Shown here one piece after another: positions 1 to 64,000 of a stretch of DNA of 64,000 nucleotides. Under the pieces are notes generated by a model, which did not search any database, had not been told where the DNA came from, and saw nothing but the letters and a program-made list of their open reading frames with translations. The translations under genes and the position numbers were made by a program. The DNA comes from Methyloversatilis universalis EHg5 (GTDB taxonomy: Bacteria; Pseudomonadota; Gammaproteobacteria; Burkholderiales; Rhodocyclaceae). Numbering within the stretch: the stretch's first letter is position 1; each line of letters starts with the position of its first letter. Location: assembly GCF_000378945.1 (NCBI RefSeq), contig NZ_KB900539.1, positions 613,241-677,240 of the forward strand, read 5' to 3'.

Positions 1-167
1 TGCCGGCTGCCGGCCGCATTACCGAGCCGTCGGCACGGGTGGCTGCGGCGATCGAGAAGCAGCTGGGCGAAGCGCTGACCGACGAGCAGAAGCAGGCGAT
101 CGCGCAGGCCGACGAAGAACGTCGCGCTGCGCTGGCCGCCGCGCGCGTCGCTGCGAAGAACAGATAA
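1..167 (+). CDS. C-terminal tail of an unidentified protein (5' end outside window)
   Basis: Only the last 54 codons are present: the frame opens at base 3 and stops with TAA at 165-167. The tail is rich in Ala, Glu, Gln and Arg, looks helical, and ends in AAKNR. I see no motif that identifies the family. It runs in the same direction as the SDR gene that starts 43 bases later, so the two could share a transcript. Confidence 0.5.
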   Translation, partial: PAAGRITEPSARVAAAIEKQLGEALTDEQKQAIAQADEERRAALAAARVAAKNR

Positions 168-210
168 GCACACGAAAAACACGCCGTTCGGCAGGTCGGG
201 AGAAACGCGT

Positions 211-870
211 ATGGGTTCCAAGGTGTGTGCCATCGTCGGCATGGGTTCCGAGGTCGGCGCCGCCGTCGCGCGCCGCTTTGCGGCCGAAGGCTATTGCGTG
301 GCGATGATTTCGCGCGATGCCGGCAGGCTCGAACGCTATGAGCACGAACTGGCCGCACGCGGCGTGACCGCGCAAGGCTTCGTGGTCGATGCCGGCAGCG
401 ACGAATCGCTGGTGTCGGCGATCGAGGCGATGCGTCAGGCCATGCCGCCGCCCGAAGTGCTGGTGTTCAATGCTTCGGTGCCGCGCGAAAGCGCGCCCTC
501 GCTGCTCGACCCGGAAGCGCTGGCGTCCGATCTGCGGGTCGGCGTGCTCGGCGCACTGAGTGCGGCCCGTGCCGTGCTGCCGGCGATGCGCGCCGATGGC
601 CACGGCAGCATTCTCTACACCGGCGGCGGTCTCGCCGTCGAGCCGGTTGCGGCGGCGGCCTCGCTGTCGGTGCAGAAGGCGGCGCTGCGCAATCTGGTGT
701 TCAGCCTGCACCAGGAGCTGTCGCCGGCCGGCGTGCATGCGGCCATCGTCACCATTGCCGGCGTGCTGCGAGAAGGCAGCCTGCTTGATGCCGCCCGTGT
801 GGCCGACGCTTTCTGGACGCTGCATTCGCAGCCGCCGGGTCAGTTCGCCCGCGAAATAGTATTGTCCTGA
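211..870 (+). CDS. SDR-fold protein lacking the canonical Tyr/Ser catalytic residues
   Basis: A 219-residue protein with an N-terminal Rossmann nucleotide-binding motif (VGMGSEVG, residues 9-16) and the usual short-chain dehydrogenase layout. The catalytic lysine is present (K156 in SVQKAALR), but the residue four before it, normally the catalytic tyrosine, is Leu152. The usual serine region reads YTGGG. A classical oxidoreductase mechanism is therefore doubtful, although NAD(P) binding looks intact. The start is ATG 211 after a GGGAGA ribosome site. It could be an atypical reductase or a non-catalytic SDR; the substrate cannot be inferred. Confidence 0.8.
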   Translation: MGSKVCAIVGMGSEVGAAVARRFAAEGYCVAMISRDAGRLERYEHELAARGVTAQGFVVDAGSDESLVSAIEAMRQAMPPPEVLVFNASVPRESAPSLLDPEALASDLRVGVLGALSAARAVLPAMRADGHGSILYTGGGLAVEPVAAAASLSVQKAALRNLVFSLHQELSPAGVHAAIVTIAGVLREGSLLDAARVADAFWTLHSQPPGQFAREIVLS

Positions 871-966
871 GCCTATCCTGCCGGACGCGCCGCCCCGGGG
901 GCGCGCGTTCGAGCCTGCAACCCCGAGCCTTCAACCCCGAGCCTTCTTCGCAACCCAAGCCATTCC

Positions 967-1608
967 ATGACCGAACGCGCGCTGCACAGCGTACTGATCG
1001 CCAATCCCAAGGGCGGTGCCGGCAAGAGCACCCTCGCCACCAATGTCGCCGGCCACTGGGCCACCCAGGGCGCGCGCGTCATGCTGGGGGACATCGACCG
1101 CCAGCAGTCGGCCCGCCACTGGCTGGCGATGCGTTCGCCGCTGCTGTCGCCGATTTCCACCTGGGACATCGAACCTGAACAGCCGGCGCGTCCGCCGCGC
1201 GGCACCACCCACGTCGTGCTCGACACGCCGGCCGGCCTGCGCGGCAAGCGGCTGGAAGCCATGCTGAAGATGGTGGACCGGGTGCTCATTCCGGTGCAGC
1301 CCTCGATCTTCGACATCCTCGCCACCGGCGATTTCCTGACCGAACTGGCTGAACACAAGCGGGTGGCCGCGAAGAAGGTGAAGATAGGCATCGTCGGCAT
1401 GCGGGTGGATACGCGCACCCGTGCGGCACAGGAACTGGAGCGCTTCTGCGCCGGGCTGGACCTGCCGGTGCTCACCTATCTGCGCAATTCGCAGCTCTAT
1501 GTGCAGGCAGCGGCGCACGGCATGACGATATTCGACTTGTCGCGGGCGCGCACCCTGCCGGACCGCGAACAGTGGCAACCCCTCATCGACTGGCTGGATT
1601 CCCCATGA
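967..1608 (+). CDS. ParA/MinD-family ATPase
   Basis: A 213-residue ParA-like P-loop ATPase. The deviant Walker A box KGGAGKST (residues 15-22) has the extra 'signature' lysine of the family, and a short LDTPAGL segment corresponds to Walker B. There is no N-terminal helix-turn-helix, so it belongs to the small ParA/Soj type that positions cargo rather than the DNA-binding plasmid type. No parB or parS-like partner is adjacent. Its stop overlaps the start of the FMN reductase (ATGA at 1605-1608), implying translational coupling with a redox enzyme rather than with a segregation gene. Confidence 0.88.
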   Translation: MTERALHSVLIANPKGGAGKSTLATNVAGHWATQGARVMLGDIDRQQSARHWLAMRSPLLSPISTWDIEPEQPARPPRGTTHVVLDTPAGLRGKRLEAMLKMVDRVLIPVQPSIFDILATGDFLTELAEHKRVAAKKVKIGIVGMRVDTRTRAAQELERFCAGLDLPVLTYLRNSQLYVQAAAHGMTIFDLSRARTLPDREQWQPLIDWLDSP

Positions 1609-2240
1609 CTACACGCAACGGCAAGACCCTGGCGGTCGTCCGCGACAGCTCCGAACTCGACGGCGCCAAGGCGCGCATCCTGGTATTCGCCGGCAGCACC
1701 CGCGAGGCCTCGTTCAACCGCCGGCTGGCCATGGCCGCCGCGCGTTCGATCGGGGAAGCGGGCGGCGAAGCCACGCTGATGGAACTGCGTGACCACCCGC
1801 TGCCGCTGTACGAAGGCGATCTGGAAGCGTCGGCCGGCCTGCCGCTGGGCGTGCGTCCGCTGAAGGAGCTGTTCAAGGCGCACGACGGCCTGTTCATCGC
1901 CTCGCCCGAGTACAACGGCTCGGTCAGTGCGGTGCTCAAGAACGCGCTGGACTGGGTGTCGCGCCCGGCCGGCGATGAAGCCGGCACCGTGCCCTACGCC
2001 AACAAGGTGGTCGCACTGGGCGCTGCCTCGCCCGGCGCGCTTGGCGGCCTGCGCGGGCTGGTGCATCTGCGTGCGGTGCTGCAGTCGGTGGGTGCGCTGG
2101 TGCTGTCCGAACAGATCGCGGTCGGCGGCGCCGGCAGCGCCTTCACCCCGGACAACCGCCTCGCCGACGAGCGGCTGCAGCAGATGCTGGACCGCACCGT
2201 GGCCCGGCTGGTCGACGTCGCGTCACGCTTGCGCGGTTGA
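1605..2240 (+). CDS. NADPH-dependent FMN reductase family flavoprotein
   Basis: A 211-residue flavodoxin-fold protein. The phosphate-binding loop is GSTREASFN near residue 28, and the family segment SPEYNGSVSAVLKNALDW sits near residue 105. Such proteins bind FMN and reduce it, quinones or azo compounds with NAD(P)H in the cytoplasm. I chose ATG 1605 because it overlaps the upstream ParA stop as ATGA and gives the expected length; an ATG at 1572 would overlap ParA by 37 bases. The physiological electron acceptor is unknown. Confidence 0.88.
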   Translation: MTTRNGKTLAVVRDSSELDGAKARILVFAGSTREASFNRRLAMAAARSIGEAGGEATLMELRDHPLPLYEGDLEASAGLPLGVRPLKELFKAHDGLFIASPEYNGSVSAVLKNALDWVSRPAGDEAGTVPYANKVVALGAASPGALGGLRGLVHLRAVLQSVGALVLSEQIAVGGAGSAFTPDNRLADERLQQMLDRTVARLVDVASRLRG

Positions 2241-2285
2241 GTACGCAGCACCCGTTTTCCATATAAAAAGAGAGACTGAAGAGAC

Positions 2286-3059
2286 ATGAAGTACCTGCGC
2301 CTGCGCCACAACGGCGCCGAACGCCTGGGTCGCCTGAACGGCGGCACGGTCGAACTGCTGGACGGCGACCTGTTCGCCGCCCCGACGCCGACTGGCGAAA
2401 CCGTACCGGTCGAGGGCATCGAGTGGCTGATGCCCTGCGTGCCGCCCAAGATGGTCATCATCGTGCACAACATCCGCGCTGCGGTGGAGAAGGCCGGTCA
2501 CCCGATTCCGGAAGACCCGCTCTACCTCGTGCGCTCGCCGCAGGCGCTGAACTGGCACCAACAACCGATTCCGAAGCCCGCCGGTTTCGACGGCCGCGTG
2601 TTCTACGAAGGCGAACTGGGCGTGGTGGTGGGCAAGGTCGCCCGCAATCTGGACGAAGCGCAGGCGGCCGACGCCATCTTCGGCTACACCTGCATCAACG
2701 ACGTGAGCGCGCTCGAACTGGTGGACAGGAACCCGTCCTTCGGCCAATGGACCCGCGCCAAGAGCTTCGACGGCTTCGGCTGCTTCGGTCCGGTCATCTC
2801 GACCGACCCGCTGCCGGCCGATGCCGAAATCGTCACCACGGTCGGCGGCCGCGAGCGCCAGCGCTACCCGGTGACCGACATGATCTTCAATCCGGCGCAA
2901 CTGGTGTCGCGCATTTCGCGCGACATGACGCTGATGCCGGGCGACGTGATCTGCTGCGGTACGTCGGTGGGTGTGCTGCCGATGAAACCGGGCACCACGG
3001 TCGAGGTGACCGTGAGCGGTGTCGGCACGCTGAGCAACGTCTACGCGCCGACCGAGTGA
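2286..3059 (+). CDS. Fumarylacetoacetate hydrolase (FAH) family protein
   Basis: A 257-residue FAH-fold enzyme. The metal-binding core is visible as FYEGELGVVVGK (the E-x-E pair near residue 105), followed by GYTCINDVSALELV and RAKSFDGFGCFGP, with CGTSVGVLPMKPG near the C-terminus. Family members cleave or isomerise 2-oxo-dioates and acylpyruvates in aromatic or sugar-acid breakdown using Mg or Mn. No other degradation-pathway gene is adjacent, so the substrate is open. ATG 2286 follows a GAGACTGAAGAG purine stretch. Confidence 0.88.
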   Translation: MKYLRLRHNGAERLGRLNGGTVELLDGDLFAAPTPTGETVPVEGIEWLMPCVPPKMVIIVHNIRAAVEKAGHPIPEDPLYLVRSPQALNWHQQPIPKPAGFDGRVFYEGELGVVVGKVARNLDEAQAADAIFGYTCINDVSALELVDRNPSFGQWTRAKSFDGFGCFGPVISTDPLPADAEIVTTVGGRERQRYPVTDMIFNPAQLVSRISRDMTLMPGDVICCGTSVGVLPMKPGTTVEVTVSGVGTLSNVYAPTE

Positions 3060-3145
3060 CCGATACGCCGGAACGGCCTGTTCGTTCCGGCCCTGGTACG
3101 ACCTGAATCAAGGCGGCCGGACGCACCCCCCGCCATTCTGAAAAG

Positions 3146-4867
3146 ATGGACGCGCACGCCGGCCTGCCTCACCTGCAGCCCATCCTCCTCTTCCTCGCCA
3201 TCGCCGGCCTGGTGATGCCGCTGCTCGCCCGCGCGCGGGTGAGCCAGGTGGTGGCCTTCCTGGTCGCCGGCGCGCTGGTCGGGCCGCATGCGCTGGGCCG
3301 GCTGGCGGCCGAACACCGCTGGCTGGGCTGGTTCACCATCGCCGACGGCGAAGGCGTGCGGGTGCTGGCCGAACTGGGCGTCATGTTCATGCTGTTCGTG
3401 ATCGGCCTCGAACTGCCGGCGCGCCAGCTGTGGTCGCTGCGGCGCTGGGTGCTCGGCATCGGCAGCGCGCAGTGGCTGGTCTGCGGCGCGCTGATCGGTG
3501 GCGTCGCGCTGGCCTTCGGCCACGGCGAGGAAGCGGCGGTCGTGCTCGGCCTGGGGCTGGCCATGTCGTCCACCGCAGTGGTCATGCAGTTGCTGGCCGA
3601 GCGCGGTGAAACCCGGTCCACCGTCGGTCGCATGAGTTTCGCGGTGCTGCTGCTGCAGGACATCGCGGTGGTGCCCATGCTCATCCTGCTCGGCCTGATG
3701 GCCGGCAATGAGGGCGGTGGTCACTTCCTGACCCTGATGCTGACCGCGCTGCTGAAGGCCACCGCGGCGGTGGCGCTCATCCTGCTGACCGGTCGGCTGG
3801 TGCTCACCCCGCTGTTCCGCCGGGTATCGGTCACCACCCAGGCCGACAGTTTCATGGCGCTTACGCTGCTGGCCACGCTGGGCGTGGCGGCGCTGACCGG
3901 TGCGGCCGGCCTGTCGATGTCGCTCGGTGCCTTTCTCGCCGGCCTGATGCTGGCGGAAACCGAATACCGCCACGCCGCGCTGCTGGCGATCGAGCCCTTC
4001 AAGGGCCTGCTGATGGGCCTGTTCTTCGTGTCGGTCGGCATGAGCCTGAACCTGCCTGAGGCGGCCGGCAACGCTGGCTGGCTGGTGGCATCGGTATTCG
4101 GTCTGTACGCGATCAAGAGCGCCACCATGTATCTGCTGTTCCGCCGCGCCGGGCTGGCACGCGGTGAGGCGACCGAGGCCGCGCTGCTGCTCGGCCAGGC
4201 CGGCGAATTCAGTTTCATCGTGCTCGGGCTGGCCACTGCTACCGGTGTGCTGGCCAGTCCGGTCGGCAACTTCATGCTGCTGGTGGTCACGCTCAGCATG
4301 TTCCTGACGCCGCTGGCGGCACGCCTCGGCCACGCGCTGCACCGCCGGCTGGACGCGCGTGGCGATCAGGCGATTCCGCCGCCGCCCGGGCCGGACGCCG
4401 ACGACGGCGTGGTCATCATCGCCGGCTTCGGCCGCGTCGGACAGATGGTGGCGCGGTTGCTGGACCGTGCCGGCGTGCGCTGGGTGGCGATAGAGCGCCA
4501 TGTTGCCGCCGCCACCCGTCACCACGAACAGGGGCTGCCGGTCATCGTCGGCGATGCCGGCCGGCCGGCGTTGCTGCATCACCTGGGGGCGGGGCGCGCA
4601 CGTGCCATCGTGGTCACGATGGACGACAGTGCGGCGGCGCGCCATGTGGTGCTCAGCCTGCGCGCCGAATTCCCGTCGCTGCCGCTGATCGCGCGGGCGC
4701 GCGACGCCGAGCACGGCCGTCAGCTGGTCGAGGCGGGCGCGAGCGAAGTGATTCCCGAGGCGCTGGAGGCGGCGCTGCAGATGGGGGTGCATGTGCTCAC
4801 CCGGGTCGGCGTGGATGCCGAAACCGGTGAGCGGCTGATCGAGGCGGAGCGCGCCGCCGGCATCTGA
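3146..4867 (+). CDS. CPA2-family cation:proton antiporter with RCK/TrkA-N domain (KefB/KefC-like)
   Basis: A 573-residue inner-membrane antiporter. About 12 hydrophobic segments fill residues 10-395, with the family signatures ELGVMFMLFVIGLEL and LLLQDIAVVP, the latter holding the QD pair of the ion path near residue 170. A cytoplasmic RCK (TrkA-N) domain begins near residue 422 with IIAGFGRVGQ, a dinucleotide-binding loop. Homologues export K+ or Na+ in exchange for H+ and are gated by nucleotide or glutathione adducts. No kefF/kefG ancillary gene is adjacent, so glutathione gating is not supported by context. Confidence 0.92.
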   Translation: MDAHAGLPHLQPILLFLAIAGLVMPLLARARVSQVVAFLVAGALVGPHALGRLAAEHRWLGWFTIADGEGVRVLAELGVMFMLFVIGLELPARQLWSLRRWVLGIGSAQWLVCGALIGGVALAFGHGEEAAVVLGLGLAMSSTAVVMQLLAERGETRSTVGRMSFAVLLLQDIAVVPMLILLGLMAGNEGGGHFLTLMLTALLKATAAVALILLTGRLVLTPLFRRVSVTTQADSFMALTLLATLGVAALTGAAGLSMSLGAFLAGLMLAETEYRHAALLAIEPFKGLLMGLFFVSVGMSLNLPEAAGNAGWLVASVFGLYAIKSATMYLLFRRAGLARGEATEAALLLGQAGEFSFIVLGLATATGVLASPVGNFMLLVVTLSMFLTPLAARLGHALHRRLDARGDQAIPPPPGPDADDGVVIIAGFGRVGQMVARLLDRAGVRWVAIERHVAAATRHHEQGLPVIVGDAGRPALLHHLGAGRARAIVVTMDDSAAARHVVLSLRAEFPSLPLIARARDAEHGRQLVEAGASEVIPEALEAALQMGVHVLTRVGVDAETGERLIEAERAAGI

Positions 4868-4904
4868 TGCCGGACGGCGCCACCGTCTGACGCGCGGGCA
4901 GGCC

Positions 4905-5248
4905 TCAGGGCTTCACGCCCGGCGGCAGTGCCGGCTTGCTCTCGACGCGGGTCGGGATGTGCTGGTCGTGGCCTTCGATGGCCGGATGTTCCTGACCGGC
5001 ATGTACATGATGGGTCGCGGTGCTGGCGCCCGGCGGCAGCGCCGGCTTGCTCTCGACACGGGTCGGGATGTGCTGGTCATGGCCCTCGACCGCCGGGTGC
5101 TCCTGACCAGCATGCACATGGTGGGTCGCGGTGCTTACGCCCGGCGGCAGCGCCGGGGTGTTTTCGACCGCGGTCGGCATGTGCTGGTCATGGCCTTCGA
5201 TCGCCGGGTGTTCCTGACCGGCGTGCACCTTCTTGGTTTTCGTGCTCA
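4905..5248 (-). repeat. 111-bp in-frame tandem repeat within the His-rich protein
   Basis: Three copies of a 111-bp unit plus a partial fourth, each encoding 37 residues. The copies differ by a few bases (for example ATHHVHAG versus KTKKVHAG). The two units nearest the stop codon are the most alike, as expected of recent expansion by slippage or unequal crossover. Confidence 0.8.
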
Positions 5249-5408
5249 CGCCGGGCGGCAGCGCCGGCTTGGTGGCGATGTTCGCGGCCTTCTTGCCCTT
5301 TACCGCCTCGGCCGGGTGGTCGGCGCCGGCGTGCTTGCCCGACGCGTCCGCCCAGACCGGGGCGCTGATACAGAGGGAGAGCGCGATGACGGCCCATGGC
5401 TTGTTCAT
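4905..5408 (-). CDS. Secreted or periplasmic histidine-rich tandem-repeat protein
   Basis: A 167-residue protein with a signal peptide (MNKPWAV...PVWADA, cleaved near residue 21). Most of the mature part is three near-identical 37-residue repeats (PALPPG...HVHAGQEHPA.EGHDQH.PT.VE) plus a partial fourth copy, PALPPGVKP, at the C-terminus; a decayed copy (KHAGADHPAEAV) precedes them. Each repeat carries five or six His and several acidic residues, a composition that would suit Zn, Cu, Ni or Co binding (inference). ATG 5408 is chosen for the GGAAGG ribosome site and the signal peptide; an in-frame upstream ATG would add 26 non-signal residues. The family is not recognised. Confidence 0.8.
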   Translation of the reverse strand: MNKPWAVIALSLCISAPVWADASGKHAGADHPAEAVKGKKAANIATKPALPPGVSTKTKKVHAGQEHPAIEGHDQHMPTAVENTPALPPGVSTATHHVHAGQEHPAVEGHDQHIPTRVESKPALPPGASTATHHVHAGQEHPAIEGHDQHIPTRVESKPALPPGVKP

Positions 5409-5542
5409 GATGTCTTCCTTCCGATTGGTGGGGTAGTTAAGTCCAGTCTGCGCTGGATCGTGCGCTGCAGCATTGACGTGTCTCAAGCGGAGGCCGCGCG
5501 CGATATCCGCGCTCGTACTCCAACGCTATGCTGTGACGCACG

Positions 5543-6349
5543 ATGACCTTATCACTTCCGCCACTGCTTTTCCTTCATGCCAACGGCTACCCGGCCGGCG
5601 TGTATCGGCGCTTCCTGGAGCCGCTGGCCGCCACCCGTTCGGTGCATGCGATCGAGGCGCTGGGCATTGACGTGCAGCATGGCCCCGGCCGCGGCTGGCG
5701 GCGTCTGCACGCGCAGGTGTGCGGCGTCATCGAACGGCTGCCGGAAGGCCCGCTGGATCTGGTCGGCCACTCGATGGGCGGCTGGTTGGCGGCGATGGCT
5801 GCTGCCCGCCAGCACGGCCGGCCGGTGCGGGTGGTGCTGATCGATTCGCCCATGGTGCTGGGCTGGCGCGCCGCGCTGGTGTCGGCGGCCAAGGCCTCCG
5901 GCCTGACCTGGCGGGTCGGCCCGGCGCCGGTGGCGGCGCGCAGGCGCCAGCACTGGGCATCGCGCGAAGAAGCGCGCGCTCACCTCGGCGCGAAGGAGTT
6001 CGTGCGGCGCTGGGCGCCCGGCGTGTTTGACGACTTTCTGCAGGCCGGCCTGCGCACGCTGCCTGACGGCAGCGTCACGCTGGCCATTGCGCGCGAAATC
6101 GAGCGCGACGTGTATGCCACCATCGCCCACCGCGAAGCCTTGCGAGCGGTGCGTCGGCTGCGTGCACGCGGCGTGCCTGTGGGCTTCATCGCCGGTCGCG
6201 ATTCGGATGAACTGCGGCTGGCCGGCCGTGAGCAGAATCGCCGTTTCTGGGGCCGCGACTGGGTGGAACTGCCGACCGGCCATCTGGTGCCGATGGAGGC
6301 GCCGGGGGCCTGCGCGCAGGCGGTGGCGGCGCTACTCGGCGCCGCCTGA
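5543..6349 (+). CDS. Alpha/beta hydrolase
   Basis: A 268-residue alpha/beta-hydrolase-fold protein. It has an oxyanion segment LLFLHANGYPAGVY near the N-terminus, the nucleophile elbow GHSMGG (Ser near residue 76), a probable acid in AGRDSDE and the catalytic His in PTGHLVPMEAP. This is a complete Ser-His-Asp triad for an esterase, lipase or C-C hydrolase; the substrate is unknown. The start ATG 5543 lacks a strong ribosome site. Its 3' end overlaps the convergent TRAP permease gene by 18 bp. Confidence 0.85.
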   Translation: MTLSLPPLLFLHANGYPAGVYRRFLEPLAATRSVHAIEALGIDVQHGPGRGWRRLHAQVCGVIERLPEGPLDLVGHSMGGWLAAMAAARQHGRPVRVVLIDSPMVLGWRAALVSAAKASGLTWRVGPAPVAARRRQHWASREEARAHLGAKEFVRRWAPGVFDDFLQAGLRTLPDGSVTLAIAREIERDVYATIAHREALRAVRRLRARGVPVGFIAGRDSDELRLAGREQNRRFWGRDWVELPTGHLVPMEAPGACAQAVAALLGAA

Positions 6350-7990
6350 CAGCGCTTCGGCGCGCTCGATGGCCGCTTCCAGCCCGGCGTCCGGGTGGCC
6401 GGCCGGCAGCAGCGGCTGACCGGCGCCGCGGCCATAGTCGGCGTCCATCACGCTGCCCTGACCGGCCGCCCGCTGCGGGCCGCCGAGATTGGCGGTCACC
6501 AGCTGCGGGAAGGCCAGCACCAGCGCCACCATCACGATCTGTATGCCGACGAAAGGCACCGCGCCCCAGTAGATGTCACGCGTGGGCAGCGTCTTCGGCG
6601 CCACCGAGCGCAGGTAGAACAGCGCGAAGCCGAAGGGCGGGTGCATGAAGGAGGTCTGCATGTTCACCGCCAGCAGCACGCCGAACCACACCAGATCGAT
6701 GCCCAGCTTGTCGGCCACCGGCGCCAGCAGCGGCACCAGGATGAAAGCCAGCTCGAAGAAGTCGAGGAAGAAGGCGAGCACGAACACCAGCAGCATGACC
6801 GCGATCAGGAAGCCGGTCTGGCCGCCGGGCAGCGACAGCAGCAGGTGCTCGACCCACAGGTGGCCGTCGATGCCGTAGAAGGTGAGCGAAAACAGCCGCG
6901 CGCCGATCAGGATGAACAGCACGAAGCAGGTGAGCCGCACCGTGCGGTCCAGCGCCTGGTTCAGCAGTTCGCCGCTCAGGCGGCGCCGCGCCAGCGCCAT
7001 CAGCAGCGCGCCGGCCGCACCCATCGCGCCGCCTTCGGTGGGTGTGGCCAAACCGAGGTAGATGGTGCCCAGCACCAGGAAGATGAGCGCCAGCGGCGGC
7101 ATCAGCACGAAGGCCACGCGGCGCGCCAGATCCGGCAGCAGGTTCAGGCGCAGCAGGCGGTCGGCCAGCGCGGCCAGCCAGGCCACCGCTCCGCCGGCGG
7201 TGACCGACAGCAGCGCGCGCGCGTCAGTGGTGTGCGCCTGCAGCGCCGGCAGCTGGCTGGCCGCGACACCGGCCGCCACCGCCAGCGCGAACAGCGCCCA
7301 TACGCCACGCCGTTCCGCGGCGTCATGGTCGTCCGCTTCCGGCAGCGCCGGTGCGCTGTGCGGTTTCAGCCAGGCCATGGCCAGCACGTACACGAGATAG
7401 AGGCCGGTCAGCACCAGACCGGGCAGCAATGCGCCGCGGTACATGTCGCCCACCGGGCGGTTGAGCTGGTCGCCGAGCACGATGAGCACCAGCGAAGGCG
7501 GAATGATCTGCGCCAGCGTGCCCGAGGCGGCGATCACGCCGCTGGCCAGCCGCGCGTCGTAGCCGGCGCGCAGCATGATGGGCAGCGAGATCAGGCCCAT
7601 TGAAATGACCGAAGCCGCGACCACGCCGGTGGTGGCGGCCAGCATGGCGCCGACCAGTACCACCGCCACCGCCAGCCCGCCGCGCAGCGTGCCGAACAGC
7701 CGGCCCACCGTATCGAGCAGGTCTTCCGCCATGCCCGACCGTTCGAGCAGCAGGCCCATGAAAGTGAAGAAGGGAATGGCCAGCAGCGTGTCGTTGCTCA
7801 TGACGCCGAACACCCGGTCCGGCATGGCCTGCACCAGCGAGGCCGACAGCAGCCCCAGCTCGATGCCGATCAGCCCGAACACGATGCCGCAGGTGGCCAG
7901 CGCGAACGCCACCGGCGCCCCTGACAGCAGGAACAGCACCATGGCGAAAAACATCACCGGGGCCAGATTGGCGGCCAGCCAGGCGGTCAT
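6332..7990 (-). CDS. TRAP transporter large permease (DctM-like)
   Basis: A 552-residue inner-membrane protein with some 12-14 hydrophobic stretches. It has DctM-family segments such as SNDTLLAIPFFTFMGLLLERSG and ASGTLAQIIPPSLVLIVLGD in the first half and GLATPTEGGAMGAAGAL in the second. It forms the ion-motive-force-driven translocation channel for organic acids. It is longer than a minimal DctM (about 430 residues) because of a central loop and a 40-residue C-terminal tail. ATG 7990 overlaps the dctQ stop (ATGA). No periplasmic DctP receptor gene is next to the pair. Confidence 0.92.
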   Translation of the reverse strand: MTAWLAANLAPVMFFAMVLFLLSGAPVAFALATCGIVFGLIGIELGLLSASLVQAMPDRVFGVMSNDTLLAIPFFTFMGLLLERSGMAEDLLDTVGRLFGTLRGGLAVAVVLVGAMLAATTGVVAASVISMGLISLPIMLRAGYDARLASGVIAASGTLAQIIPPSLVLIVLGDQLNRPVGDMYRGALLPGLVLTGLYLVYVLAMAWLKPHSAPALPEADDHDAAERRGVWALFALAVAAGVAASQLPALQAHTTDARALLSVTAGGAVAWLAALADRLLRLNLLPDLARRVAFVLMPPLALIFLVLGTIYLGLATPTEGGAMGAAGALLMALARRRLSGELLNQALDRTVRLTCFVLFILIGARLFSLTFYGIDGHLWVEHLLLSLPGGQTGFLIAVMLLVFVLAFFLDFFELAFILVPLLAPVADKLGIDLVWFGVLLAVNMQTSFMHPPFGFALFYLRSVAPKTLPTRDIYWGAVPFVGIQIVMVALVLAFPQLVTANLGGPQRAAGQGSVMDADYGRGAGQPLLPAGHPDAGLEAAIERAEALSGGAE

Positions 7991-8502
7991 CGGACCGTCT
8001 CCACGCCGTCGGCGAGCGTGGCGAGCCGGCGCACGATGAGCGCCAGGGCCTGCAGCGTGAGCAGCGCGAAGCCGGCCGGCACCAGGATGCGGGCCGGCCA
8101 CAGCGGCAGGCCGCCGGCGCTGGCCGACACTTCGTGGCTGAGCCAGGCGCCGACGAACCAGGGCCAGGACAGCCACAGCATGAGCAGCGACACCGGCAGT
8201 ACGGTCAGCGCCAGCGCGGCGATGTCGGCCTTCAGCCGGCCGCGCGGCGACAGGCGCGACGTCAGCAGGTCGATGCGTACGTGCTCGTCCAGTTTCAGCA
8301 CCCGGCCGGCGCCGAGCAGGAAGGCGGCCGATACCAGATACCACTGCGCTTCCAGCAGCGCGTTCGATCCGGCGTCGAACTTGCGGGCCAGCGCATTGCC
8401 CACCGCCAGCAGCACCGCGCCCAGGATGGTCCACGGCAGAACCCTGCCGCAGGCCTCGTTCAGGCGGTCGATCAGGTCGGCAAGCGAGAGCAGTGCGCGC
8501 AT
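7987..8502 (-). CDS. TRAP transporter small permease (DctQ-like)
   Basis: A 171-residue membrane protein with four predicted helices, and the family motif GAGRVLKLDEHVRIDLL after the second helix. It pairs with the large permease encoded immediately downstream, with a 4-bp ATGA overlap. The substrate is unknown because the solute-binding protein is not encoded here. ATG 8502 is the first start in the frame that gives a hydrophobic N-terminal helix. Confidence 0.9.
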   Translation of the reverse strand: MRALLSLADLIDRLNEACGRVLPWTILGAVLLAVGNALARKFDAGSNALLEAQWYLVSAAFLLGAGRVLKLDEHVRIDLLTSRLSPRGRLKADIAALALTVLPVSLLMLWLSWPWFVGAWLSHEVSASAGGLPLWPARILVPAGFALLTLQALALIVRRLATLADGVETVR

Positions 8503-8869
8503 GGCGGGCGGGTGAAGGATGAAGGCGCGATGGTACCGGCAGCGGGCGCTCCGCGGTGCCCGCCTGTCTGTCGGTTGCGCACTGACGAGGGCGGCAGCGG
8601 TGGGCCGGATGGCGTGTGGCGAGGTGCCGGAGGCTACATCGCGGCGAGGCCGCCGCGCCCACCCGGGCCTGGCGAGGGCTTGAGCGGATTTCGTGGGAGC
8701 GGCGCCTCGCCGCGATCAGGGCGGTGGATCAGACACTGTTCGTGGTCCCGGGCGGAATCGCGACGAGGCGTCGCTCCCACAATGGCTTGGCCGCGTGCGC
8801 GAGAACAGCGCCGCGCCCACCGGCAGAAGCGGCGACCTACAATACTGCATCGCACAAGGATTGCCCGTC
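8503..8869. other. 367-bp intergenic region holding REP-like palindromes
   Basis: No gene is supported between dctQ (leftward) and the histidine phosphatase (rightward). The region should hold both divergent promoters, but its recognisable content is the REP-like pair at 8693-8780 and a degenerate third copy near 8638-8662. Confidence 0.7.
8693..8780. repeat. REPIN-like inverted pair of 24-bp REP sequences
   Basis: Bases 8693-8716 begin gtgggagcggcgcctcg. Bases 8757-8780 are the same 24-mer in reverse complement with two mismatches, separated by 40 bp. This is the classic REPIN layout: two inverted extragenic palindromes beginning GTGGGAGCG. A degenerate reverse-oriented copy lies at about 8638-8662. 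REPs of this type are normally mobilised in trans by a RAYT transposase, and none is encoded in the window. Confidence 0.75.
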
Positions 8870-9514
8870 ATGACCGCTACCACCCGCATCTGCCTCGTCC
8901 GCCACGGCGAAACCACCTGGAATGTCGACCGCCGGGTGCAGGGCCAGATCGACATTCCGCTGAACGATCACGGGCTGCGGCAGGCGCAGGCCACCGCGCA
9001 GGCGCTGCTGGGTGAGCGCATCGATCACCTCTACGGCTCCGACCTCGGTCGCGCCTGGGTGACCGCCGGCCGCATCGCGGTGCCGCGCGGACAGGCGGTG
9101 ATGCCCGAGCCGCTGCTGCGCGAGCGGCACTACGGCGCCTTTCAGGGCCTTACCTACAGCGAGGCGCGCGAGCGGCATCCGGACATTTTCCAGCGCTTCG
9201 AGGCCCGCGAGCCGGCGCTGCGTTTTCCGGGCGACACCGGCGAAAGCCTGGTCCAGTTCGACGCCCGCATCTGGGGCCTGGTCGAGGCCCTGCGCGTCCG
9301 GCACGCCGGTCACACGCTGCTGCTGGTGACCCACGGCGGCGTGCTCGACATCGTGGCCCGCCGCGTGCGCGGCCTGCCGCTCACCGGCAAGCGCGATTTC
9401 GACATCGCCAACTGCGCACTGAACTGGATCGCCCACGACGCAGCCGGCTGGCGCATCGAGCGCTGGGGCGACGTCGCCCACCTCGATGGCGCGCTGGACG
9501 AACTGCCGGCCTGA
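8870..9514 (+). CDS. Histidine phosphatase family protein (phosphoglycerate-mutase-like)
   Basis: A 214-residue branch-1 histidine phosphatase. It has the phospho-acceptor motif LVRHGETTWN (His near residue 11), the family segment GSDLGRAW, the acid in RERHYGAFQGLTY and the second His in LVTHGGVLD. Relatives dephosphorylate small molecules such as alpha-ribazole phosphate or 2-phosphoglycolate in the cytosol. The start ATG 8870 places the RHG motif at the expected distance from the N-terminus. The specific substrate is not predictable from sequence. Confidence 0.88.
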   Translation: MTATTRICLVRHGETTWNVDRRVQGQIDIPLNDHGLRQAQATAQALLGERIDHLYGSDLGRAWVTAGRIAVPRGQAVMPEPLLRERHYGAFQGLTYSEARERHPDIFQRFEAREPALRFPGDTGESLVQFDARIWGLVEALRVRHAGHTLLLVTHGGVLDIVARRVRGLPLTGKRDFDIANCALNWIAHDAAGWRIERWGDVAHLDGALDELPA

Positions 9515-9541
9515 ATCGTCATCGCCTGCGGGGCTGGCATC

Positions 9542-10640
9542 GGCGTAACGGCCGGGAGGTGCCCTCAGACGCTGCCCGCGCAGGGGGCGACCGGGCACCC
9601 GCGTGCGCTCGCCGTGGGCGAGCACACCCTACCGGCCGGGTTCGGGAGGCCGTGCATCAGGCGAATGAGTCGGGCATCCATCCGGTCATGGTGACACCGT
9701 AGGTGTGCAGGCCGCAGGCCTGCGCACGCGGACTCGCGGCGCCTGCGACGTTCAACGGCCGTCATCGCCGGCAGCGGCAGGCGCGTCCGTAACGGCCGGG
9801 AGGCGCGGCTCTCGCAGGCTCAGACGCTGCCCGCGAATGGGGCGACCGGGCATCCGCGTGCGCTCGCCGTGGGCGAGCACACCCTACCGGCCGGGTTCGT
9901 GAGGCCGTGCATCAGGCGAATGAGTCGGGGCATCCTTCCGGTCATGGTGACACCGTAGGGTGTGCAGGCCGCAGGCCTGCGCACGCGGACTCGCGGCGCT
10001 TGCGACGGTCAACGGCCGTCACGCCGGCAGCGGCAGACGCGTCCGTAATGGTCGGGAGGTACGGCTCTCGCAAGCCCAGGCGCTGCCCGCGCAGGGGGGC
10101 GACCAGGCATCCGCGTGCGCTCGCCATAGGCGAGCACACCCTACCGCCGGGTTCGGGAGGCCGTGCTCATTAGGGGGTATCACCTCCGGTCATGGTGACA
10201 CCGTAGGGTGTGCAGGCCGCAGGCCTGCGCACGCGGACTTGCGGCGCCTGCGACGGTCAACGGCCGTCATCGCCGGCAGCGGCAGGCGCGTCCGTAACGG
10301 CCGGGTGGCGCGGCTCTCGCAGGCTCAGACGCTGCCCGCGAATGTGGCGATCGGGCATCCGCGTGCGCTCGCCGTGGGCGAGCACACCCTACCGGCCGGG
10401 TTTGGGAGGCCGTGCACATCAGGGGGCATCCCCCCGGTCATGGTGACACCGTAGGGTGTGCAGGCCGCAGGCCTGCGCACGCGGACTCGCGGCGCATGCG
10501 ACGCTCAACGGCCGTCATTGCCGGTAGCGGCAGATGCGTCCGTAACGGCCGGGAGGTACGGCTCTCGCAGGCTCAGACGCTGTCCGCGAATGTGGCGATC
10601 GGGCATCCGTGTGCGCTCGCCGTTGGCGAGCACACCCTAC
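9542..10640. repeat. Tandem array of about 190-bp elements alternating with decayed gene 3' ends
   Basis: Four complete elements lie at 9699-9887, 9955-10144, 10203-10392 and 10451-10640, with a left-truncated one at 9542-9632. Full copies begin gtagggtgtgc (the first has gtaggtgtgc) and end gcacaccctac, an 11-bp terminal inverted repeat. Each also carries an internal palindrome around gcaggccgcaggcctgc. The 58-67 bp between elements (9633-9698, 9888-9954, 10145-10202, 10393-10450) resemble the last about 65 bp of the leftward gene that ends at 10637, for example gccgtgcatcaggcg versus gccgcgcatcaggcg and the shared gtcatggtgac. The repeating period is 248-256 bp. No gene is supported in the array. 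Confidence 0.88.
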
Positions 10641-11200
10641 CGGTTGGCGGCGGGGTTCAGGAAGCCGCGCATCAGGCGGGTGAGGCGCGGCATGACCACC
10701 CAGGTCATGGTGACCACGATGAGCCCGGTCAGCAGCGCCACGCGTGCCAGAAAGGGCAGCGGGTTGAGCCAGGGCGCGACCAGCCACAGAAAGAGCGACA
10801 CGGTCGGGAAGATGCCCATCCAGGTGACCAGCGCCATGCGGGCGCGTGGCGGGTGGGTGGACGGCGCGACCACCTGCGGGCCGAACCACGCTTCGAGCCC
10901 GGTCACCACCCGGTATTCCGGTTCGTTTTCGCCGGCCGCGCACAGGCGCGGCTGCAGTGCGGCGCGGGTGGGGCTTTCGTCCCAGGCCTTCAGGTCGGCT
11001 TCGGAGCGGAAGTGGGCGATCACCTGATAGTCGCCACCCGGCGCTTCCGGCGTGATCATCTGCGCACCCATGAAGCCCGGCGCCTCGCGCATGGCGGCGA
11101 ACATTTCGCGCACCAGCGCTTCGTATTCCTGCTCGTAACCGAGCTTTGCGCGGCGGCGGGCGATGCGGGTGACGTGGGCTTGCGGAGGCGTGGCGCTCAT
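10637..11200 (-). CDS. ABM-domain protein with C-terminal membrane helices
   Basis: A 187-residue protein. Residues 5-105 resemble the antibiotic-biosynthesis-monooxygenase (ABM) fold (RIARRRAKLGYEQEYEAL, APGFMGAQMI, YQVIAHFRSEADLKAW). About residues 125-172 form two hydrophobic helices (MALVTWMGIFPTVSLFLWLV and FLARVALLTGLIVVTMTWVV). Such ABM-membrane fusions are known but have no defined substrate. The TAG stop at 10637-10639 lies inside the terminal repeat of the adjacent array, so the extreme C-terminus may have been fixed by the repeat insertion. Downstream of it are partial copies of its own 3' end. Confidence 0.82.
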   Translation of the reverse strand: MSATPPQAHVTRIARRRAKLGYEQEYEALVREMFAAMREAPGFMGAQMITPEAPGGDYQVIAHFRSEADLKAWDESPTRAALQPRLCAAGENEPEYRVVTGLEAWFGPQVVAPSTHPPRARMALVTWMGIFPTVSLFLWLVAPWLNPLPFLARVALLTGLIVVTMTWVVMPRLTRLMRGFLNPAANR

Positions 11201-11242
11201 CGGTTTCTCCGTCCGGTGACTGACCTGAATCGTGGCTGAACA

Positions 11243-11271
11243 GCGGCGACGCCCCGGCCGGGCGTCGCCGC
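11243..11271. terminator. Strong hairpin downstream of yceI
   Basis: A perfect 12-bp stem (gcggcgacgccc / gggcgtcgccgc) with a 5-base loop, just past the yceI stop on the leftward strand. It lacks a clear T-tract, so intrinsic termination is plausible but unproven. Confidence 0.45.
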
Positions 11272-11279
11272 GTCAGACC

Positions 11280-11855
11280 TTACTCGTTGATGGCTTCGAT
11301 CGCGATGTCGATGGTCACGTCGTCGCCAACGTGCGGCGCGTACTTGCCCATGTTGAAGTCGGTGCGCTTTACCGTCACCGTGGCGTTGGCGCCGATGGCG
11401 TCCTTCTTGAACATCGGGTGCGGCATCAGCTGGAAGCTGGTCACTTTCAGCGTGACCGGCTTGCTCACGCCCTTGAGCGTCAGCACGCCATCGACCGCCA
11501 CCGGCTTGTCACCGTCGAAGGTGACCTTGGTCGACTTGAAGGTGGCGGTCGGGTAGGCGGCGGTGTCCAGGAAGTCCGGTGCCTGGATGTGCTCGTTGAA
11601 CAGCGCCGAGCCGGTGCTGACCGACTTGGTGTCGATGGTGATGTCGACGGCACCGGTCTTGGCGGCGCGGTCCAGCGTGACGGTGCCGGTGGTCTTGTCG
11701 AAGCGGCTCAGCTGGGTCGAGTAGCCGAAGTGGCTGTACGAGAAGCGCGGGAAGGTGTGGTTGGCGTCGAGCTTGAAAGTCTGCGGTGCGGCCAGTGCCG
11801 GTGCGGCGACGGCGGCGAAGGCGAGCGAGGCAACGAGGGTTTTGAGCGAGGTCAT
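11280..11855 (-). CDS. YceI-family periplasmic protein
   Basis: A 191-residue protein with a signal peptide (MTSLKTLVASLAFAAVAAPALA). The mature part is a YceI beta-barrel lipocalin-like domain with FKLDANHTFPRFSYSHFG, DITIDTKSVSTG and LKGVSKPVTLKV. YceI proteins bind isoprenoid-type lipids and often sit beside cytochrome b561, as here. ATG 11855 is preferred over an ATG at 11879 because it has the GGAGA ribosome site and starts the signal peptide directly. It is probably transcribed with, or just downstream of, the cytochrome b561 gene, though an AT-rich tatatatatgc at 11883-11893 could be its own promoter. Confidence 0.9.
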   Translation of the reverse strand: MTSLKTLVASLAFAAVAAPALAAPQTFKLDANHTFPRFSYSHFGYSTQLSRFDKTTGTVTLDRAAKTGAVDITIDTKSVSTGSALFNEHIQAPDFLDTAAYPTATFKSTKVTFDGDKPVAVDGVLTLKGVSKPVTLKVTSFQLMPHPMFKKDAIGANATVTVKRTDFNMGKYAPHVGDDVTIDIAIEAINE

Positions 11856-11911
11856 GGCAGTTCTCCGGTTGAAGTACATCTGTATATATATGCAGCGAGG
11901 GTGAGGGCGGC

Positions 11912-12499
11912 TCAGCCGCCGGAAGTCATCTTCACCAGCGTGCGGTCACGCTTGACGAAGTGGTGGTACAGCGCAGCCGCGGCATGACCCAGCACCAGCA
12001 GCCAGATCAGTCGCGCGCCGAGCACATCCTTGTGGATGAAATCGATCGGCTTTTCGAAGGTCTTGAAATCCAGACCCAGGCCGTCGACCACCGCGCTCTG
12101 GAACAGTGCGGTGCTTTCGAACTTCGGCAGCTCGAACAGGAAGAAGAATTCGGTATTCACGCCGGTGCCGAGGTAGCCGGTGATCGGCGCCACGATCATC
12201 ACCGCATACAGCGCCAGATGACCGAGGTGGGCGGCGCGATGCGCCAGCGGCGTGCCCGGTTCGTCGTCCGGCACCCGGTTCATCAGGCGCCAGATCACGC
12301 GCAGCGCCACGATGACCGCGATGCTCACGCCCACCGACAGATGGATCTGCAGCGCAGTCCAGTTCTCCGGTGTCTGCTTCTCGGTGAACCACTGGCGGTA
12401 ATAGACCGACACATAGGCCGCCAGAAAGAGCGCGGCGGTGCTCCAGTGCAGCCACTTGGCGACGCGGCCGTAGTTCGCTGCGGTGTTCTTCAGGCTCAT
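11912..12499 (-). CDS. Cytochrome b561 (bacterial diheme type)
   Basis: A 195-residue, four-helix inner-membrane cytochrome. Histidines in the expected helical positions include RVAKWLHWSTAALF (helix 1), LQIHLSVGVSI (helix 2), LGHLALYAVMIVAPITGYLG (helix 3) and LVLGHAAAALYHHFVKRD (helix 4). Members move electrons between quinol and periplasmic acceptors such as superoxide. The ATG overlaps the stop of the upstream dioxygenase gene (ATGA, 12496-12499), and yceI follows. The trio probably handles a redox or quinone-related stress (inference). Confidence 0.92.
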   Translation of the reverse strand: MSLKNTAANYGRVAKWLHWSTAALFLAAYVSVYYRQWFTEKQTPENWTALQIHLSVGVSIAVIVALRVIWRLMNRVPDDEPGTPLAHRAAHLGHLALYAVMIVAPITGYLGTGVNTEFFFLFELPKFESTALFQSAVVDGLGLDFKTFEKPIDFIHKDVLGARLIWLLVLGHAAAALYHHFVKRDRTLVKMTSGG

Positions 12500-13320
12500 T
12501 GCAGTGCTCCTTGCGCGGGGGTGAAGGCCCAGGCGTCCATGGCCAGCACGTAGTCGTCGATGCCGGCGTGAAAGCGCTCGGCCAGCGCGCCTTCGCCCGC
12601 CGCGCCCAGCGCGACGAAGAAGGGCAGCAGGTGTTCTTCGCTCGGGTGGGCGCGCACCGCGTCCGGCGCCCGGCGGCGGTAGTCGAGCAGGGCGGCGGTG
12701 TCGCCCTCGGCCAAGCGTGCGGCGAACCAGTCGGCGAAGGCGCGCACATAGGCCGGCGGGCGGCCGTCACCGTGCGCGACGATCTGCCAGTCGCGCAGGT
12801 TGTGGGTCAGGTTGCCGGAGCCGAGCACGCGCAGGCCCTGCGCGGCCAGCGGCGCCAGCGCGCGGCCCAGCCGGTACGCGCCTTCGGCGCCGCCACGGCT
12901 CTGCAGCGACAGCGGAATCACCGGCACGTCGGCATCCGGGTACATGAGCCGCAGCGGCACCCAGGCGCCGTGGTCCAGGCCGCGTTCGCCGTCCAGTCGC
13001 ACCGGCAGGCCGGCGTCTTCGATGGCCGTGGCGACCAGTCCGGCCAGTTCGCGGCAGCCGGTGGCTGGGTAGCGGATCGCGTACAGCTCGGGCGGGAAAC
13101 CGTAGAAGTCGTGAATCGTGTCCAGCCGGTCGGCGGTGCCTACGGTGGGCTGGGCGCTGTCCCAGTGCGCGCTCACCACCACCAGCGCGCGCGGCCGCGG
13201 CAGCGCTTCGGCCTGGGCGGCCAGCGCGGCACCGGCGGCACCCGGGCGCAGCGCGAAGGTGGGCGCACCGTGAGGTACGAACAGACTGGCAGGGGCGGGA
13301 CGGGCAGACATGGCAGACAT
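12496..13320 (-). CDS. Class III extradiol (LigB / DODA-type) ring-cleavage dioxygenase
   Basis: A 274-residue LigB-superfamily enzyme. The Fe(II)/Zn ligand regions are visible as LFVPHGAPTFAL (first His near residue 17), VVSAHWDS, GLDHGAWVPLRLMYP and GSGNLTHNL. This length and layout fit the 4,5-DOPA dioxygenase-like (YgiD) group, which opens catechol rings. ATG 13320 and ATG 13311 are both possible starts. It is divergent from a LysR gene whose product is the likely regulator. It is coupled to cytochrome b561 downstream. Confidence 0.88.
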   Translation of the reverse strand: MSAMSARPAPASLFVPHGAPTFALRPGAAGAALAAQAEALPRPRALVVVSAHWDSAQPTVGTADRLDTIHDFYGFPPELYAIRYPATGCRELAGLVATAIEDAGLPVRLDGERGLDHGAWVPLRLMYPDADVPVIPLSLQSRGGAEGAYRLGRALAPLAAQGLRVLGSGNLTHNLRDWQIVAHGDGRPPAYVRAFADWFAARLAEGDTAALLDYRRRAPDAVRAHPSEEHLLPFFVALGAAGEGALAERFHAGIDDYVLAMDAWAFTPAQGALQ

Positions 13321-13348
13321 CCTTGATTCGATGACTGCAGCTTAGTCA

Positions 13349-13382
13349 TTCCGGTTTGATCGAAATAGGCGACAATCCGGAA
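13349..13382. promoter_or_regulatory. Candidate LysR operator between dioxygenase and regulator
   Basis: The 86-bp divergent gap contains ttccgg at 13349-13354 and its inverted partner ccggaa at 13377-13382, with AT-richer sequence between. The position, between a LysR gene and its likely target, suits a regulator binding site. The match to the T-N11-A consensus was not established. Confidence 0.35.
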
Positions 13383-13406
13383 ATCATCGTTGCTGGATTG
13401 ACAACA

Positions 13407-14294
13407 ATGGACCGTCTCGACGCGATGCAGCTGTTCGTGCGCGTGGCCGAACTGGGCAGCTTTTCCGCTGTGGCCCAGCAGCTCGGCGTGGCGCGCTCGG
13501 TGGTCACCCGGCAGATCGCCGCGCTCGAAGCCCACCTCGGTGCCAAGCTGATGGCGCGCAGCACCCGCCGGCTGTCACTCACCTCGGCCGGCACCGCCTA
13601 TCTGGAGAAATGCCGCGTCATCCTGAATCTGGTCGAAGCGGCGGAGACCGGCATCGCCGAAGAGCGGCAGACGCCGCGCGGCCCGATCCGGGTCGGCGCG
13701 CCGCTGAGCTATGGCCTGAAACGCCTGTCGCCGCTGCTGCTCGATTTCGCCGAGCGTTACCCGGAAGTGACGCTGGACATCGACTACAACGACCGCCGGG
13801 TGAATCTGATCGAAGAGGGCATGGACCTCGCCATCCGCGTCACCGCGAAGCTCGACCCGGCTACCGTGGCCCGCCGCATCGGTACCAGCCGCCTGATCGC
13901 GGTGGCCGCCCCCGACTACCTCGCCCGCCACGGTCTGCCCGCCGCGCCGGAAGACCTCGCCCACCACGCCTGCCTCGGCTATACCGCGGTCGCCGCCAAC
14001 CCCACCTGGACCTTCACCACGCCCGATGGCCGCACCGTCACCGTGCCGCTGCGCAGCCCGCTCACCGCCAGCAACGGCGACCTGCTGACCGAAGCCGCCG
14101 CCCGCGGCATGGGCCTCACCTGCCAGCCCGACTTCATCCTCGACCCCTGGCTGGCCGACGGCCGCCTGCTGCCGGTGCTCACCGACTGCGCAACGCCGGA
14201 GCTGGGCGTGTATGCCGTGCTGCCCGGCAACCGCCATGTGCCGCATCGGGTCAGGGTACTTATGGATTGGCTGGCCGAAAGGCTGATGGCATAG
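13407..14294 (+). CDS. LysR-family transcriptional regulator
   Basis: A 295-residue regulator. The N-terminal winged helix-turn-helix is MDRLDAMQLFVRVAELGSFSAVAQQLGVARSVVTRQIA, in the DsdC/CrgA-like 'aminoacyl' subgroup. A periplasmic-binding-like effector domain follows from about residue 90 (GPIRVGAPLSYG...LLLDFAERYPEV). I placed the start at ATG 13407, which matches the standard MDRLxAMxxFVRV beginning; an upstream ATG at 13356 would add 17 residues across the promoter. It is divergent from the dioxygenase-b561 genes and probably controls them and itself. Confidence 0.9.
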   Translation: MDRLDAMQLFVRVAELGSFSAVAQQLGVARSVVTRQIAALEAHLGAKLMARSTRRLSLTSAGTAYLEKCRVILNLVEAAETGIAEERQTPRGPIRVGAPLSYGLKRLSPLLLDFAERYPEVTLDIDYNDRRVNLIEEGMDLAIRVTAKLDPATVARRIGTSRLIAVAAPDYLARHGLPAAPEDLAHHACLGYTAVAANPTWTFTTPDGRTVTVPLRSPLTASNGDLLTEAAARGMGLTCQPDFILDPWLADGRLLPVLTDCATPELGVYAVLPGNRHVPHRVRVLMDWLAERLMA

Positions 14295-14488
14295 TTAGCA
14301 GCAGCCTGTTCGGGTACATTCCGTATGAGTTCCGCGTCGAAATCGAAGAGGTGAGGCTTTTCATCTCGGTTTAATACTGGATGAAAATACAGCATGAAGT
14401 GCCGAAACCTTGAGCCGGAAACCTTTTCACAACGACCACCCCTGCCTTTTTATCCGGCAGCGCCCATAGTTATGGCGCAAAACTGCTC

Positions 14489-14509
14489 CATAAAACAAAG
14501 TTGGGCATC
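14489..14509 (+). other. attI1-like integron recombination core
   Basis: The segment taaaacaaagttgggcatc matches the 3' end of the class 1 integron attI1 site (taaaacaaagttaggcatc) at all but one position; this comparison is from memory. The crossover would fall after G14500 (GTTGGGC, 14500-14506). The attC-type right core usually reads AACGTTRRRY, so the AAACAAAGTT form points to attI. No integrase gene lies in the 195 bp to the left. Confidence 0.6.
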
Positions 14510-14538
14510 AAAAATCATTTTAATGGTCGAGGCTTAGT

Positions 14539-15150
14539 ATGAAGTATTTTCTCAAAACCCTAATTGCAATTGTTTTTGCTATCTCATGCCAAGTGGCTCT
14601 TGCCGAATTTCGACTTCGTATTAAGTCGGATTACGAAGCTGGTGTCGCGCAACACGAGAGAGGTGACATCAAGATGGCCATAGTTTTCTTTGAGCAAGGA
14701 GCGGAGAAAGGTGACCCAAAATCTATTTTTGCCTTGGGAACTTATTACTACTTTGGAGAGGGTGTAGTTAAAGACTACGCAAAGGCAAAGTCACTCTTCG
14801 AGAGTAGTTCCGAGAAAGGGGAAACAGGAGCAGACACGATGCTTGGTCTGATGTACCTGAAAGGTGAAGGTGTATCGCCTGATATTGGTCGTGCCAAGGA
14901 ATATTTTAGTAAAGCCTCATATTCATGTGATGCCACTGCTCAGAACCAGCTCGCACACCTCCTCTACTCGGGAGAAGCTGGCTCGTCCAATAAAGCAGAG
15001 GCACTAGCGTGGCTGTACATAGCCGCACCCAACAATGACGATGCAGCCAGCGGTGTGTCTCATGTCGAAAAGCTATCCTCTGCAGAAGAAGTTAAGGCAG
15101 CAATGAGCCGCAAAGTTGAGTTAGAAGCCAAATTGGTATGCCCAAAGTGA
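14539..15150 (+). CDS. Cassette 1: exported Sel1-repeat protein
   Basis: A 203-residue protein with a signal peptide (MKYFLKTLIAIVFAISCQVALA). It has about three Sel1-like helical repeats at residues 45-150 (FFEQGAEKGDPKSIFALG, YFGEGVVKDYAKAKSLF, MLGLMYLKGEGVSPDIGRAKEYF). Sel1 repeats act as protein-interaction scaffolds in the periplasm or at the surface. Codon and base usage are clearly more AT-rich than the neighbouring chromosome, consistent with recent acquisition. Its stop sits just before attC1, as in typical cassettes. The partner is unknown. Confidence 0.88.
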   Translation: MKYFLKTLIAIVFAISCQVALAEFRLRIKSDYEAGVAQHERGDIKMAIVFFEQGAEKGDPKSIFALGTYYYFGEGVVKDYAKAKSLFESSSEKGETGADTMLGLMYLKGEGVSPDIGRAKEYFSKASYSCDATAQNQLAHLLYSGEAGSSNKAEALAWLYIAAPNNDDAASGVSHVEKLSSAEEVKAAMSRKVELEAKLVCPK

Positions 15151-15151
15151 T

Positions 15152-15229
15152 GCCCAACCCTGCGCTCCAGCCGAACCGCTACAGCGGGCTTCGTCCGCCT
15201 ATGCGGTCGGCTGAGCTTAAACGTTGGGC
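15152..15229 (+). other. attC site 1
   Basis: The inverse core GCCCAAC (15152-15158) and simple core GTTGGGC (15223-15229) are perfect complements and fit RYYYAAC/GTTRRRY. The inner arms gctccagccga and tcggctgagc pair over ten bases with one unpaired C, the extra-helical base typical of attC. Length is 78 bp. Confidence 0.85.
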
Positions 15230-15241
15230 GTCAGTGAACTC

Positions 15242-15706
15242 ATGATTTCACCCGCACTACAAACTGCCCTCGTTGACGCAAGCTTCGCCAGCAAGTACTA
15301 CGAGCTTTGTGCGAAACATCCTTTGAGAACTACCGCCTCGCAGAAGCTTCCAAATGCGGAGATATTGGCAACGCTTGCCGATGTTGGAAGCGTCTCAAAG
15401 CTCAAGGGGCCGGGGCGTGTCTATGAGATCTCCGCACCCAGGTTGCTTGAGGCGGTCGACTTTGCGTTCATCATTCAGGGCGCAGGTGCCATCATCGAAC
15501 CTTGTCTCGGCCTCACTGAGAACGGAGCTAGGTCAGGCACCAACTACTCGGTTCTAGCGTTCTCAGCCAACGCCGCTCAGCAAATGCCCGCGCCAACACC
15601 GGCATACCCCCGCCCTTTTTTCCATAGCCTCTGGGAACTACATGAGGTGGTCTCTGCCGCGTTTGAGTTGGCCGTGCTCGTCGGTAACGCGGTGCGCCGA
15701 GCGTGA
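15242..15706 (+). CDS. Cassette 2: hypothetical protein
   Basis: A 154-residue protein with no recognised domain. It is mainly helical in appearance, with no signal peptide or clear membrane helix, and a PAPTPAYPRPFFHSLWELHE segment near residue 120. ATG 15242 is preferred over a TTG at 15224, which lies inside attC1. The stop is directly followed by attC2. Cassette position and low GC suggest horizontal origin; the function is unknown. Confidence 0.7.
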   Translation: MISPALQTALVDASFASKYYELCAKHPLRTTASQKLPNAEILATLADVGSVSKLKGPGRVYEISAPRLLEAVDFAFIIQGAGAIIEPCLGLTENGARSGTNYSVLAFSANAAQQMPAPTPAYPRPFFHSLWELHEVVSAAFELAVLVGNAVRRA

Positions 15707-15707
15707 C

Positions 15708-15764
15708 GCCCAACCTTTCGCTGCAGCGGACGGCTTCGCCGCCCGCTGATCTTTGACGTTCACG
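15708..15764 (+). other. attC site 2 (right core divergent)
   Basis: The left core GCCCAAC (15708-15714) is canonical, while the right core reads GTTCACG (15758-15764). The mismatch is explained by the next cassette, which supplies the six bases after the crossover G and whose own attC carries GTGAAC. Inner arms gcagcgg / ccgctg flank the ggcttcgcc loop. Length is 57 bp. Confidence 0.7.
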
Positions 15765-15773
15765 GAGAGAACC

Positions 15774-16151
15774 GTGCAGGAATTTGACTTTCCTTGGCCC
15801 AATCAAGAAAAAGGCTACCGGCTATTTCCGGCCGAACTGGAAGACGACGAACTGGTGCTCTTTCATGCAACGCCGAAGCAAAATCTGCCGGCCATATTGA
15901 AAGAGGGCTTTAAGGCGCGCCCGCCCTTGGCGTCGGTGTCTTATGCAAAGAGCAGCATCTACTGCTTGGCGCATCTGTTTACTGGCCGCCAATCGCTTGC
16001 AGAGGAAGCGGTCGTGATCGCCGTGCGCTTTGAGAGCTTGGCGCAGCAGGACATAAAGGAGAATTTCTCGGACATTCACGTTTACAATTCCGACATCCAA
16101 CCTGCAATCCTTGGGCACTGCACCATCCCGGTGACTTATGAGCACAAGTGA
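15774..16151 (+). CDS. Cassette 3: small protein with ADP-ribosyltransferase-like N-terminal motif
   Basis: A 125-residue cytosolic protein. The segment VLFHATPKQNLPAILKEGFKA (about residues 29-49) has the H-x-T...N...I...G pattern of the ART/PARP-like fold, as in DarT, KptA and polymorphic ART toxins. It is followed by AKSSIYCLAHLFTGR and the strand AVVIAVRF. That link is inference from motif shape only; a catalytic Glu is not securely placed. GTG 15774 has a GGAG ribosome site six bases upstream, whereas the TTG at 15753 lies inside attC2. It could be a lone toxin-like or RNA-modifying protein; no antitoxin gene is paired with it. Confidence 0.65.
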   Translation: MQEFDFPWPNQEKGYRLFPAELEDDELVLFHATPKQNLPAILKEGFKARPPLASVSYAKSSIYCLAHLFTGRQSLAEEAVVIAVRFESLAQQDIKENFSDIHVYNSDIQPAILGHCTIPVTYEHK

Positions 16152-16229
16152 ACATGACCAGAGCTTCAAGCCGACGTCCATGCCTCCGCTGCGCCCCGGC
16201 GCGGTTGCGGCTTAAGCTCGGCGTTGGGT
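16147..16229 (+). other. attC site 3 (non-canonical left core)
   Basis: The right core GTTGGGT (16223-16229) is canonical. The left core AGTGAAC (16147-16153) overlaps the stop codon of cassette 3 and complements the GTTCAC that opens this cassette. The arms gagcttcaagccg and cggcttaagctc pair perfectly apart from one extra-helical C. Length is 83 bp. Confidence 0.78.
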
Positions 16230-16277
16230 CTCTCGCTTCTCCCAGTCGTCGTGACTATGTCATCAAGGGAATTCATC

Positions 16278-16793
16278 ATGGATGAACGCTGGTTTTCTTT
16301 GCTGACGTATTGGCAAAAATACGAATTCCGTCATGCGCTGACTTTTCCATTCTTAATTGGAGCGCTACGCATTCCTGTCGGAGCAAGGAGTAGCTCGGAC
16401 GATCAACCAAGAAAGGAGCTTGAAACATTGGTTGATGTGATGCGATCACACCGCGCGAACGGGTATTTTCATCACGTGTATCGTTGCCCTGACATTGGTC
16501 AGCTCGTCGTTACAAAAGTAACCGGGTCCGTTCCTCCTGTCACGGCTGTTGCAATCACGTCAGGTAAAGAGAACCAAGCTCCCAGTCTATTTGCCTCAGG
16601 TGGAGTTTCAGGCAGCGGCTCAACACCGTTTGACTCATTGGTTACGAACATTTGGAGTGAAGTCGGCACAGCGATAGAAGCCGGTAACTTTTCTTGCCGA
16701 GGAAGGCAATTCGCCGCATTTAATGAGTCTGAACTCAATGTCATCGGGAAGGCATTGGCCCAACTCGGCAGTCAACCGGCCGCTGCGCGATAA
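16278..16793 (+). CDS. Cassette 4: hypothetical protein
   Basis: A 171-residue protein of unknown family, opening MDERWFSLLTYWQKYEFRHALTFP, with no signal peptide or membrane helix. A Gly/Ser-rich linker (FASGGVSGSGSTPF) lies near residue 115. ATG 16278 is chosen because AAGGGA lies seven bases upstream; starts at 16224 (TTG) and 16257 (ATG) have no such site. The stop codon falls inside attC4, which is common in cassettes. Function unknown. Confidence 0.7.
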   Translation: MDERWFSLLTYWQKYEFRHALTFPFLIGALRIPVGARSSSDDQPRKELETLVDVMRSHRANGYFHHVYRCPDIGQLVVTKVTGSVPPVTAVAITSGKENQAPSLFASGGVSGSGSTPFDSLVTNIWSEVGTAIEAGNFSCRGRQFAAFNESELNVIGKALAQLGSQPAAAR

Positions 16794-16826
16794 AGCCGCG
16801 CAGCGCCTGTTACTTCTACGTTGAGG
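16758..16826 (+). other. attC site 4 (end of array)
   Basis: The left core GCCCAAC (16758-16764) is canonical; the right core GTTGAGG (16820-16826) is off-consensus in the last base, as expected where non-cassette DNA follows. The arms agtcaaccggccgctgcgcg and ccgcgcagcgcctgttact pair well with an extra-helical C. Length is 69 bp. Confidence 0.72.
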
Positions 16827-16908
16827 CTGTAGAACCCCCCCCCCTCCCACCCCACCGCCGTTAAAATGCCATCGTTATAATTGCGCGCCGCCTCTCCGGA
16901 GCCTTGCG

Positions 16909-17085
16909 ATGCTGCGATTCAAGACGCCTGACTACGGCCAGAAGCTCATCCCGGTCGATCTCGCGCAGCAGGTGCTGCCCGGCACCTTCGAGTTCGCGCT
17001 CTGCCACCTCGTCTACAACGACCTTGATCTACCGACGCTCTGCGTCCGCTCCGCGAACGACGCAGTCGGCGCCTTGGCCTTCGAG
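16909..17085 (+). pseudogene. N-terminal remnant of a DDE transposase (IS1182/DUF772-like)
   Basis: Reading from ATG 16909, the first 58 or so codons (MLRFKTPDYGQKLIPVDLAQ, then PGTFEFALCHLV) match the well-known start of DUF772-type transposases. The similarity stops near AVGALAFES and the frame then continues as unrelated sequence to a stop at 17196. The catalytic DDE part is absent, so this is a dead fragment. A C-rich run at 16836-16860 precedes it. It marks the right border of the cassette array and may reflect an insertion there. Confidence 0.75.
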
Positions 17086-17250
17086 TCGTTGTACGGCTCA
17101 AGATTTTTTTGCTCAGGTAACCGCAACGGCCATCGGGCTCAGTGTGACGTGCGGAGACGCGAGCAGCGCAGTCATACGAAATGCCGATGGAAATAGCGAT
17201 GAGCGCATGTTGAAGTGCGTTCGGTCGCCTTTTTGCCAATCTTTTGCACT

Positions 17251-17628
17251 ATGCAGAGCAAGCGCCTCGTCGCAATCGTCGTGTCCATTTCCGCTCTGGC
17301 TGCTGGTGTTGTCCGGTATTTCCAGTCCCCGCAGGTTGCAGAAGAGCCATTCGATGCCGTGCGGTGGCAGCGCTTGCGCGATCAGTCGCAGCTCAACGAT
17401 CCGGGTTGCGTCCGGGGCGGCATGGCGCTGGCGCTCGCGCGCACTGATGCGATGTCCAGACGCACCCGCGCCGAGGTGATTGCGCTGCTCGGTGCGCCGG
17501 ACGAAGGCGCCACGGAGACTCTGCGCTATGGCCTCGGCCAATGCCATGGGGACTGGCGGCACAGCGTGCTGGTAGTCAGGCGCACGCCCGGTGGCGACGT
17601 TAGCCGTGCCACGGTTGAAGTTGATTGA
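17251..17628 (+). CDS. Hypothetical membrane-anchored or exported protein
   Basis: A 125-residue protein with an N-terminal hydrophobic helix (RLVAIVVSISALAAGVV) that could be a signal anchor. The segment SRRTRAEVIALLGAPDEGATETLRYGLGQC resembles the 'xxEVxxLLGxP' turn of BamE/SmpA-like domains, but the match is too short to name the family. ATG 17251 begins directly before the hydrophobic segment. It is first in a run of small same-strand genes of unknown function. Confidence 0.6.
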   Translation: MQSKRLVAIVVSISALAAGVVRYFQSPQVAEEPFDAVRWQRLRDQSQLNDPGCVRGGMALALARTDAMSRRTRAEVIALLGAPDEGATETLRYGLGQCHGDWRHSVLVVRRTPGGDVSRATVEVD

Positions 17629-17657
17629 CCGCAGCTTCAATGAAGGATTCGAGTCTC

Positions 17658-18125
17658 ATGCAGTTTGTCCCGGGAAAACGCATGGCTTTCTGGAAAAAGT
17701 GCGTGATCGGTCTGATGCTGATGAGCGTGCTCACATTCGCCGCTCTGCTGGCCCTTCTGTCAAACGCTGATGACCACTTGTGCGGAACTTACGTGGAGGG
17801 TGACGTCCTCTCGCCGAATGGGAAGTTGAAAGCCGTGTCGTACCAGATCGACTGCGGTGCGACCACCGGATTCAATACGCATGTATCCATCATCCCCGGA
17901 GGCAGCGCGTTTGAGATCGAGGACCGGAGGCTGTGGGGTGTGACGAGTTTCTTCGTCGTGGAGTCTAACAATGACCCCGCGCCAAGAACGCAGTACGGCG
18001 GCCCCAAAGTGACGATTCGATGGATATCGAACACCAAGCTTGAGGCAAGCTATGACGCCCGTGTTCGTGTCCTCCGCAAGGACGCATTTTTCGCGGGCAT
18101 AGACATTGAGTACCGCTACCAATAG
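17658..18125 (+). CDS. Hypothetical membrane-anchored protein
   Basis: A 155-residue protein with one N-terminal membrane helix (CVIGLMLMSVLTFAALLALL) and an extracytoplasmic domain of about 110 residues beginning DDHLCGTYVEGDVLSPNGKLKAV, mainly beta in appearance with two cysteines. The SPNGKLKAVSYQIDCG pattern recalls small exported proteins of unknown function. ATG 17658 has GAAGGA about nine bases upstream; ATG 17640 in the same frame is an alternative. Confidence 0.6.
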   Translation: MQFVPGKRMAFWKKCVIGLMLMSVLTFAALLALLSNADDHLCGTYVEGDVLSPNGKLKAVSYQIDCGATTGFNTHVSIIPGGSAFEIEDRRLWGVTSFFVVESNNDPAPRTQYGGPKVTIRWISNTKLEASYDARVRVLRKDAFFAGIDIEYRYQ

Positions 18126-18139
18126 AGGGCATTTCGTCG

Positions 18140-18307
18140 ATGCCCTTATCGCGTCTGCAAGTCTGGCTTTATCTGTTCTCGCCCTTTCTGGGCTTTCTTG
18201 CTTTCGTACGGCTCGGGTATCCGGCTTTTGGCGCCTCGTGGCTTGCCGCCAGTGTGGAGTGCGCGCTCTCAGGGTTTCTGTTCTATGTCGCCTACCTTCG
18301 CACCTGA
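18140..18307 (+). CDS. 55-residue membrane protein
   Basis: A small gene with ATG 18140, TGA 18305-18307 and GAGGG about ten bases upstream. The product starts MPLSRLQVWLYLFSP and has two hydrophobic stretches (about residues 8-24 and 34-52) separated by RLGYPAFGAS, a probable helical hairpin in the inner membrane. It lies between two other small membrane genes on the same strand. I recognise no family. A longer overlapping frame from 18106 is less protein-like. Confidence 0.5.
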   Translation: MPLSRLQVWLYLFSPFLGFLAFVRLGYPAFGASWLAASVECALSGFLFYVAYLRT

Positions 18308-18331
18308 TCACACGTAATGTGGAGACTTCCC

Positions 18332-18688
18332 ATGAAGTGTGATTGCCCTCTTTGCGGCGCGAACCTCTCGCGCCGACGATTGAAGAAGGTGCCGCTTCCC
18401 GGCGAATCGTCATGGCTGGCATTCAGATGGTTTCTTGAATGTTCGGCCTGCACCGGCGCGCTGCAGCTGAATCCTCACCCGTTTGAATGCACTGCCTCGC
18501 GGTGGGTACTGATCGGGGTTGCGATACTGAATGGCGGAGCGCTGCTTTTCGGCGTCAAGACGCCGTTGTCGCTTGCGCTGCTCTCGATGGCCCTGGTCGC
18601 GTTCGGGCCATTCATCGGGCGTGCTCTGGTGGTTCCGGCCGACTGGCCAAGGTATGCGCCGCACGCTTCATGCGAGCGAAAGGCCTGA
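18332..18688 (+). CDS. Hypothetical zinc-ribbon membrane protein
   Basis: A 118-residue protein. Cysteine pairs CDCPLCG (residues 3-9) and ECSACTG (about residues 36-42) could form a zinc ribbon. Two hydrophobic helices follow (about residues 58-73 and 77-97, WVLIGVAILNGGALLFG and SLALLSMALVAFGPFIG). Such short zinc-ribbon membrane proteins are usually uncharacterised. The start at ATG 18332 follows GGAGA with good spacing. Confidence 0.6.
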   Translation: MKCDCPLCGANLSRRRLKKVPLPGESSWLAFRWFLECSACTGALQLNPHPFECTASRWVLIGVAILNGGALLFGVKTPLSLALLSMALVAFGPFIGRALVVPADWPRYAPHASCERKA

Positions 18689-18745
18689 TGTGGCGCTGCA
18701 TCGTGATGCCGGCATGTTCACCACGCTGTGACGGGGAACGGCCAC

Positions 18746-19003
18746 ATGGCCCTGCTCTTCCTGTGCGCCTTCTTCGCCGCGATCTGGCTGATCTGCCTGC
18801 CGCTTTACCGCGGGTTTTTCGCCAGCCCGGGTGAGCTCGACGCGGTGCGAGCCAGATTGAGCCTGCTTCGGCAGGACAGACGCTGGCGCGGCCGCTGCCT
18901 GTTCGGGCTGTTCCTGCTGCTGAATGCGTGGTCGCTGTATCCGCTGCGGGGCGCGTGCGTTGCGGTGGCGGTCATCATGGCTTTCGCACTGATGCAAGGC
19001 TGA
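18746..19003 (+). CDS. Small two-helix membrane protein
   Basis: An 85-residue protein opening MALLFLCAFFAAIWLICLPLY. It has a charged middle (LDAVRARLSLLRQDRRWRGR) and a second hydrophobic segment near residues 53-80. A GGGGAA stretch lies upstream of ATG 18746; a GTG at 18728 in frame is the alternative start. It ends ten bases before the next gene. No family is recognised. Confidence 0.55.
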   Translation: MALLFLCAFFAAIWLICLPLYRGFFASPGELDAVRARLSLLRQDRRWRGRCLFGLFLLLNAWSLYPLRGACVAVAVIMAFALMQG

Positions 19004-19013
19004 GAGACGGCGC

Positions 19014-19388
19014 ATGTTCGAGATTTTCTTTCTGCTGAGCGCCGTCTTTTTCGGAGCGAGCCAGTGGTGGTTGCATCGCCGCGAGATGCGGGTACATCGC
19101 GCCCGCGCGCTCGCTGAGTTCCGGCAGATGAAGCTGCCGGCGACGCCGCTGCATGGCGCTTTCGATGGCGGCGAGGCGTGCATCGTCGAGGAGAAGGTCG
19201 AATGGGCGCGGAATCAGACCGTGATTCATTACTTCCTGACGGTTTATGCGACCAACGCGAACGGCGAGTACTTCATCTACAGATCCAACTATGACCGGCC
19301 GATCGTGCGCGCAATACGCCAAGAGGTCGCTCGCGCGATACTGAAGTCGAAGTACAAGGTGCCGGAGCCGCAGGCGGGCAGTGAATGA
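19014..19388 (+). CDS. Hypothetical membrane-anchored protein
   Basis: A 124-residue protein with one N-terminal helix (MFEIFFLLSAVFFGASQWW). A soluble domain follows with alternating strands (CIVEEKVEWARNQTVIHYFLTVYA, GEYFIYRSN) and a helical tail (RAIRQEVARAILKSKYK). Ten bases separate it from the preceding small membrane gene, suggesting one operon. No homologous family comes to mind, and no catalytic motif is visible. Confidence 0.6.
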   Translation: MFEIFFLLSAVFFGASQWWLHRREMRVHRARALAEFRQMKLPATPLHGAFDGGEACIVEEKVEWARNQTVIHYFLTVYATNANGEYFIYRSNYDRPIVRAIRQEVARAILKSKYKVPEPQAGSE

Positions 19389-19507
19389 GGTGCACCGCAC
19401 GATAATGCGCTTGCGATGTGCTGACAGCCGGCACGCCGTACTTCATGCTCATTTCTGTGGCGTTTCGATGTCCCGCATCGCCTGATTTCCTCGAGTGAGC
19501 CCCCTCC

Positions 19508-20122
19508 ATGAGCATGATTCTCGAACTGCATACCGTCAGCGACGCCAGCCTGGCCCGGGTGCTGGCCGATCCGCCGCTGGTGTGGAAGGTGGTGTCGCCG
19601 GACGATGACAGTCTGTACGACGCGGCGCGCGCCGAGGCGGGTGGCGCGGAGGCCGGTTTCTTCCAGCGCCTGTTCGGCCGGCCCGGGCGTACGCAGCCGC
19701 CGTCGGTGGATTTTTCGCTGGCCCCGGGCGAGGTCGACACCATTGATCTCGACAAGGCCTGGCACGGCATTCATTTCATGCTGACCGGCACCGCGTGGGA
19801 AGGCACGCCGCCGCTGAACTTCCTGATGCACGGCGGCGTGGAGATCGGCGACGTCGAGGTCGGCTATGGCCCGGCGCGCGGCATGACGGCGGCCGAGGTG
19901 AAGGCGGTGGCCGGTGCGCTCGCCGGCATCGACGAGGCGTTCATGCGCGCGCGCTTTGACCCGGCGCAGATGATGCAGCTCGACATCTACCCCGGCATCT
20001 GGGACCGCGATCCGGCCGACGACGACAGCCTGGGCTACTGCATGGAGTACTTCAGCGAACTCAGGGCCTTCGTGATGCGGGCGGCGGAGCGGGGTGCCGG
20101 ACTGGTGATCAGCCTCACCTGA
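19508..20122 (+). CDS. DUF1877 (YfbM-like) family protein
   Basis: A 204-residue cytosolic protein with the DUF1877 landmarks: SLYDAARAEAG near the N-terminus, DLDKAWHGIHFMLTG near residue 83, GYGPARGMTAAEVKAVAGAL near residue 120, and DEAFMRARFDP with YCMEYFSELRAFV toward the end. DUF1877 proteins are widespread, structurally known and functionally undefined. It precedes yggL, but a 130-bp gap suggests separate expression. Confidence 0.88.
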   Translation: MSMILELHTVSDASLARVLADPPLVWKVVSPDDDSLYDAARAEAGGAEAGFFQRLFGRPGRTQPPSVDFSLAPGEVDTIDLDKAWHGIHFMLTGTAWEGTPPLNFLMHGGVEIGDVEVGYGPARGMTAAEVKAVAGALAGIDEAFMRARFDPAQMMQLDIYPGIWDRDPADDDSLGYCMEYFSELRAFVMRAAERGAGLVISLT

Positions 20123-20252
20123 ACGCGCACGGGCGCGCCGCTCGTCGATAATGCGCGACATCCGGCGATTCGCGCCGGACTATGCCGAAGGGTCGGCTCG
20201 CGTCGTGAGCTGCCCTCGGTCATTTCACGCTGTCCGTCGTCAGGAGTACTGA

Positions 20253-20576
20253 ATGTCACGCCACCGTTCGCGCCGTCTGCGCAAGAAGCTGCATGTCGAT
20301 GAGTTTCAGGAAATGGGTTTCGAGCTCATGTTCAGGCTGAACGCCGGCCTGTCCGCCGAACAGATGGGCGCCTTCTGGGATGCCTTCATCGGTGACGCGA
20401 TCGAAGCCAACGGGCTGCTCTATGGCGGTTCGACCGACGGCATGGCCTGTCTGCGCAAGCGCGGCTCGGCGGACGAGTCGCACCGCGAGGCGGTCCGCGC
20501 CTGGCTCGCCGCGCGCCCCGAGGTGAGCGAAGCGAACGTCGGTCCGCTGATCGACGTGTGGTATCTCGAACGCTGA
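20253..20576 (+). CDS. yggL: YggL-family 50S ribosome-associated protein
   Basis: A 107-residue protein with the family start SRHRSRRLRKKLHVDEFQEMGFE and conserved IEANGLLYGG near residue 50; it ends DVWYLER, as expected for DUF469/YggL. The E. coli homologue associates with the 50S subunit. The length matches the family. ATG 20253 follows CAGGAG. The highly basic N-terminus (RSRRLRKKLH) would suit rRNA contact. Confidence 0.9.
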   Translation: MSRHRSRRLRKKLHVDEFQEMGFELMFRLNAGLSAEQMGAFWDAFIGDAIEANGLLYGGSTDGMACLRKRGSADESHREAVRAWLAARPEVSEANVGPLIDVWYLER

Positions 20577-20661
20577 GCGCGGGCGGGGCCGGTACACAGG
20601 CCTCTCATCCCGTCACGGCAGGTCGGCCGATGCGGTCTGCCGCGATCAGCCCGTCATCACC

Positions 20662-21291
20662 ATGAAGCCCGACCTCGTCTTGTTCGACTTCGACGGCACG
20701 CTGGCCGATTCCTTCCATCTGTTCCTCGACGCCTGGACTTACGCGGCGAAGCGGCATGGCTTCCGCAGTTTCGAGCATGCGGAGCTGGCGCGCCTGCGCC
20801 AGCTCAGTGCGCGCGAAATCGTGGCTGAGTCGGGCATTCCGTTCTGGAAGCTGCCCTGGGTCGCGCGCACCATGCGCGACTGCGTGCGCCGGCGGGCGGA
20901 CGAAGTGAGGCTGTTCGACGGCGTGCCCGAACTGCTGCAGGCGCTGAAAGCGGCGGGCGTGCCGGTCGGCATCGTCACGTCGAATGCGCGCGACACGGTT
21001 GAGCGGGTGCTCGGCCCGGCCTGCCGGCCGCTGGTCGCGCACTGGGGCTGCGGTGCTTCGCTGTTCGGCAAGGCGCCGCTCACCCGGCGGGTGATGAAGG
21101 CGGCCTGCGTACCTGCTGAACGCACGGTCAGCGTGGGCGACGAGCTGCGCGACCTCGACGTGGCGCGCACGCTCGGGCTGGATTTCATCGCGGTCGCCTG
21201 GGGCTACACCGCGCCGGCGCGCTTCACCGGCCTGACCGGCGTGCGGCTGTGCGAGACGCCGCAGACACTGCAGGCGTTGCTGACCGGCTGA
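20662..21291 (+). CDS. HAD-superfamily hydrolase (phosphoglycolate-phosphatase-like)
   Basis: A 209-residue HAD phosphatase. Motif I is LFDFDGTLADS (nucleophile Asp near residue 9), motif II is VGIVTSNARD, motif III is the Lys in FGKAPLTRRVM, and motif IV is SVGDELRDLDVA. A helical cap lies between motifs I and II. The family dephosphorylates small molecules such as phosphoglycolate; the substrate is not predictable. It stands alone between YggL and a membrane protein. Confidence 0.88.
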   Translation: MKPDLVLFDFDGTLADSFHLFLDAWTYAAKRHGFRSFEHAELARLRQLSAREIVAESGIPFWKLPWVARTMRDCVRRRADEVRLFDGVPELLQALKAAGVPVGIVTSNARDTVERVLGPACRPLVAHWGCGASLFGKAPLTRRVMKAACVPAERTVSVGDELRDLDVARTLGLDFIAVAWGYTAPARFTGLTGVRLCETPQTLQALLTG

Positions 21292-21351
21292 AAGGGCGGT
21301 GCCGCGACAGCAGCGTGTATCGTGCCGTCATCGATCACGGAGGTTCGTATC

Positions 21352-21786
21352 ATGAGTGGCGAACACGAAAATCCCCGCCTTGAACTGGCACGCATCGCCG
21401 GTGAGACCGCCCGCCACTACGGCACCATGCGTTTCGCCATGTTCACCGTGTTTTCGGCGGTACTGGGCGCGCTGCTGTCGTTCGCGTTTTCGCAGGGCGG
21501 CACGCTGTTCATCGCGCATGTGCCGCACCGGGTCGGTCTGGCGGCGGTCGGGCTGGTGCTGTCGGTGCTCTTCCTGCTGGCCGAACTGCGCATTTCGCGG
21601 CTGGTCACCTTCTATCAGGAGGCCGCCTACGCCGCCGGCGCCCTGCCGCGGCCGCCACGGCATGAGCGCTGGAAGGGCGTGGTCGTGCTGACCATGGTGG
21701 CACCGTACGCGTTCTCGGCGGTGTTCTGGCTGCTGGCCGGCTGCGGCCTCATCGTGTTTCCGGTCTATCCGGTCGCGCCGGGCTGA
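21352..21786 (+). CDS. Hypothetical inner-membrane protein
   Basis: A 144-residue protein with three or four predicted helices (MFTVFSAVLGALLSFAF, GLAAVGLVLSVLFLLAEL, VVVLTMVAPYAFSAVFW and the adjoining LLAGCGLIVFPV). A hydrophilic N-terminus reads MSGEHENPRLELARIAGETARHY. ATG 21352 has GGAGG seven bases upstream. An intrinsic terminator lies about 90 bp past its stop. Function unknown. Confidence 0.75.
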   Translation: MSGEHENPRLELARIAGETARHYGTMRFAMFTVFSAVLGALLSFAFSQGGTLFIAHVPHRVGLAAVGLVLSVLFLLAELRISRLVTFYQEAAYAAGALPRPPRHERWKGVVVLTMVAPYAFSAVFWLLAGCGLIVFPVYPVAPG

Positions 21787-21873
21787 AAGCGACCGGAGGC
21801 CGCTGTCGCACGCACGTCACTTTGCCGCGGCACACTGCCGGCCTCCTCCTCCACAGCCTTGCTGTGGTTCTTG

Positions 21874-21907
21874 ATCCATCGTCCTGCCCCGGACGATGGA
21901 TGTTTTT
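21874..21907 (+). terminator. Intrinsic terminator
   Basis: An 11-bp perfect stem (atccatcgtcc / ggacgatggat) with a six-base loop is followed by gttttt. It faces rightward transcription and so ends the membrane-protein transcript before the convergent chemoreceptor gene. A second small hairpin (ccacagc / gctgtgg) lies just upstream at 21851-21867. Confidence 0.85.
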
Positions 21908-21942
21908 GCTCCCGCCGCTCCCGATCTACTCTCGATTGCCGC

Positions 21943-23949
21943 TCAAACGGTGAAACGGGCGGTGGTGGCGCGCAGCCGTGCGGCCAGATCGGACAGCCGG
22001 CGGGTCTGGCCCGACATCGCGCGGATGGCCGATCCGCTGTCTTCAGTGATGCGGCTTGCTTCGCGGGCCGAAGCGATCACCCCGTCAGCCTGACGTTCCT
22101 GTCCTTCGATCGAGCTGCGCACTGCGCTCAATGCGTGCAGCGCGTCGGCCGACGCGCGTTCGATGCGTTCCAGAATGTGGCCGGCTTCGTCGCTGAAGCG
22201 TGCGCTGCGCGCAGTCTGGCGCGCGGTGTCGCTCATCGTGCCAGCCACTTCAGTGCTCAGGCTGCCAATGCGCGACACCACCGCGGCGATGTCCTGGGTG
22301 GCGGCGCCGGTCCGTTCGGACAGCGCTCTCACCTCGTCGGCCACCACCGCGAAGCCGCGGCCGTGTTCGCCGGCTCGCGCTGCCTCGATGGCCGCGTTCA
22401 GCGCCAGCAGATTGGTCTGGTCGGCGATTTCGCGGATGAGGCCGACGATGCGCTGGATGTCGCGCGCCTCGCTGTCGAGCCGGGCGATGCGCTTTGCAGC
22501 CGCCTCCACCGCACTGGCCACGGCGCTGACGTCGCTGCCGACCCGGCGCAGCAGCGTTGCGCCTTCGGCCGACGAGCTGCTGGCGGCTTCCATCAGCGCG
22601 AAGCCGGTGCCCGATTGCTCGGCCAGCCGCTGTGCTTCGACCGCCAGTGCCTCCATGCCGGCCAGCACCGTGCCGTTGTGCGAGAGCTGGTGGTCGACCG
22701 CGCCGGTGGCGGCACCGGCCGCGCGGGCATAGCTGTCGACCGCGCCTGCCATGTCGTCGCCCTCGTCCAGCAGTTCGCGCACCAGCGACTGCAGCGAATC
22801 GGCCACCGCGTTCAGCGCATGCCCGACCTGGCCGATCTCGTCGCGGCTTTCGACGCGGGCGCGCACCGTCAGGTTGCCGCGCGACAGCGCGTCGGCGAGC
22901 AGGCGGATCTGGTCCAGTTCGCGCCGCATCGAGGCATAGACCGCGACCACCAGCACCACGGTGAGCGCGACCGGCAGCACCGACAGCAGGCCGAGCAGCC
23001 ACAGCGACTGCCGCGTCCGTTCGACCCGGGCGGCGAAATGTCGGTCGCTGGCCTGCAGTGCGGCACGCTGCAGGGTAGTCGCCGCCTGCAGCGCGGGCGC
23101 GAACGTGCGCTTGAATTCGTCGGCGCCGTAGGTGGTATTCACCGACAGCCCGGCCACCATCAGGCCGCCGTCCTCGACGCCCTGTAGCAGCCGCTGTGGC
23201 TGCTCGGCCAGCGTGCCGGCGTCGGTCATCAGTTCGCTGCCGGCCAGGCGCCGGTAGCCGGCACGCAGTGCGTGCGCGTGGATGCGTGCGGCGCTGCTGT
23301 TGTCGATCAGTGCGAGCCGCGCCTTTTCCGGCAGGCTGCCGTCCGCGATGGCCTGGCTGCCGATCAGGTCTACCCGCTGCATCGCTTCGCCGATGGCCGG
23401 CAGTTCGATCAGCGCGAGTGCGGCCAGCTGCTGCCCGGTGCCGTCGCGGTCGGTCAGCAGGCCGTTGCGTTCGCCCAGTGCGCGCAGACCGTCAAGCTGC
23501 CGGTCCAGCCAGTGGCCGCTCGTTTCCAGCAGACGCTGGCGGGCGCGGATGGACGTGGGCGCTTCGCTGTCCTGCAGCACCTGCCAGTCCTGCGCGATCT
23601 GCGCCAGCGCCTCATGCATGCCGGCAGCCTGCGTGCGCGGGTCGGCCGCCAGTACGGCCAGCCGGCCAGATACCGCGGCGGCGGCGGCCTGGGCGTCCTG
23701 ACCGGACAGCAGTGTGCGTCGCCAGTGCTGGCTGTGCTCCATCAGCGCGACCAGTTCGCCGGCCAGACCGGTGGCGCGGTGCTCGCGCGACGCTTCGGCC
23801 AGTTCGCCGTAGCAGCCATGAACCAGCTGCAGCACGAGCAGCAGCATGAACAGTGCGCTCACGCCGCCGATCAGGGTGAGCTTGGTGCGGAAGCCGAGAT
23901 GGCGTACTGCGCGTACGGCTGGGGTGCAGAGCAGGGAAGCGATTTTCAT
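21943..23949 (-). CDS. Methyl-accepting chemotaxis protein
   Basis: A 668-residue transmembrane chemoreceptor. Helix 1 is at about residues 24-45, a large helical periplasmic sensor spans about 46-312, and helix 2 is near 313-335. A HAMP-like region follows ([27 protein letters not shown]). The signalling domain carries the conserved hairpin tip [21 protein letters not shown] near residue 510. No C-terminal CheR-tethering pentapeptide is present (it ends TARFTV). The ligand is unknown, and no che genes are in the window. The start at ATG 23949 lacks a strong ribosome site. Confidence 0.92.
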
Positions 23950-24162
23950 GGAGCGAAGCTGAAGCCGATGTTGCGGCAGACATCGGCCGGCGCCGCGGCG
24001 ATTTGAATGAAGTTCTCGTGACAGCGCGCCCGGCCGCGCCGGCCGGGCGTTCCGGAGGGAAGAGCGCGGGTCATGACGACGGTGTGTGTTGACGGCACAA
24101 TCCATTGTCGTCACGGTGGCTGGCACGGGGTGTGATGTCCTTTACCGCGGGAGAGATGATCG

Positions 24163-24801
24163 ATGAATGATGCGCAGGACAACCGGCGGCCGATTGCCGC
24201 GCGTTCGGCCGGCTGGGCGCGGCGCAGTGCGGCGGCGCTGGCGCGCAGCGCCATCACGCCCAACCAGATTTCGGTTTTCAGCATCGTGTTCGCCGCACTC
24301 GGCGCAGCGCTGCTGCTCTGGCGGCCGACGCCGGCCGGCCTGATCGGCTGTGCGCTGGCGGTGCAGGGCCGGCTCATCTGCAATCTGCTCGACGGCATGG
24401 TGGCCGTGGAGGGCGGGCGCAAATCGGCGCTGGGCGCGCTGTACAACGAATTCCCTGACCGCATCGCGGATTCGCTGCTCATCGTGGCGCTGGGCTATGC
24501 CGCCGGCTGGCCGGCGCTGGGCTGGTTCGGCGCACTGGCGGCGGCGCTCACCGCCTACGTGCGGGTGTCCGGCGGTGCGCTGGGGCAGGCACAGAGCTTT
24601 CGCGGGCCGATGGCCAAGCAGCACCGGATGGCGGTACTGACCGCGGCCTGCCTGATCGGCGCCGCCGAGCAGGCCTGGGCCGGCAGCCTGCATGCGCTGC
24701 AGCTGGCGACAGCGGTGATCGCGGTCGGGTCGGCGATCACCTGCGTCACGCGCACGCGCGGCATCGCGCAGGCGCTGCTGGAGGCGGAACGCACATGCTG
24801 A
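24163..24801 (+). CDS. CDP-alcohol phosphatidyltransferase family protein (variant motif)
   Basis: A 212-residue membrane protein with about six helices. The CDP-binding signature, normally DGxxAR(x8)Gx3Dx3D, reads LLDGMVAVEGGRKSALGALY then NEFPDRIAD (near residues 78-106). The Arg after Ala is Val and the third Asp is Asn, so two of the conserved positions differ. The rest of the fold is intact and the gene overlaps plsC by 7 bp. It probably transfers a head group or makes a non-standard phospholipid (inference). Confidence 0.85.
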   Translation: MNDAQDNRRPIAARSAGWARRSAAALARSAITPNQISVFSIVFAALGAALLLWRPTPAGLIGCALAVQGRLICNLLDGMVAVEGGRKSALGALYNEFPDRIADSLLIVALGYAAGWPALGWFGALAAALTAYVRVSGGALGQAQSFRGPMAKQHRMAVLTAACLIGAAEQAWAGSLHALQLATAVIAVGSAITCVTRTRGIAQALLEAERTC

Positions 24802-25409
24802 TCTCCGCCCTGCTGATCGGCCTGACCCGGGCGCTGGTCGGTGCTGCACCGCGCTGGCAGGGGGCGGGCCCCAGCGACGTACAGCGCATCTATTTCGCCA
24901 ACCATTCCAGCCACATCGACACGCTGGCGCTGTGGTCAGCACTGCCGCCGGCGCTGCGCCGGCACACACGGCCGGTGGCTGCCGCCGATTACTGGAACAC
25001 CGACGCGCTGCGCCGCTGCATCGCGGTGCGCGGCCTCAATGCGGTCTTCATCGAGCGCCAGCGCAGCGATCCGGCGGCCGATCCGCTGGCGCCGCTGGCC
25101 GAGGCGCTGAGCGCGGGCGATTCGCTCATCCTGTTCCCGGAGGGCACGCGCAATCTGCAGCCGCTGCCTGGCCCGTTCAAGGCGGGCCTGTTCCATCTGG
25201 CCCAGCGTTTTCCGGCGGTGGAACTGGTGCCTGTGTATCTGGAAAACCTGCACCGCTGTCTGCCCAAGGGCAGCCTGTTTCCGGTGCCGCTGATCTGTAC
25301 CGTGCGTTTCGGCGCGCCGCTCGTGCGCATCGAAGGCGAAACGCGCACCGACTTCCTCGAACGCGCGCGCACTGCGGTGGTCGCGCTGGCCCATGGAGAG
25401 CAGGCATGA
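24795..25409 (+). CDS. 1-acyl-sn-glycerol-3-phosphate acyltransferase (PlsC-like)
   Basis: A 204-residue acyltransferase with the catalytic HX4D motif NHSSHID (His near residue 37, Asp near 42) and the phosphate-binding FPEGTRN motif near residue 114. PlsC acylates lysophosphatidate to phosphatidate, the substrate of the CdsA encoded next. The short N-terminus has one hydrophobic stretch for membrane attachment. It overlaps the genes on both sides, so the three are almost certainly one operon. Confidence 0.9.
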   Translation: MLISALLIGLTRALVGAAPRWQGAGPSDVQRIYFANHSSHIDTLALWSALPPALRRHTRPVAAADYWNTDALRRCIAVRGLNAVFIERQRSDPAADPLAPLAEALSAGDSLILFPEGTRNLQPLPGPFKAGLFHLAQRFPAVELVPVYLENLHRCLPKGSLFPVPLICTVRFGAPLVRIEGETRTDFLERARTAVVALAHGEQA

Positions 25410-26347
25410 CTGCGCAGCAGACCTTCTATGTACTCATGGGCGGCATCGCTGCGGTGCTGGCGCTGGCCTCCGGCATCGGTGCTGTGCTCGGGCGCCGGGC
25501 GGGCGAGGGCGCGCGCGCGGTGGTGGACAACCTGAATGCGCGCATCCGCGCATGGTGGGTGATGGTGGGCGTGTTCGCGCTGGCCTATCTGCTGGGGCCG
25601 ACCGCCACCATCGTCATGTTCGCGCTGGTGTCGTGGTTCGCGCTGCGCGAATTCATGACGCTGACACCGACCCGGCCGGGCGACCATCGGGCGCTGTCGG
25701 TCGCCTTCTTCATCGCCATTCCGCTGCAGTACCTGCTGATCGCGCGCGACTGGTACGGGCTGTTTTCCATCCTGATCCCGGTCTACGGTTTCCTGCTGCT
25801 GCCCTCGCTGTCAGTGCTGGCGCAGGACACCGGCGACTTCCTCGCGCGCGCGGCCAAGATCCAGTGGGGCGTCATGCTCACCGTCTATTGCATCAGCCAC
25901 GTACCGGCGCTGCTGCTGCTCGACATACCCGGCTACGAGGGGCGCAATGCGCTGCTGCTGTTCTACATGATGCTGGTGGTGCAGCTGTCCGACGTGCTGC
26001 AGTACGTGTTCGGCAAGCTGTTCGGGCGCACCAAGATCGCGCCGGTGGTGAGCCCGTCAAAAACCGTGGAGGGCTTCGTCGGTGGCGCGCTGTCGGCCAC
26101 CGCGGTCGGCGCGGCGATGTGGTGGATCACGCCCTTCTCGCCGCTGCAGGCCGCCGGCATGGCGGCAGCCATCGTGCTGATGGGCTTTCTCGGCGGGCTG
26201 GTGCTGTCTGCGGTCAAGCGCAGTCTGGGCGCGAAGGACTGGGGCCGCATGATAGAGGGGCACGGCGGCATGATGGACCGCATGGATTCGGTCAGTTTTG
26301 CCGCGCCGGTGTTTTTCCACCTGACGCGCTATTTCTTTACGCCCTGA
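25406..26347 (+). CDS. cdsA: Phosphatidate cytidylyltransferase (CdsA-like)
   Basis: A 313-residue multi-helix membrane enzyme converting phosphatidate and CTP to CDP-diacylglycerol. The CdsA signature is nearly perfect at about residues 271-298 (SAVKRSLGAKDWG, then EGHGGMMDRMDS). ATG 25406 overlaps the plsC stop as ATGA; the frame is open far upstream only because of high GC. With the CDP-alcohol transferase and PlsC it forms a self-contained phospholipid-synthesis set, likely a second copy beside the housekeeping pathway (inference). Confidence 0.93.
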   Translation: MTAQQTFYVLMGGIAAVLALASGIGAVLGRRAGEGARAVVDNLNARIRAWWVMVGVFALAYLLGPTATIVMFALVSWFALREFMTLTPTRPGDHRALSVAFFIAIPLQYLLIARDWYGLFSILIPVYGFLLLPSLSVLAQDTGDFLARAAKIQWGVMLTVYCISHVPALLLLDIPGYEGRNALLLFYMMLVVQLSDVLQYVFGKLFGRTKIAPVVSPSKTVEGFVGGALSATAVGAAMWWITPFSPLQAAGMAAAIVLMGFLGGLVLSAVKRSLGAKDWGRMIEGHGGMMDRMDSVSFAAPVFFHLTRYFFTP

Positions 26348-26392
26348 GTCTTCATGCCCTGAGTCTCTGCCCCCGCCGGTCATGCCGGGCGC

Positions 26393-27679
26393 TCAGTGGC
26401 CGCCGTCTTCCGGGTGGCCGGCGCAGCGCTGCGCGTGTCCGATCAGCACCGCCTGTTCGCGCGTGTTGCGGGTGAGGGCGGCGGCCAGCCGGAAGGCATC
26501 GGCTGCTTCGGCCAGCCGGCCGCATTTTTCCAGCAGATCGCCGCGCACTGCGGGCAGCAGCGGATAGTGCTGCAGCGAGGGTTCGTCGCGCAGTGCGTCG
26601 GCAAGATCCAGCCCGGCGGCCGGGCCGAAGGCCATGCCCACCGCGACCGCGCGGTTCAGATCCACCACCGGCGACGGCGCAACCTGGGCCAGCGCGTCGT
26701 ACAGCGCGGCGATGCGCGGCCAGTCGGTGTCGCCGGCGCGGGCGGCCCGCGCGTGACAGGCGGCGATGGCGGCCTGCAGCGCGTACGGGCCATAGGCGCC
26801 GCCGAGCGCATCCACCCGTTCCAGCGCGGCCAGGCCGCGGCGGATGAGCAGGCGGTCCCAGCGACCGCGGTCCTGGTCCAGCAGCAGCACCGGCCGGCCG
26901 TCGGCGTCGCTGCGGGCGCGCAGCCGCGAGGCCTGGATTTCCATCAGCGCGACCAGCCCGTGCACCTCGGCCACGTCAGGCGCCAGCGTGGCCAGCACCC
27001 GACCCAGGCGCAGCGCTTCGTCGCACAGTGCCGGGCGGGTCCAGTGTTCGCCGGCGGTGGCGGCGTAGCCTTCGTTGAAGATGAGGTAGATCACCCGCAG
27101 CACCGCGTCGAGCCGCTCGCCCAGTTCGGCCGGGCCCGGCAGTTCGAAGGGCACGCGCGCTTCGCTGAGCGTGCGCTTGGCGCGCACGATGCGCTGGGCC
27201 AGCGTGGCTTCCGGCACCAGAAAGGCGCGCGCGATGTCCGGTGTGGCGAGGCCGCCGACCATTTTCAGCGTGAGCGCCACCCGGGCTTCCGGCGGCAGCA
27301 CCGGGTGGCAGGCGACGAATATGAGGCGCAGCACGTCGTCGCCCACCGGGTTGTCGAAGCCGGCGTCCGGTGCCGGCGGGGCGCCGTCCTGCAGCTGGGT
27401 TTCGATCTCCCAGGTCAGCGCGTCGGCCTTGCCGGCCTGCATGCTGCGGTGGCGCAGCAGGTCGAGCGCGCGGTTCTTGGCGGTGGCGGTGAGCCAGGCG
27501 CCCGGATTGTCCGGCACGCCCTTGTGCGGCCACTGTTCGAGCGCGGCCACCAGTGCGTCCTGCGCCAGTTCTTCGGCGATGCCGACATCGCGCACCATGC
27601 GCGCCAGCGTGCCGATGATGCGCGCCGACTCGATGCGCCAGACCGCGTCCAGCGTGCGGTGCAGGTCGCTGCCGGCCAT
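26393..27679 (-). CDS. ECF-type RNA polymerase sigma factor with large C-terminal extension (ECF42-like)
   Basis: A 428-residue sigma factor. Region sigma-2 lies near residues 10-75 (VRDVGIAEELAQDALVAALEQW, PGAWLTATAKNRALDLLRHR) and sigma-4 near residues 125-175. About 240 extra residues (DUF6596) follow, with EGYAATAGEHWTRPALCDEALRLGR and PSPVVDLNRAVAVGMAFGP. This architecture, and two DGPF (YCII-like) genes upstream in the same operon, define the ECF42 group, which is linked to DGPF proteins rather than to an anti-sigma factor. The start lies two bases beyond the stop of the upstream gene. Confidence 0.9.
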   Translation of the reverse strand: MAGSDLHRTLDAVWRIESARIIGTLARMVRDVGIAEELAQDALVAALEQWPHKGVPDNPGAWLTATAKNRALDLLRHRSMQAGKADALTWEIETQLQDGAPPAPDAGFDNPVGDDVLRLIFVACHPVLPPEARVALTLKMVGGLATPDIARAFLVPEATLAQRIVRAKRTLSEARVPFELPGPAELGERLDAVLRVIYLIFNEGYAATAGEHWTRPALCDEALRLGRVLATLAPDVAEVHGLVALMEIQASRLRARSDADGRPVLLLDQDRGRWDRLLIRRGLAALERVDALGGAYGPYALQAAIAACHARAARAGDTDWPRIAALYDALAQVAPSPVVDLNRAVAVGMAFGPAAGLDLADALRDEPSLQHYPLLPAVRGDLLEKCGRLAEAADAFRLAAALTRNTREQAVLIGHAQRCAGHPEDGGH

Positions 27680-27681
27680 GC

Positions 27682-28095
27682 TCAGGCGGCGCGCCCGTCG
27701 AGCGCGCGGAAGCGCTCGATCTCGGCGCCGGGCGTGAAGTCCTCCAGCTCGAATACGCGGCGCACCTCGATTTCAGCGTCCTGCCCCTCTCCGGCCGGAT
27801 TAGGGAAGCGGCGGCTCCATTCGAGCGCCTCTTCCGGCGAGCCGACCTGGATCAGCGTGTAGCCGGCGATCATGTCCGCCGATTCGGCGAACGGGCCGTC
27901 GGTCACGCTGCGTTCGCCGCCGCGGTAGCGGATGCGCCATCCGCGCGCGCTGGGCTGCAGGCCGTTGGCGTCGAGCAGCACGCCGGCGCGGGCCAGTTCT
28001 TCGTGATAGCCGGCCATGGCCGCGAGCAGCGGCGCCTCCGGCATGACGCCGGCTTCGCTGTCGGCGCTGGCCTTGACGATGATCATGTAACGCAT
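27682..28095 (-). CDS. YCII-related DGPF-domain protein
   Basis: A 137-residue protein of the DGPF group. It has MRYMIIVKASADSEAG at the start, GLQPSARGWRIRYRGG in the middle and the defining TDGPFAESADMIAGYTLIQV (DGPF near residue 66). DGPF proteins are co-encoded with ECF42 sigma factors; a role in sensing or modulating the sigma factor is suspected but not established. It is second-to-last in the leftward operon. Confidence 0.9.
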   Translation of the reverse strand: MRYMIIVKASADSEAGVMPEAPLLAAMAGYHEELARAGVLLDANGLQPSARGWRIRYRGGERSVTDGPFAESADMIAGYTLIQVGSPEEALEWSRRFPNPAGEGQDAEIEVRRVFELEDFTPGAEIERFRALDGRAA

Positions 28096-28194
28096 GGTGC
28101 GGTCTCCCCGGCAGTGGCGCCAGTGAAGGTCGGATGGGCGCCGTCATCGTCACGACGGACGACGGCGCCGGTTTTCGACACGGCGCGGGCCGGG

Positions 28195-28560
28195 TCAGCC
28201 GGGCGCGTGGCTGTCGTCGAAGCAGGGGCCGAAGCTGCGCACCTCCACCGTGGCCCAGGCGGCGGCCGGGCAGCGTGCGGCGATGTCCAGCGCCTGCTGC
28301 CTGTCTTCGGTGGCCAGCATGAAGTAGCCGCCTATCATTTCCTTGGCTTCGGCGAACGGGCCGTCGATGACTTCGGTGCGGCCGCCACGCACCTGCACGC
28401 GGCGGGCGTCGACCTTCAGCGATTCGGCACCGGTCAGCAGGCCGGCCGCCGCCAGTTCGCCAGCGAAGGCGGTCATGCTGTCGTACGCGGCGCGGCCTTC
28501 GGCTTCGGTGCGGGTGGCGCGCTGGCCGACCGGTTCGATGATGAGCAGCATGTGCGGCAT
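28195..28560 (-). CDS. YCII-related DGPF-domain protein (second copy)
   Basis: A 121-residue paralogue of the downstream gene, with HMLLIIEPVGQRATRTEAEG at the start and VIDGPFAEAKEMIGGYFML (DGPF near residue 67). Its start abuts the stop of the VOC gene with no gap (28560/28561). A 99-bp gap separates it from the next DGPF gene. The two DGPF proteins are clearly divergent, so they may bind different ligands (inference). Confidence 0.9.
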   Translation of the reverse strand: MPHMLLIIEPVGQRATRTEAEGRAAYDSMTAFAGELAAAGLLTGAESLKVDARRVQVRGGRTEVIDGPFAEAKEMIGGYFMLATEDRQQALDIAARCPAAAWATVEVRSFGPCFDDSHAPG

Positions 28561-29049
28561 TCAGGCCTCCTTCGGTGCGCAGTTGCCGGCCATGGCGGCA
28601 ACTGCGGCGAGCAGTTCGTCCGGTGATACGTCGCGCACATGGGTGGCGAGCGCCCACACATGGCCATTCGGGTCGCGCACCTGGCCGTAGCGATCACCCC
28701 AGAACATGTCCTGCGGCGGCATGACCGACACCGCGCCGGCGGCGAGCGCGCGGTCGTAGATCGCATCCACGTCCGGCACCTGCAGGTGCAGCACCACCGG
28801 CGTGCCGCCCAGGCCGTCCGGGTCGCGGCTGCCGCAGTCCGGATGGGTGTCGGCCAGCATGACGGCGGAGTCGCCGATGCGGATCTGCGCGTGCATGATG
28901 CGGCCGCCGGGCGCGGGCAGGCGCAGGATTTCGCTGGCGCCGAAGGCGCGCACGCAGAAGTCGATGATGGCTGCCGCGTCGCGGCAGAGCAGGTGCGGCG
29001 TGACGGTGTGCAGGCCTGGCGGCAGGGCGCCGCTGCGCGGGTCGCTCAT
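28561..29049 (-). CDS. VOC-superfamily (PhnB/glyoxalase-like) protein
   Basis: A 162-residue vicinal-oxygen-chelate fold protein, with HTVTPHLLCRDAAAIIDFCVRAFGA at the start, MHAQIRIGDSAVMLAD in the middle and FWGDRYGQVRDPNGHVWALATH near residue 130, the PhnB-like pattern. It is the first gene of the ECF42 operon. ATG 29049 has AGGAGA about six bases upstream. Metal ligands are plausible but not securely assigned. It may act in a detoxification or sensing role under the sigma factor. Confidence 0.88.
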   Translation of the reverse strand: MSDPRSGALPPGLHTVTPHLLCRDAAAIIDFCVRAFGASEILRLPAPGGRIMHAQIRIGDSAVMLADTHPDCGSRDPDGLGGTPVVLHLQVPDVDAIYDRALAAGAVSVMPPQDMFWGDRYGQVRDPNGHVWALATHVRDVSPDELLAAVAAMAGNCAPKEA

Positions 29050-29247
29050 ATGCGTTCTCCTCTCGGTTCGGGGCCGGCGACGTGCCGGCCTTCCTGCACG
29101 ACGAACGGGCCGTGTGCATATCGACATCACACCGCGCAGTCCGTCGGAGTGGCCGGTGCGCTCCGGCTTGACCCGCTGCGGGTGAGGTCTTAGCGTGAGA
29201 CCATAGCCCGGAAAGCCGCGTGCCATGCCGGCCTGAACTCTTTCTCC

Positions 29248-32154
29248 ATGACCACGACAACACACGCGAATACAGCCGCCCCGGTACCTGCCTGGGTCCC
29301 CGCAGTCTGCCTCGGCGCGGTGCTGCTGATGGCGGTAGCCATCATGATGCCGCCTGTCGCCCTGTTCAAGGACCGGCACGGCGCCATGCTGGCGACCCAT
29401 CTGCTGCTGGAAATCTTCTCGGTCATGGTGTCGTCGCTGGTGGTGGTCATGGCCTGGCACCGGCTGGACCGCACCGCCGACGACGCGTCAAGAATACTGA
29501 TCTACGGTTTCAGCGTGGTGGCGGGGGCCGATCTCATCCACGCGCTGACCTATGAGGGCATGCCGCCGTTGCTGGTCGACAGCAGCACTTCGCGCGCCAT
29601 CTTCTTCTGGCTGCTGGGCCGCAGCGTCGAACTGCTCACCGTACTGCTGCTGGCCGCCCGCATGCGCCTGCCTGGTGGCCGCACGCTGTGGCTGGCGCTG
29701 GGCCTGATTTCGGTGCTGGCGGCGCTGCTGTTCGGCAGTTTCGGCCTGCCGCTGTTTCCGGAAACCTTCGTGCCCGGTCAGGGCGTGACCCGGTTCAAGT
29801 CCCTGACGGAATACCTGCTGTGCGCCGGCAACGTGCTGGTGGCGGCCTGGCTGTTCGCGCAGTACCGCCGTACGCAGGACCCGCGCACGCTGCATTTCGC
29901 GCTGGCCAGCTTCGTCATGGGCGTGGGTGAACTGGCTTTTTCGAGCTATGTCACGCCGTCGGATTTCCTGAACGTGTTCGGCCACCTGTTCAAGATCGTG
30001 GCCTACGGATTCGTGTTCCGCGCCTGTTTCGTGCTCGGGCTGCGCGAGCCCTACGACCTGCTGCGTCAGTCGGAAATCCGGGCGCGGGCGCGCAAGAGCG
30101 AACTGAACGCGCTGCTCGGCAATGTGCCCGTAGGCATCGCCCGCATCGATCACGAGTTCCGGGTGCGCTATGTGAACCGGGTGTGCGCCGGTCTGCTGGG
30201 GCAGTCGATCGAGGCCCTGGTCGGCCGCCGTGCTGGCGACATCCTGCCGCCCTTCCTGATGAGTGCGATGCAGCCTCATCTGCCGCGGGCGCTGGCCGGC
30301 GAGCGGGTGGAGTTCGACGCAGGCCAGCGCGACGCGTCCGGACAGGACCTGCATCTGGCGGTCACGCTGGTGCCGGAGCCGGCGGCTGACGGTCGGCCGC
30401 GCAGTCTGCTCATCATGCTGTCCGACACCACCGAGCGCGAACGTGCGCGGCAGCAGTGGCTGGAATCGCTGGAAGAGGTGCGCGAACTGAAGGCAGCGCT
30501 GGATGCGCACGCCATCGTCGCGGTGACCGACGCGCGCGGCGTGATCACCCGGGTGAACGACAAGTTCTGCCAGATTTCGCAGTACGCACGTGAAGAGCTG
30601 ATCGGGCGCACCCACAAGGTGATCAATTCCGGCAGTCATCCGCGCAGCTTTTTCGACGAGCTGTGGCGCACCATCGCCTCCGGTCAGGTGTGGCACGGCG
30701 ATATCTGCAACCGGGCGAAAGACGGTTCGCTGTACTGGGTGCATACCACCATCGTGCCGCTGTCGCATGCCGACGGTCAGCCGGCGCAGTACATCGCCAT
30801 CCGTGCCGACATCACCGAGCGCAAGCGGGCGGAAGAAGAGGCGCAGCGCCTGGCCTTCCACGACGAACTGACCGGCCTGCCCAACCGGCGGCTGATGAGC
30901 GACCGGCTGCGCCACGCGATCGACGGCGCCGATCGCGATCACCAGTACGGTGCGCTGCTGCTGATGGATCTGGACAATTTCAAGGAGATCAACGACACGC
31001 TGGGCCACGCCCAGGGCGACGCGCTGCTGCGTCAGGTGTCGTCCCGCCTGCTGTCGCGTCTGCGCGCCAGCGACACCGTGGCCCGTTTTGGCGGCGACGA
31101 ATTCGTGGTCATCGTCGAGGAGCTGGGCAGCGACATCGATGACGCTTCGGTGCGCATGGGTCACATCTGCGAAGCGCTGCGCGAGGCGCTGCAGCAGCCC
31201 TGCGAGCTGGGTGGGCAGATGGTGGGCAGTACGGTGAGCATGGGCGTGGTGTTCTTCCGCGCCGCCAGCGATGACCCGGACGAACTGCTGAAGCAGGCCG
31301 ACATCGCGCTGTACAAGGCCAAGGAAGCCGGCCGCAACCGGGTGTGCTTCTTCGACCCCGGACTGCAGGCGGAAACCACCCGCCGTGCCACGCTGCTGCG
31401 CGAACTGCGCGGTGCCGGTGCACGCGGTGAGCTGGCACTGCATTACCAGCCGGTGGCCGATGCGCACTGGCGCATCCTCGGCGTCGAGGCACTGCTGCGC
31501 TGGCACCACCCGGAGCGCGGCATGGTGCCGCCCGGTCTGTTCATACCGCTGGCGGAACAGAGCGCGCTGATTCTCGAAGTGGGGCAGTGGGTGCTGGAAA
31601 CCGCCTGCGCCCAGCTGGCGGCCTGGGCGCACGACCCGCTGCGCGCGTGCTGGACCGTGGCGGTGAACGTGAGCGAGCGTCAGTTCCACGATCCGGCCTT
31701 CCTGCAGAAGGTGGAAGCGGCGCTGGCCAGCAGCGGGGCCGATCCGCACCGGCTGCGCATCGAACTGACCGAAAGCATGCTGCACCGCGATCTGGACATG
31801 ACGCTGGGCACCATGCGCGCGCTGCAGCAGCGCGGCGTGCGCTTCGCGCTGGACGATTTCGGCACCGGCTACTCGTCGCTGAGCTATCTGAAGAAGCTGC
31901 CGCTGGACCAGCTCAAGATCGACAAGTCCTTCGTCGACGAGGTACTGACCGACGCCAACAGCGCCGCCATCGCGCGCACCATCCTGTCGCTGGCGGCCAG
32001 CCTGGAACTCGGGGTGGTGGCCGAGGGCGTGGAAAAGGCGGAACAGCTGGCCTTCCTCGCGCGCCACGGCTGCCCGGCCTTCCAGGGCTATCTGCTCAGT
32101 CGCCCGCGGCCGGTGGACGAACTGCCTGCGGTGCTGGTGCAGCCGGCGACCTGA
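29248..32154 (+). CDS. MASE3-PAS-PAS-GGDEF-EAL cyclic-di-GMP enzyme
   Basis: A 968-residue membrane protein. A MASE3-type sensor with 7-8 helices fills residues 15-265 (LLEIFSVMVSSLVVVMAW, IYGFSVVAGADLIHALTYEG). Two PAS domains cover about 285-530. A GGDEF domain has RFGGDEFVVI near residue 613 and DLDNFKEIND, both intact for diguanylate cyclase activity. An EAL domain has VEALLRWHHPERG near 745 and DDFGTGYSS near 868, intact for phosphodiesterase activity. Net activity cannot be predicted. It is divergent from the VOC-sigma operon. Confidence 0.93.
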   Translation: MTTTTHANTAAPVPAWVPAVCLGAVLLMAVAIMMPPVALFKDRHGAMLATHLLLEIFSVMVSSLVVVMAWHRLDRTADDASRILIYGFSVVAGADLIHALTYEGMPPLLVDSSTSRAIFFWLLGRSVELLTVLLLAARMRLPGGRTLWLALGLISVLAALLFGSFGLPLFPETFVPGQGVTRFKSLTEYLLCAGNVLVAAWLFAQYRRTQDPRTLHFALASFVMGVGELAFSSYVTPSDFLNVFGHLFKIVAYGFVFRACFVLGLREPYDLLRQSEIRARARKSELNALLGNVPVGIARIDHEFRVRYVNRVCAGLLGQSIEALVGRRAGDILPPFLMSAMQPHLPRALAGERVEFDAGQRDASGQDLHLAVTLVPEPAADGRPRSLLIMLSDTTERERARQQWLESLEEVRELKAALDAHAIVAVTDARGVITRVNDKFCQISQYAREELIGRTHKVINSGSHPRSFFDELWRTIASGQVWHGDICNRAKDGSLYWVHTTIVPLSHADGQPAQYIAIRADITERKRAEEEAQRLAFHDELTGLPNRRLMSDRLRHAIDGADRDHQYGALLLMDLDNFKEINDTLGHAQGDALLRQVSSRLLSRLRASDTVARFGGDEFVVIVEELGSDIDDASVRMGHICEALREALQQPCELGGQMVGSTVSMGVVFFRAASDDPDELLKQADIALYKAKEAGRNRVCFFDPGLQAETTRRATLLRELRGAGARGELALHYQPVADAHWRILGVEALLRWHHPERGMVPPGLFIPLAEQSALILEVGQWVLETACAQLAAWAHDPLRACWTVAVNVSERQFHDPAFLQKVEAALASSGADPHRLRIELTESMLHRDLDMTLGTMRALQQRGVRFALDDFGTGYSSLSYLKKLPLDQLKIDKSFVDEVLTDANSAAIARTILSLAASLELGVVAEGVEKAEQLAFLARHGCPAFQGYLLSRPRPVDELPAVLVQPAT

Positions 32155-32170
32155 TGGCCGCTGCAGCCGC

Positions 32171-32563
32171 TTACAGGCTGGTGCAGCGCAGTCGTCCGCG
32201 TTCGCGTACCGCCTGGCAGCCGACGCAGTGCTGTACCTGGGGCGTCAGTTCCAGACGCTGCAGCGGAATGTTCTCGCCGCAGTCCTCGCACAGGCCGTAG
32301 CGACCTTCGGCCAGACGTTCCAGCGCAGCGTCGATGGCGCCCAGTTCGACCTCTTCCTGATCGGTGAGCATCAGGTCGACTTCGCGGTCGGCCGCGCGCT
32401 GTGGCGCGTCGTCGCCGTCCTGCTGCAGTACTTCGTGCGCATGCTCGGTGCGGCTCTGGCCGCCGAGGTGGATGTGCCGCTGCGCTGCCAGCGCGTGACG
32501 ACGCGCGAGCAGGCGGGCGGTGAGCCGTTCCAGATCGGCGGTATTCAGGGTGTATGTGACCAT
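32171..32563 (-). CDS. DksA/TraR-family C4 zinc-finger protein
   Basis: A 130-residue protein with a helical N-terminal half (NTADLERLTARLLARRHAL) and a C-terminal zinc finger formed by CEDCG and CVGCQ (about residues 92 and 116). DksA-type proteins enter the RNA polymerase secondary channel and modulate initiation, often with ppGpp. ATG 32563 is preferred: GGAGG lies eight bases upstream, whereas for ATG 32569 the spacing would be only two. It converges on the MASE3 gene and follows a GGDEF/EAL gene on its own strand. Confidence 0.9.
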   Translation of the reverse strand: MVTYTLNTADLERLTARLLARRHALAAQRHIHLGGQSRTEHAHEVLQQDGDDAPQRAADREVDLMLTDQEEVELGAIDAALERLAEGRYGLCEDCGENIPLQRLELTPQVQHCVGCQAVRERGRLRCTSL

Positions 32564-32640
32564 CTGCATGTCCTCCGTACGGACATGCTCCCACCTGGAT
32601 CTGCAGCCGGCGTTGATCGACATCAACGCCGGTGGCGGGC

Positions 32641-35265
32641 TCAGGCGGTCGCCAGCAGCTGTTCGAACTCTTCCGCCGGCAGCGGCCGCGCGAACAGATA
32701 GCCCTGGAACAGCGTACAGCCGTTGGCCAGCAGTGCGGCCCGCTGGCCTTCGGTCTCCACGCCCTCGGCGATCACGGTGAGGCCGATTGCGGACGCCAGA
32801 CCGACCACCGCGCGCACGATGGCGACATTGCTTTCGTTGTCCGGCAGATCGCGCACGAAGGTGCGGTCTATCTTCAGTTCGCTGATCGGCAGGTTCTGCA
32901 GATAGCCCAGCGACGAGTAGCCGGTGCCGAAGTCGTCGATCGAGAAGCGCACGCCGTGTTCGCGCAGGCGCTGCATGACCGCGATGGCGCCATCCACGTC
33001 GCCCAGCAGGATGGATTCGGTCAGTTCCAGCACCACCCGCGACGCCGGTGCGCCGGTGCGCTTCAGCGCCTCCAGCACAGATTCGGCGAAACCGTCCTGG
33101 TAGAGCTGGGCGGCACTGATGTTGATGGACACCGACAGGTGGGTGGTGGCGGGTTCGCGCGCCCACGCGGAAAGGCGCTCCAGCGCGGCGTCCATCACCA
33201 CGCGTCCGAGCTGGGGCATCAGTCCGGCACGTTCGGCCACCGGTACGAACTGGGCCGGCGGCACGAAGCCGCGGGTGGCATGGCGCCAGCGCACCAGCGC
33301 TTCGGCCGACACGATGCCCTGGCCTTCGCGCACCTGCGGCTGGTAGAACACGACGAATTCGCCGCGCCCCAGACCGAGGCGGATTTCGTCTTCCAGCCGC
33401 AGCCGCGCGGTCACCGTTTCCTGCATGACCGGATCGAAGAACTGCAGCCGGTTCTTGCCCAGCTGCTTGGATTCGTACATCGACAGATCGGCCCGGCGCA
33501 GCATTTCGTCGATGCTGTGCGTGGTGCCGGCGAACATGGCGATGCCGATGCTGGCGCTGATCTGGCGGGTCTGGCCGTCCAGCACATAGGGCCGGTTCAG
33601 CGCGGCCAGCATGGCTTCGGCCACCCGCTCGGCCTGCTGTGCGGCGTCGATCGACTGGTCCGGAAGGTCGGCCAGCAGCACCACGAATTCGTCGCCGCCG
33701 AAGCGGGCCACGGTGTCGGTTTCACGCACGATGTCGCGCAGCCGCGCACCGGCCTTCTGCAGCAGCAGGTCACCGTTGTGGTGACCGAGCAGATCATTCA
33801 CGTTCTTGAAATCGTCGAGATCGATGAACATCAGCGCGCCGTGGCGGCCATTGCGCCCGCTCGCCGCCATGGTCTGGCCCAGGCGGTCCGACAGCAGACG
33901 GCGGTTGGGCAGGCCGGTCAGCGCGTCGTAGAAGGCCAGCCGGCGGATTTCGTCTTCGGCTGCCTTGCTGAAGGTGATGTCCATGAAGGCGGCGACGTAA
34001 TGGGTGACCAGGCCCTGGCTGTTGCGCACCGCGCTGACCGACAGCCGCTCCGGGAACACCTCGCCGTTGCGGCGCCGGTTCCAGATTTCGCCCTCCCATG
34101 CGCCGTCTGCGTGCAACCGGGTCCACATCGCACGGTAGAAAGCGCTGTCGTGGCGACCGGAGGACAGCAGGCTGGTGCGCTTGCCTATCGCCTCTTCCGC
34201 GCTGAAGCCGGTGATGGCGGTGAAGGCCTTGTTCACCCGCAGGATGACGCTGTAGGCGTCGGTGATCATCATGCCCTGCTGCGATTCGAAGGCGATGGCG
34301 GCGATGCGCTGTTCCTCCTCCAGCCGCACCCGGTCGGTGATGTCCCGGGTGAGCAGCACGACCGCACGGCGACCGTCGAAAGTGATGTCGAGCGCGCGTG
34401 CGCGCGCTTCGAACACCCGCATCCCGGACAGCGTGTCCAGCGAATACTCGAGCACTTCGGTGGTGTCGGACTTCAGCGTGCGGTCGATGTAGCGCTGGAA
34501 CAGCGCGGTCTTGTCCGGCGGCAGCACCGCGGACATGAGCTGGCCGTCCAGCCGGTCGATGCCGGCGGCGAGCAGCGAACTGTCCGGAGCGCGAATCTTG
34601 CGGTAGCGGCCGTCCTCGTCGATCACCATGAGCACGTCCGGGATCGCTTCGGTGATCGCCCGCATGCGCGCCTCGCTGGCCACCAGCGCGTCTTCGGTCG
34701 CCCGGCGGCGTTCCAGGTCGAGCAGCAGCATGCCCAGCAGCGCGGCGGCCGGCGCCAGCGTGAGCAGGTAGGGCAGGGCCAGTTCGTCCAGCACCCGCTG
34801 CGACAGCGCGGACGGGAAGGTCATGAACAGCATCAGCGCGGCCAGATGCACGACCGCGCCCAGACAGAGGAAGGCGAAAAACCCCTCGCGTACCCGGTTG
34901 CTGCGTATCAGCAGGCGCAATGCCAGACCGCACAGCAGCGACAGCGCGATCACGCTGACCCCGACCGCGGCGCCGGTGCCGCCCAGGCTGAGCCGGTAGC
35001 CGGCGGCGATCAGGCCCGCGATGCCGGCCGTCAGCGGACCGCCGAACAGCGCCCCCATCGACAGTACGGCCGAGCGGCCGTCGAAGATGAGGCCGGGCGC
35101 CAGCGTGATCGGCATCATCATGCCCACCACGCAGATGCCCCCGTAGATCAGCCCTTCGCCGATCTGCCGCGCCAGCACGCGGTGGCGCCAGAAGCGGGCA
35201 TTCAGTCCTACCAGCAGACTGAGTGCCAGCAGCAGTGCGGTGGCCTTGATGAGGTCGAGTGCCAT
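32641..35265 (-). CDS. 5TM-PAS-PAS-GGDEF-EAL cyclic-di-GMP enzyme
   Basis: An 874-residue protein. The N-terminal five or six helices (residues 5-185) match the LytS-type 5TM receptor region (VGMMMPITLAPGLIFDGRS, ALFGGPLTAGIAGLIAAGYR). Two PAS domains follow at about 200-445. GGDEF is intact (RFGGDEFVVLL near residue 524; DLDDFKNVND), as is EAL (AEALVRWRHATRG near 655; DDFGTGYSSLGYL). The 5TM sensor suggests a small-molecule or envelope signal. It lies 69 bp downstream of another GGDEF/EAL gene on the same strand. Confidence 0.93.
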   Translation of the reverse strand: MALDLIKATALLLALSLLVGLNARFWRHRVLARQIGEGLIYGGICVVGMMMPITLAPGLIFDGRSAVLSMGALFGGPLTAGIAGLIAAGYRLSLGGTGAAVGVSVIALSLLCGLALRLLIRSNRVREGFFAFLCLGAVVHLAALMLFMTFPSALSQRVLDELALPYLLTLAPAAALLGMLLLDLERRRATEDALVASEARMRAITEAIPDVLMVIDEDGRYRKIRAPDSSLLAAGIDRLDGQLMSAVLPPDKTALFQRYIDRTLKSDTTEVLEYSLDTLSGMRVFEARARALDITFDGRRAVVLLTRDITDRVRLEEEQRIAAIAFESQQGMMITDAYSVILRVNKAFTAITGFSAEEAIGKRTSLLSSGRHDSAFYRAMWTRLHADGAWEGEIWNRRRNGEVFPERLSVSAVRNSQGLVTHYVAAFMDITFSKAAEDEIRRLAFYDALTGLPNRRLLSDRLGQTMAASGRNGRHGALMFIDLDDFKNVNDLLGHHNGDLLLQKAGARLRDIVRETDTVARFGGDEFVVLLADLPDQSIDAAQQAERVAEAMLAALNRPYVLDGQTRQISASIGIAMFAGTTHSIDEMLRRADLSMYESKQLGKNRLQFFDPVMQETVTARLRLEDEIRLGLGRGEFVVFYQPQVREGQGIVSAEALVRWRHATRGFVPPAQFVPVAERAGLMPQLGRVVMDAALERLSAWAREPATTHLSVSINISAAQLYQDGFAESVLEALKRTGAPASRVVLELTESILLGDVDGAIAVMQRLREHGVRFSIDDFGTGYSSLGYLQNLPISELKIDRTFVRDLPDNESNVAIVRAVVGLASAIGLTVIAEGVETEGQRAALLANGCTLFQGYLFARPLPAEEFEQLLATA

Positions 35266-35334
35266 GGTCGTTTCGGTTGCTGCGTTCTTTTCCGCCTCTG
35301 CCGCCGGCGGGTGGTTCGGGTTCAGGAACCCCTT

Positions 35335-38331
35335 TCAGCCATTCTCGCGCAACCAGACCTCGAAGTGTTCTGCCGGCAGCGGGCGCGAGAACAGATAGCC
35401 CTGTGCGTAGTCGCAGCCGGCCTCGCGCAGCAGCGCGAGCTGTTCGTGGGTTTCCACGCCTTCGGCCACCACCTGCATGCCCAGCTTGTGCGCCATCACG
35501 ATCATGGCTTCGCACAGCGCCCGCTCGCTGGAGTGCGGTGCCAGCCCGCGCACGAAGGACTGGTCGATCTTCAGGTAGTCGATGTCGAACTTCTTCAGGT
35601 AGGACAGCGAGGAGTAGCCGGTGCCGAAATCGTCCAGCGACACCTGCACGCCGGCGTCGCGCAGCGCGTACAGTCGCTGCAGCGTGTGCTCGTCGGCTTC
35701 GATCAGCATGCCTTCGGTCATTTCCACTGCGATCAGGCTGCCCGGCACGTCGTATTCGGCCAGCAGTTCCACCACCGACGGATAGCCGGGCTTGCGGTTG
35801 CGCAGGTGCACCGGCGACTTGTTCAGGCTGATCTGCACGGTGTCGCCGAAGCGGGTTTTGAGATCGCGTGCGAACTCGATGCCGGTGCGCATCACCCAGT
35901 CGCCGATAGGCAGGATGAGGCCGGTTTCTTCGGCGATCGGAATGAAGTCGGCCGGCGACACATAGCCGCGTTCCGGGTGCTGCCAGCGTATCAGCGCTTC
36001 CGCCTTGCGCACGCTGCCGGACGGGATGTGCACGATGGGCTGGTACACGAGGCTGAACTGATGCCGCTCGATCGCGGCGTGCATGTCCGCGACCAGACGC
36101 ATGCGCCGCTCCGCGTCGTCCTGCAGCGAGCGGGTGAAATAGCTCACCCGGTTGCGGCCGGCGCGCTTGGCTTCGTACATCGCCTGGTCGGCATGCATCA
36201 TCAGGTCGTCCACGCTGTCCGATTCGCCCGGGTACAGCGTGATGCCGATCGAGGCCGACACATAGGCCAGCTGCTGGTCGAGCTGGAAGGGCTGGTGCAG
36301 CCGGTCGAGTATTTTCGCGGCGATGGCCTCGATCACTTCAGGCTGTTCGATCGCGCCCAGCAGCACGGTGAACTCGTCGCCGCCGAAGCGGGCCACCACG
36401 TCGGTTTCGCGCAGACAGCCGCTGATGCGCTGTGCCGCCTGCTTGAGCAGCCGGTCGCCCAGCGCGTGACCCAGCGTGTCGTTCACTTCCTTGAAGCGGT
36501 CGAGGTCGATGAACAGCAGCGCCAGCGACCAGTTGTGGCGCTGGCACAGCTTCATTTCCTGGTCCAGCCTGTGCATCAGCATGTGGCGGTTGGGCAGGCC
36601 GGTCAGTGCGTCGTAATTGGCCTGACGCCAGATCATCTGTTCGTTGATCTTCTTTTCGCTGATGTCGCGCACGATGCCCAGCACCGCCGGATCGCCTTCG
36701 TGCACGAAGCGCGAGGCGATCAGTTCTATCCATACTGGCCGCTGGCCACTCTTGTGCATGAACTGCACCTCGTAGCGGCGCAGCGGTTCGGGGCCGGAGC
36801 TGATCCGCAGCCGGAAGCGCTCGCACCACAGTTCGAGGAAGTCCGGATGCACCACGTCGGTAAAGTGCAGGCCGATGAATTCTTCGCGGGAGTAGCCGAG
36901 GATGCGCGGCAGCGCAGTATTGGCGAACACGAAGCGGAAGTCCTGCGCGACGAAGACGCCGTCGGCCATGGCGTCGAGCAGGGCGCGCTGGGTGTGCTCG
37001 GAATGTTCCAGTTCGCTCAGCACGCGCCGCCGCTCGGACATGTCGGTATGCGTGCCCACCATGCGCAGCGGCTGGCCGTCGGCGTCGCGTTCCACCACCT
37101 TGCCGCGGTCCAGTATCCACAGATAGTCACCGCTGCGGCAGCGCATGCGGTGCTCGTTGGCGTAGTGGTCGGTGTGGCCGGCGAGATGCGCCTGCACATC
37201 GGCCATCACCCGGGTCTTGTCGTCCGGGTGTACCCGGTCGGCCCAGTCCTCCAGCGTCGCGCCGATCTCGTCTTCAGCGTAGCCCAGCATGCTCTTCCAG
37301 CGCGGGCTGAAGAACACGGTGCTGTTCGCCAGGTCCCAGTCCCACACGCCGTCACCGGCGCCGTCGAGCGCGAATTTCAGACGCAGCCGGCTTTCCGCCA
37401 GTGCGGCTTCGGCCTGCTTGTGCGCGCTCAGGTCGCGCCAGGTGGTGATGAACACCTCGCGACCGTCCATCACCACGGCGGTCAGCAGCACCTCGATCGA
37501 GCGCTCGGGGCTGTAGGGGCTGCAGATCACCCATTCGAAGCGGTGGCTGCCGTCGCGCCGTGCGATGGCCATCATTTCGATGGCCTTTTCCGCTGACGAC
37601 CGGCCGCCCGGCTGCAGTGCGGGCGAAATGTCGGCCGGCCGCAGCGCGATCACCTGTGCCCGGCCCGGGTAGTTCAGCATGCGCAGCGCGGCCGGGTTCC
37701 AGTCGGTGAATACGCCGGATTCGACATCCAGCAGCAGCATCGGATCGGCGATCTTTTCGAACAGCACGCGGAAACGCCGGTCGGCGTCAGCCAGCGTGCG
37801 CACCCGGTTCAGTGCGTGGCGGAACTCGATCTGGTCGCACGCCAGTTCGGCGAATGCGCGCAACCGTGCGCGGCCGGTGTCGTCGAGGTGGCGGGGTCTG
37901 AAGTCGAGCACGCACAGCACGCCGACCGCGTGCCCTTCGCCCACCCGCAGCGGTACGCCGGCGTAGTAGCGGATGCCGGGCGCACCGGTGACCAGCGGAT
38001 CGTGCCGCGTGACCGGATGTTCCAGCGTGTCCGGCACCTCATACACGCTGTCCTGCCGGATGGCCGACCCGCAGAAGCCCTCGCAGCGCGGAATTTCGTT
38101 CACCTCCAGTCCGTGGGCCGACTTGAACCAGATGCGGTCGCGGTCCACCAGGCTGATCAGCGCCACCGGCATGTCCAGCGCCGAAGCAGCCAGCGTGGTG
38201 ATGCGGTCGTAGTGGGTCTCGCGCACGGTGTCCAGTATCTGGTACACACGCAGTGCTTCCAGCCGTCGTGCCTCGGTGTGCGAGTCGTCGGCCGGCGCGC
38301 TGCCGAAACCGGCTTGATCGGAGGAGTTCAT
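35335..38331 (-). CDS. GAF-PAS-PAS-PAS-GGDEF-EAL cyclic-di-GMP enzyme (cytosolic)
   Basis: A 998-residue soluble protein without membrane helices. A GAF domain occupies about residues 25-175 (RLEALRVYQILDTVRETHYDR, PRCEGFCGSAIRQ). Three PAS/PAC regions follow up to about 555. Then come an intact GGDEF (RFGGDEFTVLL near 648; DLDRFKEVNDTLGH) and an EAL domain (AEALIRWQHPERG near 778; DDFGTGYSSLSYL). The start at ATG 38331 gives a natural N-terminus but has a weak ribosome site. The next gene downstream is the 5TM paralogue, so the two are likely co-transcribed. Confidence 0.92.
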   Translation of the reverse strand: MNSSDQAGFGSAPADDSHTEARRLEALRVYQILDTVRETHYDRITTLAASALDMPVALISLVDRDRIWFKSAHGLEVNEIPRCEGFCGSAIRQDSVYEVPDTLEHPVTRHDPLVTGAPGIRYYAGVPLRVGEGHAVGVLCVLDFRPRHLDDTGRARLRAFAELACDQIEFRHALNRVRTLADADRRFRVLFEKIADPMLLLDVESGVFTDWNPAALRMLNYPGRAQVIALRPADISPALQPGGRSSAEKAIEMMAIARRDGSHRFEWVICSPYSPERSIEVLLTAVVMDGREVFITTWRDLSAHKQAEAALAESRLRLKFALDGAGDGVWDWDLANSTVFFSPRWKSMLGYAEDEIGATLEDWADRVHPDDKTRVMADVQAHLAGHTDHYANEHRMRCRSGDYLWILDRGKVVERDADGQPLRMVGTHTDMSERRRVLSELEHSEHTQRALLDAMADGVFVAQDFRFVFANTALPRILGYSREEFIGLHFTDVVHPDFLELWCERFRLRISSGPEPLRRYEVQFMHKSGQRPVWIELIASRFVHEGDPAVLGIVRDISEKKINEQMIWRQANYDALTGLPNRHMLMHRLDQEMKLCQRHNWSLALLFIDLDRFKEVNDTLGHALGDRLLKQAAQRISGCLRETDVVARFGGDEFTVLLGAIEQPEVIEAIAAKILDRLHQPFQLDQQLAYVSASIGITLYPGESDSVDDLMMHADQAMYEAKRAGRNRVSYFTRSLQDDAERRMRLVADMHAAIERHQFSLVYQPIVHIPSGSVRKAEALIRWQHPERGYVSPADFIPIAEETGLILPIGDWVMRTGIEFARDLKTRFGDTVQISLNKSPVHLRNRKPGYPSVVELLAEYDVPGSLIAVEMTEGMLIEADEHTLQRLYALRDAGVQVSLDDFGTGYSSLSYLKKFDIDYLKIDQSFVRGLAPHSSERALCEAMIVMAHKLGMQVVAEGVETHEQLALLREAGCDYAQGYLFSRPLPAEHFEVWLRENG

Positions 38332-38479
38332 GATGAGGTTCTGCCGTGTCGCGTGTGGGATGGTGTCCCGCATCCGGTGGGCCGGATGCATGATGTCCGC
38401 CAATCCGGATTAACGGTCGGCGCGCTCCGGACTTGAAATTCATCCCCTTGTTTTCAAAGTTGTTTGAACCCTCTTGCCC

Positions 38480-39337
38480 ATGAACCTTCCTGACCTTGAC
38501 CGGACGCCGTTTGCGCTGGTCACCTGCGCTGAAATGCCCAAGCCGGACAGCGACGGCGCACTGCTGATGGCCGCGCTCGGCGAGCCGGTCGAACTGCTGT
38601 CCTGGGACGCCGATGTCGACTGGTCGCGCTTCGGCCGGGTGGTGCTGCGCTCGCCCTGGGACTACCACACCCGTCTGCCCGAATTTCTGGCCTGGGCACG
38701 CCGGGTGGCGGCCTGCAGCCGGCTGCTCAACCCGCTGCCGGTGATCGAGTGGAACAGCCACAAGCGCTATCTGTTCGACCTGCAGCGTCAGGGCGTGGCC
38801 ATCGTGCCCACCCGTTTCATCGAACAGGGTGAGCTGGCACCGGAGGCGGCGCTGGCTGCGTTCGGCGGGGCCGAAGTGGTGGTGAAGCCGGCGGTGTCCA
38901 TCGGTGCCTTCGGTGCGCTGCGCGGTGCAGCCGACAGTGCTGCGGTGGCAGACCACCTGCGGGCGCTGGCCGGCGAAGGCGACGTGCTGCTGCAGCCCTT
39001 TCTGCCCGCCATCGCCGACGGCGAGGTGTCGCTGATCTACTTTGGCGGGCAGTTTTCGCACGCGGTGCGCAAGGTGCCGCAGGCTGGCGATTTCCGCTGC
39101 CAGGATCTGTACGGCGGCGTCGCGCTGCCGCATCAGCCGGACGACGACGAGCGCGCGCTGGCCGGGGCGGCGCTGGCCGCCGCCCCGGCGGGCGGGGTCT
39201 ATGCGCGGGTGGACATGCTCAGGCTGGACGGCCGGCCGGTGCTGATCGAACTGGAACTGATCGAGCCCTCGCTCTTCCTCGACACCGCGCCGGGCAGCGC
39301 CGAGCGGCTGGCGGCCGCACTGCGCGCCGCACCCTGA
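38480..39337 (+). CDS. ATP-grasp domain protein (RimK/glutathione-synthetase-like)
   Basis: A 285-residue protein. The central part has ATP-grasp features: VVVKPAVSIGAFGALR (nucleotide loop), LLQPFLPAIADGEVSLIYFGG near residue 180, ARVDMLRLDGRPVLIELELIEPS near residue 245 (metal ligands D and E). An N-terminal RSPWDYHTR segment is typical of a poorly characterised ATP-grasp group. Such enzymes form amide or peptide bonds from carboxyl phosphates. The substrate is unknown and no partner gene is adjacent. Confidence 0.85.
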   Translation: MNLPDLDRTPFALVTCAEMPKPDSDGALLMAALGEPVELLSWDADVDWSRFGRVVLRSPWDYHTRLPEFLAWARRVAACSRLLNPLPVIEWNSHKRYLFDLQRQGVAIVPTRFIEQGELAPEAALAAFGGAEVVVKPAVSIGAFGALRGAADSAAVADHLRALAGEGDVLLQPFLPAIADGEVSLIYFGGQFSHAVRKVPQAGDFRCQDLYGGVALPHQPDDDERALAGAALAAAPAGGVYARVDMLRLDGRPVLIELELIEPSLFLDTAPGSAERLAAALRAAP

Positions 39338-39407
39338 GCCGCAGCCGGGCTTGCACCGCGGGCGCAGGCCGCTTACCCTGCGCGCCCCCGCTGCATCCCC
39401 CCGCACG

Positions 39408-40661
39408 ATGAACACCTCCGCCTGCGGTATCGACTTCGGTACGTCCAATTCCACCGTCGCCATCCTCGACGACGGGCCGGCACGCCTGCTGCCGCTGGAA
39501 GACGGCAAGCCCACGCTGCCGTCGGCGGTGTTCTTCAATCTGGACGAAGACTCGATGGCGGTCGGCCGCGCCGCGCTGGCCGAATACCTGGAAGGCTACG
39601 AAGGCCGGCTGATGCGCTCGATGAAAAGCCTGCTCGGCAGCGGCCTGATGGACGCCGGCACCGATGTCGGCGGCCGTCACCTGGCTTTCCGCGACCTGAT
39701 CGGCGGTTTCATCGGCGAGGTGAAGAAGCGCGCCGAGGCGGCCGCGCGCACGCGCTTCGACCAGGTCGTGGTCGGCCGGCCGGTGCGCTTCGTCGACGAC
39801 GACGCCGAAGCCGACCGGCTGGCCGAAGACACGCTGGCCGACATCGTGCGCCGGGCCGGCTTCCGCGACGTGAGCTTCCAGTTCGAGCCGATCGCCGCCG
39901 CGCACGCCTATGAACAGACGGTGCAGCGCGAATCGCTGGTGCTGGTGGTGGACATCGGCGGCGGTACTTCGGACTTTTCACTGGTTCGGCTGTCGCCCGA
40001 CCGCCGCACGCAGGCCGACCGCTCGGCCGATCTGCTGGGCAATACCGGCGTGCATATCGGCGGCACCGATTTCGACAAGCGGCTGTCGCTGGCCTGCGTC
40101 ATGCCCGAACTGGGCATGGGCGGCCTGCTGACCAAGGGCGCGGTGCTGCCCAACAGCACCTATTTCCATCTCGCCACCTGGCACACCATCCATCTCGCCT
40201 ACCGGCGCGACGTGCTGCCCGGCCTGCAGGACATGGCGCGCGACGTGGTCGACGGCCGCCGCTTCGAGCGCCTGCTGCGGGTGCTGCGCGAGCGCAGCGG
40301 CCACCACCTCGCCATCCGCTCCGAAGCGGCCAAGATCGCACTGTCGGACGCACCCACGGTCGATCTCGATCTGGACGTGGCCGAAGCCGGCCTGCACGTG
40401 CCGGTGAGCCGCGCCGCCTTCGAGGACGCGATCGCCGCCGAAATCGCCCGGGTCGGCGACGCCGCGCTCGACTGCGTGGCCCAGGCCGGGCTTGCGCCGT
40501 CCGCGGTCGATACGCTGTTCTTCACCGGCGGCTCCAGCGGCGTGCCGGCGCTGCGCCGCGCGCTGGCCGCGCGCTTCCCGGATGCGACGCCGGTCGAAGG
40601 CGATCTGTACGGCAGCGTCGGCTGCGGTCTGGCGGTGGTGGCGCGGCAGCGTTATGGCTGA
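39408..40661 (+). CDS. yegD: Hsp70-family (YegD-like) protein
   Basis: A 417-residue actin/Hsp70-fold ATPase. Phosphate-1 motif is GIDFGTSNSTVA at residues 7-18, phosphate-2 is VVDIGGGTSDFSL near residue 182, and adenosine motif is FFTGGSSGVPALRRAL near residue 370. It ends after the ATPase domain and lacks the substrate-binding domain of DnaK, as YegD does. ATG 39408 directly precedes the ATPase core. The role is probably chaperone-like but is undefined. Confidence 0.88.
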   Translation: MNTSACGIDFGTSNSTVAILDDGPARLLPLEDGKPTLPSAVFFNLDEDSMAVGRAALAEYLEGYEGRLMRSMKSLLGSGLMDAGTDVGGRHLAFRDLIGGFIGEVKKRAEAAARTRFDQVVVGRPVRFVDDDAEADRLAEDTLADIVRRAGFRDVSFQFEPIAAAHAYEQTVQRESLVLVVDIGGGTSDFSLVRLSPDRRTQADRSADLLGNTGVHIGGTDFDKRLSLACVMPELGMGGLLTKGAVLPNSTYFHLATWHTIHLAYRRDVLPGLQDMARDVVDGRRFERLLRVLRERSGHHLAIRSEAAKIALSDAPTVDLDLDVAEAGLHVPVSRAAFEDAIAAEIARVGDAALDCVAQAGLAPSAVDTLFFTGGSSGVPALRRALAARFPDATPVEGDLYGSVGCGLAVVARQRYG

Positions 40662-40682
40662 ACGCCCGGGCGTACCCGCCGG

Positions 40683-42059
40683 TCAGGCGGTTGCCGCCGC
40701 CAGCATGTCGTCGATCCGCACGAACTTCTCCGCCGGCTTGCCATCCCGTCGCCCGCGTTCGATCTCGGCGCGCTCGATCACCTTCCAGCCGGTGAAATCG
40801 ACCACCCGCTGTCCGCCGGCCGCCAGCAGTGCGCACAGCCCGGCGCGGCCGGCTTTCACCGCGTCCAGCGCCGCCACGTCGGCCAGCAGAGTGGCCACCG
40901 TGTCCACGCTGTCGGCGCGGTTGGTGCCGATCACACCGCTCGGGCCGCGCTTGATCCAGCCGGTGGCGTACCAGCCGCACAGAACCTTGCCTGCGGTGTC
41001 GACCAGGCGACCGTCGCGGTGCGGCAGCGCGCCACGCACCAGATCGAAGGGCAGGCCGGGCAAGGGCGTGCCGCGGTAGCCGACGCTGCGCAGCACCAGC
41101 CCGGCCGGCAGGCTCAGCCGCTCGCCGGTCGGTGTGGCCGATTGCGCGCCGGCGTCACCCGACAGCGCCTGCGCTTCCAGTTCGATCCGTTCTACACGCG
41201 GCTCGCCGCTCAGCGCCACCGGCGCGCGGTGGAAATGCAGGTGCAGCGGGCGTCGCCCGTCGTCGGCCGGCGACTGCGCGAAGCCGCGCAGGATGTCCAG
41301 ATTGCGCGCTGCGTGGACGAAGCCGGGCAGCGTCAGTTCGGTCTGGCTGGCGACATTCAGCTGCAGCGCGTCCGGCGTTACGCGAGGCTGCCAGCCGGGC
41401 AGGGCGCCCAGTTCGCGCAGCTCTTTCGGCGTGAATTTCGCTTGCACCGGGCCGCGCCGGCCGACCAGATGGATTTCGCGGACGCGCGAGCGCGCCAGCG
41501 CGTCGAGTGCGTGCGCCGCGATGTCGGTGCGGCGCAGCGCGTCGATCGGCGACGCGAGGATGCGGCACACGTCGATCGCCACATTGCCCTGGCCGATCAC
41601 CACGGCGACCTCCTGATCGAGATCGAATTCGAGATCGGCGCATTCCGGCCGGCCGTTGTACCAGCCGACGAAATCGCCGGCCGCGTGCACGCCGGGCAGA
41701 TGCTCGCCGGCGATGCCGAGCCGGCGGTCGCCGGCCGCGCCGGTGGCGACGACGACCGCGTGGTAGAGCGCACCCAGCTGCTGCACCGACAGATCGTGCC
41801 CGACTTCGACATTGCCGAAGAAGCGCAGCCGCGGGTCTTCGGCGATGCGTGCGAACACCGCGGTGACCGACTTCAGTTTCGCGTGGTCGGGCGCGACGCC
41901 GAAGCGCACCAGACCGTAGGGCACGGGCAGACGTTCGATCAGATCGATTTCCACCTGCAGGCCGCTTTCCAGCAGGGCTTCGGCGGCGTAGAAGCCGCCG
42001 GGCCCGCTGCCGACGATGGCCACGCGCAGCGGGTGGCTTTCAGTTCCGGGAATCGCCAT
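40683..42059 (-). CDS. FprA-type ferredoxin/adrenodoxin-like NADP reductase
   Basis: A 458-residue flavoprotein. The FAD loop is VAIVGSGPGGFYAAEALL near residue 13, followed by PYGLVRFGVAPDH. The NADP part has VVIGQGNVAIDVCRIL near residue 153 and the C-terminal family segment ATGWIKRGPSGVIGTNR. It moves electrons between NADPH and ferredoxin. The ferredoxin and a molybdopterin oxidoreductase are encoded immediately upstream on the same strand (6-bp gap), so it likely completes that chain. Confidence 0.92.
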   Translation of the reverse strand: MAIPGTESHPLRVAIVGSGPGGFYAAEALLESGLQVEIDLIERLPVPYGLVRFGVAPDHAKLKSVTAVFARIAEDPRLRFFGNVEVGHDLSVQQLGALYHAVVVATGAAGDRRLGIAGEHLPGVHAAGDFVGWYNGRPECADLEFDLDQEVAVVIGQGNVAIDVCRILASPIDALRRTDIAAHALDALARSRVREIHLVGRRGPVQAKFTPKELRELGALPGWQPRVTPDALQLNVASQTELTLPGFVHAARNLDILRGFAQSPADDGRRPLHLHFHRAPVALSGEPRVERIELEAQALSGDAGAQSATPTGERLSLPAGLVLRSVGYRGTPLPGLPFDLVRGALPHRDGRLVDTAGKVLCGWYATGWIKRGPSGVIGTNRADSVDTVATLLADVAALDAVKAGRAGLCALLAAGGQRVVDFTGWKVIERAEIERGRRDGKPAEKFVRIDDMLAAATA

Positions 42060-42065
42060 CGCGCG

Positions 42066-42371
42066 TCACCGCCCCAGCTGCCGCCGCCGCGCCTCGGCGC
42101 TGTCGAGCGGTGCCAGACGCGCGCGGATGACCGGATAGCGCTGCGCCGCCTCGGCGTTGATGCGCATCCAGTGCTGCTGGTCGTCCGGCAGATCGAATTC
42201 CTCGACGATGGCGCCGACCGGGCAGGCCGGTATGCAGGCGCTGCAGTCTATGCACACCTCCGGGTTGATGTAGACCCGCACCTCGTTCACATGGAAGCAG
42301 GCCACCGGGCAGCTTGCCACGCAGTCGGTGTAGCGGCAGCCGCGGCAGTTATCAGTCACGACATGGGTCAT
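42066..42371 (-). CDS. 7Fe/8Fe ferredoxin (FdxA-like)
   Basis: A 101-residue ferredoxin with two cluster motifs: CRGCRYTDCVASCP (first set, 3Fe or 4Fe) and CIDCSACIPACP (4Fe-4S). The opening MTHVVTDNCRGC and the length match the FdxA family. It sits three bases from the molybdopterin oxidoreductase gene and six from the FprA gene, so it is the natural electron carrier between them. Confidence 0.92.
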   Translation of the reverse strand: MTHVVTDNCRGCRYTDCVASCPVACFHVNEVRVYINPEVCIDCSACIPACPVGAIVEEFDLPDDQQHWMRINAEAAQRYPVIRARLAPLDSAEARRRQLGR

Positions 42372-42374
42372 CGC

Positions 42375-44507
42375 TCACACCCTCTGCACGTCGACGCGGT
42401 TGTCGGAATAGGTGCCGGCCTGGCCCAGATTGCAGTGCCGGGTCGAAGTGGTCGAGTTCACCGCGGTGCCGCTGCGGTTCAGACCCGGCCAGTGGCCGAC
42501 ATTGGTCATCATCAGTCCGGGCCACACGTCTTCGCTCACTTCGGCGCGCGCCTCGAAGGCGCCGCGTTCGTTGAACACCCGCACATAGCTGCCCTGTTCG
42601 ATGCGGCGCGGCGCGGCGTCGATCGGATGGATGACGATGATCTGTTCGCCCTGCCGCCGCTGCTGCGTCGGCTCGTTCGCGTACTGCGTGTTCAGGAAGG
42701 CGTGCGGCTTCGGTGACACCAGACTGATGGGGAAGGCGGCTTCGCCGTCCGCGGCCAGCGTTTCCGCCGGCGGAATGTAATTGGGCACCGGATCGACCGG
42801 CGTGCCGGGCTGGAAGGCTTCGTAGCCGGAGCGCCAGACCGGTGCGACGAAGTTGCCGCTGGCGGCCAGACTGGCGGCGAATTCGCACTTGCCCGAAGGT
42901 GTCTTGAAATCGCCGGTGGCGTGCGGTGCGCGTTCGTCCGGCGCGCCGACGTTCAGCCGCATCCAGCCTTTTTCCTTCAGCAGATCCAGCGTGATGCCCT
43001 TCATCACCGGCGCGTCCCAGTCATAGCTGCGCGCCAGCATGTCCCAGTCGTCGAGATCCCAGTGCGCGTCGGTGAAGCCCATGGTTTTCGCCAGACGGCG
43101 GAACAGTTCGACATTGGGTACGCATTCACCCGGCGGTGCGATGGCGGGCTGGTTCAGCGACACGTAGAAGTGGCCCCAGGTGACCATGATGTCCAGCTGT
43201 TCCGCCTGCATCGTGGCCGGCAGCAGGATGTCGGCGTACTTGGCGGTGTCGGTCATGAACAGTTCGCTGCACACGGTAAACAGGTCTTCGCGCAGCAGGC
43301 CTTCGACGATGGTGCCGGCGGCCGGCGCCTGCGATACCGGGTTCGAGTTGTAGACGAACAGCGACTGGATCGGCGGGTCCAGCGGCATGGCACCGGTCAG
43401 CGCGGCGCCCAGATCCAGCTCGTTCACCACCCGCGTGCCCGGCGGAATCCAGTCCGGCCGGCACAGGAAGTCGCCGCGTATCGGAAAGTCCCAGATCGAC
43501 ATTTCTATCGTGCCGCCACCGGGATGACGCCAGGCACCGGTCAGTGCCGGCAGACAGGTGATGGCGCGAACCGCGTCGCCGCCGCCCGGGCTGCGCTCGA
43601 CCGCCACGCCCTGGCGGATGGCCGAGCGCGGCGTGCCGGCGTATTCGCGCGCCAGCGTCAGGATGTCCACCACCGGAATGCCGGTGATGTCGGACACCCG
43701 CTCGGGCGGGAATTCGGCCGCGCGCGCCTTCAGCTGGTCGAAGCCCAGCGTGTATTTCTCGACGTAGTCGTGGTCGTACAGGTCTTCGCTGATGATCACG
43801 TTCATCATGCCCAGCGCCAGCGCGGCATCGGTGCCCGGCTTGATCCGGATGTGCCAGTCCGCCTGCTTGGCGGTGCGGGTGCGCACCGGGTCGATCACCA
43901 CCACCCTGGCGCCGGCCGCCTTCGCCTTCAGCACGAAGGGCCAGGCGTGCAGATTGGTGTTGAGCATGTTCATGCCCCACACGATGATGTACTTCGATAC
44001 CGCCAGGCTTTCCACATCCATGCCGCCGATCGGCCCTACGGTCATGATCCACGCGGTGGACGAGCCGGATTCGCAGTAGGTCTTCTCGGCCACGGTGGAG
44101 CCGAGCCGGTTGAAGAAGGCGTCGCCCGAGGTCAGTCCGTTCAGCGTGCCCTGATGGCCCAGATAGGCGTGCGGCATGATGGCCTGTGCGCCGTACTGCG
44201 CGATGATGTCGGTCCATTTGGACTTGATCGTCGCCAGCGCCTCGTCCCAGCTGATGCGCTCGAACATGCCCGCGCCCTTGGGGCCGACCCGCTTCATCGG
44301 GTACAGCAGGCGGTCCGGGTTGTAGTGGTGCTCGGCGAAGTTCTTCAGCTTCACGCACAGCCCGCCGCGCGTCATCGGGTGATCGGGGTCGCCGGTCACC
44401 TCGACTAGTTTCCCGTCCTCGACGTGGTACAGGAAGGCACAGGTGTCGGGGCAGTCCTGCGGACAGGCACCGCGTACGACACGGGTTTCGCTCGAATGGG
44501 TGGACAT
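42375..44507 (-). CDS. Molybdopterin oxidoreductase (DMSO-reductase family), cytosolic
   Basis: A 710-residue molybdenum/tungsten bis-MGD enzyme. An N-terminal 4Fe-4S motif is present (CPQDCPDTC, fourth Cys in GGLCVKL, near residues 15-51). The Mo site is near TYCESGSSTAW (about residue 143), and a C-terminal cofactor-binding domain ends in HCNLGQAGTYSDNR. There is no twin-arginine signal, so it should act in the cytoplasm. With the ferredoxin and FprA it forms a three-gene operon. The substrate is unknown; relatives include thiosulfate/polysulfide-type and formate-type enzymes. Confidence 0.9.
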   Translation of the reverse strand: MSTHSSETRVVRGACPQDCPDTCAFLYHVEDGKLVEVTGDPDHPMTRGGLCVKLKNFAEHHYNPDRLLYPMKRVGPKGAGMFERISWDEALATIKSKWTDIIAQYGAQAIMPHAYLGHQGTLNGLTSGDAFFNRLGSTVAEKTYCESGSSTAWIMTVGPIGGMDVESLAVSKYIIVWGMNMLNTNLHAWPFVLKAKAAGARVVVIDPVRTRTAKQADWHIRIKPGTDAALALGMMNVIISEDLYDHDYVEKYTLGFDQLKARAAEFPPERVSDITGIPVVDILTLAREYAGTPRSAIRQGVAVERSPGGGDAVRAITCLPALTGAWRHPGGGTIEMSIWDFPIRGDFLCRPDWIPPGTRVVNELDLGAALTGAMPLDPPIQSLFVYNSNPVSQAPAAGTIVEGLLREDLFTVCSELFMTDTAKYADILLPATMQAEQLDIMVTWGHFYVSLNQPAIAPPGECVPNVELFRRLAKTMGFTDAHWDLDDWDMLARSYDWDAPVMKGITLDLLKEKGWMRLNVGAPDERAPHATGDFKTPSGKCEFAASLAASGNFVAPVWRSGYEAFQPGTPVDPVPNYIPPAETLAADGEAAFPISLVSPKPHAFLNTQYANEPTQQRRQGEQIIVIHPIDAAPRRIEQGSYVRVFNERGAFEARAEVSEDVWPGLMMTNVGHWPGLNRSGTAVNSTTSTRHCNLGQAGTYSDNRVDVQRV

Positions 44508-44657
44508 GGCTTGCTCCCGGTAGAGGTGGATGGTCGGGCCCTCTGCGGGGTCCGCTCCTGATGTCTGCCGGGTGAAAGTTAGTCAGCGCTGCGCAAGCGA
44601 GACAGGGCCAGTCCGAGAAAAAAGGATGGTGCCAGCGCCGGGGCCCGACGGCCGCGG

Positions 44658-46181
44658 TCAGCGACCGAGCGCGTCGGCCAGCCCGGCGATGCCTTGTTCG
44701 ATCTGCGGTTCGGCCAGATGGGTGTAGCCCAGCATCAGGCAGCGTTCGTGCCCGGGCAGCTGTTCGTGGAAGCACACCGGGCTGTCGGACAGCGGATAGA
44801 CGCCGGTGCCGAAGCCGCGTGCGGCGGCCTGTACGTCGGCCGCCGGCGGGCAGGATTCGGGCAGATGCAGCAGCACGTGCTGGCCGGCGTCGGCGCCCTG
44901 GATGCGGACCTCGGGCAGCCGTGCGCGCAGCGCGCCGACCAGCGCGTTGCGGCGTGCCTCATGGGCGGTGCGCAGCCGGCGCAGATGGGTGTCGTAACTG
45001 CCGTCGCGGATGAACTGCGCCAGCGCCGCCTGTTCCAGCCAGGGCAGGCCGTTGTCCATCAGCGACTTGATGGTGGTCGCGGTGCGCACCAGATCGCGCG
45101 GCAGCACCATGTAGCCGATGCGCAGGCCGGGCCCGAGCGAGCGGGTGAAGGCATTCACGTAGATGACGCAGCCGTTGCGGTCCAGCGACTGCAGCGTGGG
45201 CAGCGGCGCGCCTTCGTAGCGGAAGTCGGCGTCGTAGTCGATTTCCAGGATGTAGGCACCGTTGCGCGCCGCCCATTCGAGCAGCGCCAGCCGGCGGTGC
45301 AGCGGCATTGTGCCGCCGGTCGGAAACTGGTGTGACGGCGTGACATAGACCAGCTTCACCCGCCGCTGCGGCAGCTGACGCACGTCCACGCCGTGCGCAT
45401 CCACCGTCACCGGAATGATCTGCGCGCCATAGCTTTCGAACAGGAAGGCCGCACCGCGGTAGGTGGGCGCTTCCATCACCACCGGCGTGCGGGTGCCGAC
45501 GAAAAGATGCGCCACCAGATCGATGCCCTGCTGGAAGCCGGCCACCAGCATCACCTGTTCGGCGGACGCCACCATGCCGCGCGTGGTCGCCAGATGGTTC
45601 ACGATGAGCTGGCGCAGTTCGGGCAGGCCGGCCGGGTGGCTGTATTCGCTCATGCGCTCGGCCGCACCACCGAGGCATTCGGTGATCAGCTTGCGCCAGA
45701 TGCGCTCCGGGAAGCTGCGCGGATCGATGCGGCCGAACACGAAGTCGGCGCTCAGCGCCGGCTGTGCCGGCCGGTGCAGGCCGGTCAGCCCGCGCCCGCC
45801 GTAGGGCAGCGGCAGGTTCAGTGCGCGGTGTTCGGCGCCGCTGCGCAGGTCGTCGCGGCTGTCGGGCGAGCGGATGAGGTGGTCGGGCAGCGTACGCGCG
45901 ACGAAGGTGCCGACCGCGCGTTCGGTGTACAGATAGCCCTGTGCGATCAGTTCGTCGTAGGCGGCGGTGACCGTGTTGCGCGATACGCCGATCTGGCGCC
46001 CGAGGTCGCGCGTGGCTGGCACTGGCGCACCCGGCGGCAGCATGTGGTGTTCGATCAGCGCGCGCATCTGCGCGACGATCTGCGCCTGCAGCGTGCTGTC
46101 GCGGGACGTGTCGAGGAGGATGGGCAGATGCACGGCGTGGGGTCGGGAGAAGTCGTTCCGGCGGCCGGCCCGGCCGCGCAT
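44658..46181 (-). CDS. MocR-type regulator (GntR HTH + aminotransferase domain) with PLP lysine replaced
   Basis: A 507-residue fusion. A GntR winged HTH lies at about residues 27-95 (LQAQIVAQMRALIEHHMLPPGAPVPATRDLG..SRNTVTAAYDELIAQGYL), joined by a linker to a fold-type I aminotransferase domain (140-507). The position of the PLP-binding lysine, FSK in relatives such as GabR, reads AFTRSLGPGLRIGY with Arg at about residue 347. The classical internal aldimine is therefore impossible. It lies upstream of the Mo-oxidoreductase operon on the same strand with a 150-bp gap and is a likely regulator of it. GTG 46133 is an alternative start. Confidence 0.9.
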   Translation of the reverse strand: MRGRAGRRNDFSRPHAVHLPILLDTSRDSTLQAQIVAQMRALIEHHMLPPGAPVPATRDLGRQIGVSRNTVTAAYDELIAQGYLYTERAVGTFVARTLPDHLIRSPDSRDDLRSGAEHRALNLPLPYGGRGLTGLHRPAQPALSADFVFGRIDPRSFPERIWRKLITECLGGAAERMSEYSHPAGLPELRQLIVNHLATTRGMVASAEQVMLVAGFQQGIDLVAHLFVGTRTPVVMEAPTYRGAAFLFESYGAQIIPVTVDAHGVDVRQLPQRRVKLVYVTPSHQFPTGGTMPLHRRLALLEWAARNGAYILEIDYDADFRYEGAPLPTLQSLDRNGCVIYVNAFTRSLGPGLRIGYMVLPRDLVRTATTIKSLMDNGLPWLEQAALAQFIRDGSYDTHLRRLRTAHEARRNALVGALRARLPEVRIQGADAGQHVLLHLPESCPPAADVQAAARGFGTGVYPLSDSPVCFHEQLPGHERCLMLGYTHLAEPQIEQGIAGLADALGR

Positions 46182-46298
46182 GCCCTGCAGATTAGCAGCA
46201 GTGCGGCCGGGGCCGGTCTATACCCAAAGAACGCAAGGAAGGCGCAGCGCCGCCGCGGGATGGCAGCGGAACGCGGCGCACGCATCACGGGAGACGAC

Positions 46299-47084
46299 AT
46301 GACGGCCCTGGACAGGGGAAGCTGGGCGCTGGTGACCGGTGCATCGAGCGGGCTGGGGGTCGAGTTCGCGCACCTGCTTGCCGAACGCGGATGCAATCTG
46401 GTGCTGGTGGCGCGCGGTGCCGAGCCGCTGAAGGCGCTGGCCACCGGACTGATGGCGGCCTGCCGGATCACGGTGCACGTGGAAGTGCTGGATCTGGCGC
46501 AGCCGGATGCGGCCGAAGAACTGAAGCGGCGCACCGACCGCCAGGGGCTGCGCATCGATGTGCTGATCAACAACGCCGGCGTCGGCGTGCATGGCGATTT
46601 CGTCAGCGCCGACCCGCAGCGGCTGCAGCAGATGCTGGACCTCAATGTGTCGACGCTCACCCGGCTGGCCCGGCTGTACGGCGAGGACATGCGCCGGCGC
46701 GGTCGTGGCCGCATGCTGCTGGTCGCCAGCCTGCTCGGTTTCATGGCGTCGCCGGCCTATGCCGCCTACGCGGCCAGCAAGGCCTATGTGCTCAGCCTGG
46801 GCGAAGCGCTGCACGACGAACTGGCGCCGCACGGCGTCACCGTCACCGTGCTGGCGCCCGGGCTGACCGATACCGCCTTCACGCGTACCGCCGGCCACGA
46901 AGCGTCCGCCACGCTGAAACTCATGCTGATGCAGCCACGACCTGTGGCCGAAGCCGGCCTGCGCGCGCTGGAAGCCGGGCGTGCCTGCGTGGTGCCGGGC
47001 CTGATGAACAGGCTGTCGGCCTGGTCGGTGCGCATCACGCCACGCGGCATCCACCGCCGCATCATGCAGGCGCTGCTGTCCTGA
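46299..47084 (+). CDS. Short-chain dehydrogenase/reductase (classical SDR)
   Basis: A 261-residue SDR with the cofactor motif TGASSGLG near residue 14, NNAG near residue 91, the catalytic Ser in LLVASLLG and YAASK (Tyr and Lys of the active site near residues 155-159). It is NAD(P)-dependent, with unknown substrate; the C-terminal MNRLSAWSVRITPRGIHRRIM resembles SDRs acting on long-chain or ketoacyl substrates. ATG 46299 has GGGAGA just upstream. It is divergent from the MocR gene. Confidence 0.9.
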   Translation: MTALDRGSWALVTGASSGLGVEFAHLLAERGCNLVLVARGAEPLKALATGLMAACRITVHVEVLDLAQPDAAEELKRRTDRQGLRIDVLINNAGVGVHGDFVSADPQRLQQMLDLNVSTLTRLARLYGEDMRRRGRGRMLLVASLLGFMASPAYAAYAASKAYVLSLGEALHDELAPHGVTVTVLAPGLTDTAFTRTAGHEASATLKLMLMQPRPVAEAGLRALEAGRACVVPGLMNRLSAWSVRITPRGIHRRIMQALLS

Positions 47085-47096
47085 GGCGCGGTGGCC

Positions 47097-47741
47097 TCAG
47101 GCCGCCACCCGGAAGGTGAGATTGATGCGACAGGCGCCGGTCAGCGGATGTTCGGCGTGCGCAAGCGGCTGCACGCCGTGGAATGCAAGCCGCGACGGCC
47201 CGCCCCACACCACCACGTCGCCATGCACCAGACGCAGCTTCAGCGTCCGGTCGCTGCGACGCAGGCCACCGAACAGGAAGGTCGCCGGTATGCCCAGCGA
47301 CAGCGACACGATGGGCGCGCCGTAGTCACGCTCGTTGCGGTCCTGATGCAGCGTGAGCCGGGCGCCCGGCGCGTAGCGGTTGATCAGGCAGGCGTCCGGC
47401 ACGAAGCCGGGGAAGCCGGCCCGTTCGGCGGCCTGCCGGGCCAGTGCCAGAAAGCACCCGGGCAGGGCGGGCCAGGGGCGGCCGGTGTGCGGGTCGCGCG
47501 CGGTGTAGCGATAGCCGGTTTCGTCCGAGTGCCAGCCCAGCGTGCCGCAGCTGGTGGTGGCTACCGACATCGTGTGGCCGCCCGGCGTGACCAGATGGCG
47601 GAAGGGCGAGGTGGCCGCGATGTCCGCGAGGGCGGCCAGCAGGTCGGGTGCAGCGTCGCGGGCGAAACCGCGCAACAGCGACGCACCCGGCGCCAGCGGC
47701 TGCAGGCCGGTTGCGCGCTCCTGCTCGTCGAACAGGTCCAT
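47097..47741 (-). CDS. alkB: AlkB-type 2-oxoglutarate/Fe(II) DNA demethylase
   Basis: A 214-residue dioxygenase. The Fe(II) HxD motif is visible in LTLHQDRNERD (about residue 132), the second His in RLAFHGV, and the 2-oxoglutarate Arg in CRINLTFRVAA. The SFRHLVTPGGHTMSVATTSCGTLGW region is typical of AlkB. It repairs 1-methyladenine and 3-methylcytosine. Its start overlaps the ada stop by one base (TGATG), and it is the second gene of the adaptive-response operon. Confidence 0.93.
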   Translation of the reverse strand: MDLFDEQERATGLQPLAPGASLLRGFARDAAPDLLAALADIAATSPFRHLVTPGGHTMSVATTSCGTLGWHSDETGYRYTARDPHTGRPWPALPGCFLALARQAAERAGFPGFVPDACLINRYAPGARLTLHQDRNERDYGAPIVSLSLGIPATFLFGGLRRSDRTLKLRLVHGDVVVWGGPSRLAFHGVQPLAHAEHPLTGACRINLTFRVAA

Positions 47742-48868
47742 CAGCCGCCGCGTTCCCGGTCCAGCAGTGCGCGCTTGCGTGCCACGCCCCAGCGGTAGCC
47801 GGACAGGTTGCCGTCGGTGCGCACCACGCGGTGACAGGGCACCGCCACCGCCAGCGTGTTGGCGGCGCAGGCACTGGCGACTGCGCGCACCGCGGCCGGT
47901 GCGCCGATGCGCTGGGCCAGTTCGCTGTAGCTCACGGTCGCGCCGGGCGGAATCGCGCGCAGCGCCGCCCACACCCGCTGCTGGAAGGCGGTGCCGCGAA
48001 TGTCCAGCGGCAGCTCCAGACCGATGCCCGGTGCTTCGACGAAGCCCGCCACTTCCGCCACCCGGCGCGCGAAGGCCGGGTCGTCGCCAGTCAGGCGCGC
48101 CTGCGGAAAGCGGTCCTGCAGCGCGCGTGCCAGCGCGTCCGGGTCGTCGCCGAGCGCGATTGCGCACACGCCGCGCCCGCTCTCGGCCACCAGCAGCGCG
48201 CCCAGTGCGCACTGCGCGATCGCGAAGCGGATGTCGGTGTCGGCGCCGCCGGCGCGGTAGCTGCGGGGTGTCATGCCCAGCGGCTGCGCCGATTTTTCAT
48301 AGACACGGCTGGTCGACCCGTAGCCGGCGTCGACGATGGCTGCGGTCACTGATGCCCCGTCGGCCAGACGTGAGCGCAGCCGCTCTGCGCGGCGGGCGGC
48401 TGCCCAGGCGCGCGGGGTCAGGCCGGTGTGCGCCTTGAACACGCGCAGCAGATGGAAGCGGCTGAGCCCGGCCGACGCGGCCAGCGCGTCCAGCGACGGC
48501 AGGGTGTCGGCGGCGTCGATCTGCCGGCACAGTGCCGCGACCAGCGCGGCCTGCCTTTCGGCCAGCGGCGGCAGGTCAGGGCGGCAGCGCCGGCAGGGGC
48601 GGAAGCCGGCCGCTTCCGCGTCGGCCGCGCTCGCGTGAAAGCCCACGTTTTCCGGGCGCGGCGTGCGCGCGCCGCAGGACGGGCGGCAATACACGCCGGT
48701 GCTGCGCACCGAGTAGAAGAAACGTCCGTCCGCCGCGGCATCGCGCGTGCGCACCGCGTCCCAGCGCGGGTCGGCCAGCGTGGCGGCCGCCCGCGCGCGG
48801 GTGGGCGAGGAGACTGGCGAGGTGAGGGGCGTGGTGGGAAGCGTGTTCGGATTCATTGTCGAGGCCAT
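47741..48868 (-). CDS. ada: Ada: methyltransferase and adaptive-response regulator
   Basis: A 375-residue Ada. An N-terminal zinc domain contains the phosphotriester-acceptor cysteines (VYCRPSCGARTPRPENVGF, then RPCRRCRPD). The AraC helix-turn-helix region covers about residues 95-190 (LDALAASAGLSRFHLLRVFKAHTGLTPRAW). A C-terminal MGMT domain contains the PCHRV active site near residue 343. It accepts methyl groups from DNA and activates ada-alkB and alkA transcription. ATG 48868 has a weak GGA ribosome site; ATG 48856 is an alternative. Confidence 0.93.
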   Translation of the reverse strand: MASTMNPNTLPTTPLTSPVSSPTRARAAATLADPRWDAVRTRDAAADGRFFYSVRSTGVYCRPSCGARTPRPENVGFHASAADAEAAGFRPCRRCRPDLPPLAERQAALVAALCRQIDAADTLPSLDALAASAGLSRFHLLRVFKAHTGLTPRAWAAARRAERLRSRLADGASVTAAIVDAGYGSTSRVYEKSAQPLGMTPRSYRAGGADTDIRFAIAQCALGALLVAESGRGVCAIALGDDPDALARALQDRFPQARLTGDDPAFARRVAEVAGFVEAPGIGLELPLDIRGTAFQQRVWAALRAIPPGATVSYSELAQRIGAPAAVRAVASACAANTLAVAVPCHRVVRTDGNLSGYRWGVARKRALLDRERGG

Positions 48869-48995
48869 CGTTCCGGAGCGGCACGCGCGGTGCCGATGGA
48901 CGGACCTTAATCGTCGCATGTCCGGTGCGCACTCCGCGGCTTGCTTTCGAATTCGTGCTTGCCCGGTCGGGCACGGCTGCCGATACTCGGCTGCC

Positions 48996-49600
48996 ATGAA
49001 CACCCCCGATTTTCGCGAAGCCGAACGCTTTCTCGCCGCGCTGGACCCGGACTGGGCGGCGCTGGTCGCCACCGTCGGCCCCTGCCTGCACGCGCCCAAG
49101 CCGCTGCGCGAGCCGTGGCAGGCGCTGCTGCGCGCGGTCGCCTACCAGCAGCTCAGCGTGCGCGCCGGCGACACCATGATCGCGCGCTTTCTTGCGCTCT
49201 ACGGCGACCCTGTTTTTCCGTCGCCGCAGCAGGTGTGCGACACGCCGGTCGAGGCGCTGCGGGCCTGCGGTTTTTCCGGCCGCAAGGCGGACACGCTGCG
49301 CGCCATCGCGGCGGCTGCGCTCGACGGCACGGTGCCGACGCTGGCCGAGGCGCTCACGCTGAGCGACGACGCGCTGGTCGCCCGGCTCACCCCGCTGCAC
49401 GGCATCGGCCGGTGGACGGTGGAGATGATGCTCATCTACACGCTGGGTCGCACCGACCTGCTGCCGGCGGACGATCTGGGCGTGCGCGACGGCTAGACCG
49501 CCCGCCGACACCGCGGCAGATGACTGAACTGGCGCTGCCCTGGTCGCCGCACCGCACCGCCGCCAGCTGGTATCTGTGGCGGGTGCCGCGCACCGTCTGA
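48996..49600 (+). pseudogene. DNA-3-methyladenine glycosylase (AlkA-like), probably frameshifted near the C-terminus
   Basis: The frame from ATG 48996 gives 166 residues with the helix-hairpin-helix LHGIGRWTVEMMLIY and the catalytic Asp in LPADDLGVRDG, then meets TAG at 49494-49496. The missing tail is present in the next frame (LDRPPTPRQMTELALP, SWYLWRVPRTV) up to 49600, matching the usual AlkA ending. A small deletion or a sequencing error would explain this. The gene is divergent from ada-alkB, as expected for an alkylation-repair set. The truncated product retains the active site but lacks about 35 C-terminal residues. Confidence 0.8.
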
Positions 49601-49609
49601 AGTCCGCGC

Positions 49610-50404
49610 CTACCAGTACTTCTCGAATAGCATGGTGCCCGGGCTGTTGCGCCGGCAGGGCGTGAAGCCGCGCGCTGACAGCAGGGCCCGCAGATCGGTG
49701 GTGAAGGCCGGATTGCCGCACACCATGACCCGGCTGCCCGCCGGCTCCAGCGTGGCGTCTGCTGCTGACTGCAGCAGGCCGTCCCCGATCAGCTGCGGGA
49801 TGCGGCCGGCCAGTGCGCCAGCCTCCGTTTCGCGCGTGACCACCGGCAGGTAGCGCAGCCGCCCGCCGGACGCCGCCACAGCGGCCTCGATCTCGTCGCG
49901 GTAGCTCAGTTCGGCGGCCCGGCGCACGCTGTGCACCAGCACAGCATGGCGGTGGCGATCCAGCGCCCCCGGCGTGCGCAGCAGCGAGATATAGGGGCCA
50001 AGACCGGTGCCGGTGGCCAGCATCCACAGCGTGTCGCCGGGTGCGAGCTGGCTTTCCAGGAAGAAACCGAATACCGCCTGTTCCAGCAGCACCGGGTCGC
50101 CTTCGCCCAGCCGCGCCAGCTGCGAGGTGAAGGCGCCGTCCGGCACCCGTACCAGCACGATTTCCAGCGCCTCGTCGTCCGGCGCGGACACGATGGAGTA
50201 GGGGCGCCACACCGCGGTGGCCGGCGCATCCACCGGCAGGCCGAGCCGCAGATAGTGCCCGGGCTGGAAGCGGAAGCCGGCCGGCCGCTCGATGCGCAGC
50301 GACCACAGGTCCGCGGTCCAGCGGCGGATGGCGCGTATGCGCTGCGCGCTGGCCTGCGGCACGCGTGACGGGGTGCCGGGTGTTGCGGTGGCGGTGTCGT
50401 TCAT
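49610..50404 (-). CDS. Ferredoxin/flavodoxin-NADP reductase (Fpr-like)
   Basis: A 264-residue FNR-family flavoenzyme with the FAD motif RPYSIVSAP near residue 67, the NADP loop LATGTGLGPYISLLR near residue 127, and the C-terminal FEKYW that stacks on the flavin in bacterial Fpr. It transfers electrons between NADPH and ferredoxin or flavodoxin. ATG 50404 has AAGGAGA upstream. It converges on the alkA pseudogene with a nine-base gap. Confidence 0.9.
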   Translation of the reverse strand: MNDTATATPGTPSRVPQASAQRIRAIRRWTADLWSLRIERPAGFRFQPGHYLRLGLPVDAPATAVWRPYSIVSAPDDEALEIVLVRVPDGAFTSQLARLGEGDPVLLEQAVFGFFLESQLAPGDTLWMLATGTGLGPYISLLRTPGALDRHRHAVLVHSVRRAAELSYRDEIEAAVAASGGRLRYLPVVTRETEAGALAGRIPQLIGDGLLQSAADATLEPAGSRVMVCGNPAFTTDLRALLSARGFTPCRRNSPGTMLFEKYW

Positions 50405-50569
50405 GGACGTCTCCTTCGCCCCTTCCGTCATCCAGGGGCTCCGTCAGGATGACAGCGGCCGCGCGCCATCGGTTCGCGGCAAGTTTGCGTCAGCGCAAGG
50501 AAGGGGGGCTGGCGGAGGAACAGACTGGCGCGTCCGCATCTGCGCACTTCGCCGGCAAGGAGGCCCGCC

Positions 50570-50974
50570 ATGAGCGCCCGTCATCGTCAGCTGCCCCTCG
50601 TCTATGCCTGCTCCGGCTGTTCCAGCGCGGCGCAGATGGCTAATCACATCGCGGTGAAGCTGGACCGCAGCGAGCGGGCGGAAATGTCCTGCATCGCCGG
50701 GGTAGGCGGCGACGTCGAACCGCTGGTGCGGGTCGCGCTGTCAGGCCGCCCGATTCTGGCGCTCGACGGCTGCCCGCTGGAGTGCGTGCGCCACAGTCTT
50801 GCGCGACACGATCTGCAGCCGGACCGTCACCTGCGGCTGCACGAACACGGCGTGCGCAAGCGTCAGCACGGCGAGTTCGACGCGGACGAAGCGCAGCGGC
50901 TGTTCGAGCGGGCCGCAGTGCTGGCCGATGAGCTGGCCGCAGCAGCGGCGCCGGACGATCCGGGCCCGGTCTGA
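50570..50974 (+). CDS. DGC-domain putative zinc-binding protein
   Basis: A 134-residue protein with the family pattern YACSGCSSAAQMANHIA at residues 12-28, MSCIAGVGG near residue 39 and the defining ALDGCPLECV (DGC near residue 66). Conserved cysteines suit metal binding. The function of the family is unknown. An AAGGAGG ribosome site precedes ATG 50570. Confidence 0.85.
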   Translation: MSARHRQLPLVYACSGCSSAAQMANHIAVKLDRSERAEMSCIAGVGGDVEPLVRVALSGRPILALDGCPLECVRHSLARHDLQPDRHLRLHEHGVRKRQHGEFDADEAQRLFERAAVLADELAAAAAPDDPGPV

Positions 50975-51039
50975 TCCGCGTCAATGCGGTCCCGCCCGGC
51001 GCTGCTTGACTGGAAGTTCCACACAGCGAGGAGAACGGC

Positions 51040-51786
51040 ATGAAGGATGGAGCGAAGCGTCGGCACGGGCCGAAGGGCGGTCAGGGTTTCGCACTTGGCC
51101 TCGCACGCGGAGGTCGGGCTGTGGCGGCCGGTCTGGCGCTGGCCGCGATGCTGGTGGTCAGCGGTCCGGCCGGTGCGGTGTCGCGGCTCACCTTTTCCGG
51201 CGTGGTGGACAGCCTGAGCGCCGGCTATGCGATTCCGGGTGTTGCGGTCGGCGATGCGGTATCCGGCTCGCTGCTGTTCGACCCCACGGTGGTCGACGGT
51301 CAGCCGCTGAATTGGATGGGCTATTACCCGGGCGCCATCACCGGCTTCAGCGCCACCCTTGGGTCGCAGCACTACACCCAGTACACCGCGCAGGCGCCGA
51401 ACAGCGAAATCGACGTGATCAATGACGAATTCGTGCTCGGTCTGTATCGCGACACCCTGCTGTTCCGCGTGGCGGTGGTCGAGGCGGCGACGCCGGATCT
51501 GCCGCGCTTCTTCCAGCTCACCTTCGGCAACAGCACCGCCACGCCGTCGGCCTCGCTCACCGGCGACGACGTGCCCGCGAGCTGGGCGGCCGGCAGTTTC
51601 GCGCTGCAGCGCGGCTTCATCACCGTGCTGCCGCCGGGCGCCAGCCAGGGCAATAACTTCGTGCTGAATGCGGTCGAGGTGGCACCGGTACCGGAGCCGC
51701 GCATGTCGCTGCTCATGCTGGCCGGCCTGTCGCTGCTGTGGCTGGGCGCCCGCCTGAGCGAGCGCCGCCACGCCCCGGCGCGCTGA
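51040..51786 (+). CDS. PEP-CTERM sorting-domain exported protein
   Basis: A 248-residue protein with an N-terminal signal peptide after a long basic start (RAVAAGLALAAMLVVSGPAGA) and a beta-rich middle domain (LTFSGVVDSLSAGY). Its C-terminal sorting tag is complete: VPEPRMSLLMLAGLSLLWLG, then basic LSERRHAPAR. PEP-CTERM proteins are processed by exosortase and often go to the extracellular matrix. No exosortase is in the window. Confidence 0.9.
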   Translation: MKDGAKRRHGPKGGQGFALGLARGGRAVAAGLALAAMLVVSGPAGAVSRLTFSGVVDSLSAGYAIPGVAVGDAVSGSLLFDPTVVDGQPLNWMGYYPGAITGFSATLGSQHYTQYTAQAPNSEIDVINDEFVLGLYRDTLLFRVAVVEAATPDLPRFFQLTFGNSTATPSASLTGDDVPASWAAGSFALQRGFITVLPPGASQGNNFVLNAVEVAPVPEPRMSLLMLAGLSLLWLGARLSERRHAPAR

Positions 51787-51796
51787 GGCGCCGGGG
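51773..51796. terminator. Hairpin between convergent genes
   Basis: A 9-bp stem (ccccggcgc / gcgccgggg) with a six-base loop overlaps the PEP-CTERM stop codon and faces the convergent DUF945 gene. It has no T-tract, so it is only a candidate bidirectional terminator. Confidence 0.4.
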
Positions 51797-51805
51797 GGCG
51801 CGGGC

Positions 51806-53254
51806 TTACTGCGGCACCGCGCCCATGGTGGCCGGATTGAAGGGCTGGCCGTTCACCGTGATCTGGCCCTTGCTGAAGGCGGCCTTCACCGTGAGCTGAC
51901 CGTTGGCGCGGCTGACCAGACCCTGGTCGACGAAGGTGGTGAGCTGCTGGTCGAACATGGCATTGGCCATCGCGGCGACCTCCTGCGGGTCGGCCTCTTC
52001 GCCGTAGCTGGCGTAGATCTGGCCCTGGTTGCGGCCGGACACGGTTTCGCGCACCAGCACTTCGGGCAGCGACAGTTCACCCGAGGCGTCCAGTTTGGCC
52101 AGCAGGCCGAGCGGATTCGACAGGTCGTCCGGCGTGATGCCGGCCAGCGCCACCTGCGCACTGAGCGAAGCCGGGCCTTGCGGCGTGCTGAAGGCGAGGC
52201 GGTCGATCGCAATCACCGGCGCGTGGCCCAGCAGTTCCAGCGCCGGCCCCATCAGCTGACCCATCTGGGCCTGCATGGCTGCCGGATTGAGCATGGTCTG
52301 CGGGTCGGACGACATCGCGACGAAGCTGCGGTACATGCGCGAAGCGGTCTGCGCGTGCAGGTGACGGAAGGAGAAGTCGTAATGCGCCGGCCCGTAGTTC
52401 GCGCCGGCCACGGTCAGCTTTTCGCTGCCGATGCGGGCGATCAGGTCGATGAAATCGCCCTGCTTCGGAATGTCGACCTCGTACACCACCTTGGCCAGTT
52501 CCACCGGCGGCAGCGTGCCGCTCGGGTCATGGATGCCGAAGCTGTCCAGCGTGAAGCGCTGGGTGCCGGTGTAGAGCAGCGGGTCGTCGGCGAACAGCCG
52601 CGTCTGGTCGCCGCTGAAGGCCAGGCCCTGCATCACGATGCGCCCGCCCTTGGCGTCGGTCATGTCCATCTTCGGCGCGCTGCCCTGCATGGTGTAGCGG
52701 GCCATGCCTTCCTCGAAATCGACGCGGGCGGTAATGCCGTCCCACACCACGTGCAGCGCGTCCGACGGGTCGCTGACCGGCAGATCGAAGGTGAACCCCG
52801 GGCTGCTGAAATCCGAGCGGCCGCCGCCGGCGAAGTGATAGACGGTGCGCACTTCGATCGGCTTCCTGTCGCCGAACACCTTTTTCACCCATTCCTTCGC
52901 TTCGCCTTCGAGCACCAGTTCGGCATGCGCGACACCGGCGTCGAATTCGGCGCCACCCAGCCACGGTCCGTGGCGGATGTCGGAGCGCACGGTGATCTTC
53001 ACCGCCTCCATGGCCGGGCCGCCGGCCTGCTGCATGGCGCGGGTGACATCGCCCATCAGTTCGAAGGTGACGGTTTCGGTCGATGAGAACAGGCCGCGCT
53101 GGTAGTCGCGCTTGACCACCTTGATGCTGGGTATGCCTTCGACCTGCTTCGCCTGGTCGTTCAGTGAAGTCTCGATGCGCTGGCCGAGATACCAGGCACT
53201 GCCGGCATAGGCAGCGGGAAGGGCGATCGCGGCGATCAGGGCGGCTTTTTTCAT
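51806..53254 (-). CDS. DUF945 (YdgA-like) family protein
   Basis: A 482-residue protein with an N-terminal signal-anchor helix (MKKAALIAAIALPAAYAGSAWYLG). A long mainly-beta region follows (VKRDYQRGLFSSTETVTFEL, DIRHGPW), the standard YdgA pattern. It is predicted to be membrane-anchored with a large periplasmic domain of unknown role. ATG 53254 begins the hydrophobic helix. Confidence 0.85.
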   Translation of the reverse strand: MKKAALIAAIALPAAYAGSAWYLGQRIETSLNDQAKQVEGIPSIKVVKRDYQRGLFSSTETVTFELMGDVTRAMQQAGGPAMEAVKITVRSDIRHGPWLGGAEFDAGVAHAELVLEGEAKEWVKKVFGDRKPIEVRTVYHFAGGGRSDFSSPGFTFDLPVSDPSDALHVVWDGITARVDFEEGMARYTMQGSAPKMDMTDAKGGRIVMQGLAFSGDQTRLFADDPLLYTGTQRFTLDSFGIHDPSGTLPPVELAKVVYEVDIPKQGDFIDLIARIGSEKLTVAGANYGPAHYDFSFRHLHAQTASRMYRSFVAMSSDPQTMLNPAAMQAQMGQLMGPALELLGHAPVIAIDRLAFSTPQGPASLSAQVALAGITPDDLSNPLGLLAKLDASGELSLPEVLVRETVSGRNQGQIYASYGEEADPQEVAAMANAMFDQQLTTFVDQGLVSRANGQLTVKAAFSKGQITVNGQPFNPATMGAVPQ

Positions 53255-53389
53255 GGTTCGGATAATCCCTGTGTGGACGGACGGTCTGATGCGGCGCGCA
53301 TCATGACACGGTGCTTTTGATTCACCCGTGAAATCTTCGGGCTGTCCGAACAACGGCAGGGCTTCCGTACTCCTGAAGCAGCGAAACAG

Positions 53390-53518
53390 TTATTTGCCGG
53401 GGTGTCGTGCGCCGAGCGGGCGCGGGGTGGCGTCCGGCGGCGGGTCGCGCGCGAGATCGGGCAGGCAGGCGATCAGCAGTGCCAGCCCGAACAGGGCGGC
53501 GGCGGTACGGATGTTCAT
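53390..53518 (-). CDS. Possible 42-residue lipoprotein
   Basis: A short frame (ATG 53518, TAA 53390-53392) in the 406-bp gap between the DUF945 and PQQ-dehydrogenase genes. The product starts MNIRTAAALFGLALLIACLP, with a lipobox-like LIAC (Cys at residue 18), followed by a Pro/Asp/Arg-rich tail. There is no clear ribosome site, so translation is uncertain. The remaining gap sequence shows nothing else I can support. Confidence 0.35.
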   Translation of the reverse strand: MNIRTAAALFGLALLIACLPDLARDPPPDATPRPLGARHPGK

Positions 53519-53660
53519 GTCCATCGGTGCGGAGATCGGTGGCGGAAAAAAAGACCGGCGCACGCGGCGCCGGTTGCGTTCGCCCGGTACGGACGAACAC
53601 CATGAGGAGACGTTGCCCCGGGCTGCTGTCGCGCAGCGCCGGGTCGGCGGCTGCGGGTGC

Positions 53661-55418
53661 TCAGTTCTTCATCAGCTTGAACACCCACATGGAACCGCCC
53701 TGGTTCAGGTAATTGACCTTCTTCGCGACGTCGCCGCCCCACAGCGGCACCGCGCCACCCCAACCGGCGGTGACCGCCACGTACTGTTCGCCGTCCTGTT
53801 CCCAGGTGATCGGGGGCGCGACGATGCCGGTGCCGACCTGGAAGGACCACACTTCCTTGCCGGTCTTCGCATCCGCCGCCTTCAGCAGGCCTTCCGGCGT
53901 GCCCCAGAACACCAGACCGCCCTTGGTGGTCAGCACGCCGCCCCACAGCGGCGCGTTGTTGGTGATTTCCCACACGATCTTGCCGGTCTTCGGATCGACC
54001 GCGCGCAGCGCGCCGATGTAGTCGCCGCCGATGTCCTTCGGGTCGGCGGTCTTGATGGTGAAGCCGGCACCGAGGTAGGCCGCGCCCTTCTTGTAGCTGA
54101 TCGGCTCGTTCCAGATGTCCATGCTCCATTCGTTCGACGGCACGTAGAACAGGCCGGTGTCCGGGCTGTAGGCCATGGGCATCTGGTTCTTGCCGCCGAG
54201 GAAGGACGGCGACACGTGCACCGACGATCCCTTCTTGCCGTCATCGCTGGCGGTGGGGTCGCCCGGGCGCTTGGCCGGGTCGTAGATCGGGCGTCCGTTC
54301 TCGTCCAGGCCCTTGGCCCAGTCCAGCTTCTTCACGAAGGGGAAGCCGCGCTCGAACTTGCCGGTGTTGGCGTCCAGCACGTAGAAGAAGCCGTTGCGGT
54401 CGGCCTTGGCGCCGAGGCGCTTGCCGCCCGCGTCGAAGGTGACGAATTCGTTGGTGCCGTCGTAGTCCCAGCCGTCGTTCGGCGTGCCCTGGAAGTGCCA
54501 CTTGATCTGGCCGGTGGCGACGTCGATGGCCACCGTCGAGCAGGAGTACAGGTTGTCGCCCGGGCGCAGGTGGCTGTTCCACGGCGCCGGGTTGCCGGTG
54601 CCGAAATAGGCCAGCCCGGTCTTGGCGTCGAAGGTGCCGCCCAGCCAGGTGGCCGCACCGCCGGTCTTCCACAGGTCGCCCTGCCAGCTTGCGTTGGTGG
54701 TGCCGCTGATGCCGTTGTCGACCTTGTTGCCGGACTCGTCGTACCTGTAGCCCATGTGGCCTTCGATGGTCGGGCGCACCCACACCATCTTGCCGGTCTT
54801 GGCGTCGCGCGCCTCGACCCGGCCGATGATGCCGAATTCGCCGCCGGACACGCCGGTCAGCACCAGCCCCTTGGCGATGATGGGCGCGGCGGACGACGAG
54901 TAACCGGCCTGGTAATCGTCGATCTTTTCCTTCCACACCACCTTGCCGGTGTTCTGGTCGAGTGCGACCAGCTGGGCGTCCAGCGTGGCGTAGATGACCA
55001 GGTTGTCGTACACCGCGGCGCCGCGGTTGATCACGTCGCAGCAGGGCATGATGCCTTCGGGCAGCCGGTGCTCGTAGGACCACAGCTTGCGGCCGGTCTT
55101 CGCGTCGAGCGCGAACAGGCGCGAGTAGGAGGCGGTGATGAACATCTTGCCGCCGACCACCAGCGGCTGCGCTTCCTGGCCGCGCTGCTTCTCGCCGCCG
55201 TAGGAGAAGGACCAGGCCGGCACCAGCCGCTTGATGTTCTTCGTGTTGATCTTCGCCAGCGGGCTGTAGCGCTGGCCTTCGGTGCCCAGACCCCAGGTCA
55301 GCACGTCGCCGGTGCTGCGGGCGTCGTTCTCGATGTCGGCGGTGGTGACGCCGGCGTGGGCCGGTGTGCCGTGTGCCAGGGTGGCCAGCACGAAGGCGGC
55401 GAGGACATGCGGTTTCAT
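53661..55418 (-). CDS. PQQ-dependent alcohol dehydrogenase, lanthanide-type (XoxF/PedH/ExaF-like)
   Basis: A 585-residue periplasmic quinoprotein with a signal peptide ([22 protein letters not shown]) and an eight-bladed propeller whose W-motifs recur (AxDAKTGKxVW). The vicinal disulfide CC is in [10 protein letters not shown]. The catalytic Asp region reads [10 protein letters not shown] near residue 300: the second Asp, two residues after the catalytic one, is the hallmark of lanthanide-dependent enzymes. Substrate could be methanol, ethanol or another alcohol. No cytochrome c or PQQ-synthesis gene is adjacent. Confidence 0.9.
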
Positions 55419-55715
55419 CTTCCTGTCTCCTGAGGGGCGGCTCTGCGACCGCGGACTCACCGACTGCGCAAGCGCTGTGCCAGCGCCGGGAAAGCATCCC
55501 GTTTGATGACGACGGATTGCCGAAGAACCAGTGTGGGTGTGCCTTCGACGCGTGCTGCTTGACGTCCGGCGGGCGATCAGACGCCGGCAGGAGGCGGACA
55601 GGAATCGAACGAGCGACGACAGGAGGGCGTCCGGATTCCGGACTGCGCGACAGACGTGAAGCGGCGGACGACAGGCCCTACACTTTAGGGATCACGTCGT
55701 CATTCCGGAGCCGGC
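55419..55715. other. Divergent intergenic region, no feature recognised
   Basis: These 297 bp separate the leftward PQQ dehydrogenase from the rightward small operon and must hold both promoters. I found no repeat, hairpin with T-tract or supported small gene in it. Confidence 0.5.
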
Positions 55716-56165
55716 ATGAAAATCCGTCTGCTGCTGTTGTGCGCCTGTCTGCCGTGGCTGTCGGCCGCCGCTGCGGGCATTCCTGCCGACGGGCGCCATT
55801 GCGCGCTGGTGAAACCGCCGGCCGATGCCGGTGCCTACGCCACACCCGGCGGCTTTCTGCTGGTGTGGCCGCGCAACGCCGGCTTTTCGCGCGACTACAG
55901 CGGCTGCCGCACGCTGTGGGTGATGCAGTCGGCGGACGACACGCCGCTGCTGATGCGCCTCTATTTCCGCAGTGGCCGGCTGGAGGCGGTACAGGGGTTC
56001 GACGGGCGGGGCGGTCAGGACGCGCGCACCTGCGTCCGCCCCTTCGACGCGCCCGGTTGCGGCGGCATCGAGGGCAATCCGCTGACCGCGCCCGATCTGC
56101 CGACCTGGCCGCGGCTGTGCACCGAACAGCCGGACCACGCGGCTTGCCGGCGCGATCCCGAATGA
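55716..56165 (+). CDS. Exported hypothetical protein
   Basis: A 149-residue protein with a signal peptide (MKIRLLLLCACLPWLSAAAA). The mature part has six cysteines (HCALV, GCRTLW, TCVRPF, PGCGG, RLCTE, AACRRD), suggesting disulfides in the periplasm. No family is recognised. It is first of four overlapping genes, its stop sharing ATGA with the next start. Confidence 0.7.
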   Translation: MKIRLLLLCACLPWLSAAAAGIPADGRHCALVKPPADAGAYATPGGFLLVWPRNAGFSRDYSGCRTLWVMQSADDTPLLMRLYFRSGRLEAVQGFDGRGGQDARTCVRPFDAPGCGGIEGNPLTAPDLPTWPRLCTEQPDHAACRRDPE

Positions 56166-56524
56166 AGCGGCTGGTGCTGTGCGTGCTGATGCTGGCCGCG
56201 CTGCCGGTGCAGGCGGAGGATGTCGACGTTTTCCTCAGCCGCTTCCGCAGCGCGCTGGTGGCACGCGATGCCGTGGCCATCGCCGATCTCACGCAGCTGC
56301 CCTTTCTGTACCAGGGCCGGTGGCTGGACCGCGCTGCTTTCATCCGCGCGGTGCCCGAACTGTTCGACGCGCGGCTCAGCCGCTGTCTGGCGCAGGCGCG
56401 CCCGCAGACCGAAGGACAGGACCGCCTGCTGCATTGCGCGCCCCATGCCTTCTACCTGCGCATCGGCGCCGACCGCCGCTGGCGACTGGCGGAATTCACT
56501 GCCGACGGCGAGGACCTGCCATGA
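56162..56524 (+). CDS. Exported hypothetical protein
   Basis: A 120-residue protein with a signal peptide (MKRLVLCVLMLAALPVQA). The mature domain (VFLSRFRSALVARDAVAIADLTQLPFLYQGR) resembles small NTF2-like or DUF-type periplasmic domains in layout, but I cannot name the family. Its start overlaps the previous stop and its stop overlaps the next start (ATGA each time), so the genes are translationally coupled. Confidence 0.65.
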   Translation: MKRLVLCVLMLAALPVQAEDVDVFLSRFRSALVARDAVAIADLTQLPFLYQGRWLDRAAFIRAVPELFDARLSRCLAQARPQTEGQDRLLHCAPHAFYLRIGADRRWRLAEFTADGEDLP

Positions 56525-57135
56525 ACTGGCACACCGTCTATGACATTTCGACCGCCGATGCCGGCGAATACATCGGCTTCGTGCTGTTCGGCGCCGGCAT
56601 GCTGGTGCTGGCCGGCGGCTTTCTGTGGCGGGCGCGCCGGCGCGGCGAACGTTCGCCCACCGCGAAGGTGGTGGCCGGCTTCGGCGCACTGGTGGCGGTA
56701 CTGGGCTATGGCATCAATACCTGGGACCAGAACCGGCTGGCCGCTCATCTGGCGGCGGGCGAGGTGCAGACCGTGGACGGCGCGGTGTTCGCCTACGCGC
56801 GCTGGCGCGAGGACATCACCGACAGCCGCCGCGACAGCACGCGCCGCTACCGCCACTGGGAGCGGGTGGTGGTCGGTGGCATCACCTTCATCTGGCCCCC
56901 GGGCGCGCAGCAGCCCGGTTTCACCAATGCGCAGACGCCGCCGCTGGATCTGCGCGACGGTGTCTGGCTGCGCATCACCTGGGTCGAGGACGTGGCGGAC
57001 GAGGCTTCGCAGCGCCGCATCGTGAAGCTGGAAACCGGCGATCCGCCTGCCGGCTACGCGGCCCCGGCGGCCGGCAGCTTCGGCGTGCCGACCGCGGTGC
57101 TGCCGGGTGCACCCTATCCGTCGGTGCTGAAGTGA
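56521..57135 (+). CDS. Hypothetical membrane protein
   Basis: A 204-residue protein with two N-terminal helices (IGFVLFGAGMLVLAGGFLW and VVAGFGALVAVLGYGINTW). A C-terminal soluble domain follows (QTVDGAVFAYARWREDITD, ERVVVGGITFIWPP) and ends GAPYPSVLK. Function unknown. It is coupled at both ends in the four-gene unit. Confidence 0.7.
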   Translation: MNWHTVYDISTADAGEYIGFVLFGAGMLVLAGGFLWRARRRGERSPTAKVVAGFGALVAVLGYGINTWDQNRLAAHLAAGEVQTVDGAVFAYARWREDITDSRRDSTRRYRHWERVVVGGITFIWPPGAQQPGFTNAQTPPLDLRDGVWLRITWVEDVADEASQRRIVKLETGDPPAGYAAPAAGSFGVPTAVLPGAPYPSVLK

Positions 57136-57380
57136 AATCCTTTCACCGCCGCACCGCACGACCGGCACCGCAGCCTTCGGCTGCCGTGAAGGCGCCGCCG
57201 GACCGCGGCGGTCAGGTGCGCATCGATGCGCTGCTGGTGATGAGAGGTCTGGCACCGTCGCGTGCTGCGGCGCAACGGCTGATCGATGCCGCTGTCGTGA
57301 GCGTGGACGGATCGCCCGTGCTCCGGGCTTCGCAGACCGTGGCGCCCGATTGCTGCGTCGCCATATCGGACGGGGACTGA
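57132..57380 (+). CDS. Stand-alone S4 RNA-binding-domain protein
   Basis: An 82-residue protein starting with GTG 57132, overlapping the previous stop. Residues 32-82 form an S4 domain (VRIDALLVMRGLAPSRAAAQRLIDAAVVSVDG, with SPVLRASQTVAPD). It resembles the N-terminal domain of TlyA-type rRNA methyltransferases, but no methyltransferase part follows. It may be a free-standing RNA-binding protein or a domain fragment. Pairing with three exported or membrane proteins is unexpected. Confidence 0.7.
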   Translation: MKSFHRRTARPAPQPSAAVKAPPDRGGQVRIDALLVMRGLAPSRAAAQRLIDAAVVSVDGSPVLRASQTVAPDCCVAISDGD

Positions 57381-57468
57381 GCGCGGTCAACTGGCGCGCG
57401 GCCGCGGGTCGCTATATATATGCGCCCGGCGTCCGCACCGCGCCGCGCACGCATCCACGAGAACCGTC

Positions 57469-59175
57469 ATGAACGCCACTGCACGCCAGCCCGGACCGGG
57501 CGAACTTCAGCCCCTGTTCAATCTGTACAACGCCGGCCGTCTGGCTGAAGCGGTGACGGCCGCGCGCCAGCTGGTCGCCCGCTACCCGGCCGCGGTGGTG
57601 GTGCACAGCGTGCTCGGTTCGGCGCTGGCCGGCCTGGGCCGGCTGGACGAGGCGGAACAGGCGTTTGCCGCTGCGGTGAAGGCCAACCCGGCGTCGGCCG
57701 AACTGCTCACCAATCTCGGTCTGGTGCAGCAGCAGCGCGGCCGGCTGGACGAAGCGCTGGCCACCTATACCCGCGCGGTCGCCATCCGGCGCGACTTTCC
57801 CGAACTGCTGTACAACCTGGGCGGGGTGCAGGACGCACTGGGCCGGCTGGACGAGGCAGCTGCCAGCTACCGGCGCGCGATCGCACTGCAGCCGCGCTTT
57901 GCGCTCGCCCATTTCAACCTCGGCACCGTGCTTGACCGGGCCGGTGCGCGCGACGAGGCCATCGCCAGCTACCGGCGCGCGGTGGACGCGGAGCCCGGTT
58001 TCGTCGAGGCGTGGTCCAATCTCGGTGCCGCGCTGCAGAAATCGGGCGATGCCGAACAGGCGGTGCGCTGCTACCAGAAGGCGCTGGACATCCAGCCCAA
58101 CGCCACCGCCTGGTTCAATCTGGGCACCGCGCAGCGCGCCTACGGCCTGATGATGGATGCGGCCGAAAGCTACCGGCGCGCGATCGCGCTGGCGCCGGAA
58201 TATGCCGACGCCCACAGCAATCTGGGCGAAATCCTGCGCGATCAGGGCGACGGCGAAGGCACGCTGGCCGCCTTCCGCGCTGCGCTGGCGATTGACCCGG
58301 GCCACGGCGGCGCGCACTACAACCTCGGCCTGCTGCACCACGATCTGCACGAGTACGACAAGGCGCTGCCCTATTTCGAGAAGGCGCGCGTGCTCGATGC
58401 TGACGACCGGGTGCTGTACTGCCTGTACAAGCTGCGTCGCAGCGACGAGTTCGAAGCACGGCTGCAGGCGCGGCTGGGCGAACGCCATCGTTCGCCGATG
58501 CTGGCCACGCTGTCGGCCCATCACGCGACCAACCGTCGCCGGCCTGACCCGTACCGCTTCTGCCCGGACCCGGTGGCGCTGGTGCATCACGCCCGTCTCG
58601 ACCCGCTGACCGACCCGGCCGACAGCCTGCTGGCCGATCTGCTGCGCGATGTGACCAACGCCGACATCCAGCAGCGCAAGCAGGGCCGGCTGCACTACGG
58701 CGTGCAGTCGTCCGGCCACCTGTTCCGGCGACCGGAAGCGTCGTTCGCGCGGCTGATGACGCTGATCCGCGACGAAATCGATCGCTACCGGCAGCGGCTG
58801 GCCGGGGAGGCGTGCGTATATGCGCAGGACTTTCCGCCGACCACCGAATTCGCCAGTTCCTGGTACGTGAAGATGAGCAGGGGTGGCCACCTCACCTCGC
58901 ACATCCACGAAGAGGGCTGGCTGTCCGGCGTGCTCTACCTCGCCATGCCCTCGGACCGGCCGGCCGGCAGCACCGATGGCGGCATCGAATTCAGCACCGA
59001 CGGCGACGACTACCCGCGCGAGCACGACGACTTTCCGCGCCGCACCCTGCTGCCCGAGGTCGGCGACATCGTGCTGTTCCCGTCCTCGCTGTTCCACCGC
59101 ACCATTCCGTTCCAGTCGAACGAAGAGCGCATCTGCATCGCTTTCGACGTGAAGCCGGCGGTGGCCGGCGACTGA
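57469..59175 (+). CDS. TPR protein with C-terminal putative 2OG-Fe(II) oxygenase domain
   Basis: A 568-residue protein. Residues 10-340 hold about nine TPR units (for example ASYRRAIALQPRFALAHFNLG). Residues 380-565 form a double-stranded beta-helix oxygenase of the PF13759 type, with iron ligands suggested by HLTSHIHEEGWLSGVLYL and FPSSLFHRTIPF and the co-substrate Arg in NEERICIAFDV. TPR-oxygenase fusions probably hydroxylate proteins. A tatatatatgc promoter-like stretch lies 46 bp upstream of the ATG. Confidence 0.85.
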   Translation: MNATARQPGPGELQPLFNLYNAGRLAEAVTAARQLVARYPAAVVVHSVLGSALAGLGRLDEAEQAFAAAVKANPASAELLTNLGLVQQQRGRLDEALATYTRAVAIRRDFPELLYNLGGVQDALGRLDEAAASYRRAIALQPRFALAHFNLGTVLDRAGARDEAIASYRRAVDAEPGFVEAWSNLGAALQKSGDAEQAVRCYQKALDIQPNATAWFNLGTAQRAYGLMMDAAESYRRAIALAPEYADAHSNLGEILRDQGDGEGTLAAFRAALAIDPGHGGAHYNLGLLHHDLHEYDKALPYFEKARVLDADDRVLYCLYKLRRSDEFEARLQARLGERHRSPMLATLSAHHATNRRRPDPYRFCPDPVALVHHARLDPLTDPADSLLADLLRDVTNADIQQRKQGRLHYGVQSSGHLFRRPEASFARLMTLIRDEIDRYRQRLAGEACVYAQDFPPTTEFASSWYVKMSRGGHLTSHIHEEGWLSGVLYLAMPSDRPAGSTDGGIEFSTDGDDYPREHDDFPRRTLLPEVGDIVLFPSSLFHRTIPFQSNEERICIAFDVKPAVAGD

Positions 59176-59182
59176 GACCTGC

Positions 59183-62035
59183 ATGAGTCCGGCGCCTGAA
59201 CACGCCCGTTTCGAAGCGCGGATACGCCTTGTATTCCTGCTGGCCGTGCTCATCGTGGCCGGCATCGCATTGACTGCCTGGAATGTGGTGAACGAGGCCA
59301 ACGTCGCAGCACTGCGACTGGCGTCCGCGCACGAAGTGCTGCACGGACTTGCCCGGACCCGGGCTGAAACGCTGCAGGTGGAACTGAGTACCCAGGGCTT
59401 CCGGCTCACCGGCGATCCGGCGCGTCTGGTGGAGCGTGACCGGGCGCTTGCGCGACGTGACGAATCGATGAAGCGGGTGCATGAGCTGCTGGCTGACGAC
59501 GAAACCCAGATCGCCCGCTGGGCCCGGCTGAAGGAAGTGATCGATCAGCGCATCGCGCTGTCGCGGAAAATCGAGATGCTGCGCAAGACCGAAGGTGAAG
59601 CCGCGGCCACGGCCTTCGTCGCCACCGCGCCGCTGAAGCAGACGCGTGAGCGCATCGATGCCCTGCTGGGCGAGATGGACGACGAGCAGCGTCGGCAGCT
59701 CCAGCAGCGCACCGCTGCCCAGTTGCGTACGCGTGAGGCGGTGGTGGCTGCCGGCGTCGCGATGTTCATCCTGCTCTGCGCACTGCTCGGCGCCACCTAT
59801 GCGCTGATCCGGCAGCGGCTGCGCAACAGCGAAGATCACCTGCGCAGCCTGATCAGCCGGGCACCCGCCATCATCGCCCACGTCGATGCGCGTCAGCGCT
59901 ATGTCTATGCAAATTCCCAGTATGTGGAGCGTTTCGCCCCTGGTCGCAGTGATCTGGCCGGTCTTACCGTGCGAGAGGTGCTGGGCGAAGCACGCTACGC
60001 CGTCGTGGCGCCGCTGATCGAGCGCGTACTGCAGGGCGCGCCGCAGGACTATGACTGGGAGCCATTTCCAGGCGAGTGGCAGTTCATCAGTTATCTGCCG
60101 CGCTTCGATGAACGGGGCCAGGTGACCGGTTACTACGTGCTGGGCGCCGACATTACCGGCCGTAAGCGGGCGGAGGCGCGGATACGCCAGCTCAATGGCG
60201 AACTCGAACAGCGCGTCGCCGAGCTGGAGCGCGTCAGCCGTGCGCTGCGCACGCTGAGCGCAGGCAACCGCGCCATGCTGCGCGCGACCGGCGAGCACGA
60301 TCTGCTGGACAGCATGTGTCGCGAACTGGTCGATAAGGGCGGCTATCCGATGGCCGCGGTGTGGCTCAGCGATGCCGGCGGGGCGCTGGTGCCGACCGCG
60401 CAGTGCGGGCATCCGGGCGGCATGGAGGCGCTGATCCCTGCCTCCGCCGTCGAGGCGGGGCCGGTCCTCGATGCGCTGCATGCAGGAGACCGCATCGCCT
60501 GCTTCGATCGGGAAGGCCCGCCGCCGCTCGACGTGCTGGGCGGCGGTCCGGTGATGGCCTGCGCGCTGCAGGCGGGCGGCCTGCTGATCGGCGTGCTGGC
60601 GGTGCGCGTGCCGGCGGACGCGGACGACCGTGATGACCGGTCACTGATACGCGAGTCGGCGGACGATCTGGGCTATGGCGTGACCAGCCTGCGCACCCGT
60701 GAGCAGATGTACCGGCTCACCCAGTACGACACGCTGACCGGGCTGCCGAACCAGATGCTGTTCGGCGAACTGCTGACCGCGGAACTGGACGACAGCCAGC
60801 GGCTGGCGCGGCCGTTCGCGCTGCTGCAGATGAACATCGAGCGGCTGAGCGAAATCAATGACGCGCTCGGCTTCGGCCAGGGCGACGAAATGCTGAAGGA
60901 GTTCGGACGGCGGCTGGGCGAGGTGGCGCCGCCGGGCGCCAGCATCGCCCGTCTGCGCGGGGACGAATTCGCGCTGCTGCTGCCGGCCAGCGGGCGCGCG
61001 GCCGCGCTGGCGATGGCACAGCGGCTGCGCGCCGTCCTGTCACAGCCCTTCGCACTGGCCGAACTGCCGATCGAGGTGTCCACCCGCATCGGCGTCGCAC
61101 TGTATCCGGACCACGGCTCGACACCGCACGATCTGTTCAGGCACATGGACATCGCGGTGCGGCACGCGAAGAAGCGCGGCGTAGACTGCATGGTGTTCGA
61201 CCCGGATCGCTATCAGGTGCCGTCGCACCGGCTGAACATGGCCGGCGAACTGCGGCGCGCGATCGAGGCGGGTGACCTGAGACTGCATCTGCAGCCCAAG
61301 GTCGACATGCGCAGCGGTCGCGTCTGCGGCGCCGAGGCGCTGGTGCGCTGGCAGCACCCGCTGCGTGGCCTGATACCGCCGGCCGAATTCATCCCGCTGG
61401 CCGAACAGACCGGACTGATACGGCCGCTCACCGAATGGGTGATCGAGCGTGCGCTGCAGCTGAACGCCGGCTGGGAGGCGGCAGGGCGCGCGCTGCCGAT
61501 CGCGGTGAACCTGTCGGCCCGTTCGCTGCGCGACGAGGATCTGGTGGACCGGATGCGGCAGATGCTGGGCCACTGGTCCACGCGCAGCGGGCTGCTGGAG
61601 ATCGAAATCACCGAAAGTGCGCTGATGGACGATGCCGAGTTCGCGCTGGGCGTGCTGAACGGCCTGCGTGCGGAAGGCCTGCGCCTCTACATCGACGATT
61701 TCGGCACAGGCTATTCGTCGCTGAGCTATCTGCTCAAGCTGCCTGTGAACTGCATCAAGATCGACCAATCCTTCGTGCGCGCGATGACCGGCAGCAGCGA
61801 GTCTGCGGTCATCGTGCGGTCCACCGTCGATCTGGCGCACGATCTGGGCCGCAAGGTGGTGGCGGAGGGCGTCGAAACGCGACAGCACTGGGATGCGCTG
61901 GCCGCGCTCGGCTGCGACGTGGCCCAGGGCTACCTGATCGCCCGTCCGATGCCGGCCGATCAGTTCCAGGACTGGTTGGAGGGCTTCCGCTGCCCCGAAC
62001 CACCGGAGGACGATCAGGGCTTCGCCGGCGTCTAG
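59183..62035 (+). CDS. CHASE3-PAS-GAF-degenerate GGDEF-EAL protein (likely phosphodiesterase)
   Basis: A 950-residue membrane protein with two helices (about 13-33 and 190-215) flanking a CHASE3-like periplasmic sensor (HGLARTRAETLQVELSTQGFRLTGDP). Then come PAS (about 225-335) and GAF (about 360-490). The GGDEF domain is degenerate: LRGDEF replaces GGDEF near residue 592, and the metal-binding DLD reads MNIER in QMNIERLSEINDALG. The EAL domain is complete (AEALVRWQHPLRG near 718, DDFGTGYSSLSYL). It starts eight bases after the TPR-oxygenase stop, so they are probably co-transcribed. Confidence 0.92.
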   Translation: MSPAPEHARFEARIRLVFLLAVLIVAGIALTAWNVVNEANVAALRLASAHEVLHGLARTRAETLQVELSTQGFRLTGDPARLVERDRALARRDESMKRVHELLADDETQIARWARLKEVIDQRIALSRKIEMLRKTEGEAAATAFVATAPLKQTRERIDALLGEMDDEQRRQLQQRTAAQLRTREAVVAAGVAMFILLCALLGATYALIRQRLRNSEDHLRSLISRAPAIIAHVDARQRYVYANSQYVERFAPGRSDLAGLTVREVLGEARYAVVAPLIERVLQGAPQDYDWEPFPGEWQFISYLPRFDERGQVTGYYVLGADITGRKRAEARIRQLNGELEQRVAELERVSRALRTLSAGNRAMLRATGEHDLLDSMCRELVDKGGYPMAAVWLSDAGGALVPTAQCGHPGGMEALIPASAVEAGPVLDALHAGDRIACFDREGPPPLDVLGGGPVMACALQAGGLLIGVLAVRVPADADDRDDRSLIRESADDLGYGVTSLRTREQMYRLTQYDTLTGLPNQMLFGELLTAELDDSQRLARPFALLQMNIERLSEINDALGFGQGDEMLKEFGRRLGEVAPPGASIARLRGDEFALLLPASGRAAALAMAQRLRAVLSQPFALAELPIEVSTRIGVALYPDHGSTPHDLFRHMDIAVRHAKKRGVDCMVFDPDRYQVPSHRLNMAGELRRAIEAGDLRLHLQPKVDMRSGRVCGAEALVRWQHPLRGLIPPAEFIPLAEQTGLIRPLTEWVIERALQLNAGWEAAGRALPIAVNLSARSLRDEDLVDRMRQMLGHWSTRSGLLEIEITESALMDDAEFALGVLNGLRAEGLRLYIDDFGTGYSSLSYLLKLPVNCIKIDQSFVRAMTGSSESAVIVRSTVDLAHDLGRKVVAEGVETRQHWDALAALGCDVAQGYLIARPMPADQFQDWLEGFRCPEPPEDDQGFAGV

Positions 62036-62058
62036 AGACGTCGGCCAGCCGCCCCGCC

Positions 62059-63459
62059 TCAGCTGCCGCTGATGCGCTCGCTGGCCGCCATCCGGCCGGG
62101 CAGGAGCAGGGTGACCGACAGACCGGGCCGCGCATCCGACAGCAGGATGCGGCCACGGTGCAGCATCATCACCGACTGAACCAGGCTCAGGCCCAGCCCC
62201 AGGCCGGGCGTGTTGCGCGCGCTGTCCAGCCGGTACAGACGCTCGAACACGCGTTCGCGTTCGGCCGCCGGAATGCCCGGCCCCTGATCGCTCACCTCGA
62301 TGCGCCAGCCCTCGTCCGCCGGCGTCAGCGCCAGTCGCACATGGCCGCCAGCAGGGCTGTACTTGATCGCGTTGTCGATCAGGTTGAGCAGGGTCTGGAA
62401 CAGCAGGTCGCGGTGGCCGGTGCAGGGCGCCTGCGGCGGCACCGACAGTTCCAGCGTCAGCCCGCGTTCTTCGGCCAGCGCTTCCATCAGTTCGGCGGCA
62501 TCGCGCACCAGCCGGACCAGGTCGATATCGGTGAATTCGCTGCGCAGCAGACCGGAATCGACCCGGGCGATGCGCAGCAGCGACTGGAAGGTGGACAGCA
62601 CCTGATCGATGTCGGCCAGATTGCGCTCCAGCCAGTCCGGCAGTTCGTCGGCGGCCGGCGGGTGGCGCAGCGCCGCCTCCAGCCGCGCGCGGTGGCGGGT
62701 GAGCGGCGAACGCAGGTCGTGCGCGATGTTGTCGGTGGCGCCGCGCACGCTGGCGATCAGGCCTTCGATGCGGTCCAGCATGGCGTTCAGGGTCTGCGCG
62801 AGGCGGTCGAACTCGTCCTTCAACTCGTTCTTTTCGCGGCCTTCGGCGCCGAGCGGAATGCGGTGCTGCAGGTCGCCATCCATGATCTGCTGCGCCGCCC
62901 GCCGTATGGTTTCGACCGGCCGCAGCGCAGCGCGGGTGAGCAGCCAGCCGCCGGCCAGCGACAGCAGCAGCATGATGCCGAAACTGGCGAGTGCGGCATG
63001 GCGGATGTCGCTGCGCACCTTTTCCACCTCGTATTCGTCGAAGCCCACCAGCAGCCGGCTGCCGTCCGGCAGGCGCTGCCAGCGCGCGACGATGTCGGTG
63101 TGGCCGGCATGGCGCAGGCTGGGCAGGCGCAGCGGTTCGCCCTCGCGCCCGGCTTCGGCCGGCCAGTGATCCAGATTGCCGACCAGCGCGCGGCCCTGCG
63201 CGTCTTCCAGCCGGTACAGCCGGTCGTGGTCGGGCGAGCGCATGTCCAGCCGCTGGCCGATCAGGCCGGTGATGCCGCGCACGCCATCGACCCGGTATTC
63301 GGCGGCCAGGATGTCCAGTTCCGCCTCCACGCTTTCTTCGACGTGGCCCAGCATGTACTGGCCGGCCAGCCAGCTCACCAGCACCAGCAGCAGCGCGAAG
63401 CCGCTGGCCAGCAGCGCGGCGTTGGCCAGCGTGAGCCGGGCGGCGGTGCCGAGTTTCAT
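62059..63459 (-). CDS. Sensor histidine kinase
   Basis: A 466-residue kinase with two helices (about 10-35 and 160-182) around a periplasmic sensor. HAMP follows (RPVETIRRAAQQIMDGDLQHRIP). The dimerisation/phospho-acceptor region is NIAHDLRSPLTRHRARLE (His near residue 249). The ATPase domain has the N box (NLIDNAIKYSPAGG), G1 (DQGPGIP) and G2 (GLGLGLSLVQ). No response regulator is adjacent. Its start overlaps the stop of the spermidine-synthase-like gene (ATGA). Confidence 0.92.
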   Translation of the reverse strand: MKLGTAARLTLANAALLASGFALLLVLVSWLAGQYMLGHVEESVEAELDILAAEYRVDGVRGITGLIGQRLDMRSPDHDRLYRLEDAQGRALVGNLDHWPAEAGREGEPLRLPSLRHAGHTDIVARWQRLPDGSRLLVGFDEYEVEKVRSDIRHAALASFGIMLLLSLAGGWLLTRAALRPVETIRRAAQQIMDGDLQHRIPLGAEGREKNELKDEFDRLAQTLNAMLDRIEGLIASVRGATDNIAHDLRSPLTRHRARLEAALRHPPAADELPDWLERNLADIDQVLSTFQSLLRIARVDSGLLRSEFTDIDLVRLVRDAAELMEALAEERGLTLELSVPPQAPCTGHRDLLFQTLLNLIDNAIKYSPAGGHVRLALTPADEGWRIEVSDQGPGIPAAERERVFERLYRLDSARNTPGLGLGLSLVQSVMMLHRGRILLSDARPGLSVTLLLPGRMAASERISGS

Positions 63460-64000
63460 GCGTCTGCCTCGGCCAGTGCGCGGCGCCGGCCGTCGATCAG
63501 TGCGCGGGCGATGCCGGGCAGTGTGATGCCCAGTTGCGCCTCGAGCGCGCGGGCGCGCTGCGCCAGTTTCATTTCCGACAGTCTGAAGGCGTTGCCGCGG
63601 GCGGCGAACACGATGCGGTTGTCGCCGTCGCCGGTATCGACCACGCTGACCGAACGGGCGAAGCTGGCGGCTACGCGTTCGACCCAGGCACTGTTCAGCG
63701 CGTCGTCGGCATACATGTTGATGGCCAGCACGCCGCCGTCGCGCAGCGCGGCGTGGCAGTCGTCGTAGAAGCGCTGCGTGGTAAGCGCCGCCGGCATGCC
63801 GCCGATGTCAAAGCCATCCACCCACAGCAGGTCGAAGGCGCGGTCGTGCGTGGCCACCCACCCGGCACCGTCGGCGCAGAGAACGGTGAGCCGTTCGTCG
63901 TCCGGCGGAATGTGGAAGCGATCGCGCAGCGCGATCACCGCCGGCGATATTTCGGCCACCGCCATGTGCGCTCCGGGCAGGTGGCGGTGACAGGCCTTGA
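63456..64000 (-). CDS. Spermidine-synthase-like protein (N-terminal part outside window)
   Basis: The visible C-terminal part (about 180 codons) continues past the right edge of the window, which holds ...KACHRHLPGA. It has the SpeE-fold sequence AEISPAVIALRDRFHIP, the aminopropyltransferase DGAGWV and FDLLWVDGFD, and TTQRFYDDCHAALRDGGVLAIN. It may make polyamines or use the fold for another methyl- or aminopropyl-transfer; the active-site half is outside the window. It is co-transcribed with the histidine kinase downstream (overlap ATGA). Confidence 0.85.
   Translation of the reverse strand, partial: KACHRHLPGAHMAVAEISPAVIALRDRFHIPPDDERLTVLCADGAGWVATHDRAFDLLWVDGFDIGGMPAALTTQRFYDDCHAALRDGGVLAINMYADDALNSAWVERVAASFARSVSVVDTGDGDNRIVFAARGNAFRLSEMKLAQRARALEAQLGITLPGIARALIDGRRRALAEADA

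Follow-up and report, generated by a model that had tools for sequence, protein, structure and literature searches.

The window analysed here, the whole 64,000-nucleotide stretch G000:C1:613241-677240, lies in a 4.09-Mb genome that is assembled in two contigs and rated 100% complete. Two convergent genes, encoding a member of the histidine phosphatase superfamily (gene A) and a 187-aa ABM-domain protein (gene B), are separated by 1122 bp, nearly all of which is taken up by a tandem array (Table 1). The array is a BIME at window positions 9517–10640 that contains four REP-a repeats and five inverted REP-b repeats. Its modules, 248–257 bp long, run in the order REP-a, a segment of ~120 bp designated X, inverted REP-b, and a 58–67-bp copy of the tail of gene B. 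The organization is that of a BIME in that REP orientations alternate, there are two constant inter-REP segments, and the unit is repeated in tandem.

The modular structure was recovered in three ways. Repeat finding returned four copies of 210 nt at spacings of 257, 248, and 248; TRF reported positions 9564–10643 with a period of 248, 4.3 copies, and 90% matches; and self-alignment of the array paired 9517–10395 with 9760–10643 at 89% identity. These results uphold the proposal of a sequence-only reading of the window that the locus consists of tandem modules, each a gene 3′ end plus a palindromic-ended segment. The array it described is real, but homology on the left reaches to ~9517 rather than 9542, and the spacing is 248–257 bp rather than 248–256 bp. 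Array homology begins 2 bp beyond the stop codon of gene A. By alignment, modules 2–5 diverge from one another by 3–12%, and because of this divergence and the complete two-contig genome, an assembly artefact is an unlikely source of the array. Its native ends are the left-most partial module on the left and gene B on the right.

Table 1. Features of the array and its flanking genes (window coordinates)
Feature	Position	Strand	Remarks
Gene A	8870..9514	+	PF00300, E=5.6e-59; coding end found in three relatives too
Left-most partial module	9517..9632	+	Native left end of X and REP-b, without preceding REP-a; by alignment
REP-b 1	9599..9632	-, inverted	GTAG head ends at 9632
Captured copy 1 of gene B 3′ end	9633..9698	-	Local score 69; reached by 0/2000 shuffles
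REP-a 1	9699..9732	+	Head GTAGG, one G fewer
Segment X, module 2	9733..9852	+	Locus-specific
REP-b 2	9853..9887	-
Captured copy 2 of gene B 3′ end	9888..9954	-	Local score 61; 0/2000 shuffles
REP-a 2	9955..9989	+
Segment X, module 3	9990..10109	+
REP-b 3	10110..10144	-	11-bp stem, -13.9 kcal/mol, z=-5.05
Captured copy 3 of gene B 3′ end	10145..10202	-	9-bp deletion; local score 31; 1/2000 shuffles
REP-a 3	10203..10237	+	11-bp stem, -13.7 kcal/mol, z=-3.60
Segment X, module 4	10238..10357	+
REP-b 4	10358..10392	-
Captured copy 4 of gene B 3′ end	10393..10450	-	Same 9-bp deletion; local score 33; 0/2000 shuffles
REP-a 4	10451..10485	+
Segment X, module 5	10486..10605	+
REP-b 5	10606..10640	-	Stem -13.1 kcal/mol, z=-4.31
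Gene B	10637..11200	-	PF03992, E=8.7e-10; 90–91% identical orthologues in G001–G003

REP repeats, gene B tails, and segment X

The ends gtagggtgtgc/gcacaccctac noted in the sequence-only reading are real and are now seen to be the heads of two REP subtypes, which that reading had not recognized. The repeats have the build of GTAG-type REPs, a GT(A/G)G head and, behind it, an imperfect palindrome that is GC-rich and 20–40 nt long; folding of three of them gave an 11-bp stem closed by a 3-nt loop, with the GTAG head in front. The subtypes differ in the upper stem, which is AGGCC-GGCCT in REP-a and TCGCC-GGCGA in REP-b. A genome-wide count of the bare head, GTAGGGTGTGC, gave 24 occurrences (2 for the reversed control), one of which (L026) has no palindrome after it, and full REPs matching one pattern occur 23 times (reversed control, 0). 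Together with two array REPs that miss the pattern, the genome thus holds at least 25 dispersed REPs of ~35 bp each, nine of them in the array and eight around a RAYT gene. This number is smaller than the >100 copies usual per genome (PMC2817692). The TAG stop codon of gene B (10637–10639) sits inside the GTAG head (10640–10637) of REP-b 5.

The tail copies derive from the last ~78 bp of gene B (10637–10714), a longer stretch than the ~65 bp first estimated. Copies 1 and 2 are very clear because no shuffle of 2000 equalled their scores; copies 3 and 4 are weak alone (shuffle maxima of 32 and 30) but can be aligned to the clear copies. The second inter-REP segment is therefore homologous to the 3′ coding end of the adjacent gene, as had been claimed for the decayed bases between the elements, and the alignments identify the real gene B end at the right edge of the array as the source, in keeping with the first half of the suggestion that the gene-fused copy is the progenitor or the survivor. 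Compared with gene B, all four copies have the same 7-bp gap and a number of substitutions in common and therefore go back to one capture that was multiplied afterwards. Tail copies 1 and 2 are 97% alike and copies 3 and 4 are 91% alike, whereas the X segment of module 2 is nearest to that of module 4 (97%), a mosaic pattern such as recombination among modules would give.

When compared alone with the genome, the interior of X gave five matches, all inside the array, and the ~190-bp segment as a whole was not found dispersed as a REPIN or MITE of that size would be (40 of 113 first-look candidates scored). The whole array gave 20 matches elsewhere, all centred on REPs (40 of 74 candidates scored); two of these extend 23 bp into tail copy 3, onto the BIME spacer flanking the RAYT gene, and one extends 18 bp into X. 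The notion that the ~190-bp segment belongs to a mobile or structured repeat family was thus not borne out, since among the candidates scored only the REPs recur outside the array. X looks like local intergenic DNA because the left-most module begins 2 bases past the gene A stop codon without a REP-a. A composite 190-bp mobile element, REPIN or MITE, inserted repeatedly beside copies of the gene end would find a parallel in the REP pairs with a common spacer at L010, L017, and L037, and some such pairs may move as units; confinement of X to the array among the 40 of 113 candidates scored, the periodic spacing, and the derived changes shared by the tails point instead to one capture with local amplification and make repeated insertion very improbable.

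We also considered whether X holds a captured end of gene A and rejected this. The comparison took the 28 bp that separate REP-a from the portion in common with the left-most module; of 5000 shuffles, 41, 721, 361, and 469 scored as well in modules 2, 3, 4, and 5, respectively, such that module 2 alone hints at a relationship and modules 3–5 do not; against the window, 779 to 8124 of 63,970 30-mers score equally well.

The RAYT gene, related genomes, and gene tails at other loci

The RAYT gene, P0001 (C1:2230839-2231366, locus L010), lies 1.6 Mb from the array. Its product belongs to the Pfam family Y1_Tnp and matches 4er8 (E. coli TnpA-REP) with E=5.3e-49 over query residues 1 to 167, with the HxH motif and the tyrosine in register. 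The gene sits between two 224-bp double BIMEs that are 96% identical and carry eight REPs of the array type, the arrangement of a REPtron, in which a Y1/HUH transposase gene is flanked by inverted copies of the same REP. Both this gene and the recurrence of tail copies at other genes are additions to the account that the sequence-only reading had given. The bracketing 224-bp direct repeats (L010:1105-1328 and 1985-2208; 96%) could permit loss of the RAYT gene by recombination.

Relatives of gene B are encoded in 6 of 13 genomes of the genus, its own included. In G001–G003, gene B adjoins gene A as in the window, and the gap between them, ~210–330 bp, contains no such REP, no tail copy, and no array. 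The REP pattern is present in 1 of the 13 genomes and absent from the 12 others, and RAYT searches of G001–G003 returned distant matches only (best E values from 7e-8 to 1e-4). Array, REPs, and RAYT accordingly co-occur, in that the syntenic genomes lack all three, apart from distant RAYTs; the joint occurrence of REPs and RAYTs is already published (PMC2817692). Four genomes (G004, G009, G010, and G011) encode RAYT relatives at 52–53% beside another REP, GTAGGTTGGGG.

Other repeats were seen in the same settings. The A–B gaps of the relatives carry TGTGGGAGCG repeats. In the window, a second REP-like family forms an inverted pair, GTGGGAGCGGCGCC..., at 8693–8716 and 8757–8780 (92% complementary), upstream of gene A, and a second Y1 transposase gene (C1:2181308-2181718, L009) is surrounded by ORFs that resemble read-through repeats of the GTGGGAGCGGCGCC kind.

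Tail copies beside REPs also occur at other genes. At L002, also in this genome, the final ~54 bp of a PF00908 gene, which we take to be rfbC, recur as a decayed copy directly 5′ of a single REP-a (88% over 49 bp; score 68, shuffle maximum 31, reached by 0 of 1000 shuffles). An rfbC remnant at L007:1499-1800 (C1:2197418-2197719) is split by a REP-a with a tail–REP joint like that at L002; it is possibly an older array whose gene has since decayed, and because it probably shares common descent with L002, it was not counted as a separate capture. A long target duplication at every REP insertion was considered and rejected: the 5′ and 3′ flanks have a direct repeat in common at L002 and in the array but not at six other REPs of this genome (L004 twice, L007 twice, L017, and L037; 90 to 893 of 1000 shuffles reached the score). 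The reverse flank test at L004 gave 21 of 1000 shuffles, but that match consists of masked letters only.

Further cases came from loci that surround related RAYTs or REPs of two other genomes, G004 and G011, the REPs of G011 being a sample drawn from the positions listed. Gene tails duplicated together with a REP were found for an N6_Mtase/HsdM gene (hsdM) of Methylobacter luteus (L188), a Pyr_redox (oxidoreductase) gene of a gammaproteobacterial MAG (L121), a glyoxalase gene of G035 (L102), and a 4HFCP-synthase gene of G011, a member of the genus of the window (L279). Two cases are weaker: an ORF without a Pfam match near an N stretch (L131), and a flavodoxin gene tail in the draft assembly G009, duplicated across a single N beside a REP (L092:1080-1340), which is possibly an assembly join and may be an unresolved tail–REP array. 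L155, L161, and L181 are rayt tails, the published type, and L140 is probably likewise.

These cases derive in part from a codon-filter screen of 170 partly overlapping loci (for example, L091/L239 and L097/L273), 110 of them from RAYT searches (L087–L196) and 60 from fetched regions (L227–L286). The screen flagged eight: L092, L102, L121, L140, L161, L188, L238, and L279. L238, with only 24 bp, was set aside after reading by eye, and L131, L155, and L181 were picked by eye from a looser list. As a control, 36 overlapping tiles of the window were screened, four of them having repeats, the array among them, and none was flagged. Decayed cases escape the filter, among them the window array and rfbC, and eight of 170 therefore gives no capture frequency.

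Junctions and the origin of the array

In seven of eleven captures, the captured tail, with the native gene end as the reference, ends 3–7 nt 5′ of the GTAG head: 3 nt in the window, 7 at L002, 5 at L188, 3 at L121, 5 at L102, 4 at L155, and 4 at L181, the last two being rayt tails. At L161 the tail ends 24 nt before GTAG, and L279, L131, and L140 have no head-proximal junction; L092 was left out for its N. Random breakpoints in the same units would place 0.91 of 11 joints in this interval, and 0 of 200,000 simulations reached seven. The 7-nt limit and the list of cases were chosen afterwards, with the window and L002 as discovery cases, so that the result is a strong lead rather than a test.

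Single-strand cutting by TnpA-REP near the 5′ or 3′ side of a REP, with strand transfer, has been described (PMC8266576). Published cleavage lies between C and T and, for one enzyme, also at CA. Cleavage between C and T was considered as a signature of the joints and proved weak: exact CT microhomology, 2 bp on the strand opposite to GTAG, is present at 2 of the 10 listed tandem duplications (L155 and L181), and the window junction has neither CT nor AG.

We lean, on sequence comparison and with modest confidence, toward the view that the feature is a BIME with a captured host-gene 3′ end that arose by RAYT cut-and-join and subsequent recombination. The cut, made by the RAYT (an HUH/Y1 single-strand nuclease), would fall a few bases 5′ of a REP head, and the RAYT would join the resulting end to a break within the 3′ part of gene B. 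This would set a tail copy directly against the REP, giving a [REP-a – X – REP-b – tail] module, and the direct repeats would then be multiplied and partly homogenized by ordinary recombination or slippage. Because the left end is without a REP-a, the first step is not directly readable from the array. We think that the array began when a cut specific to the REP, close to its head, was joined to the gene end, and the RAYT is the obvious candidate enzyme. Similar tail copies next to REPs, both at further genes and in different bacteria, suggest that the transposase-like enzyme of the repeats helps make them. Amplification to five modules is explicable by recombination alone.

A RAYT may not have been needed at all. 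Replication slippage or illegitimate recombination at REP hairpins could have copied [X + REP-b + gene tail], with amplification by unequal crossing-over and the REPs only stimulating breakage. The recombination-like mosaic of tail and X similarities described above, the stable single-strand folds of the REPs, and the 2-bp microhomology at the two rayt-tail duplications all fit such a duplication. It does not account for why seven of eleven joints lie 3–7 nt 5′ of a GTAG head when they could fall at any point of the unit, and gene B is without a REP at the matching point, so that REP–REP homology is unable to make the joint. We therefore hold RAYT-independent duplication to be a credible account that falls somewhat short of probable.

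Carried further, the capture reading would mean that duplication of ordinary host-gene 3′ ends is a routine activity of RAYT/REP systems, in which the enzyme sets one end of the piece a few bases before GTAG and takes the other inside the neighbouring gene; this generalization, drawn from sequence comparisons, is offered tentatively and with more doubt than assurance. If it is true, BIME arrays would be fossil records of single-strand cut-and-join events, and host tails would be a general source of BIME spacers. BIME formation and the cellular role of RAYTs are still largely inferred, and ordinary-gene tails supply polarity and breakpoints: the native gene end reveals the starting point of the copy and the way it was attached to the REP. 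The head-proximal joint, if upheld in a large survey, would be a sequence signature of RAYT action, would let array growth be followed, and would account for decayed gene-end fragments downstream of genes.

Relation to known systems and possible local role

The closest likeness is to the rayt-adjacent BIMEs of Nunvar et al. (2010, PMC2817692), where 3′ ends of rayt genes were captured as inter-REP segments in four cases. As here, those modules have two inverted REPs and two intervening segments arranged head to tail, and the gene 3′ end with the sequence up to the REP constitutes an inter-REP segment; the paper proposes that RAYT drives their amplification and that BIMEs form by a rolling-circle process, likewise RAYT-driven (PMC2817692). 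The captured tail was the rayt gene's own (PMC2817692), whereas here it belongs to an unrelated gene 1.6 Mb from the RAYT and, elsewhere, to other host genes. REPIN clusters of Pseudomonas fluorescens SBW25 (Bertels and Rainey 2011, PMC3116915) are likewise tandem repeats that include flanks around paired REPs; in the accessible text, the flanks are not described as neighbouring coding ends, and the junction is not placed relative to GTAG. GTAG-tagged REP clusters (2013, PMC3733652) share with the array the TAG stop codons from GTAG heads, the preference for convergent or unidirectional gaps, and reiteration with flanking DNA segments, and arrays in Thauera are described there too; gene-tail capture was not found in the part of that paper available.

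Captured tails of genes other than rayt were not found in the literature by a search that was thin on subscription papers and did not extend to supplements. BIMEs, REP clusters with flanking DNA, and rayt-tail capture are known already; what appears to be new is the tails of ordinary genes, and we class the array as a BIME with one novel trait rather than as a separate system.

The array may influence genes A and B at their 3′ ends, and it could have been kept for a local role, as a block to transcription, protection of mRNA 3′ ends, or slowed translation at the gene B stop codon. Nine hairpins between convergent genes would suit such a function, and E. coli BIMEs reportedly attenuate transcription, to judge from titles in reference lists. 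GTAG REPs occur preferentially in gaps between unidirectional or convergent genes and frequently provide the stop codon (PMC3733652), and ribosome stalling has been reported in E. coli for REPs that lie no more than 15 nt from a stop codon (PMC12306157). We nevertheless consider retention for a local role unlikely, as no terminator-like site was found in 9300–10900, no Rfam match within the array (one sub-threshold match lay outside it), and three relatives with the same gene pair have no array. Such a role is compatible with capture by a RAYT and does not exclude it.

Elsewhere in the window, a 111-bp tandem repeat of 3.2 copies (4913–5271) lies inside a 193-aa ORF on the minus strand (4905–5486), which has a repeated HVHAGQEHPA..GHDQH motif, and a degenerate direct repeat of ~102 bp with 68% identity is present at 57698–57981.
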